From positions 1 through 34,403 of the IMG/VR virus record IMGVR_UViG_3300046491_000462: DNA of 34,403 bases; one strand, given 5' to 3'. Source of the DNA: a virus. The notes beneath the pieces are model-generated. The model made no database searches. It was not told the DNA's origin and was given only the letters and a program-made list of their open reading frames with translations. This document shows, piece by piece, positions 1 through 34,403 of the stretch (the first letter of the stretch is position 1; every line of letters starts with the position of its first letter). The position numbers and the translations under genes were made by a program.

Positions 1-867
1 TCAAGCCGTCCGTTGCCAGATATACACAGCCAGATAGGGGGGGAGATTGTTGTGTGCCTCCCCACCACCCGCTGAACTCGATTCGGGGTTAGACATCACT
101 GCACTTGTCGCGTCATCACCTGATGACAGGTCGCCCGGAGGCCCACCAACAGCCCCCTGTGGGCTTGTATGGGTATGAGGCGGTATTTCGTCTACCGTCA
201 GCACGTGGCTGTATTCCCCAGCCGCGCTACCCAGAGAAAACGACCGTGCCTCTCCTCTTGAGTCGGTTCCAGAGCCTACACCGATAAGCATCCTACCTTG
301 CCCAATCGCCTGCCAAGTACCGAACCCAAGAAGGGTTACAGGGTTCGTACCGACCGAGGCGTTGAAATACAGACTGCCTACTGGATATCCAGCCGCCAAA
401 GCGGTTTGCACGAACTCAGTGTTTGCGATCTGCTTGGACTTGTTGCCGAAAGTGGCTGTCGGCGCGGTAGGAGTATCAGTGAGCGCCGGCGATGACAATG
501 GCGCCTTAAGCGCCAGAATATTAGTCATCGTCGTGGCGAAATTCGGATCGCGGCCGAGCGCATCGGCCAACTCCCTCAGCGTATCTAATGCACCAGGCGA
601 AGAGTCCACCAGAGCAGCAATGAGGCTGTCAGTCTCGGGCTTGGTGTAATAGTTCAGGATCAACGCCTTGACGGCCTTGAGTAGCTGATTGTTGTCCTCT
701 GCGTCGAGAGCCGGCAGGTACGCTCGAATGAAGTTGCAAAGCTCCTCTTGGACCACGTTGAGCCACTCAGCTTTGACCGGCGTAGGCGGGACACCCCCGG
801 CTACGGTGCCGTAACGAAACAAACCAGCCGGGGTACACAGGTCAGTAAAAGCTGAAATTCTTTCCAT
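1..867 (-). CDS. Tail fibre / collar-domain protein
   Basis: 288 residues, complete, with its stop codon at the window edge. The N-terminus (about 1-60) has the ISAFTDLCTPAGLFRYG and EWLNVVQEEL pattern common in Pseudomonas phage fibre proteins. The middle (about 80-150) is alanine- and threonine-rich and may form the shaft. The C-terminal part carries PVGSLYFN, GTWQAIGQGRMLIG, a HTHTSP histidine motif, and ends in a HNNLPPYLAVYIWQR-type sequence, which is typical of tail-collar and T4 gp10/gp12-like tips. It probably forms a trimeric adhesin at the baseplate. AGG stands about five bases before the ATG. It is the last gene seen in the late operon; an assembly chaperone may follow outside the window. 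Confidence 0.85.
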   Translation of the reverse strand: MERISAFTDLCTPAGLFRYGTVAGGVPPTPVKAEWLNVVQEELCNFIRAYLPALDAEDNNQLLKAVKALILNYYTKPETDSLIAALVDSSPGALDTLRELADALGRDPNFATTMTNILALKAPLSSPALTDTPTAPTATFGNKSKQIANTEFVQTALAAGYPVGSLYFNASVGTNPVTLLGFGTWQAIGQGRMLIGVGSGTDSRGEARSFSLGSAAGEYSHVLTVDEIPPHTHTSPQGAVGGPPGDLSSGDDATSAVMSNPESSSAGGGEAHNNLPPYLAVYIWQRTA

Positions 868-934
868 TTTACCTGCTCATATAAAGTTGAAGCTCAAGCC
901 GTATGAGTTGAGTGCTCAGCAGCAAATTTGAACC

Positions 935-1243
935 TTAAGGCTTCGGGTATTTGTCTTTAATTGCCTGAACTTGCGCCGCCATTTCGGTGGCAGCGTCACC
1001 GCCCTTCCATAGAGCGTCCAGTTGGTCTCGCATTGGCGGATACTCGTCGTAGCGTAATGCCTCGTAATCATCGGCCAAAACTATCGACCCTCTAGCCGTG
1101 GCGGCCAGTGCTACGTCCGCTTCAACGGCGCCCTCTGGCAGAGGATTGGAGGCGATCAGGTTGCCGTCCTCATCCGGCTCGAACAGACAAACCCAATCCC
1201 CAACGCCAATCAACTTACCATCCAACAAATATACTTTCGTCAT
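935..1243 (-). CDS. Small tail-fibre-associated protein, possible fibre assembly chaperone
   Basis: 102 residues from the ATG at 1243; a TTG two codons upstream (1249) is possible but has no better ribosome site. The C-terminus has YPPMRDQLDALWKGGD followed by a short alanine-rich helix ending AIKDKYPKP. This is common in small proteins beside Pseudomonas and Mu-like fibre genes and resembles the end of tail fibre assembly proteins. The N-terminal half looks like a compact acidic beta domain. It lies between the tailspike and the collar fibre, which suits a chaperone or fibre accessory subunit. The role is inferred from context. Confidence 0.7.
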   Translation of the reverse strand: MTKVYLLDGKLIGVGDWVCLFEPDEDGNLIASNPLPEGAVEADVALAATARGSIVLADDYEALRYDEYPPMRDQLDALWKGGDAATEMAAQVQAIKDKYPKP

Positions 1244-1251
1244 GTTCAAAC

Positions 1252-3441
1252 CTAAGCATTAAGCGATCTATGCACCTCACTCCACGCCACTCCATCAAAA
1301 TAGAGTACCAATAACGACTTGCTATTAGCCGGAGTGAATGAGGACCCGTTAAGGAAAAACGTACTTCGATTATTAGGAACGGTGACGTTTGTGTTGGAGT
1401 TGGTTATTAGCAGCGTCTGATACAACCTGCCACCGAGAATATTATCCAGAATCACAGGCGTGCTGTAGTTGAAATTAAGCTGCTCAACTGCCTCGCTACC
1501 CGATTGCCCACTTAGAGAAATACTCGGAGTTTTACTATTAGTCGCGAACGAAAGCCGACCACCCGCTGCGCCACGAGCAAAGATTTGCAAAGCGATCGCG
1601 TCAATCTGGGTCAACGGGTTTTGGTTAAACGTAGGATGCTCAAGGTAGATGCGCTTTCCAGCTGCTTGCGTCCCGAATGCTCGAATGCCGCAACCCGATT
1701 CGACCCCGTAAGCCCTGACAGTGCGCCAAGTAGGTCGACGGATAAGGAGGTTATCAACATTGCCTGCGTCAAATGCAATGCTATTCCCGGCATTGTTGAA
1801 GACAAGGCCGTCCAACTCCACCCCGTCACCGTTCGCCACGTAGATCGCATAGCTATTAACCGAGCCGTCTTCTATGGTCCCGCAACCAGTAATATAGGTG
1901 TTGATTATTTTGATCGAACGAGCCAAGTCGTTAGCTTGAGTAACGCCATCTTCTAACGTCCGATCAATCCGGATCGCATTGAGGCGGGCCTCCTCATGTT
2001 GAAGGCCAATACTGGTGAAGTTAATCACGCCGCCTTCTAACCAAAGGCCGTGGAAGTCTGAGTTCGAAGTCTGGCCACCGATGAATTCCAAAGGTCCAAA
2101 AGTACCAGTGGGAACCGCACCGCGACCAATACGAATGCCGTACCCCATGCGATAACAGTCGACGTTAATATACGTCTTCATGTTGGTCTGGCCACCAGAA
2201 CCGTCTGAGCTGATACGTAGACCAACTCCCGTCCACGTGCCTAAACCAGTGGCACCACCACGAATCAAACCATTGACGTGTGTGGTTTCCCATGACGTAC
2301 ATTCAAGGATGCCGTCACCCGCAGGGTTTTGCACCTTGACGGTATAGTTCTGGAGCAGAATGCTGCCCTGCGAACCCTGAAGACGAAGCACGTGATTAGT
2401 GTTACTGCCACCAATCAAGTTGAAATTCAGTAGTGAGAAATAGCCACCCATACCGGTGGGATTTTCAATACTAAAGACGCCTTTCAGGTCTATTAACGGT
2501 TTAGCAGATCCATTGATGTGAACAAAGGCGTCACCCTGATCCTCTAAAGCACCCGTCGCGTGTCCATTAGCGTGCCCCCAAATACTTACCCTTCCTGCGC
2601 GACCGGGCCACTTCGGATTTAACACTGCGTCGTAATACAAATACAGCGTATCGGTCAGGTATCTCTTACCAGGCATAGGCCGCAAAATAGAGCCCTTTCT
2701 ATTACACCAGCAGAGAGCGGCTTGAAGGGCAATCGTGTCCACTGTTCCTTGCTGAGTAGCCCAATCAAAATCACCGGCCGCGTTGAAATATTCCGGCAGA
2801 ACGAAGTCAGCATAGGAACGCTTCCAACGACCCGGCTGACTCGCATCCAAAGAGTTTGGCTTGATAACCATGGCGTAATCGTCGGCTTCGTTGCTATTGC
2901 CTTGCCAGTACCAGTTGCACTCCGAACCATCATAAGATTTGGTATGTCCGGATACAAAAATGACAAATGATCGTCCTGCACTGACTACAGGCACAGGCAG
3001 TTGACGGAGCTCACTTAGGTTGGCGGGCGTACCTATCAGCGTCATACCACCAGGGCCAGCAAATGCCTGCTGGATCAACTGGCCGTCCGCATTCGGGGTG
3101 TACCAGATTGCGCCGTTCCAGACTCGTTTTACTAACTCGACAGTATTGAAATACTCATCACCGACACGGAGCGGACTGCCATCGGAGCGCGCCCCTGGAT
3201 CTGCTGGCTCACGACGAAAGTTGGTATCGACAATAACTCGGACATCTTCGAATACTTTATCGGTATCCGATTTCCATTTTGCCAACGACGGCAGCGGCCC
3301 TGACTCTGTCTCAATGACAGTATCCAAATCGCCATGCACAAACTGGTGTTGTAGCTGCGACGCAGCGCCTGAACGGGCCGCAGCTTCTGAAATTTGACCC
3401 GCGTAGGCGACTAGTGCTTCGACCGTAACTGGATCAGTCAT
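1252..3441 (-). CDS. Tailspike-like protein with right-handed beta-helix
   Basis: 729 residues. The first 70 or so look like a virion-anchoring segment. Residues about 95-215 hold two small domains (VGDEYFNTVELVKRVWNG; WYWQGNSNEADDYAMV), the second resembling head-binding linkers of tailspikes. From about 225 to 640 the sequence has repeated short hydrophobic, Asn/Gly-rich strands (GGYFSLLNFNLIGG, GLWLEGGVINFTSIGL, YAIYVANGDGVELDGLVF) typical of pectate-lyase-like parallel beta-helices. The C-terminus is a beta-rich cap. Proteins of this kind bind and often cleave surface polysaccharide; I cannot assign catalytic residues. It overlaps the upstream baseplate gene by 8 bases. Confidence 0.85.
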   Translation of the reverse strand: MTDPVTVEALVAYAGQISEAAARSGAASQLQHQFVHGDLDTVIETESGPLPSLAKWKSDTDKVFEDVRVIVDTNFRREPADPGARSDGSPLRVGDEYFNTVELVKRVWNGAIWYTPNADGQLIQQAFAGPGGMTLIGTPANLSELRQLPVPVVSAGRSFVIFVSGHTKSYDGSECNWYWQGNSNEADDYAMVIKPNSLDASQPGRWKRSYADFVLPEYFNAAGDFDWATQQGTVDTIALQAALCWCNRKGSILRPMPGKRYLTDTLYLYYDAVLNPKWPGRAGRVSIWGHANGHATGALEDQGDAFVHINGSAKPLIDLKGVFSIENPTGMGGYFSLLNFNLIGGSNTNHVLRLQGSQGSILLQNYTVKVQNPAGDGILECTSWETTHVNGLIRGGATGLGTWTGVGLRISSDGSGGQTNMKTYINVDCYRMGYGIRIGRGAVPTGTFGPLEFIGGQTSNSDFHGLWLEGGVINFTSIGLQHEEARLNAIRIDRTLEDGVTQANDLARSIKIINTYITGCGTIEDGSVNSYAIYVANGDGVELDGLVFNNAGNSIAFDAGNVDNLLIRRPTWRTVRAYGVESGCGIRAFGTQAAGKRIYLEHPTFNQNPLTQIDAIALQIFARGAAGGRLSFATNSKTPSISLSGQSGSEAVEQLNFNYSTPVILDNILGGRLYQTLLITNSNTNVTVPNNRSTFFLNGSSFTPANSKSLLVLYFDGVAWSEVHRSLNA

Positions 3442-4039
3442 TGCTTGTACTCATATAGTTGGGGATGACGTAATTCACAGCGCCGAACAACTGATCCATT
3501 GCGTTAGAAACCGCATCCGCCGCCTCTTTGCCGTAACCAAAGATCACATCGGTATTACCCGGACGACGGATGGTGATACGCGCTTCCATGGAGGGATTGG
3601 TAAATGCAGAAAGCGGAGCATCCAAACGCCAGGTGAAGGGCCAGTCACCGGAATAAATCGACTCACCGGCACTCAAAAGACCGACGACGGGAATCCTGAA
3701 ACTCTCGATGGTTGCAGGCACGCCGAACAAGGAGGCCAGACGGATAAAGTACGGAATGGATTGGCCGCCCAAGTCAGCCATGGCGGCTTCAACGGCCTGC
3801 ACTCGCTCATCCTGAGAGGCATCGGCAGCTGGCGTCAGTTCGTAGGTTCGCTCCCAGTCGGCGATGTAGTCACCCGCCGAGCTTGGAAAGATGGCGCGCT
3901 CTACGGCTTCAAGGCTCTCCAAGGCGTCACCTAAAACGGTGCCCTCTGCTGTGAGTTGTGCCAGTAGAACCTCCCCCTTGGGGTCATAGGAGACTGGCGG
4001 GAGTAGCGCCTGAAGTTGCTCAATCAATACGTCGCTCAT
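3434..4039 (-). CDS. Baseplate/tail protein, Mu gp48 type (DUF2313)
   Basis: 201 residues. It begins MSDVLIEQLQALLPPVSYD and has YIADWERTYEL and Ala/Asp-rich helical stretches characteristic of the YmfQ/DUF2313 family, which includes Mu gp48. In Mu-like and P2-like phages this protein sits between baseplate J and the fibre genes and acts as tail protein I, joining fibres to the baseplate. Its start overlaps the stop of the J-type gene as ATGA. Assignment is firm by sequence pattern and gene order; fibre attachment is known for the position rather than shown here. Confidence 0.88.
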   Translation of the reverse strand: MSDVLIEQLQALLPPVSYDPKGEVLLAQLTAEGTVLGDALESLEAVERAIFPSSAGDYIADWERTYELTPAADASQDERVQAVEAAMADLGGQSIPYFIRLASLFGVPATIESFRIPVVGLLSAGESIYSGDWPFTWRLDAPLSAFTNPSMEARITIRRPGNTDVIFGYGKEAADAVSNAMDQLFGAVNYVIPNYMSTSND

Positions 4040-5103
4040 GTCATTGGCTCCAGCGTGACGGTGCCGAAGCGAATCCAGTTCACCACTGCTGGGTCACTGG
4101 AGGCCGAGACATTGGCCGCAGGCGTGACCAGTTCGAAGTCCACGACTCCGGCCAGGCTGCTGATCGCAGCAGTAAGGCGAATGCGATATAGGGTCTCCAG
4201 CGGCGCCAGAGGATCGATGACTCGGGCAAACGCAGATTCAACAGGCCCTTGCAGGTCATCCAGCGTGTATCCGGTAGCCGGTGCCAAACGTAGCGTCAAA
4301 TCGACGCTAAGTATGGCGGGGGTGAACACCCAGACATCGGCCGCAGCCGGAGCCACACTGTCGATAAAAGCCTGACACGCAGCAATAATGTCCGCCGACG
4401 ATGGCCCGCCAGCCGAGGTAATCACCACGTCAATTGAGTTACCACCACGGCGCTTGGGAATGACCAGGACAGTGGATACACCATCCACGGACAACGCCCA
4501 ACGTCGATAGTCGGGCAAACTCCCGCCGCTCGGTGGATAGCGCAGCACGTCCAGGTAGCGAGCTAAAAAGCTTTCTTGCTTCTCATCGTCAGTACCGCCT
4601 TTCAGCGGTGCCAAGGTGCAGGCACTGTCGACGCCTAGAGGCGGGCTTGTCAGGGTTGCAGTACCGTCCAGACCATTGAGTGCCGATCCTGTGTCGCTGG
4701 TAGTCACGGGAGCAACGGCAGTCCCACCAGCGCCAAAGGTGACTGCTGCCGTCGTCGTAAGCACAGTCCCGCTAGCGCTATGGCGCGCTTGTGACGCAAC
4801 GGGGAGGACCTTCCCCGCTGTGCCGGTGAGGCTGATAGTGCTGCCCGCCCCCGTTGCCGATTTAGGGTACACATCGCGGGTAGAAGCGTGCTTCTTGAGT
4901 TCTTCGAAGTCCGCGCTGTCAGGGAAAATCTGCCTGGCAGTCCAGGCACTTTGTTGGTGAATACCTTCGGCCACCGCTGAAACCGAGCTGGCGCGTACGT
5001 AGTTGTCGCTATCGCTGGTGATGTCGGCGTCCGACACTAACGAACGTATTTCGCGCAGGGCGCGAGTCCGAATCGTTTCGAAAGGGGGAGCGATGTAGGG
5101 CAT
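4036..5103 (-). CDS. Baseplate J-like protein (Mu gp47 type)
   Basis: 355 residues, beginning MPYIAPPFETIRTRALREIR. It contains the family features of baseplate J/gp47 proteins: an N-terminal helix with a VRASSVSAVAEGIHQQ motif that packs wedges together, a central Ala/Thr/Gly-rich beta domain (about 95-160), a KGGTDDEKQESFLARYLDVLRYPP segment, and a C-terminal DLTLRL-type domain. It forms the inner wedge ring around the tail hub. TGATG joins it to the W-type gene upstream and ATGA to gp48 downstream, so the three are probably translationally coupled. Confidence 0.92.
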   Translation of the reverse strand: MPYIAPPFETIRTRALREIRSLVSDADITSDSDNYVRASSVSAVAEGIHQQSAWTARQIFPDSADFEELKKHASTRDVYPKSATGAGSTISLTGTAGKVLPVASQARHSASGTVLTTTAAVTFGAGGTAVAPVTTSDTGSALNGLDGTATLTSPPLGVDSACTLAPLKGGTDDEKQESFLARYLDVLRYPPSGGSLPDYRRWALSVDGVSTVLVIPKRRGGNSIDVVITSAGGPSSADIIAACQAFIDSVAPAAADVWVFTPAILSVDLTLRLAPATGYTLDDLQGPVESAFARVIDPLAPLETLYRIRLTAAISSLAGVVDFELVTPAANVSASSDPAVVNWIRFGTVTLEPMT

Positions 5104-5450
5104 CAGATCACGCTCACTGGATGTTCAAATGTCTGGCGACCAGTCGGGGCTTCGACTTCGATCAGCAACCGTAGCCAGCCGTCATGCTTCTGCTCGACGG
5201 TCACGGTTATAGAAGTAGCTCGACCGTCATCAATCAGGCCCTGTAGCGCCTGCTGGGCGTACTGCACGGCCAGAGACCCAACTCGGGTTTTATCCTTCTC
5301 TCGGCGCAGTTCATGGAGTCGCGAGCCCAATAAAGGATCGGCCCAGTAACTGCCCAAAGGAGTGGTGAGGCGCAGGTACACGGCATTTGCCAGCGTTGAA
5401 ATCCGCTGGCCTGTCAAATCGCCTGTAGTTGGGTTTATGCCTGCGTCCAT
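5103..5450 (-). CDS. Baseplate assembly protein W (gp25-like, Mu gp46 type)
   Basis: 115 residues of the GPW/gp25 family: short, with an N-terminal NPTTGDLTGQ, a WADPLLGSRLHELRREKDKT segment and a C-terminal strand pair ending in a FEHPVSVI-type sequence. It bolts wedge proteins around the hub during baseplate assembly. The ATG has no clear Shine-Dalgarno sequence, and a long hairpin occupies the 83-base gap upstream (5487-5524). Initiation may therefore depend on RNA structure or processing in the leader, which is inference. Confidence 0.9.
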   Translation of the reverse strand: MDAGINPTTGDLTGQRISTLANAVYLRLTTPLGSYWADPLLGSRLHELRREKDKTRVGSLAVQYAQQALQGLIDDGRATSITVTVEQKHDGWLRLLIEVEAPTGRQTFEHPVSVI

Positions 5451-5486
5451 GGGGAGGCAGAGTGCCCAGCGCGGGGGAGCGCCTGA

Positions 5487-5524
5487 GTTTCTCGCTTCAA
5501 TAATCCCTTATTGAGGCAAGAAAC
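5487..5524 (-). repeat. Long imperfect hairpin between spike and W genes
   Basis: Arms GTTTCT (5487-5492) and AGAAAC (5519-5524) enclose a C/A mismatch, then a 10-bp stem (5494-5503 with 5508-5517, one wobble) and a four-base loop. No T-run follows on either strand, so it does not look like an intrinsic terminator. It could be an RNA processing or stability element, since the next gene has a weak ribosome site. Confidence 0.75.
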
Positions 5525-5533
5525 CTAGATCAG

Positions 5534-6094
5534 CTATTGCTGCTGGGTTGGGACGGGACTGTTGCCGTGTTGATGACCGTTATAGATGTCACGGTCGGCT
5601 TGCATGCTGCGAGTGTGATCGATCACCTCGGCCGCAGACTGGATATTGCCCTCAGCCTGGACCTCACCAGTGGTTTCGATCAACGGTGTCTCGAAACGAA
5701 CCTTTGTTCCCGCTTTAACCAGGAGTGTTTCTGTTACTACCTCGATCACGCGGCCGCGCTTCAAATGCACGTGGTCTCCCTCATCTGAATAGATGGCCAC
5801 CTCTCCATCCTGGAGCGTTACCCGATACCGAGCATCGTCACTGGCGATTACGACTGAGTGCTTGCTGTTGCCTCCCACCGGGATGACGATGTATTCGGCA
5901 CCTGGCAGTGGCGCCGAGGTGAATCCGTAATGTTGCAGCAGCTCGCCCGCGACTGACTCGCCAGCCAGTCCCTGCATTTCCACACCAATCAATTTACCGT
6001 GGGTGTTGCGTGCCGCCACCGCACGAAACGCCTGGCGAAAGTTGGCCCGTTCGTTTTTTGCTTGTTCACGCACTAACCGGCCCATGTTGCGCAT
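5534..6094 (-). CDS. Baseplate spike / central spike protein (Mu gp45 type)
   Basis: 186 residues from the ATG at 6094, which overlaps the hub stop as TGATG and has GGGGG five bases upstream; the frame extends one codon further to a TTG that I reject. An N-terminal helical part is followed by an OB-like domain (about 35-95) and a beta-prism shaft with repeating short strands (GEVAIYSDEGDHVHLKRG, TGEVQAEGNIQS). The C-terminus has GHQHGNSPVP; the HxH pair (residues 174 and 176) matches the iron-binding tip of Mu gp45 and P2 gpV. It would be the membrane-piercing needle. Confidence 0.92.
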   Translation of the reverse strand: MRNMGRLVREQAKNERANFRQAFRAVAARNTHGKLIGVEMQGLAGESVAGELLQHYGFTSAPLPGAEYIVIPVGGNSKHSVVIASDDARYRVTLQDGEVAIYSDEGDHVHLKRGRVIEVVTETLLVKAGTKVRFETPLIETTGEVQAEGNIQSAAEVIDHTRSMQADRDIYNGHQHGNSPVPTQQQ

Positions 6095-7206
6095 CAAAGC
6101 CCCCGAACCATTTCAATGAACGCCGCGTCCGCATTGGACTTACCCTTGTGTTTCTTCAACGGATTGCCGTCGAGAACCCACATCTTGTCTTCGCGCAATC
6201 GCAGTTCGGTGATCGAGCCTTGGCGTGTTAGCCGCAGCGTCCTGGACATCAGGAAGAACACAGCGTCGAGTCCGTGCGGCTCGCTACGCACTATCACTCG
6301 TTGACCTGGTGCCCAGACTTGCCCGCTGCCTGTTCGATGACCTTTGACCACTGCGCGAATCTCGAAACCCTCAAGCTTGCTGTCTGCCAGAACTTTGCGG
6401 GCACGGGTCGTGGCCATGTCCTGGCTCTCGCTGGAACTGTCGACCACTACCTTGGGACGAAAGATTCCACGGCGAGCCAGAGTCTCGTCCTGGACAACGG
6501 AGCGTAGCTGCGAGCGAGTGGTGTCGAGACCGTCATTGTCGTACTGGCCGTGCTGGCCGAGGACAGTTACCTGGCTGTAACGATTAGCGATGGATCGACT
6601 CACGGAAAGCCGCTCCACGTTATTTCCCACGCCGTCCTCTCGCAGGATCAACGTTGCAACCGGAGCCGACGTGTAGTCGGGACCACCAACGACGAGCAAT
6701 CCATCCGGCTCAAACCAAGGCCACAAACCGTTGGCCTCGGCAACTTGCAGGAGGGCTTCCCACGCAGACTGACCAGGCTCAATCTGGATTCGACGCCTGA
6801 TCTTGGTGTCGGCCGCACGGATCTCCACGCGAGTTATGCCCAGCGGCGCCACAACTTGCTTGATGATGTCCGCCAACGAAGCCTCTCGCATCGACACGAA
6901 AGGTGTCGAGCAATCCACCAACGCTGCCGCTTTGTCCCTGCCGGTCACGCGAATTGCGATCCCCCGTCGAGAGATATCGTGCTCGAACTCGTCGATCTGG
7001 CCGGTCAACACGCGATCAGCCCCGAGGGTCAGCTCACAGCTTGCACCCTCAACTAAAACGCTTGGCAGTTGAATCGTATTGCGGGTGAACAGCTCCAGTT
7101 CAAAAGCATCAGCCGGCGTCAGCAGGTCGGACTCTACCGACCACCCATCCCACGTCTCGTGTGTCAGACCACCGATGGACAGGCGAATCATTTCCTCAGT
7201 TTGCAT
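6094..7206 (-). CDS. Baseplate hub protein P (Mu gp44 type)
   Basis: 370 residues. N-terminal IRLSIGGLTHETWDGWSVESDLLTPADAFEL and GQIDEFEHDISRRGIAIRV motifs and a DYTSAPVATL segment match the gp27-like hub family (Mu gp44, P2 gpD relatives). The fold should contain two beta-barrel domains giving a pseudo-hexameric trimer at the end of the tail tube, with the spike below. It overlaps the preceding gpN gene by 11 bases and is followed by the spike at TGATG, the usual Mu order. Confidence 0.9.
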   Translation of the reverse strand: MQTEEMIRLSIGGLTHETWDGWSVESDLLTPADAFELELFTRNTIQLPSVLVEGASCELTLGADRVLTGQIDEFEHDISRRGIAIRVTGRDKAAALVDCSTPFVSMREASLADIIKQVVAPLGITRVEIRAADTKIRRRIQIEPGQSAWEALLQVAEANGLWPWFEPDGLLVVGGPDYTSAPVATLILREDGVGNNVERLSVSRSIANRYSQVTVLGQHGQYDNDGLDTTRSQLRSVVQDETLARRGIFRPKVVVDSSSESQDMATTRARKVLADSKLEGFEIRAVVKGHRTGSGQVWAPGQRVIVRSEPHGLDAVFFLMSRTLRLTRQGSITELRLREDKMWVLDGNPLKKHKGKSNADAAFIEMVRGL

Positions 7207-8521
7207 AGGCTCTCAGGACCGTTCCGGCCGTTATGCCATACGGAGTGCGTAAAGTTGGATTGAGGCGCAGCAGCTCGGCTGCGCGGCTATTGTCGCCGTA
7301 CCACCGATGGGCCAGCAACCGCAGGCTCACCGTGCTCTCCACAGTTCGGGTGATCAACGGAGGTCGTTGCAAAATCACCTGGCGAGCACGGACCTGGATC
7401 AATGCGGCGATTGTTCGTAATCCTTCGATGACCGGTAGAGCGGACTCGATGTCGTAAAGCCGACGCTGAAGCAGGATCGCGGCCTGGATCAAACTTCGCA
7501 CCAGGTTAACCAGGCGCTCCAACTCTTCGGGGCTCAAAGTCGGCTGCGCACCCTCGGCCTCAATCACAACACCGACGGCCTCGGAGTAGCTCAACGCAAA
7601 CTCTGTGATCACCACGACGACCAGGGCGAAACCTACGGCTTCGACGGGATCTGATGGCATGGCATTCGGTAGAACGTCTTCTGAAGGCTCTTCGCCCTGG
7701 CGGGCACTGGTCAGCAAAGCAGACGCAATTTGCGCCACGACAGCGGGAAGCGAATCCGCACCCGGCACCGTCGACGGCAGTCCTGACCTGCTCAGCAGTT
7801 CAGTGGAGCTGCTCGGCATGCTGCCTTGAATGGCCGCACGTATTTCCGTTGGCGTGCGAACCAGATCAATCAGCGGATCGAACGCCGTTGGAGCACTTCT
7901 AGTCATAGACGAGACCCCGGAGACCACGCCCAAGATCTGCGACCGCATCTGTTGCAGTCGTAACGTAATGCCAGGCAGGCCTAACGCCTTCTCGATCAAT
8001 CCAGTCCAACCACCGCCAATCCATAACTGTATTTGGGATACAAGGGAATCAAGTCTCCCGAACAGATCGAGCACGCCATCCTGCCAATTCGCCTCATCAT
8101 CCATATCGAGGGTGCCGATATCGACGAAATCAAACTGTTGAGCGAAAAAAGGCTGACCAGGTGTGTGCTCTAGGAACTGTAGCGATACCTCTGCATAGTC
8201 TGGACGCTCCGCTCGGTGGCTCACCTGATATGTGCCGTTAACGACGATCACACTGCCGTAAATTGGGTGTATCAATTCACCGCTGCCACGGGTGTCTACT
8301 GCCCGAAGCAGATTCTGTAGCTCAAGCAAATAGTTCTCGCCGAAGAACACCACCTGCAATGCGAACTTGCGGGCACCACGACCTAAGTCCTCCACATCGT
8401 CACCGTCCACATATGGCACACCGTGCTGGCTAAGCGAACGTTCGCCAGTCAGATCCTCGGCCATGACGCTGATCGGGACGCCACGATAGGAGGCATCTAG
8501 TAAGTTTTCAGCCCAAGTCAT
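7196..8521 (-). CDS. Tail/DNA circularisation protein N (Mu gp43 type) with C-terminal LysM-like segment
   Basis: 441 residues. The first 90 or so (WAENLLDASYRGVPISV, DVEDLGRGARKFALQVVFFG) match the DNA_circ_N domain of Mu gpN. The long middle is helical and Ala/Val-rich. The last 40 residues (RWYGDNSRAAELLRLN, LRTPYGITAGTVLRAY) form a LysM-like motif such as P2 gpX uses in tail assembly. In Mu this protein belongs to the baseplate and is described as a DNA circulation protein. ATGA overlap with the tape measure suggests translational coupling. Confidence 0.88.
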   Translation of the reverse strand: MTWAENLLDASYRGVPISVMAEDLTGERSLSQHGVPYVDGDDVEDLGRGARKFALQVVFFGENYLLELQNLLRAVDTRGSGELIHPIYGSVIVVNGTYQVSHRAERPDYAEVSLQFLEHTPGQPFFAQQFDFVDIGTLDMDDEANWQDGVLDLFGRLDSLVSQIQLWIGGGWTGLIEKALGLPGITLRLQQMRSQILGVVSGVSSMTRSAPTAFDPLIDLVRTPTEIRAAIQGSMPSSSTELLSRSGLPSTVPGADSLPAVVAQIASALLTSARQGEEPSEDVLPNAMPSDPVEAVGFALVVVVITEFALSYSEAVGVVIEAEGAQPTLSPEELERLVNLVRSLIQAAILLQRRLYDIESALPVIEGLRTIAALIQVRARQVILQRPPLITRTVESTVSLRLLAHRWYGDNSRAAELLRLNPTLRTPYGITAGTVLRAYAN

Positions 8522-10740
8522 TGACCACGCCTCATTTGGACGTCGAGCCGCCGCTCAACCTCTGCAAAAATATGTTCCGAATCAGTCCTCAATTCGATGA
8601 CCAGAGGCTTATCCAGCAGAGAGCTGAGTCGTTGAGCGGCAGCAATGGTAGCCATACCCGCGTCAGTGGCACGGCCGGCCACACCTGACGCCCAGCTGTT
8701 AGCGCTGGACATTGAAGTGCCTGTTGCCGTCAGACCGGTTTCGTTCTGTGCCAGGCGCCGAGCTTGCTCCGAAACCCAACTGGAGGGTTGATCTGGGTTC
8801 TGTGCGGTCAAGGACAAGCGATTGCGATAAAACGCGGTCTGATAGGTTCGCTGGCCACCGGTGATCAACTTGTCACGGGCTACCATCGCCAATCGATCCT
8901 CGTCGGTCTGCTGACCTGTGGAACCTCCGATCTGCATGGAGCTAAAGGCTAAAGCAGCCGGGGCAAGCCATGGTGCTATAAAGCCCCCCGATTTACCTTT
9001 GCTTGAGCCGGACGGTAAGTCAGGAAGACCACCGCTGCCTAGGCTACCTGGCCAGTTGGTTACAAACACTGATGTAACGCCTGTGGCTTCCTCTAGCACC
9101 TTACCGACGGCAATTTTTTGTAGTGTCTCGGGACCACCGAGAACCTTATTCATCAGCGCACCGACGCCTGATTTGGCACCACGTCCAGCGTAATAACCGC
9201 CGAGCCCCGAGGCGATACCGGCGCCAAGCATTTGCTCACCTGACAGATTGAGGTCGTCAAGCAAGTAGCCACCTAAATCAGCAAATCCCTTGTTCAGCGG
9301 CTGGGCCATCCTGTCGATGGCTTGGCCGAGGGTGGCTTTCATTCGACTGCCTACAGCTGTAGAGCTGTTGAGGTTGTCCGCCAGATCCTTCTCTATAACG
9401 CCCTTGGCATTGTCGATATCGCCGGTGCTTTTCGCGAAGTTTTCCAGGCGATCACCAGTGAGAAACGCACTCACACCCTTTTGAGTGTCCTGGTCCATCT
9501 TGCCAAACACTGTCCCCATGAACCGTGCGCGTTGCTGATCGGTCGTCAGCTTTTGATACTTTCTTTGCAGATCAAGAAACACGTCCTGCGTGTTTCGTGC
9601 CCCGCCCTTTTTGTCGAAGAACTCCACGCCAGTTTTCTTGGTGACGTCCTTTCGGTAACCATCATTGGTGAATGCGCGTAGCGTCGACTGTGCCAGCGTT
9701 CCGAGACGGTCTGGCTCCAACTCGATGAGCGACAAGGTCTCAACGAAAGATAGAGACTGCGCCATCGTCATGCCGGCTCGCTTCGCATCTTGGCCAACCT
9801 TGGGGAAAATACTCGAAAGGTTTTCAAGCTCGGCATTACCCAGGCGGCCGGCGACGACCATCTTTTGCAAGATGTCCAAAGCAGCAGCGGGCTGAGATAG
9901 ATCGATGTCAAACGCACTTGCACCAGTAACGAGTGCTTTCGCCAAAATCCCTGAATCGGCACCTGTCACCGCTGTGGCCTGCGCAATGGCCTCGGAGCTG
10001 GCTTTTGATTTGTCGTAGGAGAGCCCGCTCGCCACCAGCGTGTCGAAGCCGGTCTGCACCTGTTCGCGCTCGATGCCGTATTTCTGAGCCAGACGCCACT
10101 GTTCATCGCGCCATTCTTCACGCTGCCCCACTGACATACCGGCAGTTTGCTGCGTGCGAATAAGTCTTCGATCCAGCCGTGCGCTGCCGGTCAAACCCGC
10201 CGCGACACCTACGCCAACACCAACGCCTGCCAGTTGCCCCTGGACCGAACTGCCCAAGCCCTTGATGCGGTTGAACTCACTCCGCACGCCCGATGCCAAG
10301 CCTTTAAGAAGGCGCAGATTGCGGCCACCAGACTGAGCCAAGCGACGAAAGCTAGCCTCAGTACGGTCAACGCTTTGGCGCATTGGCTCCACGCCTTCGC
10401 GAGTGGTGCGAACAAGATCGGCCTTGGTTTCACGAGCGACCTGACGCCCGACCTGGCCCAACTGTTTAAGATCTGCCGTGGTTCGCTGCACGCCCTGGCG
10501 AAAGACACCACTGCCTTGAGTGCTGGCATCTCGCATTGCCTGGCGAATGATCCGGTAACTCACTGCACCCGCTTGGCCGGTCTTAGAAATAGCCCCAGTC
10601 GCTTTCGTCGACTCATCAGCCAGAGCCTTCGCGCCATCCTTCCCGGCCTTCCGCAGATCGCGTTCAAGGGCCTGGATTTCGCGGCGACTGTTCCCAGACG
10701 AAGCTTGAAAACGCAAGGCAACGCGCAGATCTGAACTCAT
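8518..10740 (-). CDS. Tail tape measure protein (Mu gp42 type)
   Basis: 740 residues. Residues 1-165 are charged coiled coil (ARETKADLVRTTREG; DRTEASFRRLAQ). A TP901-type core follows at about 185-440 (QREEWRDEQWRLAQKYGI, TGADSGILAKALVTGASA, AELENLSSIFPKVGQDAKRA, FMGTVFGKMDQDTQKG). Gly/Ala-rich hydrophobic stretches near 500-525 could form membrane-active segments. It sets tail length and probably helps DNA cross the inner membrane. At 740 residues the predicted tail is moderately long. GGAG lies eight bases before the ATG, and a terminator-like hairpin stands just upstream. Confidence 0.93.
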   Translation of the reverse strand: MSSDLRVALRFQASSGNSRREIQALERDLRKAGKDGAKALADESTKATGAISKTGQAGAVSYRIIRQAMRDASTQGSGVFRQGVQRTTADLKQLGQVGRQVARETKADLVRTTREGVEPMRQSVDRTEASFRRLAQSGGRNLRLLKGLASGVRSEFNRIKGLGSSVQGQLAGVGVGVGVAAGLTGSARLDRRLIRTQQTAGMSVGQREEWRDEQWRLAQKYGIEREQVQTGFDTLVASGLSYDKSKASSEAIAQATAVTGADSGILAKALVTGASAFDIDLSQPAAALDILQKMVVAGRLGNAELENLSSIFPKVGQDAKRAGMTMAQSLSFVETLSLIELEPDRLGTLAQSTLRAFTNDGYRKDVTKKTGVEFFDKKGGARNTQDVFLDLQRKYQKLTTDQQRARFMGTVFGKMDQDTQKGVSAFLTGDRLENFAKSTGDIDNAKGVIEKDLADNLNSSTAVGSRMKATLGQAIDRMAQPLNKGFADLGGYLLDDLNLSGEQMLGAGIASGLGGYYAGRGAKSGVGALMNKVLGGPETLQKIAVGKVLEEATGVTSVFVTNWPGSLGSGGLPDLPSGSSKGKSGGFIAPWLAPAALAFSSMQIGGSTGQQTDEDRLAMVARDKLITGGQRTYQTAFYRNRLSLTAQNPDQPSSWVSEQARRLAQNETGLTATGTSMSSANSWASGVAGRATDAGMATIAAAQRLSSLLDKPLVIELRTDSEHIFAEVERRLDVQMRRGQ

Positions 10741-10764
10741 TATTGAACTCCACTACACACATAC

Positions 10765-10797
10765 AAAAAGGAGAAAGGCCCGTCGCCGGGCCTTCAA
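10765..10797 (-). terminator. Terminator-like hairpin before the tape measure gene
   Basis: Stem AAGGCCCG (10775-10782) pairs with CGGGCCTT (10787-10794). On the transcribed minus strand the loop is GCGA, a GNRA tetraloop, and the 3' arm runs into TTTCTCCTTTTTG. It starts directly after the stop codon at 10798. The form is that of an intrinsic terminator, yet the tape measure gene follows at once, so it may be leaky or act as a 3' stabiliser. Confidence 0.8.
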
Positions 10798-11058
10798 TTA
10801 GTTCAGGACTGACCCGGACTCATGCGCTTTCCAACACAACATCTTCAGATCACCACCGGGCTGGATGTTCAGCCAGAAGCTTCCCGGTTCAGGAGGAACG
10901 AAGCCCAAGCGTTTGGCGGTCTCGATGAGGTCCCGCTGAAACACGTCCATAGGGGAAGCACCCGCCACAAACAGCGCCGATCCGCGATGGGCGCGCTGGG
11001 CGCCATCCAAAGCTTCAAAGTCGGCTGAGCTGAGGTTCAGGATCACGGTAGCGCTCAT
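10798..11058 (-). CDS. Small protein between tail chaperone and tape measure
   Basis: 86 residues, unknown family. It starts as ATGA inside the stop of the frameshifted chaperone product, which shows that the shifted reading frame is part of the operon design. Sequence marks are a short N-terminal strand (ATVILNLSSADFEAL), a central helix and a proline/glycine turn (FVPPEPGSFWLNIQPGGD). I see no signal peptide or catalytic motif. Context suggests tail assembly. The terminator-like hairpin immediately after its stop separates it from the tape measure. Confidence 0.75.
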   Translation of the reverse strand: MSATVILNLSSADFEALDGAQRAHRGSALFVAGASPMDVFQRDLIETAKRLGFVPPEPGSFWLNIQPGGDLKMLCWKAHESGSVLN

Positions 11059-11551
11059 TGCTTTTTACCTTTGCGTTTACTGACGTAACGGGTGGTGTTC
11101 TTCTTGCGACCCACAATCAGATCAATGCGCGCATCGATCTCCGGCCTGGTCATCTCCCGAACTTCCGCTAATCGGTAGCCGTGGCGGACAAAGGCGTGCT
11201 CGATTCGGCGCCAGTCGGTGACGCCGCGCTCGGCGGCTTGAGCTTTTTTTCAAGCACCTCATCAGCCAACCCGAGCTGAGCCAAATCGGCCTCGGTCAGC
11301 TCCTCCAAGAGCAGGTCAGTGGTCAGTGCTTCAATTGGAATGTCGCCCAGTGCTAACAACTGGCGACGGTACACATCGACTGTCACCAACTGGAGCGGCC
11401 CTTGGGGATAATCTTGTTGAGCCTTCACCAGGTCACCGGTCATGGCGACCCGCAGAGTGAAATGCTTGTGACGCAAACCGGAGTAGTAAACACCGATTGT
11501 CAGCTCACCCTGGACGGTCAAACCATCCCAACGTTTATCGACGTTCGACAT
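11055..11551 (-). CDS. Tail assembly chaperone, -1 frameshift fusion product
   Basis: The shorter chaperone is read from 11551 to the slippery site at 11243-11249. A shift of -1 then opens 62 further codons, with no stop, to TGA at 11055. The added domain begins AQAAERGVTDWRRIEHAF and ends in a basic tail (KRKGKKQ). The stop overlaps the next ATG as ATGA. Long-tailed phages commonly make a chaperone pair of this type (lambda gpG/gpGT; Mu uses -2). The fusion binds tape measure during tube assembly. No independent start with a ribosome site is seen for the downstream part, so frameshifting is the economical explanation. Confidence 0.85.
11168..11551 (-). CDS. Tail assembly chaperone, unshifted product (Mu gp41 type)
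   Basis: 127 residues in the zero frame. The body (HKHFTLRVAMTGDLVKAQ, LLALGDIPIEALTTDLLLEELTEADLAQL) has the pattern of the Mu gp41/tail assembly E family. After the slippery site the zero frame continues for about 25 low-complexity residues (PPSAASPTGAESSTPLSAT) and stops at 11168. It should be the abundant member of the chaperone pair. It follows the tail tube gene by three bases, as expected in Mu-type and P2-type tails. Confidence 0.88.
   Translation of the reverse strand: MSNVDKRWDGLTVQGELTIGVYYSGLRHKHFTLRVAMTGDLVKAQQDYPQGPLQLVTVDVYRRQLLALGDIPIEALTTDLLLEELTEADLAQLGLADEVLEKKLKPPSAASPTGAESSTPLSATATD
11243..11249 (-). promoter_or_regulatory. Programmed -1 frameshift slippery site A AAA AAG
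   Basis: Zero-frame codons read GAA AAA AAG, giving the heptamer A AAA AAG, the strongest class of bacterial -1 site. An SD-like GAGGTG lies about 10 bases upstream, as in dnaX. A GCCGC...GCGGC stem with five-base loop begins six bases downstream. The arrangement has all three usual parts: slip site, upstream stimulator and downstream structure. Confidence 0.85.
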
Positions 11552-11554
11552 GCA

Positions 11555-11926
11555 TTACTCCGTGTAGTAGTTGAGAGCTGCAAGAGTCAGGTCACGAGTG
11601 GCCTCACCCTCAAGCTGATATTTGCTGCCCATTTCGAGCAGGGAAACACCGGTCCAAGTTTCGCGCTCACCACCGCCATCCACCGGTTCAATGGTGATCT
11701 TGGCGTCAAGCATGGCGCGCCAGTTCGGCTCACCTGTTTTAGGGATCGCAACGGAAACACGTAGATCGTGCTCTTCGACCCCCGCCGAGGTGCCCAAGGG
11801 ACGACGATTACGATTCATCGTCTTGACCACCGTACGACCAGTTTTGACGGTGTGGTCGAGACTCTTGATTTCGTAGTCCGTACCGTTAATGGACAGGACA
11901 ATCTGTCCGACGTAGCTATCTGACAT
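11555..11926 (-). CDS. Tail tube protein M (Mu gp40 type)
   Basis: 123 residues, beta-rich, with no signal. VGQIVLSINGTDYEIKSLD at the start, GRTVVKTMNRNRRPLG and the final SKYQLEGEATRDLTLAAL match the contractile-tail tube family. Hexamers stack to form the inner tube through which DNA passes. It sits 15 bases after the sheath gene with a good ribosome site (AGAGG about eight bases before ATG), suited to high expression. The tube and sheath together place the phage among contractile-tailed Mu relatives rather than the siphovirus-like B3/D3112 group. Confidence 0.92.
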   Translation of the reverse strand: MSDSYVGQIVLSINGTDYEIKSLDHTVKTGRTVVKTMNRNRRPLGTSAGVEEHDLRVSVAIPKTGEPNWRAMLDAKITIEPVDGGGERETWTGVSLLEMGSKYQLEGEATRDLTLAALNYYTE

Positions 11927-11941
11927 GGTTGTGACCTCTGG

Positions 11942-13039
11942 TTACAGGAGCAGGTCGATGCGACCGGCGAAGACATGCAGGCCGTTGACGACATCAGCAG
12001 GAATCGAGCCATTCAGTCGGTCAACACCTTGAGCGGATCGCTCAATGACCAATCCGGCCGCGTTCGCATCAACCTCTTCGACGATCTCCAACTCTTCGCA
12101 CTTTTTCAGGACATCGAGCAGCTCACCGCGCACAGCTGCGGGAGTCTTATTGGAGAGTTTTGCCCGAGGAAAGCGCATCCGAATGCGGTCGCGGCACGCC
12201 TTGCGGACGTAGTACAAACTGCGAATCGTCGTCAGATCGAGCAAGGCAACATCGGTTGCGCCGGTACTGTTTTTTGTATAGGTACTGACTGCCCGAACGA
12301 TCTGGACCAAGTCGCCCGGACCAACCTCCAATGGAGTAATGCCGTTGGCCAGGCAAGTTTCCTGTTCGGTGCGCCCCAGCTTGCTGGCAATCGGCGGCAC
12401 CTTGATCCCGCTCAACACCAGGGTATTAAGAGGACGCGCCGGATCTTCCTCCGAAGCGATCACGGCCGCATAGGCAGCGGCTACCTGGCGCGCAGTCGAA
12501 GCCGTTCCGGGCAGAAGCCCCAAGGTAATCGCGCCAGAGTTAAGCGCAGTGGCCAGCGCCGTTGCTGCTGAAATGGTAGATACAATCGCACCTACACCAA
12601 TAATCGATTGCTGCTCCACCGAGTCGGTGTAGGTGTCGATATGGGTACGCAAGGCCGTGAGCGCGGTCTGGCTGAACCAGGCTGGCACCAAGATGGTGAA
12701 ATTGCCCATTGCTGTTGAGGCAAGAGCAGCCGCGATATCTGGCTCAGTACTACCAACTACCGTCACACCGACGCACGAAATAGCTACATAGCGATAGGCC
12801 GAGATTGCCGCATCAACCATTTCGCGAGCGACCTCGCCGAATTGTGCCAATGCATCATCTGCGCTGTAGACCTGGCTAGGCATGTTGGCGGTAGCGGTTG
12901 CCTCGGTATCCAGTGGCACAATCAGGCAGATGCTTTGTGCATTGGTCGGCAGCGTGCGCACTGCCAGCTTGGTGTTGAATTCCATGTAAACACCCGGCTT
13001 GCGGATGCTGGCCGGGATGGTGTCAAAGCCGATAGTCAT
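11942..13039 (-). CDS. Tail sheath protein L (Mu gp39 type)
   Basis: 365 residues. N-terminal IPASIRKPGVYMEFNTK, a central domain with SCVGVTVVGSTEPDIAAAL, and the C-terminal conserved core (CRDRIRMRFPRAKLSNKTP, GLVIERSAQGVDRLNGSIPADVVNGLHVFAGRIDLLL) identify the contractile sheath. It is somewhat shorter than typical Mu gpL. The sheath wraps the tube and contracts to drive the spike through the envelope. Its ATG overlaps the gp38-type stop by four bases. Confidence 0.95.
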   Translation of the reverse strand: MTIGFDTIPASIRKPGVYMEFNTKLAVRTLPTNAQSICLIVPLDTEATATANMPSQVYSADDALAQFGEVAREMVDAAISAYRYVAISCVGVTVVGSTEPDIAAALASTAMGNFTILVPAWFSQTALTALRTHIDTYTDSVEQQSIIGVGAIVSTISAATALATALNSGAITLGLLPGTASTARQVAAAYAAVIASEEDPARPLNTLVLSGIKVPPIASKLGRTEQETCLANGITPLEVGPGDLVQIVRAVSTYTKNSTGATDVALLDLTTIRSLYYVRKACRDRIRMRFPRAKLSNKTPAAVRGELLDVLKKCEELEIVEEVDANAAGLVIERSAQGVDRLNGSIPADVVNGLHVFAGRIDLLL

Positions 13040-13275
13040 TGTTCGCCTCCTTTAGCGATGGTTTTGGCACGAGCACGACCAACCAATTGGGTATCCGCAA
13101 CCGGTTCGTCATCGGGCACCAGGAGCAATTCACCCGAGGCAATGCGGCGCAGATAGTAAGAGCAGCTTTCGACCTCTACTGGCTCGGCCGGCTGAGGCTC
13201 GATAAATCCCGGAGCCCCATCTTTAAATGGTTCCGGCACCATGGGCACCGGATCTTTCGCAGCGATCACGCGCAT
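13036..13275 (-). CDS. Small tail-completion protein, Mu gp38 type (DUF2635)
   Basis: 79 residues from the ATG at 13275, which overlaps the gp37-type stop as TAATG. The frame is open a further 39 codons upstream, but that stretch is shadow sequence over gp37. MRVIAAKDPVPMVPEPFKDG followed by VESCSYYLRRIASGELLLVP is the usual DUF2635 pattern. The family is nearly always found just before the sheath gene in Mu-like phages. Its molecular role is not established. Confidence 0.88.
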   Translation of the reverse strand: MRVIAAKDPVPMVPEPFKDGAPGFIEPQPAEPVEVESCSYYLRRIASGELLLVPDDEPVADTQLVGRARAKTIAKGGEQ

Positions 13276-13841
13276 TACATGTCCCTCAATTCGATTGCAT
13301 CCGTCGCGGCAACGTCGGGGTTGGCGGCCGGAACGTGGAACGTTAAGTCGATGCCTTCGAGGTCCGGCAACGGCTCGGAAGGTATTTCCCAATCCAGCTC
13401 GATGGCGAAGCTCTGCCCCAGCACCGATAGGTGACTGGTCTGAAACTTGCCGTTAACCAGGTTGGCGAAATCGGTCGGCGATACACGCGCTCCATCGGGC
13501 TTGTGCTGCCAGCCTGTGAGCAAACGCATGCAACTTTCCCAAATCCAGTAGCTGCCCGGATCGGCCGCGTTTGAGCCCCGACGGGTCTCCCGCTCACCCC
13601 GGACTGACTTGCTGGAAATCACCAGCCGGAACACTACAGAGGCAGCAAAGCGCCGATGGCTTCGCGCTCGAAACACCACCTTAGGAGTGGTGATCAGCAC
13701 CGACGGCGTGCCCTTGAGCAAGTCGACCAACAGATCCGGGTCGCTCAGCTCGCCGCCATATGCACCCACAGTCAGGCGCGGGAGCTGTTGTTTAAGCTCC
13801 GCGAGCCTGGCCTCGATGGCATCCTCCAACGCGCCTAACAT
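13275..13841 (-). CDS. Head-tail connector/tail terminator-like protein, Mu gp37 type (DUF1834)
   Basis: 188 residues. It begins with a charged helix (LEDAIEARLAELKQQLPRLT) and has GELSDPDLLVDLLKGTPSVLI and an ESCMRLLTGW motif characteristic of DUF1834 (Mu gp37). Relatives are placed at the head-tail junction or tail terminus. It overlaps the gp36-type gene by one base (TGATG) and the gp38-type gene by one base (TAATG), so the gp36-gp37-gp38-sheath set is tightly coupled. Confidence 0.87.
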   Translation of the reverse strand: MLGALEDAIEARLAELKQQLPRLTVGAYGGELSDPDLLVDLLKGTPSVLITTPKVVFRARSHRRFAASVVFRLVISSKSVRGERETRRGSNAADPGSYWIWESCMRLLTGWQHKPDGARVSPTDFANLVNGKFQTSHLSVLGQSFAIELDWEIPSEPLPDLEGIDLTFHVPAANPDVAATDAIELRDM

Positions 13842-14332
13842 CAGAGCCGCCCCAACGTGTTACGACTAAACAGCCGCGGTGCATGAATGATCGACAGACC
13901 CGATTGACCCGCCTCTGAAGCGCCTCGCTTTTCATCCTCAGCAGCAAGGCTCTCCAGCCGTTTCAAGATGTCCCGGTAACGCAGCCGCACGGCAGAGTCG
14001 GCATTTGCCTTTTCGCCATACAGGTGAAACCGGGTCAGCTCTGGCAAATCCTCCGCGACCCAACTCGGCGCGTCCTCGCCTTGTTTGCGATAGCGGAGAT
14101 AGAACTGAACCTCACTCCGAGCGCGAGTGGAGGCATCGGCAATCCGTGCCAAAGCCGCTACGGCCGCCGCCACTTCGTCTGCGTCCCAGCCGCTCAGATC
14201 GTCACCTTTGGCAGCCGCTTCCAGCAGCGCCGGTTCAATCGGGCCGAAAGTGTCCGGCACCGACAAGTCGGCCATCTCTTTCGCACCAAAGCGGGCAATC
14301 AGGGCTACAGCGCTTGGAAGCGAGAGATTCAT
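13841..14332 (-). CDS. Head-tail connector protein, Mu gp36 type (DUF1320)
   Basis: 163 residues. The opening MNLSLPSAVALIARFGAKEMADL and the helical core (EVAAAVAALARIADASTRA, EVQFYLRYRKQGED, RYRDILKRLESLAAED) match DUF1320, the Mu gp36 family, built like the gp6/gp15 adaptor proteins of other phages. It would form a ring below the portal. It starts at TAATG with the gp35-type gene. Confidence is high for family and moderate for the exact ring it forms. Confidence 0.88.
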   Translation of the reverse strand: MNLSLPSAVALIARFGAKEMADLSVPDTFGPIEPALLEAAAKGDDLSGWDADEVAAAVAALARIADASTRARSEVQFYLRYRKQGEDAPSWVAEDLPELTRFHLYGEKANADSAVRLRYRDILKRLESLAAEDEKRGASEAGQSGLSIIHAPRLFSRNTLGRL

Positions 14333-14640
14333 TACTCGCCACCTTCCGTTTTAGCCGCCTTTACACGGCCGGCCTTAGTACCAGTTGCCGCAGGCTTCTT
14401 CGCACCAAGCGCCGAGCCTGTTTGTGTGCCATCACCTTCCACGCCGCCGCCCTCGCTCGCATAGCCGTCACCTTGTTCCGGTTCTTCCACACCTTCGATC
14501 ACGATTAGTTGCGGCTCGCCTTTGAGCGCTTCCAGCTGTTCTTCGCTGAATGCATCATCGGCGTGATAAATGCCCGCACTGCTGTGAGCGATCCCGGCGC
14601 GACGGAAGCCATCGCGCAACGCTTTGATGAGTAAGGCCAT
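14332..14640 (-). CDS. Mu gp35 type protein (HI1506/FluMu N-terminal domain)
   Basis: 102 residues. The first 50 (KALRDGFRRAGIAHS, FSEEQLEALKGEPQLIVIE) form the small domain found in the FluMu/HI1506 group that follows the major head gene. The remaining half is disordered in appearance: acidic and glycine-rich, then Lys/Ala-rich (GAKKPAATGTKAGRVKAAK). Such a charged tail may contact DNA or scaffold. It lies three bases after the major head protein. Function is not known. Confidence 0.8.
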   Translation of the reverse strand: MALLIKALRDGFRRAGIAHSSAGIYHADDAFSEEQLEALKGEPQLIVIEGVEEPEQGDGYASEGGGVEGDGTQTGSALGAKKPAATGTKAGRVKAAKTEGGE

Positions 14641-14643
14641 GGG

Positions 14644-15552
14644 TTAGGCGTCCGTACCGGTCGAGCCGTAAGCGGTCTGCCAGAGGCCATAGCCACCAGA
14701 CGCACGAGCCTCGGCACCAAACTTGAATTTCTTGCGGTTGAAAACATCATCCGCTTCGGAGTCGGTCTGCTGGACGAACACCGGAGCCTTGCGCTCCTGA
14801 TAAATGAACGGCTTCACCGGACGGCTGGTGTCGAGCAGGAACCACGCGGTGTCCGAAGTCAGGCGACCGGAGACCACCAGTTCGGCTGTGCCCTTATAGA
14901 TGTTGGTTTTGCCATCTTCCAGGCGATCAGCAGTGAGCAAGGCACGCCCGACATCTTCAAGCGCCTTCGGCACCAGGAGAATGGTCGGAGTGATGTCCAG
15001 GGGACGGCCATCTTCATCCTTGAACTTGCCCATGGCTGTACGAGCCGCGCCGTAGCTAGCCATTGCAAGGTCTTGGCTGGCAGCCGAAAGTTTCTTGGTG
15101 CCTTTGTTGCTGACACTTTGTTCGGCCACTGGGTGGTCAGTGTCGAAGAAGTATTGTTCGTCGTAGCACGGGCTGGTGAAGCCAGCGTTGACGACATCGA
15201 AGACGATTTCATCGGGCAACTGCTTGGCCGAGTAACCCGCCATCTGTGCTTGAGGTGCGTAGATGCCCAATTGATCGTCTTCGATGTCGTTGCGGTCCAC
15301 CTCAACGGTGGCCTCAAAGTCTTCGTTGACGACGGTGTATTTGAACGCCTTCAAACTTTTGATGTGTTTCTCACCGATCCAGCGACGCATACGCGGGAAG
15401 CTAGACAGCCAGGCGTAAAGGTTGCTGCCGGTGCTGGACGGCACCTTCATGGCGATCTTTTCCCAGTTGCTGGGTGCCGCACTGAAGGCATTGTTGAACA
15501 GGGTTTTCAGGCCAACGAAGGCGGCTTGAATCGAAGCTTTATTTACCAGCAT
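14644..15552 (-). CDS. Major head subunit T (Mu gp34 type)
   Basis: 302 residues from the ATG at 15552. A TTG two codons upstream is possible, but AGGAG at about ten bases suits the ATG. MLVNKASIQAAFVGLKTLFN, MRRWIGEKHIKSLKAFKY, the VEVDRNDIEDDQLGIYAP segment and a CYDEQYFFDTDHPV motif identify the Mu gpT major capsid family, an HK97-like fold. Lack of a long N-terminal delta region fits use of the separate scaffold encoded with protease I. This is expected to be the most abundant virion protein. Confidence 0.95.
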   Translation of the reverse strand: MLVNKASIQAAFVGLKTLFNNAFSAAPSNWEKIAMKVPSSTGSNLYAWLSSFPRMRRWIGEKHIKSLKAFKYTVVNEDFEATVEVDRNDIEDDQLGIYAPQAQMAGYSAKQLPDEIVFDVVNAGFTSPCYDEQYFFDTDHPVAEQSVSNKGTKKLSAASQDLAMASYGAARTAMGKFKDEDGRPLDITPTILLVPKALEDVGRALLTADRLEDGKTNIYKGTAELVVSGRLTSDTAWFLLDTSRPVKPFIYQERKAPVFVQQTDSEADDVFNRKKFKFGAEARASGGYGLWQTAYGSTGTDA

Positions 15553-15579
15553 GCGCAATGCGCTCCTATATAAAGAGGG

Positions 15580-15975
15580 TTACTCGACCCAGACACCGTC
15601 GGAATCGATGCCAACGATTCGGCCAGCGGCAGAGCGAGTGCCGCCCCCATCGGTGGCCGCGACCGTACCGTCATCGACGACATAGGCGGTTTTCAGCAAG
15701 TTGGCTTGGACAACTGAGCCGTCATTGGTCCACTTGAAGGCCTTGTTCCGACGCACTGGAGCTTTCACAGCACCGGCTGCACCGGAAGTGTTATCAGCGA
15801 ATTCCTCGGCGCGGCCGGCATAGGTCAAACCGGTAGCCGTGGAACCAGGAACGAGATAGCCAGCGGCATTGAGCATTACCAGGCTGCCAGCGTAGACCTT
15901 GGTGCTAGCTGCCAAGCCGAGCACCACGACATCGGTTGCTTTCATGGAAGTGTTGCGGTCTTGAGTCAGAGACAC
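15580..15975 (-). CDS. Head decoration/cement-like protein (DUF2190-like)
   Basis: 131 residues. The start is GTG at 15975, with GAGG eight bases upstream; an ATG ten codons inside is an alternative. The sequence is small beta-rich, with GSLVMLNAAGYLVPGS, TYAGRAEEFADN and AGRIVGIDSDGVWVE, resembling capsid-stabilising decoration proteins that lie between protease/scaffold and major head protein in Mu-like phages (Mu gp33 position). Trimeric decoration of the capsid is inferred from that resemblance and position. Confidence 0.75.
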   Translation of the reverse strand: MSLTQDRNTSMKATDVVVLGLAASTKVYAGSLVMLNAAGYLVPGSTATGLTYAGRAEEFADNTSGAAGAVKAPVRRNKAFKWTNDGSVVQANLLKTAYVVDDGTVAATDGGGTRSAAGRIVGIDSDGVWVE

Positions 15976-15978
15976 GGC

Positions 15979-16953
15979 TTAGCCCTCGCTCTGGAGATTT
16001 TTGGCGTACTGCTCCGGATCAATGTCGAGCTGCTTGCACATGGCTTGCTGTTCAGCATTGAGGGCAGTGCGGATTTGAGGCTGATGCTGACCATCCAAAC
16101 CGGACGGATCACCCACCACTGGCGCCGCTGTGACAAACGCCTTGAAACGGTCCAGACCGCCTTCTTCTTGGCAAGCCGCACGGTGGTAGTCAGCAGTAGC
16201 TGGAGTGATCTTGCCGAGCTTCAAAGCGGCATCGATCTCAGCGTTGACCGATGATTCACGCTCGGTCTTCACGCGGGTGGCGAGTGTCTGCTCGGCGTTG
16301 GTGGCGCGGGACAGCAAGGTTTCATAGTCAGCACGCGGCACGAAGCGCTCCAGATTCGGAGCCTTTTCGGTATTCGCCGCTTGCTTCAGTTGGGTAGCCG
16401 CCGCAAGAACGTCAGCTTCGGTGGCAGCTTCGGGCAGGCCGAGCAATGCCAATAGCGCAGGAGAGAGCTTCACATTGAACTCCGGGTTTTCGTGGTTGAG
16501 AGCAGTAAGGAGAAAATTCGGGACGTTGGTGAGGCCGGCACTGACCAGGCGCACGATGCGTCCGCCGTCAGCCTCGTAATCAAATACGGGGGATAGGTAT
16601 CGATACTCACGGGCGACGACTTGCTCGCCACCACGAGGGGTCCAGTCAACTCGACCCCATAGGCCACCCGCACGAACTTCCAGCTCGGCGATCCAAGCTG
16701 CGGCTGGAGCCTCTTCACCGTTCGGTGCGCGGCTTTGGGTGGCGTGCTCCCAATCAATGGGCAGCTCAATAGATCGAGCCGTAAACAAACCCAGCACCAT
16801 TTGCTGAGCCTGTTCATCGAACAGCCACTGACGGCCGTCACGACCGGTGACGACTGGGCCAGCTGGAATCAGTTCGACCCAATCCGGCGCCTTGCCATTG
16901 GCAATGGCAATCGCTGCTGAGAGGTCGGTGTTGAGGGCGAGTAATGTTTTCAT
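15979..16953 (-). CDS. Head maturation protease and scaffold I (Mu gp32 type)
   Basis: 324 residues. The N-terminal protease half carries IDWEHATQSRA (residues 66-76), the YLSPVFDY segment (119-126) and LVSAGLTNVPNF (136-147), the conserved blocks of Mu protease I; His70 and Ser138 are likely catalytic. The C-terminal half (about 160-324) is Ala/Glu/Gln-rich and helical, like a scaffold. In Mu an internal start makes the separate scaffold Z; I see no obvious internal ATG with a ribosome site here, so Z would need a GTG/TTG start or processing. A 242-base intergenic region upstream suggests its own promoter. Confidence 0.92.
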   Translation of the reverse strand: MKTLLALNTDLSAAIAIANGKAPDWVELIPAGPVVTGRDGRQWLFDEQAQQMVLGLFTARSIELPIDWEHATQSRAPNGEEAPAAAWIAELEVRAGGLWGRVDWTPRGGEQVVAREYRYLSPVFDYEADGGRIVRLVSAGLTNVPNFLLTALNHENPEFNVKLSPALLALLGLPEAATEADVLAAATQLKQAANTEKAPNLERFVPRADYETLLSRATNAEQTLATRVKTERESSVNAEIDAALKLGKITPATADYHRAACQEEGGLDRFKAFVTAAPVVGDPSGLDGQHQPQIRTALNAEQQAMCKQLDIDPEQYAKNLQSEG

Positions 16954-17195
16954 GCCGCCAGTTTCTGCGGCATCGGTCAGGCGAGGAGTTTCAACCCCAA
17001 ATAAGAATGTTGGGGCTTCTACCAGGTGCGGGGGAATTACACGAACTGGGTATTTTGGCGGGATCTTTGTCGATCTGGCTACCGCTATGAGTCTGGAATA
17101 CCCTCACAACAAAATCTAACGCATGTCTAACGCTATTCACGGACAACTACCGCCGTCGTTGTACCGGTAGGCGCTCTAAAACGCCGTCAGCGCGA
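16954..17195 (-). promoter_or_regulatory. Long intergenic region upstream of protease I: candidate internal late promoter
   Basis: This is the longest gene-free stretch among the late genes. It holds two direct copies of GCGTTAGA (complements at 17115-17122 and 17126-17133) exactly 11 bp apart, one helical turn, as expected for tandem activator contacts. A CCCCAA...TTGGGG inverted repeat (16995-17015) lies nearer the gene, and a TACCGGTA palindrome lies near the upstream end. In Mu the corresponding site holds a C-dependent late promoter. I could not assign convincing -35 and -10 hexamers. Confidence 0.4.
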
Positions 17196-17771
17196 TTACC
17201 TTGAAGCGGCCTCCAAAGGCTCAGAAAGGTAGTCAGAAAGGATCTGAAGGATCTCAGTGTCATCGTCGGCCGAGAGACCGAGGTAGGGTCGAGCTTGCAT
17301 CTCCGTCGAGTGAGCACCGCGAGTCACCCACTGGGCAAAGTTCGACTTGCTCTTCTTAACGAAGCGATTACCCACCTCACCATTTTTGTGTTTGAAGTAA
17401 ACCTGCTGAGAACGAGCAGCATGCTCGATCTTGCCGCCGAACTGGTGGATGGCGCCGTATGGCCGGTTAGTACCAAACTCCAGCTCATCACTACTCACCC
17501 GATGCCGGATGGTGTCCTGCAAGTTTCCGTCCTGGCGCAGTATCCTGGATGACTTCTTACGGGCGATGGTCGAAGGTGCCAAAGGCGCCCAAGGCGCGCC
17601 ATCCGGCGAGACCTGTTTTATAAAGCGGTCATTGGTGGACTGATGCAGATACTCGGCAATGTCCAGGAGCGGCACCCGCAGATCTTCCATCCGCTCGGCC
17701 AACTCAGCCAGCACAGCACCAGACCGGCTGTCATCCACATCGACTTTGAGCATTGCGCCTGCCAAGTGCAT
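17196..17771 (-). CDS. Virion morphogenesis protein G (Mu gp31 type)
   Basis: 191 residues from ATG at 17771, where AGGAG abuts the codon. An internal ATG at 17753 (MLKVDVDD), with AGG at better spacing, is equally likely. Residues about 40-100 (YLHQSTNDRFIKQVSPDGAPWAPL, TIARKKSSRILRQ, GNLQDTIRHRV, GTNRPYGAIHQFGGKI) are the hallmark of the phage virion morphogenesis family that includes Mu gpG and P2 gpS. It acts in head-tail completion. A 99-base gap with an inverted repeat separates it from MuF. Confidence 0.9.
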   Translation of the reverse strand: MHLAGAMLKVDVDDSRSGAVLAELAERMEDLRVPLLDIAEYLHQSTNDRFIKQVSPDGAPWAPLAPSTIARKKSSRILRQDGNLQDTIRHRVSSDELEFGTNRPYGAIHQFGGKIEHAARSQQVYFKHKNGEVGNRFVKKSKSNFAQWVTRGAHSTEMQARPYLGLSADDDTEILQILSDYLSEPLEAASR

Positions 17772-17841
17772 CTCCTACTATCGTCGAACGTTCATTGAGT
17801 GAGCAGTCCCCGCCAGGACCTCCAGGCCTACACTCAGAGCG

Positions 17842-17867
17842 AAACCACGTGTGGCGGCGCGTGGTTT
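17842..17867. repeat. Inverted repeat in the MuF-G gap
   Basis: AAACCACG (17842-17849) pairs with CGTGGTTT (17860-17867) around a ten-base loop. Read on the plus strand it runs into ATTTTATT, a terminator shape opposite to the genes. On the minus strand only TTTCGCTC follows. It directly follows the MuF stop and may stabilise that transcript end or block antisense transcription. Confidence 0.55.
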
Positions 17868-17870
17868 ATT

Positions 17871-19154
17871 TTATTCGTCGAGTGTCGACCGACGGAAAAG
17901 ACGCACGCCGATCCTGAGTTGCTCCAGGTAGTCCGGGTTATCTGCGTCAGGCGAGAACGTCGTCACACCATCCCAGCCGTCGTCACCCACTTCAAATACT
18001 GACAATGCTGGAACCGGCTCCCCGTCGATCTGGTAGCGCGATATATAGCGGCGCCGCACGACAGCCTTGTTCTTGGCATACAACCATTCCAGTCGTACCC
18101 ACACCTCATCAGGGTCTTTGATCGCCTCTGCTAGCAACAACAGCTCGCGAGCGTGCCCCCGCTTCTTGATCTTTAAAGCGCCGGTTTTGGCACTGGTGAA
18201 AAGCTCACGACTGACCACCACGGCATCGCCTGTCACATCCTTGAACACAACCGGCGCGGCATTCGTTGCCCCGAACTCAGCCAAGAATCGCTCGACGTAC
18301 TCCTGATCGGGCAGGCCTTCAGGCAAGAGCTTGTCTGCCGACACCTCACGCGCAGGAGGCAGCGCACCAGGTGCGCGCCTGTTCGGCAGACCCGCGCCCT
18401 GGACGCTGGTCGACCGCGCCCCTGGCTCCGGCAACGGATCATAAGCACGCAGTGCAGGAACGGCAGTCTCTAACCGCGACTGACCAGGTGCAAAATCAAA
18501 TCCCGGATCAATGCCCTTAGGCACCCGAACAGTGCGAGCGCCGTTCGGGCTGTTGACGCCGATAGTGCGATTCTCATACTCGATCTCCGGTGCCGGCCCG
18601 ACCTTCAAGCCTTGTCGGTCAATGTCACGCTGGCTGACCATGAACTTCTTGCACTTGCAGCCCCAGCCGTTTTGAGGACTGTGAGACGACCACCACGGAT
18701 CATCCAAAGGCAACACCATCCCGTTCCATGCAAGGTGCTGCGGCCGAGGATTGGCGCTGTCGCCATGGCGATAGAGACCATAGGGACGGCGCTTGCGTAG
18801 TTCTGGGTCAGCCATCTGGGCTTCGCGTCCAGCGTTGTACGACTGCCTCAGGTTTGTTTCATAGATCACGCGGGTGCGCCATCCGCGACCACCGTTGTAT
18901 TCCCAACCATGTTTATTGACGACCTGGTCGAAGCCAGCCCGGAATTGTTCCAAGGTCTGCCCGCTGGTGATGGCTTTCTCTACCGCGCCGCGCATGTCGG
19001 CCAAAAGGTTTTGCTTGGTCGTTCCCGCCACGACGAACGCCCAGTCGTGCTCGACGTTGTAGATGTCCGTCCAGGTGCGCGTCGGTATATCCGTTTTGCC
19101 ACGGAAGTAGTCGATTTGCTCCTGGAACGGCAGGGAGCCGTGAGAGACGGCCAT
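17871..19154 (-). CDS. MuF head morphogenesis protein with C-terminal PBECR-like nuclease domain (Mu gp30 position)
   Basis: 427 residues from ATG at 19154, with GGGGG five bases upstream; the preceding GTG overlaps too closely to the ribosome site. Residues about 55-180 are the MuF domain (RVIYETNLRQSYNAGREAQ; WNGMVLPLDDPWW; NGWGCKCKKF). A proline-rich linker spans about 240-280. Residues about 282-427 (APVVFKDVTGDAVVVSRELF, KKRGHARELLLLAEAIKDPD, RRRYISRYQIDG, TFSPDADNPDYLEQLR) resemble the PBECR nuclease fold fused to many MuF proteins. MuF is an injected minor head protein, so the tail domain may be delivered to the next host or act on competing phages. Nuclease activity is inferred. Confidence 0.88.
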   Translation of the reverse strand: MAVSHGSLPFQEQIDYFRGKTDIPTRTWTDIYNVEHDWAFVVAGTTKQNLLADMRGAVEKAITSGQTLEQFRAGFDQVVNKHGWEYNGGRGWRTRVIYETNLRQSYNAGREAQMADPELRKRRPYGLYRHGDSANPRPQHLAWNGMVLPLDDPWWSSHSPQNGWGCKCKKFMVSQRDIDRQGLKVGPAPEIEYENRTIGVNSPNGARTVRVPKGIDPGFDFAPGQSRLETAVPALRAYDPLPEPGARSTSVQGAGLPNRRAPGALPPAREVSADKLLPEGLPDQEYVERFLAEFGATNAAPVVFKDVTGDAVVVSRELFTSAKTGALKIKKRGHARELLLLAEAIKDPDEVWVRLEWLYAKNKAVVRRRYISRYQIDGEPVPALSVFEVGDDGWDGVTTFSPDADNPDYLEQLRIGVRLFRRSTLDE

Positions 19155-19357
19155 CACAACCCCCTTAAAATAAAGCGGGCCAACTCTTCAGCTTCTTCGC
19201 GACTCAGCTCAACAGAGCACTCCGTCAGCTCATCGCCGCCAATAGCGAACTCCACACCTCTATCCGCCCTGACGGTAGCTCCTATATAGAAGCCGTCATT
19301 GCTGTGATACATGACGGATTTCCTTTTCGTGCTTGAGTTTTCATCGAGACCACGCAT
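19154..19357 (-). CDS. Small protein between portal and MuF
   Basis: 67 residues from ATG at 19357, with GAGGGGG eight bases upstream. A second ATG at 19312 has AAAGGAA at good spacing and would give 52 residues (MYHSNDGFYIGATV...); both starts look functional and I cannot choose. The core is a short beta-hairpin (GFYIGATVRADRGVEFAIGG) followed by an acidic helix (ELSREEAEELARFIL). No family was recognised. It ends overlapping the MuF start, so it is probably co-translated with it. Confidence 0.72.
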   Translation of the reverse strand: MRGLDENSSTKRKSVMYHSNDGFYIGATVRADRGVEFAIGGDELTECSVELSREEAEELARFILRGL

Positions 19358-19358
19358 A

Positions 19359-20906
19359 TCAAAGCCCCCTCAACACGTCATAGCGACCAGCTAGGCTCGC
19401 AGCCGCCAGTCCGTCCGCCATCGCATCCGCAAGTTCATTGGCATTCATCTCGGGATAGACTTCGATCAATCGATCACGAAACTCCTCCAGGCTGTCGACG
19501 GTATCCAGCAATTCACGAATGGCCTCGACCATGTCACCGACTGGAGCCGATGCAACGCCTTCTAAAGTCGTAACCTGGTTGTCCACCACATCCTTTACAT
19601 CGACCTGTTTGGCCGACTGCTCACGGTTTGCAGCAGTCGCAATTGCCGGTGTGGTCGCCGGCTTGCCCAATACCTTTGCGCCTTCAGCTGGCGACGGCAG
19701 ATTCAGCTTGTCCAGGATGACGGACTGCTCGACCTCCAGACCAAGCGGCACCAGATCCTTGAGCGCCTTAATAAGCAGCTCGATGTTTTCTGGCTGAGGA
19801 ACATCAACGATCAGCTTGGGGTAGCTACGACCTGGTGCAAAGTTCAGGTCGCAGAATGGGCGGACAAATTGCCGGTTGAAGGTATTGCTGAGCGCCTTGG
19901 CATCGGCCTCCAGCAAATCCAGTCGAACTTCGTTATGGACTTTGGCCTGCGCCAGACTGGCGCCATCGTCGGCACTCATTGTCTGGCCAACTACCGCCTT
20001 GCTGACCTGCTTATCCCACCACTCAGCCAAGCCCTTGAAGAAGTCCCCGGCACCCGCCACGTTCGCCGCATTCTGGAAGTCGATCCGCATGCTGTCAGGG
20101 ATCACAGCGGCTGCATCGCTCCCGAGATTGGCGACGGCTGACAATAGAACGCCGATGTCATCTTTACTGGCGTTCGGGCCGTAGCGACCAATCCGCATAG
20201 GGATGCCGTAGATATCGGCGAACCCCATCCAGTCTTTCCACGTCCACGCCTTGCACATATAAGCCACTGCCGCGAGTCGGGCCAACCCGCCGCGAATAGG
20301 CAATCCAGAACGGATACGAGGCAAATGCACGATGAACTTGTACGGAGCCAGAGCAACGCCGTTGACCATATCGGCTTCGTCCAAGAGTCGCAGCTCACGA
20401 CCGGTCTCGCGGTCGAACTGGAAGAAGCGCTGGTCGCGTGGCTCGAACCGATCCGGCATCCAAGTCTTGCCACTTCGGTCCCAAATGATTTCGCTGACAG
20501 AGAAGCCTTTGCCCAGGGCATCAACCGTTTCGCTTTGCAGCTCGCCGAACTCAGCAGACTCGACCACCTCACGTACAGCATCTGCACGACGAATATCCTC
20601 GGCCTCATCACTGGCCGCCTCAACACGAATGTTCAGGCCAGCCACAGCAAGCTTGCGAGTGCCCAGGACGGAGGCGTAATGCAGATCGCGCTCCTCCATC
20701 TCTTCAGCCAGGGTCAAATAGTCGTGTGCATTGCCCTCGGCAGCCGCCTGGAGAATGTTCGCCAGTCGTTGCGGGGTAAGGCCACTCGCGACAGACGAGT
20801 GCCAAACCTGACGCACACCAGTCAGCCGAGGTGCCGCGACCTCTTCGGTAAGCTGATCGAGCTGGATACGACGACCATGCTGGTCAACGATGCGGGACTG
20901 GGTCAT
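19359..20906 (-). CDS. Portal protein (Mu gp29 type, DUF935)
   Basis: 515 residues. RIVDQHGRRIQLDQL at the start, LAEEMEERDLHYASVLGTRKLAV, FSVSEIIWDRSGKTWMPDRF and a WTWKDWMGFADIYGIPMRIG motif are diagnostic of the DUF935 portal family. The dodecameric portal forms the vertex through which terminase packages DNA and to which the tail attaches. The C-terminal part (about 400-515) is helical and acidic. It begins as TAATG at the terminase stop, so the pair is translationally coupled. Confidence 0.95.
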   Translation of the reverse strand: MTQSRIVDQHGRRIQLDQLTEEVAAPRLTGVRQVWHSSVASGLTPQRLANILQAAAEGNAHDYLTLAEEMEERDLHYASVLGTRKLAVAGLNIRVEAASDEAEDIRRADAVREVVESAEFGELQSETVDALGKGFSVSEIIWDRSGKTWMPDRFEPRDQRFFQFDRETGRELRLLDEADMVNGVALAPYKFIVHLPRIRSGLPIRGGLARLAAVAYMCKAWTWKDWMGFADIYGIPMRIGRYGPNASKDDIGVLLSAVANLGSDAAAVIPDSMRIDFQNAANVAGAGDFFKGLAEWWDKQVSKAVVGQTMSADDGASLAQAKVHNEVRLDLLEADAKALSNTFNRQFVRPFCDLNFAPGRSYPKLIVDVPQPENIELLIKALKDLVPLGLEVEQSVILDKLNLPSPAEGAKVLGKPATTPAIATAANREQSAKQVDVKDVVDNQVTTLEGVASAPVGDMVEAIRELLDTVDSLEEFRDRLIEVYPEMNANELADAMADGLAAASLAGRYDVLRGL

Positions 20907-22459
20907 TACCAGATGCCTTTATTAGAGCGCCAGCCGCAGCCAGTCTGAACCGTACGGTCGTGACTGCCTGATGGCGGGACGCGGTGAAATTCAAATATCT
21001 CGACATCTTGGCGAGAGGCGTAATCAGCTAGTACAGCCGCGATCCCGGCGTCACCGTGGCGCTTTGGCCCAGACTTTTCGCCTTTCTCGTTGGTGCGTTT
21101 TTCGGGGATTCGCGCCACACCCTTGACCACGCGAAAGGCGCGCACGTCGCTGACGACGTCCTTGTCGGCAGGGATGTCATAAAAGGTGTCGTCTTCAAGA
21201 GCGGCTTTGAACAACGGCATGTTGTCTCGATACCAACCCTCGGTAAGCATCACCCGTTCAATACGGTTGAAACCAAACTCGATGGCAGTGTCCTCAGACA
21301 ACTGCGAGCCGTTGCCCCTGGCATCGTCGGCACCTTTTAGGAAGTTGGGTAGGCGACTGATGATGTAAGACTTGATTTGAAACTGCTGCTTGAACGGGAC
21401 GTTGCGCAGCTCGAGGACAAAGGGTGTGCGTTTGCGCAGGTTCTGTTCTTTGACCAACGGCCAGATCACCGACAGGTCACCGCTACGAGCGAAGTCCATG
21501 CCATAGAAACTCTGAACATCCGAAGGAATAGCCTTGAGCAGCGGGAGCAAATGCTCTTCGCACCACTCAAGAGATTCGGCCAAACGGAGATGCTCCTCCT
21601 GAACTTCATAACCTTGCGGATAGGCCAGGCGAAGCACTGGCACGTCACGATTGCTGCGTTGCTCGATCAGGGCCAAGCTGAGGAAGGCGCCGCCGCCTTG
21701 AGACGGGACACAATCAAGCTCCTCCTCCGACGCATCGCCGTAGAAGTCATAGACGTCCTGAACCCAAGCGGCTTCCTCTTCTTCCCTGTACTCAATCCCT
21801 TTACGCAAGCACACGCGCTGATAAAGCCCGTCACTAACCGCTTCACGGAATGGGCAGCGGAACAGTGCGCCCTTGCGCTTGCCAGCACGGATATCGTTGA
21901 TCAGCTCATTAAATGCGTTTTCGGTGCCGTCGTGGGTGCTGATGACATGGACCTCACCACCCCAAATCAGCAAAGCCAATGCCGCCTTGAGCAACTCAGC
22001 CAAGTCCTGGTGGAACGCCGCCTCATCGATCACGACCACGCCCTGACGACCACGCAAGTTGGATGGTCGACTGGTCAGTGCGACGATCCGGTGCCCACTA
22101 GGGAAGCCAATGGTGTAAGTCTTGATGTGCTTGTCCGGATCGCTGTCCGGCCAAATGCCTTCTTCGATTTCCTCGGCAGCGTAGTTGTAAGCTCGCGCCC
22201 ACATAGCGCAAGCCTGGATATATTCCACCGTCATGTCCTGGTTGTAGCCCAGGTAATAAACAGTCTGACCACCGGCTGGCTTTTCGGCGGCAGCCACCAA
22301 CACATTGTCCGCCGCTTCCGCCCAGGTGAGACCGATCCGCCTGGATTTCTCTCCGACCTTGAGCGGAGCGCGAATGCCGATCCACTCTTTCTGATAGTCG
22401 AGCAGCACGGCCGGAGCCAAAAGAGCCGCAGTGCTGTCCAGGACAAGGGGGATACTCAC
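20906..22459 (-). CDS. Terminase large subunit (Mu gp28 type)
   Basis: 517 residues from a GTG start at 22459 overlapping the small-subunit stop as GTGA. The ATPase part has a DYQKEWI Q-motif (21-27), a deviant Walker A (EKSRRIGLTW, 37-46), Walker B VVVIDEAAF (141-149, D145/E146) and coupling motif VISTHDG (172-178). The RNase-H-like nuclease begins with YGMDFARSGDLSV (319-331, D322). It cuts and pumps DNA into the prohead. In Mu-like phages packaging starts near the integrated left end and runs past the right end into host DNA. Confidence 0.95.
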   Translation of the reverse strand: MSIPLVLDSTAALLAPAVLLDYQKEWIGIRAPLKVGEKSRRIGLTWAEAADNVLVAAAEKPAGGQTVYYLGYNQDMTVEYIQACAMWARAYNYAAEEIEEGIWPDSDPDKHIKTYTIGFPSGHRIVALTSRPSNLRGRQGVVVIDEAAFHQDLAELLKAALALLIWGGEVHVISTHDGTENAFNELINDIRAGKRKGALFRCPFREAVSDGLYQRVCLRKGIEYREEEEAAWVQDVYDFYGDASEEELDCVPSQGGGAFLSLALIEQRSNRDVPVLRLAYPQGYEVQEEHLRLAESLEWCEEHLLPLLKAIPSDVQSFYGMDFARSGDLSVIWPLVKEQNLRKRTPFVLELRNVPFKQQFQIKSYIISRLPNFLKGADDARGNGSQLSEDTAIEFGFNRIERVMLTEGWYRDNMPLFKAALEDDTFYDIPADKDVVSDVRAFRVVKGVARIPEKRTNEKGEKSGPKRHGDAGIAAVLADYASRQDVEIFEFHRVPPSGSHDRTVQTGCGWRSNKGIW

Positions 22460-22968
22460 GATGCCATCCCGAGAATCTCGCGCCGAATTTCATCGACGGT
22501 CGCTTGATTCAAGCCGCCTTTCTTCGCGATTTTCTCAACCTTGCTGGCGGCCGCTTCGGCCTTGTCGCGGAACTCGGCTTGCCATTTTTTCTGGACAACC
22601 GACGCACGGCCAAGCTCGGCAACGGCCTTGGCCACCTTTGGCAGATCCATCTTCCCGTCATCAGCCATCAACAACTTGAATAGGTGCTCTTGCACAAGTC
22701 GCATGAGTGCTTCGTTAACCGCACCTTCGTCGTCGGGTGCCGCTTGAACAACGGCCTTCGCTTGCTCAGATGCCAGCTTGAGCGAAGCCAACTTCACCTC
22801 AAACTCAGAGCCGTAACGGTGCAGCGCACTTTTTCCAATGGAGTAGCCACGGCTCTCCAACTCAGCGGAAAGGGATTCATAGCCAGAAAAGTTCGACTCG
22901 ACCAAAGAGTGATCGAGCCATGTCTTTACCTCGGCCGGCAGCGCGGCCACTTTGCTACGCGGAGGCAT
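22456..22968 (-). CDS. Terminase small subunit (Mu gp27 type, DUF3486)
   Basis: 170 residues. PPRSKVAALPAEVKTWLDHSL, then the helix-turn-helix-like NFSGYESLSAELESRGYSIG and KSALHRYG, are characteristic of DUF3486. The rest is coiled coil (AVAELGRASVVQKKWQAEF, KAEAAASKVEKIAKKGGLN). It should recognise the phage end and load the large subunit. It lies three bases after the gp26-type gene and is coupled to the large subunit through GTGA. Confidence 0.92.
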   Translation of the reverse strand: MPPRSKVAALPAEVKTWLDHSLVESNFSGYESLSAELESRGYSIGKSALHRYGSEFEVKLASLKLASEQAKAVVQAAPDDEGAVNEALMRLVQEHLFKLLMADDGKMDLPKVAKAVAELGRASVVQKKWQAEFRDKAEAAASKVEKIAKKGGLNQATVDEIRREILGMAS

Positions 22969-22971
22969 AGG

Positions 22972-23283
22972 TCAGGACCAGTATTTTTCAGGACGGGCAA
23001 TGCCGGGATTGCAGTCGATGGTGTACTCGGCAATGTCCACGCCGTAGTGCGTGAGACCGCAGATCCACACACCGCTTGGCTGTTTCTTCAGCGTGGCAAG
23101 GGAACGATCTTTCAGATAGTCCAACTCACGGCGCAGCTCCAGTTGTGTGGCGTCGGGATAGATACCCTGGATCGTCGAGAGCACCACCGCTTCATTCGGA
23201 TCAACCGGGCGGGACGTGTTGAGCGTGAGGAGGATGTACCAACGCAGTGTTTCGCGGCGGACCTTCGCGTGGTCGATGTTCAT
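22972..23283 (-). CDS. Mu gp26 type protein, winged-helix-like
   Basis: 103 residues. RRETLRWYILLTLNTSRPVDPNE and LRRELDYLKDRSLATLKKQ give a helix-helix-wing pattern like the small protein found at the gp26 position ahead of terminase in Mu relatives. DNA binding is inferred from that pattern. The start is TAATG at the gp25-type stop, with AAAGGAAA seven bases upstream, so translation should be efficient. Confidence 0.82.
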   Translation of the reverse strand: MNIDHAKVRRETLRWYILLTLNTSRPVDPNEAVVLSTIQGIYPDATQLELRRELDYLKDRSLATLKKQPSGVWICGLTHYGVDIAEYTIDCNPGIARPEKYWS

Positions 23284-23591
23284 TACAATTTTCCTTTGAG
23301 CTGAACGTTTTCGAACTTTAGGGCCAGGGCGTCGAGCTTGGCCTCGATGACTGTTTGGTTGCGCACGTAGTCTTCCCGACGCACGTAGTGCAGCGGCATT
23401 TCACCTCGGAGTCGCTCCAAGCCGAGTTCGACCTGACGCAGGCGCTCGGAGTCCTTTGCGACGAGTTCGAAACGCTCATCCAGCCGGCCTTCCATCTGCG
23501 AGAGCAACAGCTTGACCAGGCCTGCGAACATCCCCAACAAGGTCACGGCGGAGGCGATCAGTTGCCACACCGGCATTTCGATCATGTTCAT
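23283..23591 (-). CDS. Membrane-anchored coiled-coil protein, Mu gp25 type (DUF2730)
   Basis: 102 residues from the ATG at 23591, which overlaps the DksA-like stop as ATGA; the open frame extends 32 more codons upstream over that gene, which I exclude. A single transmembrane helix (VWQLIASAVTLLGMFAGLV, about 7-25) is followed by a charged coiled coil (FELVAKDSERLRQVELGLE). The DUF2730 family occupies this place in Mu-like phages. Function is unknown; the topology suggests an inner-membrane protein facing the cytoplasm. Confidence 0.85.
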   Translation of the reverse strand: MNMIEMPVWQLIASAVTLLGMFAGLVKLLLSQMEGRLDERFELVAKDSERLRQVELGLERLRGEMPLHYVRREDYVRNQTVIEAKLDALALKFENVQLKGKL

Positions 23592-23803
23592 TTGCGCCCC
23601 AGTCGTTCTTGGATGGATTGGCAATCCACGCACAGCAATACGCCGGGGAGAATCAAACGCCGCTGCTCTGGGATCTCCACATTGCAATCCTCACAGTGCG
23701 AGGCTGAGACTTTGTTGGGTCTCTTGGCCTGTGCCAAATGCGCCGCTATGGCAGCCTCTCGATGCGCTTCCTCTACTACGGTGGCGCGGTCAAATACGTC
23801 CAT
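23588..23803 (-). CDS. TraR/DksA-type zinc-finger protein
   Basis: 71 residues: an N-terminal helix (ATVVEEAHREAAIAAHLAQA) followed by Cys37-x2-Cys40 (CEDC) and Cys58-x2-Cys61 (CVDC), the C4 zinc finger of TraR/DksA proteins. Short phage members bind the RNA polymerase secondary channel and mimic DksA with ppGpp. Placed in the late region, it could shift host transcription during lytic growth. It overlaps the i-spanin stop by 14 bases. The family call is firm; the action on polymerase is inferred. Confidence 0.9.
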   Translation of the reverse strand: MDVFDRATVVEEAHREAAIAAHLAQAKRPNKVSASHCEDCNVEIPEQRRLILPGVLLCVDCQSIQERLGRK

Positions 23804-24422
23804 GGGTGTAATACTCGATCAGGCTTGTGAGCTGAGCGCGGCAAGAGGCATGCTTCTCGCTGTTGCGCACTTGGTTGTTCAGGAGGACAGCCGGAGTTAT
23901 TCCGCTGTCGAGGTCGTCAGCGGCTCCGGGGACTCCGGAAGTCGCAGCAGATCCGCTGGAGGGCTGTCTGGCACGCACTGCGGTTGGGTTAAGGCTTTCG
24001 TTCCACACGCGGACAAAACCGGTAGTGAACACAGCAGTAGGCAGAGGCTCAGGCAGCGCATCCAAGGTGCGGCGATATAGAGTCGTGACACGGTTTATCT
24101 CCCCTGTGAGCTTGTCGGTGTTTCGGCGAAACTCGTCTTTAGTTGTGGTGAGCTGGCTGGCCAAGTCATCGCCACGTTTGGTTTGCTCCTGGAGCGATTT
24201 GGCAGCGGCCTGAGCTTTCGCCAGAGCGGCGCTTGCCAGCGCCAGGCGCTCGCCCTGGACTTCGTCTTTAAGCTTTTGATAGGCCTCCGCGCCTTCGGCC
24301 TTCCCAGCTATGAACCCTTCGTCATAACCGGCCTGACGGGTGCTCTCGACGAACAAGAGAGCGGCGGCGATCAAAACCACCGCGATTAGCAGCGGCGCAA
24401 ACCACTTAAGTGTTTCCTTCAT
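23790..24422 (-). CDS. i-spanin (Rz-like)
   Basis: 210 residues from ATG at 24422, which overlaps the endolysin stop as ATGA and lies eight bases after AAAGGG; longer starts at 24428 or 24470 are less likely. A single N-terminal transmembrane helix (FAPLLIAVVLIAAALLF) is followed by a long periplasmic coiled coil (LALASAALAKAQAAAKSLQE, DEFRRNTDKLTGEINRVTTL). This is the architecture of the inner-membrane spanin. With the nested lipoprotein it should fuse inner and outer membranes at the last step of lysis. Confidence 0.88.
   Translation of the reverse strand: MKETLKWFAPLLIAVVLIAAALLFVESTRQAGYDEGFIAGKAEGAEAYQKLKDEVQGERLALASAALAKAQAAAKSLQEQTKRGDDLASQLTTTKDEFRRNTDKLTGEINRVTTLYRRTLDALPEPLPTAVFTTGFVRVWNESLNPTAVRARQPSSGSAATSGVPGAADDLDSGITPAVLLNNQVRNSEKHASCRAQLTSLIEYYTHGRI
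23897..24091 (-). CDS. o-spanin (Rz1-like lipoprotein), nested in the i-spanin gene
   Basis: 64 residues in another frame, wholly inside the i-spanin gene. The start is GTG at 24091 with a strong GGGGAG six bases upstream; an ATG at 24061 lacks a ribosome site. A hydrophobic signal (RCLSLCLLLCSLPVL) ends in the lipobox L-S-A-C, with Cys29 as the lipidated residue. A short, proline-rich mature part follows (PQCVPDSPPADLLRLPESP). Outer-membrane lipoprotein spanins of this size nested in Rz genes are well known. It is easily missed by automatic annotation. Confidence 0.88.
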   Translation of the reverse strand: MSRLYIAAPWMRCLSLCLLLCSLPVLSACGTKALTQPQCVPDSPPADLLRLPESPEPLTTSTAE

Positions 24423-25051
24423 TGGCATAACCCTTTGCCCCATCCGGCATCGACATAAATGCGTTCCCATCGCAGCAAGATGAGGCGTGGGTATTGCCGG
24501 TTTTCTTTGAAGTTCGCCGCAGAGCGGCCAGCGTTAAATCGCTCGATGGAGCCGAACCAAGTCAGCGGATCGGCGCCCTTTGCCGATGCCAACTTGCGGT
24601 CACGGATCAACCAACCCAGCCCGCCGTTGTAGCTAGACAGAAACATGCCGCCTTGCTCACAGGGGTTCCGTGCCTTGATTCGTTCAGCCAGCCAGCGGTC
24701 GTAACTGACCAATGCCTGTAGTGACCAGGTGGGGTTGTAAGGCTCGACTTTGCCGAGTGCTTTAGGGAACAGCTCAGCAAGCCAAGTGGCGGTCGAGGGC
24801 ATCACCTGGCCCAAGCCTTGCGCACCTACCGGAGATTTCGCATCGAACTTCCAGCGGCTTTCCTGGTGAACCTGAGCAGCGAAGGTGGCAACTGGTGCAT
24901 CCAGTCCCCACTCCGCTTGTGCAATGCGGGATAGATCGCGCCGGTAGTGTTCGGCTTGAGCCGGGATTTCGGCGTGAGCCACGTCGCAAAAGGCCAGCCC
25001 AATCACTAGCCCGATAACGGCAGCCGGAATCAAAAATAGGTATCGCCTCAT
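24419..25051 (-). CDS. Endolysin, lytic transglycosylase (SLT domain) with N-terminal export signal
   Basis: 210 residues from ATG at 25051, two bases after the holin stop; the frame extends upstream over the holin, which I exclude. Residues 1-27 form a signal (YLFLIPAAVIGLVIGLAF, then AHA-EI). The SLT fold has the catalytic Glu64 in AAQVHQESRWKF, GLGQVMPSTATWL at 79-91, and SSYNGGLGWL further on. It cleaves murein glycan strands. The signal means it can reach the periplasm by Sec, so the holin may time lysis through membrane depolarisation rather than by release of a cytoplasmic enzyme. Confidence 0.92.
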   Translation of the reverse strand: MRRYLFLIPAAVIGLVIGLAFCDVAHAEIPAQAEHYRRDLSRIAQAEWGLDAPVATFAAQVHQESRWKFDAKSPVGAQGLGQVMPSTATWLAELFPKALGKVEPYNPTWSLQALVSYDRWLAERIKARNPCEQGGMFLSSYNGGLGWLIRDRKLASAKGADPLTWFGSIERFNAGRSAANFKENRQYPRLILLRWERIYVDAGWGKGLCQ

Positions 25052-25053
25052 GG

Positions 25054-25347
25054 TCAAAGCCCCAACGTCAGGCCAAGAACACAAGCGAGTACCACGATTG
25101 CCCGACGCAGGCCGGCCCATGGTTGATGGGTGCGGTTGACCTGGTTCGGCCTGGCATAGGGGAACAATGCACGGTCGATCCAGTAGCCCAGGACGCCGCC
25201 ACCAGTTACCAACCCGGCCTTATAAAGGATCACTGCCAACTTGGTTGGCGCGATCATGCCCAGCGCGATAATCAGCAGGACGGTAATTACCGTCCAATCG
25301 GTCATACGCGGCGCGCGGGGACGCCGTCCAGAATTTCGGAAGGTCAT
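25054..25347 (-). CDS. Holin-like small membrane protein
   Basis: 97 residues with three predicted membrane spans: about 18-38 (VITVLLIIALGMIAP), 43-60 (AGLVTGGGVLGYWI) and 82-97 (RRAIVVLACVLGLTLGL). The N-terminal extension is basic (RNSGRRPRAPR), and an internal ATG at 25305 could give a shorter form, a dual-start arrangement known in holins. It sits directly before the endolysin. The start overlaps the upstream gene as ATGA. The holin role is inferred from size, topology and position. Confidence 0.82.
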   Translation of the reverse strand: MTFRNSGRRPRAPRMTDWTVITVLLIIALGMIAPTKLAVILYKAGLVTGGGVLGYWIDRALFPYARPNQVNRTHQPWAGLRRAIVVLACVLGLTLGL

Positions 25348-25661
25348 TGTATGGTTGCTCGATTGGAGTTGAGGGAGGCCCGGACAGCGGCCAGGTGCGC
25401 AGCAGCAAAGACAGGATTGCCGCGCACCAGGTGCTGCTCCTGGTAGGTGGTGGTTTGTGGGCTCGGTGCTTTGGCCTGTGGCCGAAACTTCTGCTGACGG
25501 GCGACGTTCATGTCTCGCCTGTCCTGAGCCACGCGAACGTGATCCATGACCAGGTCACGCCATTCAACTGGGCAGCGATCAAGAATCGACTCGCAGGGCG
25601 ACACGCCTTCAAGGATCTGAGTAGCGAATGCACGCGGCGATGTAGGAACTGGAGCTGGCAT
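25344..25661 (-). CDS. Unknown protein, first gene of the late operon
   Basis: 105 residues, no recognised domain. It is rich in Pro, Gln, Arg and Ala, with a helical segment VEWRDLVMDHVRVAQDRRDM in the middle and a polar C-terminal half (PQTTTYQEQHLVRGNPVF). There is no signal or membrane span. It is the first coding sequence after the Mor terminator and ends overlapping the holin start as ATGA. Its position suggests a lysis-cassette or late-leader function. Confidence 0.75.
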   Translation of the reverse strand: MPAPVPTSPRAFATQILEGVSPCESILDRCPVEWRDLVMDHVRVAQDRRDMNVARQQKFRPQAKAPSPQTTTYQEQHLVRGNPVFAAAHLAAVRASLNSNRATIQ

Positions 25662-25738
25662 GGCGCTAACCCGTCGGTAAGAAGTACCGGGCTAGGTTCG
25701 CGCCTTAGAGGAAGTGATCGAGTTTCTTACTCAGACAA
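25662..25738 (-). promoter_or_regulatory. Candidate activator-dependent late promoter region
   Basis: The region lies between the Mor terminator and the first late gene, where Mu-like phages place a promoter driven by Mor/C. A 7-bp inverted repeat GTAAGAA/TTCTTAC (25677-25683 and 25724-25730) brackets it. No good sigma-70 -35 box is visible, as expected for an activator-dependent promoter, and I could not fix the start of transcription. Confidence 0.45.
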
Positions 25739-25765
25739 GAAAAACCCCCGCACTGGCGGGGGTTT
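25736..25765 (-). terminator. Strong intrinsic terminator after the Mor gene
   Basis: A perfect 10-bp stem (25742-25751 with 25756-25765) and a four-base loop are followed on the minus strand by TTTTTCTT. It lies 30 bases after the activator stop and should end early/middle transcription, isolating the late operon. Confidence 0.92.
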
Positions 25766-25795
25766 GGTGGACTTACATTGCTGGGTGCAATGCTA

Positions 25796-26239
25796 TCAGT
25801 GGATGGTTTCCTGCTCAAAGCCAAACAAGTCAGGACCGTTCTGTCTATGCAATCCCCGTTGACGCTTAATGATGCCGTAGATGATGGCTGAGGAAAGCTG
25901 ATACTTGCGCACCAGCTCATGAGGTTGCGCTCCGGCATCCAACCATTCACGGTAGATTTCAGCGTCTCGCATAGCCCGCTTGAGCGATTCTCCACGAGGC
26001 AGATAAATCACTGAGCCACCCATGGTGGAGCAGATCGAGAACACGACTGCACGGGCAATTTCGGGTACAGCCTCGGGCTTTTCTGGAAGCCTTTTCAACA
26101 GCTCAAATTCAGCGAGCTCCACCATCTCCTTTAAATTCCCCTCCCATCGAGCGGAGACGATTGGATCTTCCATATGGGCCAAGACTTTCTTGGGATCAAG
26201 CTTGTCACTGTCATCTGCAAATAACTGGTCATTGCTCAT
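25796..26239 (-). CDS. mor: Mor/C-family transcription activator
   Basis: 147 residues. The family core is GGSVIYLPRGESLKRAMRD (74-92), with the beta strand that contacts the DNA minor groove, followed by EIYREWLDAG and a C-terminal helix-turn-helix (PHELVRKYQLSSAIIYGII, about 107-125). The N-terminal part is the acidic dimerisation region. Mor/C proteins bind upstream of weak promoters and recruit RNA polymerase. Only one member is seen in the window, placed directly before a terminator and the late genes, so it probably serves as the sole late activator, as in other Pseudomonas transposable phages. It overlaps the GemA stop as ATGA. Confidence 0.9.
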   Translation of the reverse strand: MSNDQLFADDSDKLDPKKVLAHMEDPIVSARWEGNLKEMVELAEFELLKRLPEKPEAVPEIARAVVFSICSTMGGSVIYLPRGESLKRAMRDAEIYREWLDAGAQPHELVRKYQLSSAIIYGIIKRQRGLHRQNGPDLFGFEQETIH

Positions 26240-26643
26240 TGTGTCGGCCTCCCATTCCGTTTGGCATCATAGGTGAGGGCCGACACCATACTCCCAAGTT
26301 GACGAGCATCCAGCCACTCCACCCGCTCGACCTTGAACATTCGCAGAGCCATGCCATCGGCATAAGCCCACTCACGCCCAGCTTCGGCCAGGAAGGCTTC
26401 GATTTTGCTAACCAACTTTTCCCGATCAGGTGCAACTTCTGCTCTACCTACCTTTGATTTCTTTGGCTTCCACCCCAAGCGCACCAGCTCCGTGAGGACG
26501 GCCGAGGTTTTCAGTGGTGATAAATCCTTTGCCGAACTCACTCCAGCAACTCTCTGGAGCATTGCCCGGTAGGTGTCCTCATCCAGTGCCAAATCCTTCT
26601 TGGCGATATGGATCTTTGATAGATCAAGATTGCGCCGATTCAT
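26236..26643 (-). CDS. gemA: GemA / gp16-like regulator (DUF1018)
   Basis: 135 residues. IHIAKKDLALDEDTYRAMLQR, SAKDLSPLKTSAVLTELVRLGWK and WAYADGMALRMFKVERVEWL are the conserved blocks of the GemA/gp16 family. In Mu, gemA is reported to change gyrase-dependent host gene expression and cell division. It follows the RHH-like gene through ATGA and precedes mor, the order seen in Mu and relatives. The family call is firm; the physiological role is borrowed from Mu. Confidence 0.92.
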   Translation of the reverse strand: MNRRNLDLSKIHIAKKDLALDEDTYRAMLQRVAGVSSAKDLSPLKTSAVLTELVRLGWKPKKSKVGRAEVAPDREKLVSKIEAFLAEAGREWAYADGMALRMFKVERVEWLDARQLGSMVSALTYDAKRNGRPTQ

Positions 26644-26918
26644 TTTCTCCTCACTTCGACCAACTTCCTGAACGCCATCGGGTCACGCTTCGCCAGCTTG
26701 GCCGCCGCGTGAATTAGTAGCGTCAGTGCCTCGGCCGCATCATCGAATTCCCCAGCCGTTCGAACGGTCTCCAAGGCAGCACTTGTTCCCGAATACATCT
26801 CCATCTTAAATTTCGATGCGCCCATCGCCTTACGCTTTACTGTGCGAGCGTCACGCATGCGCTGTTGCCGCTCGCGAGCAAGCCGGCGTTTCCGTTCGAC
26901 CGGGGTTTCCTGTGTCAT
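26640..26918 (-). CDS. Small basic protein, possible ribbon-helix-helix fold
   Basis: 92 residues. The N-terminus is extremely basic (RKRRLARERQQRMRDA, VKRKAMG). It is followed by KFKMEMYSGTSAALETVRTAG and FDDAAEALTLLIHAAAKLAK, which read as one strand and two helices like a ribbon-helix-helix DNA-binding domain. That fold is inferred from pattern only. Its start codon lies just beyond the second hammerhead candidate, with only a weak ribosome site near the ribozyme core, so initiation may depend on ribozyme folding or cleavage. Confidence 0.75.
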   Translation of the reverse strand: MTQETPVERKRRLARERQQRMRDARTVKRKAMGASKFKMEMYSGTSAALETVRTAGEFDDAAEALTLLIHAAAKLAKRDPMAFRKLVEVRRK

Positions 26919-26927
26919 TGATTAGCT

Positions 26928-26987
26928 GCTCGTCAGTACCCGGCCACTACGCCGGGCAGACCACACCGATTGCCGGAGTGGTTTCGC
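26928..26987 (-). ncRNA. Candidate type II hammerhead ribozyme, copy 2
   Basis: Read 5' to 3' on the minus strand: stem II 3' strand GC (26987-26986); GAA (26985-26983); stem III ACCAC/GTGGT starting with the required A-U pair, then a U/U mismatch, CCG/CGG and a GCAAU loop; C17 at 26959; stem I of eight pairs (TGCCCGGC/GCCGGGTA) with six-base loop; core CTGACGA (26936-26930); then GC (26929-26928) closing stem II. Every invariant hammerhead core base is present. Cleavage is expected between 26959 and 26958. Stem II is only two pairs before a mismatch, which is the weak point. Confidence 0.82.
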
Positions 26988-27659
26988 TCAATTGAGGGAC
27001 AGTTGTTCCTCACCATTCACCCCGTGATTCAAACGCACGTCACCCGCCGCGAGAATGCCGTGCAGGGCGTCGGTCATAGCCCGTACACCATTCCCCTTGT
27101 TGGCATTGCGGTCACGACAGTCGAGCTTTTCCGTTTCCGCGTGATGCTTGAGCATGTACGCGGCAGCGGCAGAGGACGGCTCATCGTTACCGGCGAAGGC
27201 CATGACCTGCTTGCGCACAGCCGATACCCAAGCCCCGCAGAAAACGTCGGCGCGCTTGGTCTTGGTCGAGGCCTTGCAGCGCTTTAATTGGGTGCTGATA
27301 AAGTCACGGCGGGACTGACGAACCTGGCGCAGAAGCAAGGTCATGGTGTAGCTGGCAAGCTCAGCCATTTCACCAATGAAGCGCCATTCACCAACACCTG
27401 CCATAAATAGAATCTTGCAGGCGAAAGCCTGGGTAACGGCCCCGGCTAGGTTGGCTTCCCACTGAGGCGGAGTCATCTTTGAACCGCTACGGGCGGCGCA
27501 CTCGTATACCTCTGAGAGCTGGACATCCGATTCCTCCAGCCGGAACTTCTCCATCAAGGCGCGAGCCTGTCGCATTGCAGCAGCCGCTTCGTGCGGGTTA
27601 TCGCTCGCTGCCAAGCGGAGCAGCTTCTTTATTTTGTCCAGGGCTTTACTGTGGTCCAT
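26988..27659 (-). CDS. DUF2786 family protein
   Basis: 223 residues. The N-terminal KALDKIKKLLRLAASDNPHEAAAAMRQARALMEK is the DUF2786 signature. A DUF7168-like region follows (WEANLAGAVTQAFACKILF; ASYTMTLLLRQVRQSRRDF; FCGAWVSAVRKQVMAFAG). The family is frequent in phages and unexplained. No catalytic motif is apparent. Its TGA stop supplies the first bases of the second hammerhead candidate, and it begins four bases after the preceding gene, so both genes sit together on the segment bounded by the two ribozymes. Confidence 0.88.
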   Translation of the reverse strand: MDHSKALDKIKKLLRLAASDNPHEAAAAMRQARALMEKFRLEESDVQLSEVYECAARSGSKMTPPQWEANLAGAVTQAFACKILFMAGVGEWRFIGEMAELASYTMTLLLRQVRQSRRDFISTQLKRCKASTKTKRADVFCGAWVSAVRKQVMAFAGNDEPSSAAAAYMLKHHAETEKLDCRDRNANKGNGVRAMTDALHGILAAGDVRLNHGVNGEEQLSLN

Positions 27660-27663
27660 GGCG

Positions 27664-28080
27664 TCAGATCTCGTTGATTCGGGTGATGCTGGTGTTGTTT
27701 GCCAGAAAGTGCTTTTTCAGGGTGTTGAAGCTTTTCCAGGACCAGTCATAGGTGAAGAATTTGGCTGCCGTCATTTCGGCGGCTCTGCGTTTTCCGAAGA
27801 TTTTCCGATAGGCCTCGCTCTCTTTTTTGGAATAAAGTGCACGAGTCACCTTGCGGTAAAAACGGCGAGTCTCCTCATGTTCGGGTTCGCCGGTTTTGTG
27901 GTCGCAAGCCAACCAGATCCCCTTCAAATATCCATCCACATAAACCACCGTCGACCAACTCTTTTTGGTGCTGCAAGTTTGCTGCGTCAGGCAGATTTCG
28001 AACCCATCACATTTGAGCTTCATGCTGCCCCACGGGCTCGCCATCTGCTCTTTCAGCGCATCCCAATCGGCTTGTTCCAT
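27664..28080 (-). CDS. Unknown early protein between the two ribozymes
   Basis: 138 residues, not recognised. The N-terminal half is beta-like with cysteines (LKCDGFEICLTQQTCSTKKSW), then VVYVDGYLKGIWLACD, then a strongly basic helical half (ETRRFYRKVTRALYSKKE, YRKIFGKRRAAEMTAAKFF). It resembles small phage proteins of unknown function that accompany DUF2786 genes. AGGA six bases before ATG gives a good ribosome site, which lies just downstream of the first hammerhead core. It is probably co-translated with DUF2786. Confidence 0.78.
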   Translation of the reverse strand: MEQADWDALKEQMASPWGSMKLKCDGFEICLTQQTCSTKKSWSTVVYVDGYLKGIWLACDHKTGEPEHEETRRFYRKVTRALYSKKESEAYRKIFGKRRAAEMTAAKFFTYDWSWKSFNTLKKHFLANNTSITRINEI

Positions 28081-28092
28081 GTCGTCCTCGGC

Positions 28093-28155
28093 TGCTCATC
28101 AGTAACCGGCCACCGCGCCGGATAGACCACCCCAGTTACCCGAGGTGGTTTCGCA
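28093..28155 (-). ncRNA. Candidate type II hammerhead ribozyme, copy 1
   Basis: On the minus strand: stem II 3' strand TGC (28155-28153); GAA (28152-28150); stem III of ten pairs (28149-28140 with 28135-28126) capped by a GUAA tetraloop and beginning with the required A-U pair; C17 at 28125; stem I (TATCCGGC/GCCGGTTA, seven pairs and one U/U mismatch) with a GCGGTG loop; core CTGATGA (28102-28096), the canonical form; then GCA (28095-28093) closing a three-pair stem II. Cleavage is expected between 28125 and 28124. The element starts at the upstream stop codon (28156-28158). Confidence 0.87.
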
Positions 28156-28392
28156 TTAATGGATGGTCGGTTTGGTCATCTGCTTTTCGCGCATGGCCTG
28201 GCAGATCTCGCAATCACACGCCGCATGCCCGACGACAAAGTCGACAGGAATCCGGGCAAGTAGCATCGGCACGCCAGTCATAAGTGCGCTTGCTACACGG
28301 CCCGCTTTGCTGCCACTAAGTTGAGATTGGTTGTCGACTTGGATAGAGACGCCATCGGCGCTGTCTTCGATGGTGATCTGGAACTTGGCCAT
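28156..28392 (-). CDS. Small unknown protein with cysteine cluster
   Basis: 78 residues. It begins with a strand (MAKFQITIEDSADGVSIQVD), continues with an Ala/Ser/Leu helix and ends with HAACDCEICQAM, three cysteines (59, 61, 64) able to bind a metal if paired with a further ligand such as His56. No family was recognised. GAGAG lies upstream of the ATG. The 59-base gap before it holds only a small TTCAG/CTGAA palindrome. The stop codon abuts the first hammerhead candidate. Confidence 0.72.
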   Translation of the reverse strand: MAKFQITIEDSADGVSIQVDNQSQLSGSKAGRVASALMTGVPMLLARIPVDFVVGHAACDCEICQAMREKQMTKPTIH

Positions 28393-28451
28393 AATTTGTT
28401 CGCTCTCGTACGTTCAGTGCTGAATGAGGGTTGGTCAGTGATGGATTCAGA

Positions 28452-29093
28452 TCAGTGCAGCGTCGACGGCGCAGAGGCCGCAACGAAAGCACTGGCGATA
28501 TCCAACGGGATGGAGGCGTATTGGTCGCTATCACCGATACGCTCATAGATCCGAACGTAACTTTTGGAGCCAACAACCTGCACAGCGTCGCTGATGGCCT
28601 GCATTGCGCGCTGCCATCGCGAGTCCGAAATTTCCAGCCGACGAAGCGCAAGCACACGCCCGGTGCTGATTTCGCCCACCTTGTCGGTCCGAAATGCCTC
28701 ATTAACCAGCACTCGAACTTCACTCCGAGCATCCTGCGTCCACTCAGCTGCACACTCATCAATCAATGCACGGGCAGCCTGTAATCGCTCATCGAACTTG
28801 ATCGAGTCTTGTACTGCATGAACGATCTTGTAACGGCCATCGAACGACAACAGAGTGACGTTGCCTTTCTTACCGCCGATGGTGGCCTTGTACTGCTCCG
28901 CAGACATTTCGACGAACGCTTTGATGTCACCAAAGGCCAATGCCTTAAAAGCGCCCAGCGTCTGAGAAATGGCCTTGGCCTTGTCGACAAGCTCAATAAC
29001 CAGTTCGTCGCGTGCCAGATCAATCGGCTTGATCATGCTTACCGGGACCAAGTGGCCCTTTGCATCTTGGCGAAACCCTTCTGGAATATTCAT
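28452..29093 (-). CDS. DUF3164 family protein
   Basis: 213 residues. MNIPEGFRQDAKGHLVPVSMI, GGKKGNVTLLSFDGRYKIVHAV, FDERLQAARALIDECAAEW and WQRAMQAISDAVQVVGSKSY are the standard blocks of DUF3164, found in the early region of Mu, FluMu and Pseudomonas transposable phages. No enzymatic residues are evident. The role is unknown, though constant position near the replication genes suggests a part in early lytic growth. Its start is in an ATGA overlap with the preceding gene. Confidence 0.9.
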   Translation of the reverse strand: MNIPEGFRQDAKGHLVPVSMIKPIDLARDELVIELVDKAKAISQTLGAFKALAFGDIKAFVEMSAEQYKATIGGKKGNVTLLSFDGRYKIVHAVQDSIKFDERLQAARALIDECAAEWTQDARSEVRVLVNEAFRTDKVGEISTGRVLALRRLEISDSRWQRAMQAISDAVQVVGSKSYVRIYERIGDSDQYASIPLDIASAFVAASAPSTLH

Positions 29094-29482
29094 TCTTTGT
29101 CCTGCTCCATGTTCGTTTCATGTTTGGTATTGCTGTACTTCAAGGCGCCGAGAATCTCCCCGATCCGGCGACGCCCATTGGCGCGTTGTTCTTCAGTTAA
29201 TGCGGGTTTAGGTAATGCCTGCTGGCTTTGCCGAACCGGAATCACCCGAATCAACATTGCCGGTGCGGGCCAACGCTCGCAGCTCGCGAACAACGTCTCG
29301 AAAGCTGCTTTAACCCGCGCTCCATCTGTCTCTTCGTTCCAGCGCTGTGCCTTTTTCAAGGCCACCAGCCATATATCGAGTGTGTGAGTGATGGCGTCGG
29401 CAGCAGGCGCACCGTCGAGTCGCAGGGCAACAAGCCCCATGAGCCCCGCAATCACCTCACGCTGTAGCCAGTCACCCTCCAT
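29090..29482 (-). CDS. Unknown early protein
   Basis: 130 residues, helical. WLQREVIAGLMGLVALRLDG, DIWLVALKKAQRWNEETDG and FETLFASCERWPAPAMLIRV resemble the middle of phage replication-accessory proteins, where WP.P..... motifs precede basic C-terminal helices (EEQRANGRRRIGEILGAL). I do not make a firm call. It overlaps the CxxC protein by 11 bases and DUF3164 by four. Confidence 0.72.
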   Translation of the reverse strand: MEGDWLQREVIAGLMGLVALRLDGAPAADAITHTLDIWLVALKKAQRWNEETDGARVKAAFETLFASCERWPAPAMLIRVIPVRQSQQALPKPALTEEQRANGRRRIGEILGALKYSNTKHETNMEQDKE

Positions 29483-29963
29483 TCAACCGCCCCTGTAGTG
29501 CCACCAGAGCAGCCGTTGTCTGGCTTGGCCGGCCGACCATGGTTTGCTTCGGAGGAGTGGCTTCAGGTAGTAGCACCGCCGTTGTTTCGCCTTGCCACTG
29601 GGTCATGACCTGGTACAGCCAGCCATGCCCTTTTAGCGGCGTCACCAGTCGCCCCGCATCACGAGCGGAGACAGCTTGTTCGACGGCCCAAACCCAACAA
29701 GCAACAGGCGCATTGAACACAGCACCATTGCGCTCAATGCGTTGGGCTTGCAGATCCGGCAATAACTCATTGAGGATCTTGCCCACCCGATCCATGGTCA
29801 GCTCTCGGGTTTCTGGTCGGAACATACCGACATAGCGAATCAACGCGTTGCCAAGCTGGCCGGATACTTTGAACGCCACGCCAAGCGCATCGCGGGCGCC
29901 GTCATGTGCAATCAAGGCATCCAAGCTGAGCGTCGTCCCACAATTGGGGCATCGAGTACGCAT
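29472..29963 (-). CDS. Unknown early protein with N-terminal CxxC zinc motif
   Basis: 163 residues from ATG at 29963, with AGGAGGT six bases upstream; the TTG one codon before is rejected. RCPNCG (Cys5, Cys8) at the very start looks like half of a zinc knuckle; no second CxxC pair follows, so another ligand or a dimer would be needed. The rest is helical (VAFKVSGQLGNALIRYVGMF; ELTMDRVGKILNELLPDLQ), then WVWAVEQAVSA and a proline/threonine-rich end. A DNA-related function is plausible but not shown. Confidence 0.76.
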   Translation of the reverse strand: MRTRCPNCGTTLSLDALIAHDGARDALGVAFKVSGQLGNALIRYVGMFRPETRELTMDRVGKILNELLPDLQAQRIERNGAVFNAPVACWVWAVEQAVSARDAGRLVTPLKGHGWLYQVMTQWQGETTAVLLPEATPPKQTMVGRPSQTTAALVALQGRLNGG

Positions 29964-30145
29964 CAATGCACCTCCTGTTGACGCCCGGCCTTTGCCAACT
30001 CTTCCGCACGGATCTGAGCGAACTTGTAGCTTTCAGAAAACCCGACGCATTTGTCGTCTATGTAGAGGCGGATCAAGCTGCGACCGCAGATGTAGATTTG
30101 CACTACGGGAACTTGCGAACGAACACTGTCAGTGGACGGTTGCAT
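29963..30145 (-). CDS. Very small early protein
   Basis: 60 residues from ATG at 30145, with GGGAGG five bases upstream; GTG at 30151 falls within the ribosome site. A central hairpin (VVQIYICGRSLIRLYIDDKC) is followed by a helix (ESYKFAQIRAEELAKAG). It overlaps the HTH gene by 17 bases and the next gene by one base (TGATG). Good ribosome site, tight overlaps and folded-looking sequence support a real gene of unknown function. Confidence 0.7.
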   Translation of the reverse strand: MQPSTDSVRSQVPVVQIYICGRSLIRLYIDDKCVGFSESYKFAQIRAEELAKAGRQQEVH

Positions 30146-30503
30146 TGGCACCTCCCGCGCAGTTCGGATTCATTGGGCAGTGCAGGCATGCGCGCCAATG
30201 CTGCATTGCTCGAGGGTTATGCGTCGGAGCTGGCTTTTCGCGGTAGCTTTGGCACTGCTCGATAGTCAGGGTTTCGCCAACGGCCACGCACTCAATACGC
30301 CCCAACGAGTCGAGGACACGACGCTCCACACCCGCCGTACTTGGGCTGCTGTATTTGTTCACCAGGACCAGGCTTACCGCAGTACGGCTGATACCAACAC
30401 GTTCAGCAGCACGAGTACGGTTACTGGCGCCAACTTCAGCTGCGAGCAGCCGGACGAAGAGAGGGGGCTCGTTCCCCCAAGCGGAAATATCGACCTGTGT
30501 CAT
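30129..30503 (-). CDS. HTH DNA-binding protein with C-terminal cysteine cluster
   Basis: 124 residues. A Cro/LacI-like helix-turn-helix spans about 27-55 (NRTRAAERVGISRTAVSLVL, then NKYSSPS). The C-terminal third has Cys84, Cys106, Cys109 and Cys115 (CLHCPMNPNC), a likely zinc or iron-sulfur site. Regulators of this shape occur in the early regions of Pseudomonas transposable phages. Its target is unknown. It starts in ATGA overlap with the winged-helix gene, so it belongs to the early operon. Confidence 0.82.
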   Translation of the reverse strand: MTQVDISAWGNEPPLFVRLLAAEVGASNRTRAAERVGISRTAVSLVLVNKYSSPSTAGVERRVLDSLGRIECVAVGETLTIEQCQSYREKPAPTHNPRAMQHWRACLHCPMNPNCAGGANATVH

Positions 30504-31240
30504 TCGGCCAACTCCAACTGTGCCCGCTGAAGAAGACCTGTCGATGGGAGATTCGGCACAACTTCGATGAACTCGGCCAGAAGAGCTCGAAGCCGAATGT
30601 TCTCTTGCTGCATATCGTTATCAGGGGCAGACGCATCAGACACACCACCCGAAGCGACATTCGAGTAGACGACCTTATTCAAGTTCGGATCGAACACCTG
30701 CACTGCTTCAGTTCGTTGAACTATCGGATACCGTGGCCCTGCCCCCCTCCCAGGAGCAAGCCTGTAAGTCTGAGCACGCTGAGAGTCGTACTCGCTCGCC
30801 ACTAGGTAGCCTGCTCGAACAAGCACTTCGAAGTAATTTAATGCATATGTCTGGGTGACTTTTACATCCCCGGTACTTGCCATTTCCGCGGCGTCGGCTG
30901 CGGTCATTTCGCCCATAATGCGCAAAGTACGCCAAAGGTTTTCCAAGCCCAGCCCACGCCGCGAGCGCTTCCCGTTGCTCGCAACCCTCGGATATTCCGC
31001 GCCCTCATCTCGAATGAGGCGCCATCGATGATCGACAAACTTTCCTGCATCATCAACCAGTTCAATCAGGGCTGCTTTGTTCAATGCGCGTATGTAGCTG
31101 TCGACACTCACACCTGCTTGACGTGATTGCTTGGCAATCTGGCGCGACGTAAAGCCGCTCCGATTGTCACGAACCGCTTCCCACATGCACTGGCGAGACG
31201 CCTTGTCACCCACTAAGAGAAGTTGAGCCGACTTGCCCAT
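30500..31240 (-). CDS. Early protein with two winged-helix-like repeats
   Basis: 246 residues. Residues about 15-75 (MWEAVRDNRSGFTSRQIAKQ; YIRALNKAALIELVDDAGKF) and about 95-165 (NLWRTLRIMGEMTAADAAEM; YFEVLVRAGYLVASEYDSQ) each show helix-turn-helix plus wing, so the protein appears to hold two tandem winged helices. The C-terminus has a short coiled coil (NDMQQENIRLRALLAEFIE). It starts as TAATG at the MuB-like stop, which suggests a role with transposition or replication. Function is unproven. Confidence 0.8.
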   Translation of the reverse strand: MGKSAQLLLVGDKASRQCMWEAVRDNRSGFTSRQIAKQSRQAGVSVDSYIRALNKAALIELVDDAGKFVDHRWRLIRDEGAEYPRVASNGKRSRRGLGLENLWRTLRIMGEMTAADAAEMASTGDVKVTQTYALNYFEVLVRAGYLVASEYDSQRAQTYRLAPGRGAGPRYPIVQRTEAVQVFDPNLNKVVYSNVASGGVSDASAPDNDMQQENIRLRALLAEFIEVVPNLPSTGLLQRAQLELAE

Positions 31241-31962
31241 TAGTGAGCCCTCCGGGACGGAGCTTCACCGGTGAACCAGCCACGCTTACCCCAGGCCTCA
31301 AGATCCACACGATCCAGCATCATGGCCGAAGCCTCAGACTGAACTTTATAAAGATTAACTGCCGCTCTGCGGAGGCACCCACGAGTAGCTCGGTTCAGAT
31401 CGGCGAGTAGATCATCTGCAAATACAAGCTTTGGATAGCTCAGCTGAGCCAACTTCCGAATATCATCCAGAGTCGCAGCCTGAGCCGGAACCCATTCAAG
31501 AACCCGGTTGTGCAATCTTTCCAGCTTCGCTAATGAAGCCGGCACACGCTCTTCACCAATCAAAACGATAGTGCCTTGACTAGCGTTGTAGATATCGGTC
31601 AAAGCATTAGCAACTGCCTTATCCAACAGATATTGAACATCATCGACAATCAGCGGGCGCATCGATGTCGAAAGTTGAACCGCAATTTGATCGACCATTT
31701 CTGACATTGTGCGAGCAGGGAAAATCGACATTTCCCGGAGGATTGCCAGCAGAAATGCTTTTTTGCTCCAAGCATCCCGGCATTCAACGTAATACGCCCG
31801 ATGTAAATTCGCTGAATAAGCAGCTGCTGCGCTTTTGCCAAACCCACTAGGCCCGTACATGGCCACCAGTCCGGGTAGGCCAACTGGACGCGAGAGCGCG
31901 CGATTGATAGCCCCCGCTAACAAACCCACATTGGTCAACGGAACAATCTTGGTTACACTCAT
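31240..31962 (-). CDS. MuB-like transposition target/AAA+ ATPase protein
   Basis: 240 residues. Walker A GPSGFGKS (37-44), Walker B PLIVDD (103-108) and sensor TIVLIGEE (131-138) mark an AAA+ ATPase. The C-terminus is a small basic helical domain (CLRRAAVNLYKVQSEA). It is shorter than Mu B (312 residues) and lacks its N-terminal HTH, as in B proteins of Pseudomonas transposable phages. B proteins coat target DNA, stimulate the transposase and give target immunity. A strong AGGAG lies about ten bases before the ATG. Confidence 0.9.
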   Translation of the reverse strand: MSVTKIVPLTNVGLLAGAINRALSRPVGLPGLVAMYGPSGFGKSAAAAYSANLHRAYYVECRDAWSKKAFLLAILREMSIFPARTMSEMVDQIAVQLSTSMRPLIVDDVQYLLDKAVANALTDIYNASQGTIVLIGEERVPASLAKLERLHNRVLEWVPAQAATLDDIRKLAQLSYPKLVFADDLLADLNRATRGCLRRAAVNLYKVQSEASAMMLDRVDLEAWGKRGWFTGEAPSRRAH

Positions 31963-32022
31963 TGTGTTGTATCTCCTTTAGGTTGTGCTGGCAGGCACAC
32001 TTAACGTTTTAGAACGCGGGAT
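31963..32022 (-). other. Transposase-MuB intergenic gap with hairpins
   Basis: A GC-rich hairpin CGCGGG/CCCGCG (32015-32020 and 32027-32032) holds the transposase TGA stop in its loop. A second TGTGC/GCACA stem lies about 30 bases on. TTCTAAAA follows the first hairpin, too poor in T for a sure terminator. It may attenuate or insulate translation of B relative to A. Confidence 0.55.
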
Positions 32023-34062
32023 TCAGCCCGCGCTTTGAAACACTTGTTGCATCGCTGCGAAGTCCGGGTGTGCGGGATATCTTTCCCACCATTTGGCTTC
32101 GTCAGCGGTCAACTCTTCACCTGCGTTCACACGCTCATTGAGTTTTACCCACAACCGATAACGTGAAACGTCATCGCCTGGAACGTGAAACGCTGGCGCT
32201 GCTGTCTCAAGAGCAATTGCGTACTCATGGGCTGAAACTAATTGCTCTCGGCTAAGCGTTGCCGACGGAGCATTGGTCGGAGCAATCATTTCCACTCGAT
32301 TCCCCGTCAACGTCTCCACCTTGTCCATGGACCTCTTGACTTGCCCCTGAGCCCGTTTCTCACGGCTCCGTTCCAGCATGTTCATCGGCATATAATCAGT
32401 GGAGTTTCCGTCCAGAACTGCCTCGCCTATCAACTCTCCGTCTAACGTGTATGTCCAAACACGCCCAGCATCTCTAACGTCGTACGCCAACCGTATTTCT
32501 TGTCCGTGCAAGCCGCGTAGATCGTTAAGAAAGTATTTATTTCCAAGCCAGTTAATTTCGCCACGTCGAGTCTGACGAACGATTTGCGGCCTCATTAGCG
32601 ACTCAACCAATTCCGGTGACGCTGCAATTGGTTCCCACCCCTCGGCGTAGGCCGCATTCCATGCTTCATCAGGGCTTGGATGTCTTAGTGAGCCTGTTCC
32701 AACATCTCTAATTTTTTCGAGCCCCCGATGAGGCGTGTTGTTATAGGAAATAATTTCTTCCTCAACGCCCGCCATGAACTCGGCAAAAGAAGGTAGCAAT
32801 CTGGTAGTGCCGGTGTTCTTCAGTTCTCTACGTCCAATACGATGCACCTTGGTTCCTGCGTGCTTGTCCATGTCAGCACCGATGTAGCTAACTAACTTCT
32901 TGGCCGCACGTACCCAGATCGTTTGATGGCCTCGCTCCGATAACCCTCGCGCCTGACTGTTGTAGGGCAAAGAGTGAGTCATCGTGCCGCCGAGACGATC
33001 AACAACCTCTCGTACTGTGTCGTTGTCGAATCCTGATCCGTTGTCCACGTAGAAGATCGCGAACATGCATTTACCCACCGCATCACGCAGAGCGTCCAAA
33101 ACGCCAATAGCTGATTCAGCCTCACCAACCGATATCCCAACGACACGACGGGTCGCTACATCCAGAACCGTTGTAATTTCCGGGCGATAGGGCTTGCCGG
33201 TAAGCGGATTAAGTACCTCAGCGTCGAACTTATGACCGTCAGCGGTATAAACATCCCCTGGAAACAGATTCTTGGTAGACCTACGACGAAACGGTTGAAG
33301 CGCCTTCAACTCCTGAGGGCTCATCCGCCCCACGTTGAGAGCCTCAGGCGTCAGTTTTTTTAAGAACCGCTGCACAGCGTGGATGCTTGGAGGCGTTTCG
33401 CCTTGGTAGCGAGTCAGGAACTCTCCGTAACTTGCAGCTACGCTTGGCTTTGTTGGTCTCTGGTAGCACCGAAGGAACGTCGCCGACCATTCAGGAACGT
33501 CAGTGTTAGGCTTCTGGCGAAGAGGCGCCAACCCGCTTTCACCTTGGGCACGATATGCGGACAACCAACGTTTCAATGTCCGCTCAGACAATGCTCGACT
33601 TCCGGTCTTTCGGTCATTTGCAAGGTCCACGCGTTCCATGAGATACGGGCTCAGTGCATTGTCTCTCGCCTGTTTAACCAGAACGTCGATGGCGTTTTTC
33701 TGAGTAGTTACCGCACCGACACGCTCGATCTCCCGAATGAATGAGAGACGAGCAAGCATCACATTTCGTTGTTTATTGTTCAGGCGTGACGATGATTTAG
33801 CGTCACGCTCAATCAATTCCGAATCGGAATGAACCAACAGAAGATCGGTAGTTAGTTCAGAAGTACCAACTTCGCGGGTGAGTAAAAACTGTTGCGTTTC
33901 GACAGGCAGAGAACCAAGCGAGTATTCAACCGCTTTGGTCCCTGCTCGCTTGCGCCACTCCCAACTATCCTTTCCCCGGATCTGAATTGCCCGGTCACTT
34001 CCCGGCATACCGGGGAGTCCAGCCAACTCCTTAGCTGTGAACCATCCAAGTGACTTGGCCAT
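32023..34062 (-). CDS. Mu-type DDE transposase A
   Basis: 679 residues from ATG at 34062, with GGGAAGG seven bases upstream; a TTG at 34068 overlaps the Ner stop but is badly spaced. An N-terminal Mu-type DNA-binding domain (WFTAKELAGLPGMPGSDRAI) is followed by helical end-binding domains. The RNase-H-like core has D275 (YTADGHKF), D340 (YVDNGSGF) and E376 (GLSERGHQTIW), the complete DDE triad. The beta-barrel domain and C-terminal helices that interact with B and ClpX follow. It cuts phage ends and joins them to target DNA for integration and replicative transposition. Confidence 0.96.
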   Translation of the reverse strand: MAKSLGWFTAKELAGLPGMPGSDRAIQIRGKDSWEWRKRAGTKAVEYSLGSLPVETQQFLLTREVGTSELTTDLLLVHSDSELIERDAKSSSRLNNKQRNVMLARLSFIREIERVGAVTTQKNAIDVLVKQARDNALSPYLMERVDLANDRKTGSRALSERTLKRWLSAYRAQGESGLAPLRQKPNTDVPEWSATFLRCYQRPTKPSVAASYGEFLTRYQGETPPSIHAVQRFLKKLTPEALNVGRMSPQELKALQPFRRRSTKNLFPGDVYTADGHKFDAEVLNPLTGKPYRPEITTVLDVATRRVVGISVGEAESAIGVLDALRDAVGKCMFAIFYVDNGSGFDNDTVREVVDRLGGTMTHSLPYNSQARGLSERGHQTIWVRAAKKLVSYIGADMDKHAGTKVHRIGRRELKNTGTTRLLPSFAEFMAGVEEEIISYNNTPHRGLEKIRDVGTGSLRHPSPDEAWNAAYAEGWEPIAASPELVESLMRPQIVRQTRRGEINWLGNKYFLNDLRGLHGQEIRLAYDVRDAGRVWTYTLDGELIGEAVLDGNSTDYMPMNMLERSREKRAQGQVKRSMDKVETLTGNRVEMIAPTNAPSATLSREQLVSAHEYAIALETAAPAFHVPGDDVSRYRLWVKLNERVNAGEELTADEAKWWERYPAHPDFAAMQQVFQSAG

Positions 34063-34064
34063 GC

Positions 34065-34403
34065 TCAAGCCTTCCCTGCGTGATGGTGTGTTTTAGGCGA
34101 TAAACCGTTAGACTTCTGCGCGGTTTCCGAAGATTTTTCGGCCCGACCTGGTCGCTGACGAAACGGTTCTCCGCTTTGATCCCAACGCTCTGGCCAAATC
34201 TGAAAAGGCGTAAGGCCTAGGGCCTTGGCGATAGCTCGCTCCATGCGGGGATAGGCAACGCGCTTTACATTGTTCAGTGCGTTACGCTCAACTCCGAGTA
34301 GTCGAGCCAGTTGCGCAAGCGAAGTGCCTTTAGCCCGCAGCTGAAACTTGATCCATTCCCAGCGCAGTTCGGGTTCCTTCGGAATTTCGTTATCTATCTT
34401 CAT
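34065..34403 (-). CDS. Ner-like DNA-binding regulator (Nlp/SfsB family)
   Basis: 112 residues. LRWEWIKFQLRAKGTSLAQLARLLGVE, RNALNNVKRVAYPRMERAIAKALGL and TPFQIWPERWD form the Ner/Nlp winged-helix domain, whose members repress early and repressor promoters during lytic growth. The last 40 residues are polar and basic and extend past the usual Ner length. The ATG is exactly at the window edge, so an earlier start or the ribosome site cannot be judged. It is the first gene of the early operon seen here; the lysogenic repressor should lie beyond the window. Confidence 0.9.
   Translation of the reverse strand: MKIDNEIPKEPELRWEWIKFQLRAKGTSLAQLARLLGVERNALNNVKRVAYPRMERAIAKALGLTPFQIWPERWDQSGEPFRQRPGRAEKSSETAQKSNGLSPKTHHHAGKA

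Follow-up and report, generated by a model that had tools for sequence, protein, structure and literature searches.

Paired type II hammerhead ribozymes bracket an exchangeable gene block in the early operon of a Mu-like phage

Early genes and two ribozymes

The DNA under study, called the window below, is the full 34,403 bases of virus record IMGVR_UViG_3300046491_000462, a Mu-like Pseudomonas-type phage. Among named genomes, its close relatives occur as prophages of Pseudomonas species. Along its minus strand lie a Ner-like repressor, MuA (with Mu-transpos_C and Mu DNA-binding domains), a MuB-like ATPase, and several early genes, followed in order by DUF3164, a 78-aa gene, a first ribozyme (RZ1), phrog_5671, DUF2786/DUF7168, a second ribozyme (RZ2), phrog_4093, GemA, and Mor. 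After Mor are a holin, an endolysin, a spanin, and a Mu-type portal protein. Given this gene order, a transcript of the operon has RZ1 ahead of two early genes and RZ2 behind them. The features of the region, all on the minus strand, are:

28156–28392, minus: 78-aa gene (phrog_3652) ahead of RZ1, which its stop codon adjoins
28086–28156, minus: RZ1, complete type II hammerhead ribozyme (Rfam RF02276, 66.2 bits, E = 8.2 × 10−12; covariation)
28126–28149, minus: RZ1 stem III hairpin, 10 bp, GUAA loop (sequence; folding, −16.6 kcal/mol alone)
28103–28124, minus: RZ1 stem I hairpin (sequence)
28094–28102, minus: RZ1 CUGAUGA core plus G10.1/C10.2; stem II pairs with C28153/G28154
28115–28112 (CGGU) with 28092–28089 (GCCG), minus: RZ1 pseudoknot of loop I with the tail, conserved over 47 sequences
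28086–28089, minus: GAGG, likely Shine-Dalgarno of the phrog_5671 gene, judged from the sequence
27664–28080, minus: cassette gene 1, phrog_5671 protein, 138 aa
26988–27659, minus: cassette gene 2, DUF2786 + DUF7168 protein (phrog_421), 223 aa
26920–26989, minus: RZ2, second complete type II hammerhead (Rfam RF02276, 62.1 bits, E = 9.7 × 10−11)
26949–26946 (UAGU) with 26926–26923 (GCUA), minus: RZ2 pseudoknot of the loop with the tail
26640–26918, minus: 92-aa gene (phrog_4093) after RZ2 and ahead of GemA and Mor

RZ1 had been proposed by the first-pass annotation as a complete type II hammerhead on the minus strand, directly after a phage stop codon in the early operon of a Mu-like phage, and in these respects the proposal is borne out: every element listed for it is present, the preceding stop is that of the 78-aa gene, and the operon has the repressor, MuA, and MuB upstream and GemA and Mor downstream. 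Against all 4227 Rfam families the match to RF02276 (Hammerhead_II) lies far above the gathering score of 37. The covariance-model alignment places A15.1 at 28149, U16.1 at 28126, and C17 at 28125, so that the ten-pair stem III with its opening A-U pair and GUAA loop, and then C17 after GGU, stem I, CUGAUGA (28102–28096), and G10.1 (28095), which pairs with C11.1 (28153) on the 5′ side of GAA (28152–28150), are all where they had been read from the letters. From the alignment position, the predicted cut falls between 28125 and 28124, the same site as first proposed. Two points needed amendment. The span given for the motif, 28155–28093, was slightly short because the model match includes the 3′ tail that forms the pseudoknot with loop I; and a single ribozyme had been claimed, which was an incomplete picture, since a second copy at 26989–26920 had been missed and the pair brackets a gene block and coincides with gene-exchange seams.

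RZ2 is joined to the stop codon of the DUF2786 gene, with its predicted cut between 26959 and 26958. Both ribozymes align over the full model (1–66 of 66) with scores above the gathering threshold, both have the invariant CUGANGA, GAAA, C11.1-G10.1, A15.1-U16.1, and H17, and both have stems I and III closed by loops with stem II open, which is the type II topology. Position 7 is C in RZ2; among relatives it is T, C, A, or G while the remaining core is constant. Self-cleavage of RZ1 and RZ2 is expected because members of this family are active (PMC3088659).

The same search of 14 control genomes gave zero matches to RF02276, and a chance match is rejected by the E value of 8 × 10−12, the covariation described below, and the conservation. 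No other Rfam family is above threshold in the window, with only three weak sub-threshold matches up to E = 5. Folding energy by itself is uninformative, with z scores of −1.0 and −2.1. A reading of stem III as an intrinsic terminator was discarded: it is followed by CUAUCC or CUGCCC, with no U run. Elsewhere in the window, the intergenic stretch of about 134 nt after Mor (25662–25795) has a weak hairpin-like match to Leu_leader of 25.4 bits, below threshold, and may hold a Mor-dependent middle promoter.

As for the bracketed genes themselves, PHROGs assign them no function, and phrog_5671 has no convincing relative of solved structure (best E = 0.59). A defense or counter-defense role for them was considered and dropped, PADLOC having no match at E = 0.01.

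Covariation and the pseudoknot

The proposed structure was evaluated in an alignment of 47 diverse ribozymes from relatives. Standard pairs fill 95.9% of the cells in that structure, changes on both sides are present in 16 of 23 pairs, the observed value of each of the five measures lies beyond all 500 shuffles, and the signal is lost when partners are slid by 1–3 columns. Covariation is seen in stems I and III, and together with the covariance model it upholds the earlier assignment to the type II class. The invariance of the core in this alignment is partly by construction, because the pattern scan demanded the core bases; the Rfam matches are independent of that scan.

Although the scan did not ask for pairing of loop I with the 3′ tail, this pseudoknot is paired in 98.4% of cells over the 47 sequences. 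Its second pair is always G-C, A-U, or C-G. As A-U is limited to the clade of the window and C-G to the Acinetobacter copy, this amounts to about two independent double changes.

Conservation and placement among relatives

One or two RF02276 matches are found in 71 of 95 related records, and many of the relatives are two-ribozyme loci. The records lacking a ribozyme mostly form a separate group in which DUF2786 directly follows DUF3164. For comparisons of gene content, we used 77 backbone loci, in which DUF3164 is present and GemA is at least 50% identical; a few are near-duplicates, and IMG/VR records can be fragments. The first position holds a ribozyme in all 77, of which 76 were found by the pattern scan and one, L025, by Rfam. 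In that one (L025 5924–5995), GUGAAA replaces GCGAAA, a change of 11.1 from C to U giving a G-U closing pair, and the Rfam score is still 63 bits. Further examples are type II hammerheads in Acinetobacter (L134 6192–6258), Desulfovibrio piger (L137 6435–6500), and Duganella (L153 5640–5706), each in the early region of a Mu-like prophage, in the corresponding stretch after DUF3164, and mostly placed immediately 3′ of a stop codon.

Spacing to the neighboring genes is tight. In 83 of the 115 ribozymes, the stop codon of the upstream gene ends exactly 1 nt ahead of C11.1; in another 19, the distance is 2 nt. The next start codon is usually 9–17 nt 3′ of G10.1. A ribosome terminating on the upstream gene would probably cover the 5′ half of the ribozyme, and this raises the idea of a translation switch, where the ribozyme fold masks the next start region until cleavage, or until the ribosome on the upstream gene refolds the RNA. 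The pseudoknot strand of RZ1 does adjoin the GAGG, which is 5 nt 5′ of the ATG at 28080 that begins phrog_5671. Still, stem I and probably the pseudoknot would remain after cleavage, leaving the start region little changed, and there is no clear Shine-Dalgarno in the RZ2 tails, so we consider a switch of this kind very improbable.

Gene exchange between the ribozymes

What lies between the first ribozyme and GemA varies. The 77 loci have 17 layouts (20 raw layouts, with three merged by counting the L025 ribozyme and ignoring the spacing after phrog_4093), assembled from phrog_5671, DUF2786, a 70-aa cysteine-rich protein (phrog_10154), a 113-aa protein (phrog_1273), a 56-aa ORF, or nothing. Wherever phrog_5671 is present, in 34 of 34 loci, it has a ribozyme in front. 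The third exchangeable gene in the ribozyme-bracketed block, encoding the cysteine-rich protein (CGDCVHCRRC...), is found at L014 5781–5996 and in L123, L062, L005, L072, L087, L156, and L162, and its product is possibly a zinc ribbon.

The clearest comparison is between the window and L034, where the left flanks are 97% and the right flanks 98% identical and the blocks between the ribozymes differ: 1,102 nt carrying two genes in the window against 426 nt in L034, whose single gene there is only 81% identical. The right breakpoint of this pair is the stop codon that touches RZ2. Near-identical backbones with unlike blocks were also found for L036/L156 (98/100%) and L086/L010 (95/94%). These comparisons suggest that the DNA of RZ1 and RZ2 coincides with the recombination seams of an exchangeable block. 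In two further records, ribozymes separate single genes, with the order RZ-phrog_5671-RZ-DUF2786 in L059 (7419–7490) and RZ-113aa-RZ-phrog_5671 in L039 (5498–5572 and 5925–5995).

Gene content also varies at junctions that have no ribozyme, namely in the interval between DUF3164 and RZ1 and at the border of phrog_5671 and DUF2786, and L050 and L056 differ in the presence of DUF2786 without an RZ2. Hence, exchange does not need a ribozyme. This is also one of the points in favor of plain mRNA processing, by which the cuts would set differing stability or translation of the early genes and the overlap with seams would be a by-product of an intergenic site. The position of the ribozymes between stop and start codons fits with that, and Perreault et al. 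propose processing to operon- or gene-length mRNAs (PMC3088659). Taken alone, however, processing leaves the variability of the bracketed genes and the mosaic single ribozymes described next unexplained, although both could arise if recombination happened by chance in a conserved stretch between genes. We regard processing by itself as an unlikely full account, but the most serious competitor to the one we prefer, in which the ribozymes are also insulators at the seams.

Single and chimeric ribozymes

In 16 of the 77 loci, there is one ribozyme and neither phrog_5671 nor DUF2786, and when compared with full relatives, several of these single ribozymes are mosaics. The ribozyme of L089 is RZ1-like up to the cut site and RZ2-like after it, with 8 mismatches if one crossover is allowed versus 41 or 43 if it is not. 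L086 is RZ1-like through stem I with an RZ2-like tail, and in L042, a member of the same clade as the window, stem III is RZ1-like and stem I is identical to that of RZ2. The switch from RZ1-like to RZ2-like was found in L089, L064, L052, L057, and L121, and in L042 by inspection. Because the flanks must switch in any case, the informative part is what lies inside the ribozyme, and there the pattern of RZ1 then RZ2, as judged by nearest stem III and nearest stem I, is exhibited by 6 of 17 single ribozymes (counting the near-duplicates L064 and L066) as opposed to 2 of 78 control ribozymes. About a third of the loci without the cassette thus have a chimeric ribozyme. Another six single ribozymes are RZ2-like throughout; for that reason they need not be deletion products, and an originally single ribozyme is possible for them.

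Such chimeras could come about in DNA or in RNA. If cleaved halves of RZ1 and RZ2 were re-ligated, the block between them would be skipped or released as a circle. The halves are indeed interchangeable by sequence, being joined by an invariant 2-bp stem II, and the chimeric DNA of L089 and L042 has its junction at or near the cut site. The crossover points are not constant, though: L079 switches ahead of the stem III loop, L089 at the cut, and L086 past stem I. This is as DNA recombination predicts and not as a fixed RNA junction would, and it disfavors RNA-level splicing as the source of the chimeras. There is also no reverse transcriptase among the proteins examined, and Perreault et al. sought spliced or circular products and detected none (PMC3088659). 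We accordingly give splicing very little credence in comparison with recombination of DNA. Between the RZ1 and RZ2 of a single genome, the longest shared word has a median length of 17 nt, and in the window it is 10 nt. Since these words are short, exchange between phages in one cell seems likelier than intragenomic recombination of RZ1 with RZ2.

A proposed role at exchange seams

The account we favor, with moderate confidence, is that cleavage by the ribozymes divides the early mRNA into independent units, and that they serve as natural insulators at the seams where genes are exchanged. RZ1 and RZ2 would each cut the polycistronic message just 3′ of the upstream stop codon and just before the next gene, and the two cuts would yield three pieces, with the block from RZ1 to RZ2 separated from the remaining operon. 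The 3′ end of an upstream piece would be the stem III hairpin, and the downstream pieces would start with a 5′-OH and the stem I hairpin. Hairpins at the 3′ terminus slow exonucleases, and a 5′-OH with a terminal hairpin escapes the decay that depends on a 5′-monophosphate. Because the cuts would leave such hairpins and a 5′-OH, each gene unit would have defined ends of its own, probably resistant to decay, and a 5′ leader that does not depend on the sequence upstream. Cleavage in vivo, the protection of these ends, and insulation as the benefit under selection are here argued from structure and comparison.

The type II form would also tolerate recombination. One hairpin belongs to each half, and the halves are linked only by the 2-bp stem II, so halves from different copies would still form an intact motif. 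Counting against seams and insulation is that the related ribozyme-free phages keep DUF2786 straight after DUF3164. A broader and more tentative suggestion is that hammerheads in Mu-like phages are part of a modular design for gene exchange, with a self-cleaving seam that tolerates recombination as DNA and insulates newly acquired genes as RNA. In that event, accessory genes could be swapped into the operon without disturbing it.

Relation to known ribozymes and insulators

Type II hammerheads, their pseudoknot, and prophage pairs flanking genes of varying identity were described by Perreault et al. in 2011, who observed in vitro activity for 14 of 18 consensus hammerheads and activity in E. 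coli for one prophage cluster, and who suggested processing as the likely role (PMC3088659). RZ1 and RZ2 are like other RF02276 members in full-length match, core, closed stems I and III, short open stem II, and pseudoknot, with no difference aside from the C at variable position 7 in RZ2. They are in the same orientation, close together, and flanking phage genes, as clustered prophage hammerheads are. The clusters of Figure 3 in the 2011 paper, such as the ardA cluster of Agrobacterium tumefaciens, likewise have two ribozymes of the same orientation around a short variable block of phage genes. The present locus differs from those in its other genes (phrog_5671, DUF2786, and the 70-aa cysteine-rich protein) and in being one locus traced through 77 related loci, with block exchange and mosaic single ribozymes. 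Hence the ribozyme family and the gene-flanking arrangement were already known, and what seems new is the exchange at one fixed locus together with the chimeric single ribozymes. In the open-licence literature, we found neither ribozymes as exchange seams nor chimeric ribozymes tied to mosaicism, an absence that is itself weak evidence.

The hammerhead crystal structure with a pseudoknot (PMC11300833) shares the idea of a pseudoknot in place of the loop-loop contact; it is of a designed two-strand construct, and a genomic role is not its topic. Hammerheads have been known from phages and bacteria since 2010–2011.

In synthetic biology, hammerheads of the RiboJ type are insulators that trim the leader so that the 5′ end is independent of upstream sequence. 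This use is mentioned in PMC7536230. RiboJ insulators are engineered parts; the phage ribozymes resemble them in the expected trimming of the leader, and insulation is what we hypothesize for them here. The boundary or linker sequences of mosaic phages are conserved short stretches of DNA between genes at which modules are exchanged.

The difference at this locus is that the boundary DNA encodes a catalytic RNA, and the single chimeric ribozyme in cassette-less loci links catalytic RNA to phage genome mosaicism. The locus also offers a natural comparison, with close phages having full, partial, or empty blocks between the ribozymes, so both mRNA processing and the shielding of the operon are directly testable. 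An isolated member of the group is Pseudomonas phage LPB1, in which a type II hammerhead missing from the annotation precedes the DUF2786 gene (L116 3924–3995; HE584812.1 7997–8068). The LPB1 record annotates a terminator and a promoter farther upstream instead of the hammerhead.
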